Below are positions 1-11,553 of a stretch of 11,553 nucleotides of DNA, piece after piece. The notes under the pieces were generated by a model that worked only from the letters and a program-made list of their open reading frames with translations, was not told where the DNA came from and made no database searches. Every line of letters starts with the position of its first letter. Positions within the stretch are counted from its first letter, which is position 1. The position numbers and the translations under genes were made by a program. Origin of the DNA: Candidatus Cloacimonadota bacterium (GTDB taxonomy: Bacteria; Cloacimonadota; Cloacimonadia; Cloacimonadales; JAIOQZ01); the NCBI GenBank assembly GCA_021106755.1, contig JAIOTM010000024.1:1-11553 (forward strand). The letters run 5' to 3'.

Positions 1-1909
1 CCGGTAGCCAGCGAACTAAATCACCGGTTCGATATAGTCGCCCTTCCCCAAAGGGATTAGCCACAAACCTTTCGTTGGTAAGTTCGCCCAGATTAAGATA
101 ACCCGCGCCAACTCCCTCGCCGCCGATATAAAGCTCTCCATAAACGCCTGCCGGAACCTGACTCAGAGCAGAATCGAGAAGATACATCGTTGTATTATTA
201 ATAGGTTTACCAATAAGTATCGGTGCAGTGGCATCTTCTATAAGGTAAATGGAAGACCACACAGTAGTCTCGGTGGGTCCATACATATTCCATAATTCCG
301 AAACATTTGGCAGAAGCAATCCTGCTAATCGTTGGGGAAGTGCTTCACCCCCGCAAAGTGCTTTTATTCTCTCTTTGAAGCCGATTTCCATCAACATGAG
401 CCAGGTCGAGGGGGTTGCCTGCATTATTGTAATTTCGTTTTTTGTAACAGCTTCGGCGAGACTTCGGGCATCTAAGCTTTTTTCGCGTTCTAACAAATAA
501 AGGCGCGCGCCTGTTATCAGTGGCAGAAAGATTTCCAGCACCGAAATATCGAAACTGAGCGGAGTAATTGCGAGTAATCTGTCTTCCTGACTGATTCCAG
601 GTTTTTTCTTCATCGAAAGCAGGAAATTTGTAATTCCTCGATGATAAATCTGAACGCCTTTGGGTTTTCCCGTAGAACCGGAAGTATAGATTACATAGGC
701 TATCTCGTTAGGTGAAATCTCCCAGGAAGTGGCTTCCGCTTCTGTCAGTTCATTATAGGATGTCATAGGAATAACGGTTAGACGGTCGTTAATATCCACC
801 CGGATAATCACATCGGGGGTGGAATCTTCTATCATGTACCGGAGACGCTCGTCAGGATATTCAGGATCAAGATAAAGATATACACCGCCTGCCTGCCAGG
901 TAGCCAACAGTAATGCTATCATTTCAGGGCTTCGTTTGCCAAAGAGGGCAACCAGCCGTGATTTCCCTAAACGCGAAGCAATAACCGGCGCGAGTTGCTC
1001 TGATGTGTCTAATAGCCACTTATAGGTGTAGCCTTTATCCTCAAAAAAGAGTATTTCGCGGTCGGGTGCGGCAAGTGCCTGTTGCCGGATTAGTTCCGGT
1101 GTATCCTCTTCTGGCATTTTTTGAGCAGTATCGTTCCAGCTTTCCATTAAGCCATACTCTTCTGAAGTAAGCAGAGGAATCTCACTAAGAATACGTTCAG
1201 GGTTTGCTATACTCTCTTTTACAAGTTGCTCGAAATGGGTAGCAAGTTGTGTTATCTGAGATTCGGTGAATAATGCTCTGGCATATTCGAACCTGCATTC
1301 CAGTATTCCGTTTGTCAGGGCTGCATCAAGGGTAATATCAACTTTCGCGGTGTTGTTCCCGTGAATGTGCATACGGTAATCCAGATGAGTAAACGCGGTT
1401 GAAGGTCGGGGATAATTCTGGAAAACCAGCATTACCTGAAATATCGGGTGTCTGCCCGGATCAGGTCGTTTGATAAGCAAATCGACTATCTTTCCAAACG
1501 GCAGGGCAAGGTTATCGAAAACTTCGAGAGAGCCATCAGCTTCGCGCTTGAGTAAATCATTGAAAGTTTCATCCGGTATAAGCGGATTACGTAAAGCAAT
1601 ATTGTCGGTAAATACACCTATTGTGTTCTCAAATACATCGTGAGGACGCCATGCCGCCGGTGCTCCTATAGCAAAATCTGTCTGCCCGGAGTAACGGTAA
1701 AGAAGCAGGCGGTATAGTGCCGCTAAGTAGATAAACATGCTTACTTTACTTTTTTTACAGAACGCTTCTAATTTCGCAGTCAGTTCTGAGGACAGGTTCC
1801 GGTAAATATTACCACCTTCAAAGCATTGTTCGTCAGGACGACTTCCCTTATAAGGCAGAGTAATTTGTTCAAGCTCTCCAGCGAGATACTTTCGCCAGAA
1901 CCTGACGGC
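1..1909 (-). pseudogene. NRPS third segment (end of C3 domain plus A3 domain), downstream of an in-frame TAA, runs off left edge
   Basis: This is the direct in-frame continuation of the synthetase after the TAA at 1910-1912; I translated every codon down to base 2 and found no further stop. It holds the C-lobe of condensation domain C3 (AVRFWRKYLAGE just after the stop, IGVFTDNIALR, HPIFQVMLVFQN) and adenylation domain A3 from about codon 2102 (SWNDTA), counting from the ATG at 7444. A3 core motifs are intact: YTSGSTGKPKG (from Y2253), SFDIS, NMYGPTETTVW, GEGVGAGYL, and RTGDL near the edge. Aligned by eye to GrsA PheA, the pocket is D2299, I2300, L2303, Q2342, C2364, G2366, M2387, V2395, W2396 (tenth residue outside). 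This resembles the known glycine code DILQLGLIWK, so Gly is the best guess. No ribosome site or start follows the TAA; the first in-frame ATG (1736-1738) is 58 codons on, inside the fold. I therefore call it a broken-gene segment. Further domains presumably lie to the left. Confidence 0.85.
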
Positions 1910-1912
1910 TTA
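1910..1912 (-). other. In-frame TAA interrupting the NRPS within condensation domain C3 (codon 1845)
   Basis: On the minus strand the frame reads WFEEEQGK, then TAA, then AVRFWRKYLAG. This aligns without a gap to the usual condensation-domain stretch W-x(11)-YW-KKQL-AG, so the stop replaces a single residue and nothing is shifted. At that place the family often has K, E or Q, each one base from TAA (AAA, GAA, CAA). It lies 50 codons after HHIIADG of the same domain. Confidence 0.9.
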
Positions 1913-4900
1913 TTTTCCTTGCTCTTCTTCAAACCACTTACGATACCAGATGGCAAAATCAATGTACTGCCTTTTGGGAACAGTCAGGTCAGGCTTCCGG
2001 TTTTCGGAAAGGCTGTCGTAAATACTGCCGAGTTGAAGCGATAAAATTCCTGCCGACCAGCCATCGGCTATTATATGATGCAGAATAAAGACAAACTTAA
2101 AACCTTCAGGCTCTAACTTTAAGAGTACTCCCTTACATAGCGGTCCCTCCTGCAAATTAAACCTGTTCCGTCGCAATCTGGTGGTTATTTGGTCAGACTC
2201 CGTTGCCCGAACAGCAAGCGGCTTCTCGGATAAATCTATAAAGGTGAAATCGACCGGAGTTTTGTCCAATATCTGTTGTCGGGGAACACCGTCTTCGTCT
2301 GTAAACACAGTTCGGAATGTTTCATGTTGCTCCAGAAGCAGAGTTAAAGCTTTTAAGAAACGCTCTACCACAACTGTGGCGTTGATTTCAAACTCCAGTG
2401 GTATATTATAGGCTACTCCGGTTTCGTCTTGCTTATCTATAAACCATAAACCTTCCTGAGTGAATGATAAGGGGTAGTTTTCCGCGTCCCGTGGGTAGCG
2501 GGGAATTACAGTCGATTCTTCCGATTCACCGAGTTTCTCCTGAATAAGTCTGGTTAGTAATGCTAAGGTAGGATTACGCATAAAATCGCGCATGGATAAT
2601 GATAATCCAAAAACTTTATCCACTCGTCCCATTAATTGCATAGCACGCAGGGAGTGACCGCCCATATCAAAGAAATCATCGTTACTGCCACTTCCCTCCT
2701 GATTAAGAGTTTGCGCCCATATCTTGGCAAGCTTGCGTTCTACTTCCGATTTGGGTTTTTCTTCTGTAGTTTGAGCTTTAACCTCTGACTGAGGTTTAGG
2801 GAGGGCTTGCCTGTTTATTTTGCCCTGCCGGTTATAAGGCATAAACTCCAGAGGAGTTATATAAGCCGGAACCATGTAATCCGGCAATTGAGAAGCAAGA
2901 AATTTCTTTAACTCCGCCTGTTCCAGCCCGGTTGGTGATGTATAGTAAAGTGCCAGACTCAATTCGCCCCTTATTTCCGGGGTAACGCAGAGAGCTTCGC
3001 CAACTCCCTGATTTGAGAGGGCGATTGAAGTAATCTCTTCCGGTTCGATACGATGCCCACGTATTTTTACTTGAAAATCACTACGCCCCACAAAGAGTAA
3101 GACCCCATCTTCCCGCCACTTTACAAGGTCACCAGTGTTGTAAAGTTTGCCTTTACCAAAGGGTGAGTCGATAAATTTTTCCGCAGTAAGTTCGGGACGG
3201 TTCAGATAGCCAACGCCAACTCCCTCGCCCCCGATGTACAGCGTACCAGTCACCTGCGGCGGAACAAGACGCAATTTCTCGTCCAGAACATACACTTTAG
3301 TGTTGGAAACAGGCTTGCCTATGGGAAGTTCATTCCCATCCAGCTCTGTGCCATAGTGGGCAGTAGCAATGATAGTTGTTTCGGTTGGTCCATAGGTATT
3401 TACAAGAGCTATTTTCCCTTTTGTTACCTTGTGCCAGCGAGTGAATCGCTCCGCTTTTTCACCACCGAGAATAATCAATCGCAACGTATCGGGCAATTGA
3501 ATATCATCTATCGCTGTAACAAGCTCGTGCCAGTAGGCTGTTGGCAGGTCTGCCAGAGTTATTGCGTTTGCTGTCAGGTTATTCACAAACTGCTGTATTG
3601 TTGGAACATCGAGATTTTCCGGGAATACAACGGTTCCACCGGATAGCCAGATTGGTAACATCTCTTCTAAGGAAAGATCAAAGGATAACGACCCAAACTG
3701 AAGGATACGTTCCTTCTCTGTCAGGTTAAATAGTTCTATAGCCGCAAGGTTGTGGTTTATTAAATTGCGATGAGTGAGAACCGCGCCCTTGGGCTTACCG
3801 GTTGAACCGGATGTATAAATTATATATGCTTTATCATCCGGGGAGGGTACAGTGGTTGACTTTGCTTTCGATTCCTTTTGCAAATCGCCAAAAAGAAGAT
3901 ACGGGATTGTACTATCATCGACTTCAACCTTGCTAACTATAACCCGCTCCACTTCAGCGTCTGAGATAATTGATAATTTTCGTTGTTCCGGCATAGCTTC
4001 GTCAAGGGGTAAATAGATACATCCAGCTTTCAATATCCCCGCCAGCGTAATAGTAAAATCGATTCCACGAGGTAAGCTCACTCCAATTACAGAGCCAGGT
4101 TTCGCCTTTTTCAGAATAGCCGAAGCAAACACATCTGATTTGTGGTCTAACTCACCATAAGTAAGCCGTTCTGCTCCCTGAATTACAGCCAGTTTCTCAG
4201 TCCGGGCAGTTGCTCTTTCCCGAAACAACTCAGCCCAGGATTTTTCAAGAGGATAATCCCGGTCGGTATCGTTCCACTCATCAAGAATAGTGGCACGAAG
4301 CGCGGGTGGAAGAACCTCAATTTCGTTTACGAGAGCTTCTGGATTGCTAATCATCTGCTCTAATACATAATCAAACGAAGTAGCCATGTTACGCACTAAC
4401 TCATCCGAGATAATATCGGTGTTATATTCGAACCAACATTCCAGTTCACCTTTAATTTCATCAATTGTCAGGTCGAGATCAAGCTTGGCGGTTCTGTTGC
4501 CTATCTCTTTCATACGTATCTGAACAGTGTCGCCGGATGTATCAGGGATAGGGAAGTTCTGGAAAACAAACATCACCTCGAACAGAGGATGCCGTGACGG
4601 ATCGTGTCTGTATCCCATAGATTTTATGAGGTTATCGAAAGGAGTCTGAGCCATACTGAAAGCAGTTAACGCCGACTCACTCTCCCCCGCAACGAGTGAA
4701 GATATGGTGTAGTCATTGTCAAAGCGGGTACGAAGTGCCACCAGATTAGTAAAAATGCCAATCGTGTGTTCCCAGCGGGAATCATCCCGCCCGGCATAGG
4801 GAGAACCAACCACAATATCGTCTGCTCCGGTGTAGTGTTTCATAACTATTTTAAGTGCAGTCTCTAACACCACATACATACTTGTATTGAGTGTTGCCGT

Positions 4901-5233
4901 AAACTTTTTCAGTTTGTTGGTAACTGACAATGGAATATGCCACCAGTAGCGTTCTCCTATGCTGGTCATTTCGCTACTACGCCGTTGTTTCAGTGGTAGG
5001 TCAACAGGTTCCGGGAATGGCAATAAACGCTGTTTCCAGTAATCCAGTTCAATTGGGTCAACACCCGCCTGTTCTTCTTTGCTTATTTTTGCCGCGTAGT
5101 CTGTGTAGTCCGCAGTAATCTCAGGTAATACAGCATCCAGTTTCTCAATTTTCGCGTTGTAAATTTCTCGCAAATCTCTCAAAAAGACACCCATAGACCA
5201 GCCATCAGTAATAATATGATGTATCACAAGGAA
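1913..5233 (-). pseudogene. NRPS second segment: rest of C2, A2, T2, first part of C3
   Basis: In frame with the segments on both sides and open from the TAG at 5234-5236 to the TAA at 1910-1912. Codons are numbered from the ATG at 7444. It opens with the C2 active site HHIITDG (742-748) and continues through the C-lobe. Domain A2 follows: LTYGEL, LKAGCIYLPLD, YTSGSTGKPKG (1210-1220), SFDLS, NTYGPTETTI, YNTGDL, and the A10 lysine K1542 in GKINR. T2 has MGGHSL with the phosphopantetheine serine S1598. C3 has SFTQEGLW and HHIIADG (1789-1795). The A2 pocket by eye is D-L-E-D-I-G-T-I-I-K; two acidic residues suggest a cationic side chain, but I recall no matching code. The only nearby start is a GTG at 5225-5227, two codons after the TAG (TTC CTT GTG), with no Shine-Dalgarno. 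It would begin the protein two residues before the catalytic HH, inside the C fold, so independent expression is doubtful. Confidence 0.85.
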
Positions 5234-5236
5234 CTA
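5234..5236 (-). other. In-frame TAG interrupting the NRPS within condensation domain C2 (codon 737)
   Basis: The minus-strand frame reads TAKKRYI, then TAG, then FLVIHHIITDGWS. The paralogous C3 domain of the same chain has EGFKFVFILHHIIADGWS, which aligns without a gap and puts Phe where the stop stands. The position lies in the hydrophobic strand leading into HHxxxDG, where Leu or Trp is also common; TTG or TGG to TAG would be one base change. The reading frame is identical on both sides. Confidence 0.9.
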
Positions 5237-7444
5237 GATATAGCGTTTTTTCGCGGTGCGTATAAGTATCGACCGAAACAGCTTCCCTTCTTCCAGATTG
5301 AACAGAGTTTCGCCGTAGGAATCGCGAATACGTTCTACCTCTCCGCTCTGGTCATCATCATTGGAAATATCTATGTAAGGAATATCGGGAGTAAAGGGTG
5401 GATCGAGAAAAAATACCGGTACGTTATCGTGTCTCGCAAAGCGCGTTCTTAAAGCGGAGTGCCGCTGCACTAACTCTGTAATCGCCATTTTGAATTTGTC
5501 TATCTGGATTTCACCATGAATATCGAATCGAAGAGGGATATTATAGTCTGTACGGGTTTTGTCCAATGTCCAGAAAAAATAGGGTCCGTGTTGGGATGGC
5601 GAAAGAGGAACACCATTGGGAAATTCCGCAGTTTTGATTTTCTCTTTTACTACAGCTTTTTTCAATTTCACTAATTTTGTAGCTACATCTTTGAGTACGG
5701 ATTGCTCAAACAAATCCAGAATCGTAAGCTTGTAGCCTTCATCCTCAGAGAGACGTGCTACTGCCCGTGCCGCTTTGAGAGAGTGTCCGCCGAGACGGAA
5801 AAAATCATCGTTTCTGCCGATTTTTTTAATATCAAGTATGTTGCTCCATACACGTGCTAAGGCTTCTTCTTTCGGTGTTTCCGGTGGAACAAACTCCTCA
5901 AGATGCTCAATCCAGTCAGGTTCCGGTAGCTTTTCTCTGTCAATTTTACCGTTATCGGTCAACGGCATATCTTTCATAAAGATAAACACGGAAGGAATCA
6001 TGTAATCCGGCAGTGTTTCTGCTAACCACTCTTCCAGTCCTTCCAGTTTCTTTTTCTTCTTATTTTTAAGCTCTATGTAAGCTACAAGCACTTTATCACC
6101 GTCTGGTCTGCGAACATCCATCATATAGTTTTGCAGAATGTCCGGGTGCGTTGATAAAATCGACTGAATTTCGCCGAGTTCTATTCTGTAACCTCGAATT
6201 TTTACCTGAAAATCTAATCTTCCGAGAAATTCTATCTCTCCGTCAGGAAAGAACCTGCCGAGATCACCTGTTTTGTATAAGCGGTCGCCGAGAATGTTTT
6301 CAAATGGGTTCTTGATGAATGCTTCTGCTGTTTTTTCAGGATTTCCGAAGTATCCCCGACCAACAAGTTTACCAGCAAGATATATTTCACCCGATTCTCC
6401 CTGTCGAACAGGTTCAAGGTTTTCGTTGAGTATTAAAACCTGTGTATTCGTTACTGGTTTGCCAATAGAGGGCATGCCGTGAGCTTTGTTTTCGAGTTCC
6501 ACGACTTTCTCTGTTACAATAATAGTTGCTTCGCTTGGACCATAAACATTGCAAAGAGTAGCCGGAAAATCCGGGTGTGGTCGTTTTACCAGTCTGTCGC
6601 CGCCGGAGCAAATAAATTCAAGTTGTGGGTTCTTGCGCCAATTAGAGTCTAAAAACAACTCTGCTACCGGTGTAGGCAGGAAGCCGAATACAATCTGGTG
6701 TTTCGCGAAAAAATCGTTTAAGGCTTCCATATCTATGAGACACGCATCCGGGGTAATAAACAGCGTCCCGGCAGTAGTCAGGTTTCCCCAGTACTCCCAT
6801 TGAGAAGCATCGAAGCTTAATTTTGCCGATTGCGATACATGACGCCCCGGAATCAGATTCCAGCGGCTACTGGTCCAGGCAATCAGGTTTACAAGGTTGC
6901 AATGTTCTATTGCCACTCCTTTTGGCACACCGGTAGAGCCGGATGTATAAATCAAATAGACAAGACTATTAGTTGAAACAGCGTAATTCGGATTGTCTTC
7001 CGAAAGTGTTTCGTCAGCCAGAATAGCGTCAAGCTTGGGGTAGCGTCCTTTTTTCATGAGTTTGTCGGCACCACCAACTGTGTCCAGAATAAATCCAAGT
7101 CCCGATTCCTTAACAATCATGCGAAGTCTTTTCGGTGGATATGTCGGATCGAGAGCCACATAGCAACATCCCGCCTTTACAATACCCATCATCCCGATAA
7201 CAAACGTAATTGAGCGGGTTGTATAAAGCCCGACTGGTGTTTCCAGTGCTAACGACTGTTTAAGAAGATAATGGGCAACTTTGTTTGCCTTCCGATTCAA
7301 CTCAGCATAGGTAATAGTTTGTCCATTACATTCCACGGCAATAATATCAGGATGCTTTTCGACAGTTTCTTCAAATAGCTGGTGTACAGTAGTATCTCGA
7401 ACTTCCGCCTGCGTGTTGTTGCAGGGATAGTCTGGAGCCTTCAT
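5234..7444 (-). CDS. NRPS first segment: initiation module A1-T1 plus N-terminal part of C2, ending at a premature TAG (736 aa)
   Basis: Non-ribosomal peptide synthetase, cytoplasmic, with no condensation domain before its first adenylation domain, so it should load the first amino acid. The ATG at 7442-7444 has GGGGA five bases upstream (7450-7454). A1 motifs: ITYAEL (44-49), VKAGCCYVALD (89-99), YTSGSTGVPKG (166-176), SFDAS (210-214), NVYGPSEAT (299-307), KTGDL (391-395), GRLDFQVKIRG (408-418), and K500 in NGKIDR. T1 has LGGHSL (551-556) with S555 for the phosphopantetheine arm. C2 begins near 612 (LSPSQHG) with RHSALRTRF (661-669) and is cut at codon 737 before its HHxxxDG. Pocket by eye: D212, A213, W216, F255, C279, G281, V300, I308, I309, K500. 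This partly resembles the leucine code DAWFLGNVVK; a hydrophobic substrate is possible, not firm. As it stands it could make only an A-T protein with a dead C stub. It is translationally coupled to the GNAT gene one base upstream. Confidence 0.9.
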   Translation of the reverse strand: MKAPDYPCNNTQAEVRDTTVHQLFEETVEKHPDIIAVECNGQTITYAELNRKANKVAHYLLKQSLALETPVGLYTTRSITFVIGMMGIVKAGCCYVALDPTYPPKRLRMIVKESGLGFILDTVGGADKLMKKGRYPKLDAILADETLSEDNPNYAVSTNSLVYLIYTSGSTGVPKGVAIEHCNLVNLIAWTSSRWNLIPGRHVSQSAKLSFDASQWEYWGNLTTAGTLFITPDACLIDMEALNDFFAKHQIVFGFLPTPVAELFLDSNWRKNPQLEFICSGGDRLVKRPHPDFPATLCNVYGPSEATIIVTEKVVELENKAHGMPSIGKPVTNTQVLILNENLEPVRQGESGEIYLAGKLVGRGYFGNPEKTAEAFIKNPFENILGDRLYKTGDLGRFFPDGEIEFLGRLDFQVKIRGYRIELGEIQSILSTHPDILQNYMMDVRRPDGDKVLVAYIELKNKKKKKLEGLEEWLAETLPDYMIPSVFIFMKDMPLTDNGKIDREKLPEPDWIEHLEEFVPPETPKEEALARVWSNILDIKKIGRNDDFFRLGGHSLKAARAVARLSEDEGYKLTILDLFEQSVLKDVATKLVKLKKAVVKEKIKTAEFPNGVPLSPSQHGPYFFWTLDKTRTDYNIPLRFDIHGEIQIDKFKMAITELVQRHSALRTRFARHDNVPVFFLDPPFTPDIPYIDISNDDDQSGEVERIRDSYGETLFNLEEGKLFRSILIRTAKKRYI

Positions 7445-7445
7445 A

Positions 7446-8006
7446 TTATTCCCCGATTTGAATTAATGAGTATATCTCTACATCGTTTGTTTGTTTGTTG
7501 TCCTCGTGGTAGCCGTACTGACGAAGTAACCCTTCGCGCTCGAATCCAAGTTTTTCCAACAGCTTCGCGGAAGCGATATTACCCGGTTGTACTAATGCCT
7601 GAATGCGGGTCAGCTCCAGCTCCGCAAAACAGTACTCAGTAACCCGTTGAAGCACTTCTGTCATAGCCCCTTTTCCCCACCAATCTTTGTGCAAATCGTA
7701 GCCCACTTCGCAGGTCTTGGGTGTTACAAATCCGGCAAGCATACACATACCAGCCATAACATTGCTTTCTTTATCGGCAATCACCCATCGCAGAGCTGTC
7801 TTCCGCAAGTATTGCTCGTTATAGTAACGAATTACAAGCCTAGCTGTTTCTTCTGAATCGGGACCATTCCAGTCCAGAAAACGTACTACATCGGGTTCGC
7901 TGTAAATTTCGTACATACGTCTCGCGTCACTTTCGACAGGACGTCTCAGCCTGAATCGATTGGTTTCTAACACTGGAAAACTTTCAAACGCTTTTTTCCA
8001 AGCCAT
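7446..8006 (-). CDS. GNAT-family N-acetyltransferase, RimJ/RimL type (186 aa), first gene of the NRPS operon
   Basis: Transfers an acetyl group from acetyl-CoA to an amine; the real acceptor is unknown. The protein shows the RimJ/RimL (Acetyltransf_3) layout. FPVLETNRFRLRRP stands near the N-terminus (10-23). The acetyl-CoA-binding motif A, EVGYDLHKDWWGKGAMTE (100-117), carries the pyrophosphate loop WWGKGA. The motif B region is VQPGNIASAKLLEKLGF (139-155), with N143 and S146 where relatives use NxxS. Length fits the family. ATG at 8004-8006 is preceded by TGGAGG (core GGAGG at 8011-8015, four-base spacer). The stop (7446-7448) lies one base from the NRPS ATG, so the two are surely co-transcribed and probably translationally coupled, the end of this gene serving as the NRPS ribosome site. 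That context suggests acetylation of the peptide, its free N-terminus or a building block, or self-protection, but RimL-like enzymes also modify ribosomal proteins; I cannot decide from sequence. Confidence 0.9.
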   Translation of the reverse strand: MAWKKAFESFPVLETNRFRLRRPVESDARRMYEIYSEPDVVRFLDWNGPDSEETARLVIRYYNEQYLRKTALRWVIADKESNVMAGMCMLAGFVTPKTCEVGYDLHKDWWGKGAMTEVLQRVTEYCFAELELTRIQALVQPGNIASAKLLEKLGFEREGLLRQYGYHEDNKQTNDVEIYSLIQIGE

Positions 8007-8028
8007 GTAACCTCCAGAGATTTCGTTA

Positions 8029-8058
8029 AAAGTACTAAGAACAAGCCTTAACTGTCAA
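8029..8058 (-). promoter_or_regulatory. Candidate promoter of the acetyltransferase-NRPS operon
   Basis: On the minus strand a perfect TTGACA (8053-8058) is followed after 18 bases by TACTTT (8029-8034), which keeps T1, A2 and T6 of TATAAT. Transcription would begin near 8022, just ahead of the GGAGG at 8011-8015, giving a very short leader. The -10 region also reads TACTTTTA, close to the TAnnTTTG -7 box of Bacteroidetes, so the sigma-factor type is open. Confidence 0.45.
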
Positions 8059-8241
8059 TAGAAATATCCGCTACTGCAAAAAAAAACGTAAAATCGTAAT
8101 ATTACATAAACTGACGAAGCCATAACAAGGTTGGCAATATGGAGCAATGATGAGGGAAAACTGAATCAACAACAATCACTTTGTTTGGGAAAGTTATTTT
8201 ATCAATAGTAGCACTTAGTTGCACATAGGGCTTTTAATGTT

Positions 8242-8400
8242 TGACACATAATTTTTAATTGACAGATTTGCTAACCTCTGGCTATTCGGGATGTAAAGAC
8301 ATGAGCTTGTCATATCTTTTTTTTAGACATGACACATAAGTTGCGATTAATAACAACAATTGGTGACGATTATAGGTTTTAATCCTTTTATAGTGTGTCA
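8242..8400. repeat. Three copies of TGACACA upstream of fic (candidate operator)
   Basis: TGACACA occurs at 8242-8248 and 8330-8336 on the plus strand and, inverted as TGTGTCA, at 8394-8400. The two direct copies extend to a ten-base match TGACACATAA (8242-8251, 8330-8339). A second short direct repeat, AGACATGA, lies at 8297-8304 and 8325-8332. The inverted copy ends 20 bases before the fic ribosome site. Binding by a repressor, perhaps the helix-turn-helix of the Fic protein itself, is only inferred. Confidence 0.35.
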
Positions 8401-8420
8401 TTAAATCCAAATTTTTACGC

Positions 8421-8425
8421 AGGAG
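8421..8425 (+). promoter_or_regulatory. Ribosome binding site that sets the fic start
   Basis: AGGAG is followed by TAATG and then ATG at 8431, a five-base spacer. The ATG at 8428 would leave only two bases, and the in-frame GTG at 8395 has no such site. The start at 8431 is therefore preferred. Confidence 0.7.
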
Positions 8426-8430
8426 TAATG

Positions 8431-9573
8431 ATGAGCAAATTTAAGCACCTTGATTTGAGGTTAGTTAGACCAGCTTTTGATTCAGAGATAATTGATTTGA
8501 TTATTGAATTGGATTATCTAAGAAAAAAGAAATTGTATGGCTCCACTCATCCGCAAATATTCTTTCAATTAAAGCAGATATTTCACATGTTAGAAAGTCT
8601 TGGTTCTGCAAGAATTGAAGGCAATCATACTACAATTGCGGACTATGTTGAGGAGATGATAGATAAAGAAGCAGATAAAAATGAATCAATGACAGAGATA
8701 ATCAACATGGAAAACGCTTTGGGATTTATTGACGAGCAGGATGATATAAGAATTGACAGGATTCAAATAAGCGATCTGCATAGAACTGTTGTAAAAAATC
8801 TGATTCGTGAAGGTAGTACTACGCCCGGCGATTATCGCAGGAAAAACGTTGTTATTTCAGGCTCAGAATTCAGCCCCCCTGATTACACAAAAGTTGCCGA
8901 TTATATGGAAGAATTGATTGGCTTCATCAACAGCGATACTTCTCCAAAATACGATTTGATTAAAACTGCTATTGCACACCACAGATTCACATGGATTCAT
9001 CCATTCGATAACGGTAATGGCAGAACTGTTCGATTATTTACGTATGCCATGCTTGTAAAATTTGGTTTCAATGTAAAAGAAGGCAGATTATTAAATCCTA
9101 CTGCTGTTTTTTGTTCTGATAGAAATAAGTATTACCAATATCTTACCATGGCAGATTCCGGTACAAATGATGGTATGTTAGCCTGGTGTAACTATGTACT
9201 GGCAGGTCTGAAATCCGAAATTGAGAAAATTGACAACCTTCTCGATTATAAATTTACAGAAAAGTTGATTCTAATTCCAGCTATCAGATTTTCTCAGCAA
9301 AGAGAACTAATTACAGACACCGAGAGAAAGATTTTAGAAGTTGGAATAAAGAAACAGGACTTTCAGAATTCGGATATTCAAGATGTAATAGAGTATCCTA
9401 CTTCAAGAAAAATATCTCGCGAGATAGCGAAATTGAGAGAAAAAGGATTTATCCAGACTGAGCGTAATTCCCAACGAAAATATGTCGTCAATTTCTCACA
9501 AAATTGTCTTTTGCGTGGGGTAATTGATTCGCTTCGGAAAAATGGATTTATTCCCGCATCACTGGATGAGTAA
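8431..9573 (+). CDS. Stand-alone Fic-domain protein, class II, with C-terminal winged helix (380 aa); predicted AMP-transferase
   Basis: Fic proteins usually transfer AMP from ATP onto hydroxyl side chains of target proteins. The signature is HPFDNGNGRTVR (190-201), with catalytic H190 and the GNGR anion-binding loop. The usual acidic Mg-binding residue (HxFx(D/E)GNGR) is Asn here, N194. An N-terminal inhibitory helix S59-A-R-I-E63-G-N matches (S/T)xxxE(G/N), placing it in class II, where the glutamate blocks ATP in the same chain. TTPGDYRRKNVVI (about 128-140) fits the target-binding flap. The C-terminus (about 305-370; SRKISREIAKLREKGFI) reads as a winged helix, as in Shewanella-type Fic proteins of similar length. 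No antitoxin gene adjoins it, in line with built-in inhibition. G+C is low in places: two 60-base lines gave 16 and 18 G+C, against 26-27 in lines from the NRPS and htrA, suggesting separate acquisition. Target unknown. Confidence 0.92.
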   Translation: MSKFKHLDLRLVRPAFDSEIIDLIIELDYLRKKKLYGSTHPQIFFQLKQIFHMLESLGSARIEGNHTTIADYVEEMIDKEADKNESMTEIINMENALGFIDEQDDIRIDRIQISDLHRTVVKNLIREGSTTPGDYRRKNVVISGSEFSPPDYTKVADYMEELIGFINSDTSPKYDLIKTAIAHHRFTWIHPFDNGNGRTVRLFTYAMLVKFGFNVKEGRLLNPTAVFCSDRNKYYQYLTMADSGTNDGMLAWCNYVLAGLKSEIEKIDNLLDYKFTEKLILIPAIRFSQQRELITDTERKILEVGIKKQDFQNSDIQDVIEYPTSRKISREIAKLREKGFIQTERNSQRKYVVNFSQNCLLRGVIDSLRKNGFIPASLDE

Positions 9574-9593
9574 GAGAATTTGTACATATAGCG

Positions 9594-9623
9594 GGTAAGC
9601 ATTTATTGACAAGCTTACCTTTT
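9594..9623 (+). terminator. Inverted repeat after fic: weak terminator or htrA operator
   Basis: GGTAAGC (9594-9600) pairs perfectly with GCTTACC (9613-9619) around a 12-base loop, followed by TTTT (9620-9623). The T-run is short for a strong terminator. The loop carries TTGACA (9606-9611), the candidate -35 of the next gene, so the repeat could instead be an operator. Confidence 0.4.
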
Positions 9624-9633
9624 GATTCAAAAT
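9606..9633 (+). promoter_or_regulatory. Candidate promoter of the protease-parvulin genes
   Basis: TTGACA (9606-9611), a 16-base spacer, then CAAAAT (9628-9633; four of six matches to TATAAT). It lies 28 bases before the ATG, inside and beside the inverted repeat at 9594-9619. I see no recognisable stress-sigma box. Confidence 0.35.
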
Positions 9634-9660
9634 TTGAGTTCATAATTCGAAGGAGGTACT

Positions 9661-10818
9661 ATGAGGCGTACCGGAGTCATTATCTCGGTGGTTCTTTTAC
9701 TGTTGATAAATATTGGTTTCAGTCTCTATTTGCACCACAAACATAACCAGGCAGCAAGGATTTTATCTCCTCTTCTGGAGAATCCATTCTGTGAACCCTC
9801 CTCTCAGGATAAACAGTCCGATTTGCAACAATTAGCTATTTCCCGTCATAACGCTATTACTTCGGCTGTAGAGAAAGTTGAACCAGCAGTAGTCAGCATT
9901 AACGTTATAAAAACGGAAATAGGACGCAGGATTGTGCCATTTTTTGGTTATGTAGAGCCATTCAGACGTAAGGTGCCGGGATTGGGTTCTGGTGTAATTT
10001 TCCGGGCGGATGGATATATTATCACTAATGCTCATGTAGTGAATAAAGCTACGGAAATAAAGGTAACTCTGATAGACGACCGCCATTTTGATGGAATTCT
10101 CGTTGGTATCGACACACGACACGACATTGCTATCATCAAGATTGAAACAGATGAAGATATACCCTTCGCCAAACTTGGAGACTCCGACCAGCTTATTATC
10201 GGCGAATGGTCAATCGCGGTGGGAAATCCATACAAATTTATGATAAAGGACAGTAATCCCAGCGTTTCGGTAGGAGTGATTTCCGCGGTTAACCGGAATT
10301 TCACGGAAACCAAAGATGGCAAATTCTATAAGGAGATGGTTCAGACAGACGCGGCTATTAATCCCGGTAACAGTGGAGGACCATTAGTAAATATTTACGG
10401 CGAAGTAATCGCGATTAACACCTTTATTTTCTCTGAAAGCGGAGGTAATATCGGCATCGGTTTCGCTACGCCAATAAACAGAGTAAAAAAGATAGCCGAC
10501 GAACTAATCTCCTATGGGAAAATCAGGGAACGGTGGTTTGGTTTTCAGGTTCAGGAACTTAATCCTATATATGCTTCATACTTAGAAGCTACAGATGTAG
10601 AAGGGGTTATCGTATCTCATGTGGATTCCGGTGGACCAGCCGAAAAAGCTGGCGTTAAGCTGGAAGATATTATCCTTAAAATCAACGATTCGGCAGTAAC
10701 TAATACGCGGGAAGCGGAGTTATCCGTCTCTGATATTGGCGTAGGCGAGCTTATCAAGCTTACTTTGTTGCGAAAGAAAAAGGAAATCACTGTAGTAATG
10801 ACACCAGAGGAACTATAG
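9661..10818 (+). CDS. Membrane-anchored HtrA/DegP-family serine protease with one PDZ domain (385 aa)
   Basis: Envelope quality-control protease acting outside the cytoplasmic membrane on misfolded proteins. Residues 5-24 (GVIISVVLLLLINIGF) form an uncleaved-looking signal anchor. The trypsin-like domain spans about 65-285 with a full triad: H125 in TNAHVV, D155 in RHDIAIIK, S238 in PGNSGGPL. GLGSGVIF before the histidine and GNIGIGFATP after the serine are typical. One PDZ domain follows (about 290-380; GVIVSHVDSGGPAEKAGVKLEDIIL), so the layout resembles DegS or HhoA rather than two-PDZ DegP. ATG has AGGAGG four bases upstream (9651-9656). The gene ends with TAG, showing that TAG is used as an ordinary stop here. 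The parvulin gene begins nine bases downstream, probably in the same transcript. Which HtrA paralogue it is cannot be settled, so no symbol is given. Confidence 0.95.
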   Translation: MRRTGVIISVVLLLLINIGFSLYLHHKHNQAARILSPLLENPFCEPSSQDKQSDLQQLAISRHNAITSAVEKVEPAVVSINVIKTEIGRRIVPFFGYVEPFRRKVPGLGSGVIFRADGYIITNAHVVNKATEIKVTLIDDRHFDGILVGIDTRHDIAIIKIETDEDIPFAKLGDSDQLIIGEWSIAVGNPYKFMIKDSNPSVSVGVISAVNRNFTETKDGKFYKEMVQTDAAINPGNSGGPLVNIYGEVIAINTFIFSESGGNIGIGFATPINRVKKIADELISYGKIRERWFGFQVQELNPIYASYLEATDVEGVIVSHVDSGGPAEKAGVKLEDIILKINDSAVTNTREAELSVSDIGVGELIKLTLLRKKKEITVVMTPEEL

Positions 10819-10827
10819 TAAAAGCCT

Positions 10828-11553
10828 ATGGAACGTTATAATCGTCGTATTATGTTGATTACCGGAGCGGTAATAATTTTCATTCTGGCTTTATTCTACT
10901 GGAAGGGGCTTGCCGACAAGTTGCCTGTTCTGGCGAAAGTAAACGACAGAGAGATTACTACTCTGGACTTCCGTACATTTGTTTCACAAACAGAGCGGAA
11001 ACTATCCGACAACGAGAAGAAGCTGGCTCTTGATTATCTTGTGGCACAGGAAGTTATAAATATTTACGCTGAGAAAACCGGAGTAGTCGAAAAATTCCTG
11101 AAAGAAGACTTCGACAAGGAATTAGAGTACTATAGACGCAACTTGATGATAGAGGAGCTATATGCCCGGACAGTAGAAGAGCAGGCAAAGGTAAGTACAA
11201 AGGAAGCAGAGGCGTTTCATAAACAACATCCATATATGGCACTCTTTATTATCGGGAAAAGCAGGATTAACGAGCAGGCACAGGAAATGATGAATAAAGC
11301 TCACAAGCTCCTTCGCGAAGGTATCAGCTACCGAAAAGTAATGAAAATGTACTGCGACCCGGAACTTCGTACAGGTGGTGGTTTACTCGGTTATTTTCTG
11401 CCTGATGAGCTTCCTCCCCCTTACGATCTGCACATGCCCCAACTCACACATTCGGGTAAATACAGCGAGGTTTTTGAAACTGATTACGGCTATATCATTG
11501 TTTTTCGAGGTGTTGATCCACCTTACAAGACAATCAGCCCCTTAGTGCGTGCC
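10828..11553 (+). CDS. Membrane-anchored parvulin (PpiC/SurA-like) protein, 3' end outside the window
   Basis: Folding factor or chaperone of the envelope; 242 codons are visible and the frame is open at the right edge. Residues 9-25 (MLITGAVIIFILALFYW) form an N-terminal membrane anchor. Next comes a SurA-type N-terminal helical part beginning PVLAKVNDREITTLDFRTF (33-51), the usual "VNGxxIT" opening, then charged helices to about 135. A parvulin domain (about 136-228) shows a HKLLREGISY helix, GGGLLGYF (183-190) for GGdLGwf, and YSEVFETDYGYII (212-224) near its end. The two family histidines, in HILV and GYHII, appear as F140 and I223, so isomerase activity may be missing. A second domain may lie beyond the edge. 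The ATG at 10828 has no clear Shine-Dalgarno, so translation may be coupled to the protease gene ending nine bases before it. Confidence 0.85.
   Translation, partial: MERYNRRIMLITGAVIIFILALFYWKGLADKLPVLAKVNDREITTLDFRTFVSQTERKLSDNEKKLALDYLVAQEVINIYAEKTGVVEKFLKEDFDKELEYYRRNLMIEELYARTVEEQAKVSTKEAEAFHKQHPYMALFIIGKSRINEQAQEMMNKAHKLLREGISYRKVMKMYCDPELRTGGGLLGYFLPDELPPPYDLHMPQLTHSGKYSEVFETDYGYIIVFRGVDPPYKTISPLVRA

Follow-up and report, generated by a model that had tools for sequence, protein, structure and literature searches.

In ordinary bacterial nonsense pseudogenes, lone stop-creating substitutions are found in a frame that otherwise aligns with its homologs. The nonribosomal peptide synthetase (NRPS) gene analyzed here displays the same kind of lesion but, in comparison with these pseudogenes, has no indel yet and would therefore be very young if its stops are real. 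Among described NRPSs, the AusA aureusimine synthetase (NCBIfam NF047350) ranks first among the NCBIfam models for the two larger of the three pieces delimited by the stops and third for the remaining one, with 778, 504 and 308 bits for pieces that were scored apart, the cut-off of 2500 being that of the whole protein. Our search of the open-access literature for Cloacimonadota together with NRPS or nonribosomal peptide found no paper, which says little about all that is in print, and the older name Cloacimonetes combined with these terms returned two papers, with a single mention of each term. In the genomes of the same order, condensation-domain matches are sporadic (five of 106 genomes), and among the seven matches of these five genomes, only the two of the genome studied here contain a stop.

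The window, i.e. the whole stretch of 11,553 nucleotides that was analyzed, is the entire contig C53 of a draft genome of a Candidatus Cloacimonadota bacterium (2.33 Mb in 459 contigs, 81.19% complete, 2.71% contamination). An earlier note on this DNA had described a single NRPS frame running from 7444 to 2 on the minus strand and broken by just two in-frame stop codons, one in each of two condensation domains, and our analysis bears out both statements. The frame comprises 2481 codons and exactly two stops, a TAG (5234-5236) and a TAA (1910-1912), whereas the other five frames across the same stretch contain 152, 155, 94, 101 and 142 stops. Its domain order is A-T-C-A-T-C-A, all on the minus strand: adenylation domain 1 (6347-7375, Pfam PF00501, AMP-binding, with its C-terminal subdomain, PF13193, at about 5945-6172), carrier domain 1 (5678-5863, PF00550), condensation domain 1 (4286-5611, Pfam Condensation, interrupted by the TAG), adenylation domain 2 (3203-4225, PF00501), carrier domain 2 (2543-2734, PF00550), condensation domain 2 (1154-2482, Pfam Condensation, interrupted by the TAA) and adenylation domain 3 (95-1087, PF00501). 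The C-terminal subdomain of adenylation domain 2 remains under the Pfam cut-off (21.8 bits compared to 24.5). The contig ends inside adenylation domain 3, upstream of any terminal release domain, so that the 3′ end of the gene is cut. Both carrier domains possess GGHS, the carrier serine motif, and both condensation domains possess the condensation motif HHxxxDG (HHIITDG in the first, HHIIADG in the second). Condensation, adenylation and carrier domains are thus repeated in one frame, as in a modular NRPS; however, under the standard code, the two in-frame stops prevent this frame from encoding a single translatable chain.

The position of the stops was examined in a query-anchored alignment, in which X stands at the stops and the rows are public homologs and relatives of the same order. 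Both premature stops stand where homologs have a residue: 553 of the 557 rows spanning the TAG and 546 of the 553 rows spanning the TAA, as in pseudogenes formed by point nonsense mutation. The earlier note had also stated that the alignments need no gap at these sites. Within 12 columns of the stop, 529/557 rows are without gap for the TAG and 441/553 for the TAA. The coding signal of the 60 codons on either side of each stop is positive in the NRPS frame, whereas the two other frames of the minus strand, the only strand scored, have a negative score and contain stops around these sites. The possibility that an undetected indel had led to a wrong frame was rejected because the frame is open and aligned on both sides of the stops.

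The preservation of the gene was evaluated by counting, in each of the three pieces, violations of conserved columns, defined as columns conserved across 85% or more of the homolog rows. The counts are 15/129, 27/173 and 13/99, and the mean rates of the public homologs (0.060, 0.063 and 0.074, respectively) are lower; only 8%, 5% and 15% of the public homolog rows reach the rate of the window. Compared to public homologs as a whole, the NRPS of the window therefore looks divergent. The NRPSs of relatives belonging to the same order are a fairer yardstick. When the NRPS frames of three genomes of this order (G018, G012 and G002) were aligned with the pieces, all 20 alignments scored showed rates (0.136-0.381) higher than that of the corresponding piece of the window, and 12 of these 20 alignments stem from two uninterrupted genes, those of G018 and G012. 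Judging from these rates, the gene thus appears no more eroded than the uninterrupted genes of its relatives. Its GC3 is 0.421, compared to a median of 0.42 for 168 long frames from the contigs analyzed.

The NRPSs of G018 and G012 share with the window the order A-T-C-A-T, and the best alignments of its pieces 1 and 2 with them are 37-40% identical. Unlike the gene of the window, they have no internal stop, that of G012 running off its contig, and a thioesterase match follows their two modules, whereas the frame of the window goes on to a second condensation domain and a third adenylation domain. The earlier note had proposed a comparison with close relatives: the frames of G018 and G012 are uninterrupted, and a change of reading frame splits that of G002. 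This third NRPS also begins with an A-T-C module and is also broken, but by a reading-frame change inside its first adenylation domain, which is split across two overlapping open frames at about 8763-8766 of contig C133, and not by stops in condensation domains. It also carries a formyltransferase domain, a second A-T and a thioesterase. If the assembly is right, the G002 gene would be a real second broken copy; its break may instead be an assembly error. A gene of the phosphopantetheinyl transferase type is found on the same contig as the G002 NRPS (248-1039). An intact near-identical copy of the NRPS was searched for in a collection of 5.8 billion proteins and, with the limits on length and number of candidates given below, none was found, the only near-identical match listed being that of the contig itself; among the 120 matches listed per protein search, the best identity with a protein other than its own was 42%. 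In these searches, candidates of about 608-1934 and 1364-4342 amino acids were eligible, and the 7992 and 7990 that shared most words were scored. A contig-level genome scan, from which records near the genome of the window were possibly left out, returned two distant loci with 29-33% identity.

Directly upstream of the NRPS, one base before its start, the minus strand carries a GNAT acetyltransferase gene (7446-8006, identified by Pfam) whose ATG is preceded by a Shine-Dalgarno-like GGAGG; we infer that the two genes are co-transcribed. A GNAT gene whose product is 48% identical to this one is found in G018 (contig C26, 49-597); no 21-base word is shared between the 2097 bases around it and the NRPS contig of G018. 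The plus strand of the window carries a Fic-domain gene (8395-9573), an HtrA protease gene (9661-10818) and a gene encoding a PpiC-type isomerase. With a GC3 of 0.316, the Fic-domain gene has third positions richer in AT than those of its neighbours, and its product matches the PADLOC SoFic model (154 bits); both features suggest that it may have been acquired recently. In G017, an HtrA match (contig C63 of that genome, 611-1402) contains six stops (two TGA and four TAA) and corresponds to a decayed or mis-framed copy.

The earlier note had considered two independent substitutions without any indel in this gene to be an odd pattern, a judgement for which our results give little support. In the NRPS frame, 987 of the 22311 possible single substitutions (4.4%) yield a stop, and if between 0.03 and 0.2 frameshifting indels are assumed to occur per substitution, the chance that both lesions are nonsense goes from 0.36 to 0.03. 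The pattern is therefore at most mildly unusual. Furthermore, other genes of this assembly, unrelated to the NRPS, also carry lone stops. They were sought in 100 other contigs (C1-C52 and C54-C101, about 0.52 Mb, i.e. about 21% of the genome), ten of which were masked to N and one of which (C63) was covered to base 20000 of 21547. Candidates were stops flanked on either side, in the same frame, by 60 open codons and a coding signal. A non-negative score was obtained for 38 of them, of which 29 were tested by Pfam on the piece downstream of the stop; seven of these 29 had no match and are uninformative. Three single genes, each broken by one in-frame stop, were identified. A gene encoding a PyrK-like dihydroorotate dehydrogenase subunit (contig C65, minus strand) is interrupted by a TGA (1607-1609), its two pieces matching positions 9-133 and 170-257 of the 258 of the NCBIfam model. 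A YfbK-like von Willebrand gene (contig C62, minus strand) is interrupted near its C-terminus by a TAA (2134-2136), with Pfam matches to positions 1-114 and 120-182 of 184. Finally, an NAD-dependent epimerase gene (contig C7, plus strand) is interrupted by a TAA (5290-5292), with pieces matching positions 1-178 and 193-229 of 240, the second match being just under the Pfam cut-off.

In 31 genomes (its own and 30 relatives), only one of the 48 matches to the PyrK model has a stop, that of the genome studied here, which also contains a second, weaker and open match. Likewise, the only one of nine YfbK_C matches with a stop in these 31 genomes is its own, all eight matches of the relatives being open. 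The comparison of the genome with the proteins of G001 covered 81 gene regions (29263 codons) and gave 10 alignments containing stops. Six of these match a wrong strand or frame: five run antisense to a long open frame, and one lies in another frame of the same strand. In three others, the stops are confined to the vicinity of one end of the alignment, and the last one is the pyrK-like gene. The 81 regions showed no plain frameshift; three split alignments were dismissed, one (L026) being off-frame and stop-rich and two (L018 and L047) being antisense to long open frames. The same lone-stop scan applied to G001, whose GC content is 56.5%, yielded 517 candidates with a non-negative score and is thus unusable as a control. 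Taken as a background, these three lone stops, found over long frames that total 124050 codons, lead to an expectation of 0.06-0.24 in the NRPS. The probability of two stops in 7443 nt is then 0.0017-0.025 depending on the assumed detection efficiency, a post hoc calculation based on three events. This excess over the background points to this locus rather than to a uniform error rate.

Three options had been put forward in the earlier note, i.e. very recent inactivation, consensus errors, or expression of a chain in spite of the nonsense codons; the first two survive our analysis, and the third finds no support in it. Expression of the chain would involve read-through, recoding or a restart giving split subunits that reassemble, and the preserved domains and motifs on both sides of the stops, as well as a GTG (5227) three codons past the TAG, are in its favor. 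However, the genome encodes a release factor RF1 that matches above its cut-off, besides a second, weaker release-factor-like match, and among 230 long frames, 119 terminate with TAA, 57 with TAG and 54 with TGA, all three being used as ordinary stops. None of the 25 tRNA genes found has a stop anticodon, a search in which a suppressor tRNA could have gone unseen since the genome is 81% complete, and a genome search gave no PylS match. Read-through and recoding were rejected on these grounds. A restart at the GTG or at an ATG (1738) located 58 codons past the TAA was also rejected: by eye, no ribosome-binding site precedes either of them, in contrast to the GNAT gene, and both breaks cut within a condensation domain and not between domains. 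We therefore regard expression of the chain as very unlikely. A broader version, in which this lineage would tolerate lone TAG, TAA and TGA codons inside several conserved genes (two in the NRPS and one each in the pyrK-like, yfbK-like and epimerase genes) and read through them to make functional full-length chains, is hardly credible. That the frame is a misassembly artefact or that the contig comes from another organism could be suspected from the shortness of this contig and from the contamination of the draft, but is extremely improbable. Indeed, its codon usage matches that of the other contigs, and related NRPS genes are present in the same order. Moreover, the nearest homologs of its HtrA protein belong to Cloacimonadota: among the 120 matches listed, 14 of the 15 that name an organism are from this phylum (12 by name, and two genera by taxonomy), the last one being from Armatimonadetes. 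This protein is also matched in all 21 searched genomes of the group, its own included, although weakly in G018.

The main rival to recent inactivation is that either or both of the stops result from consensus errors or from alleles of a minority strain that became fixed in a fragmented metagenome assembly, the gene being whole and its peptide being made in most cells. The state of the draft (459 contigs, 81% complete, 2.7% contamination), the lone stops found in three other genes within about 21% of the genome and the lack of stops in the pyrK-like and yfbK-like families of the relatives searched are consistent with this explanation, as are the otherwise good preservation of the NRPS and the lack of plain frameshift in the 81 regions compared with G001. 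Nevertheless, none of the 31 ABC-transporter matches and none of the three tRNA-synthetase matches of the genome contains a stop, and two stops in one gene exceed what a uniform rate of errors would give. Three genes with a lone stop in about a fifth of a genome would also be expected of ordinary real pseudogenes, which counts against errors. We consider errors or a strain mixture possible but, on the whole, doubtful. A real and recent loss is favored over them because of the excess of stops at this locus, the sporadic distribution of the domain in the order and, provided that its assembly is right, the broken NRPS of G002.

The reading that we prefer, and hold to be likely without being firm, is that this NRPS gene is native to an uncultured Cloacimonadota bacterium and that two nonsense point mutations inactivated it very recently. 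The TAG, the first stop to be met, would end translation after the first adenylation and carrier domains and the first part of condensation domain 1. Neither an intact condensation domain nor a downstream module would then be produced, and no peptide would be assembled. Selection on the gene would have lapsed, and the TAA would have arisen before any frameshift. Its loss is probably tolerated, given its sporadic occurrence in the order. If the NRPS is a pseudogene, its preservation implies that it is a very young one. This broken synthetase, striking as it looks, fits the rest of the draft, in which lone stops also break unrelated genes, and it is ordinary in kind and probably a young pseudogene. 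If the stops are real, a rare synthetase has recently been lost by natural means in a phylum for which our search of the open-access literature found next to no work on genes of this kind, and a relative would have a broken copy too.
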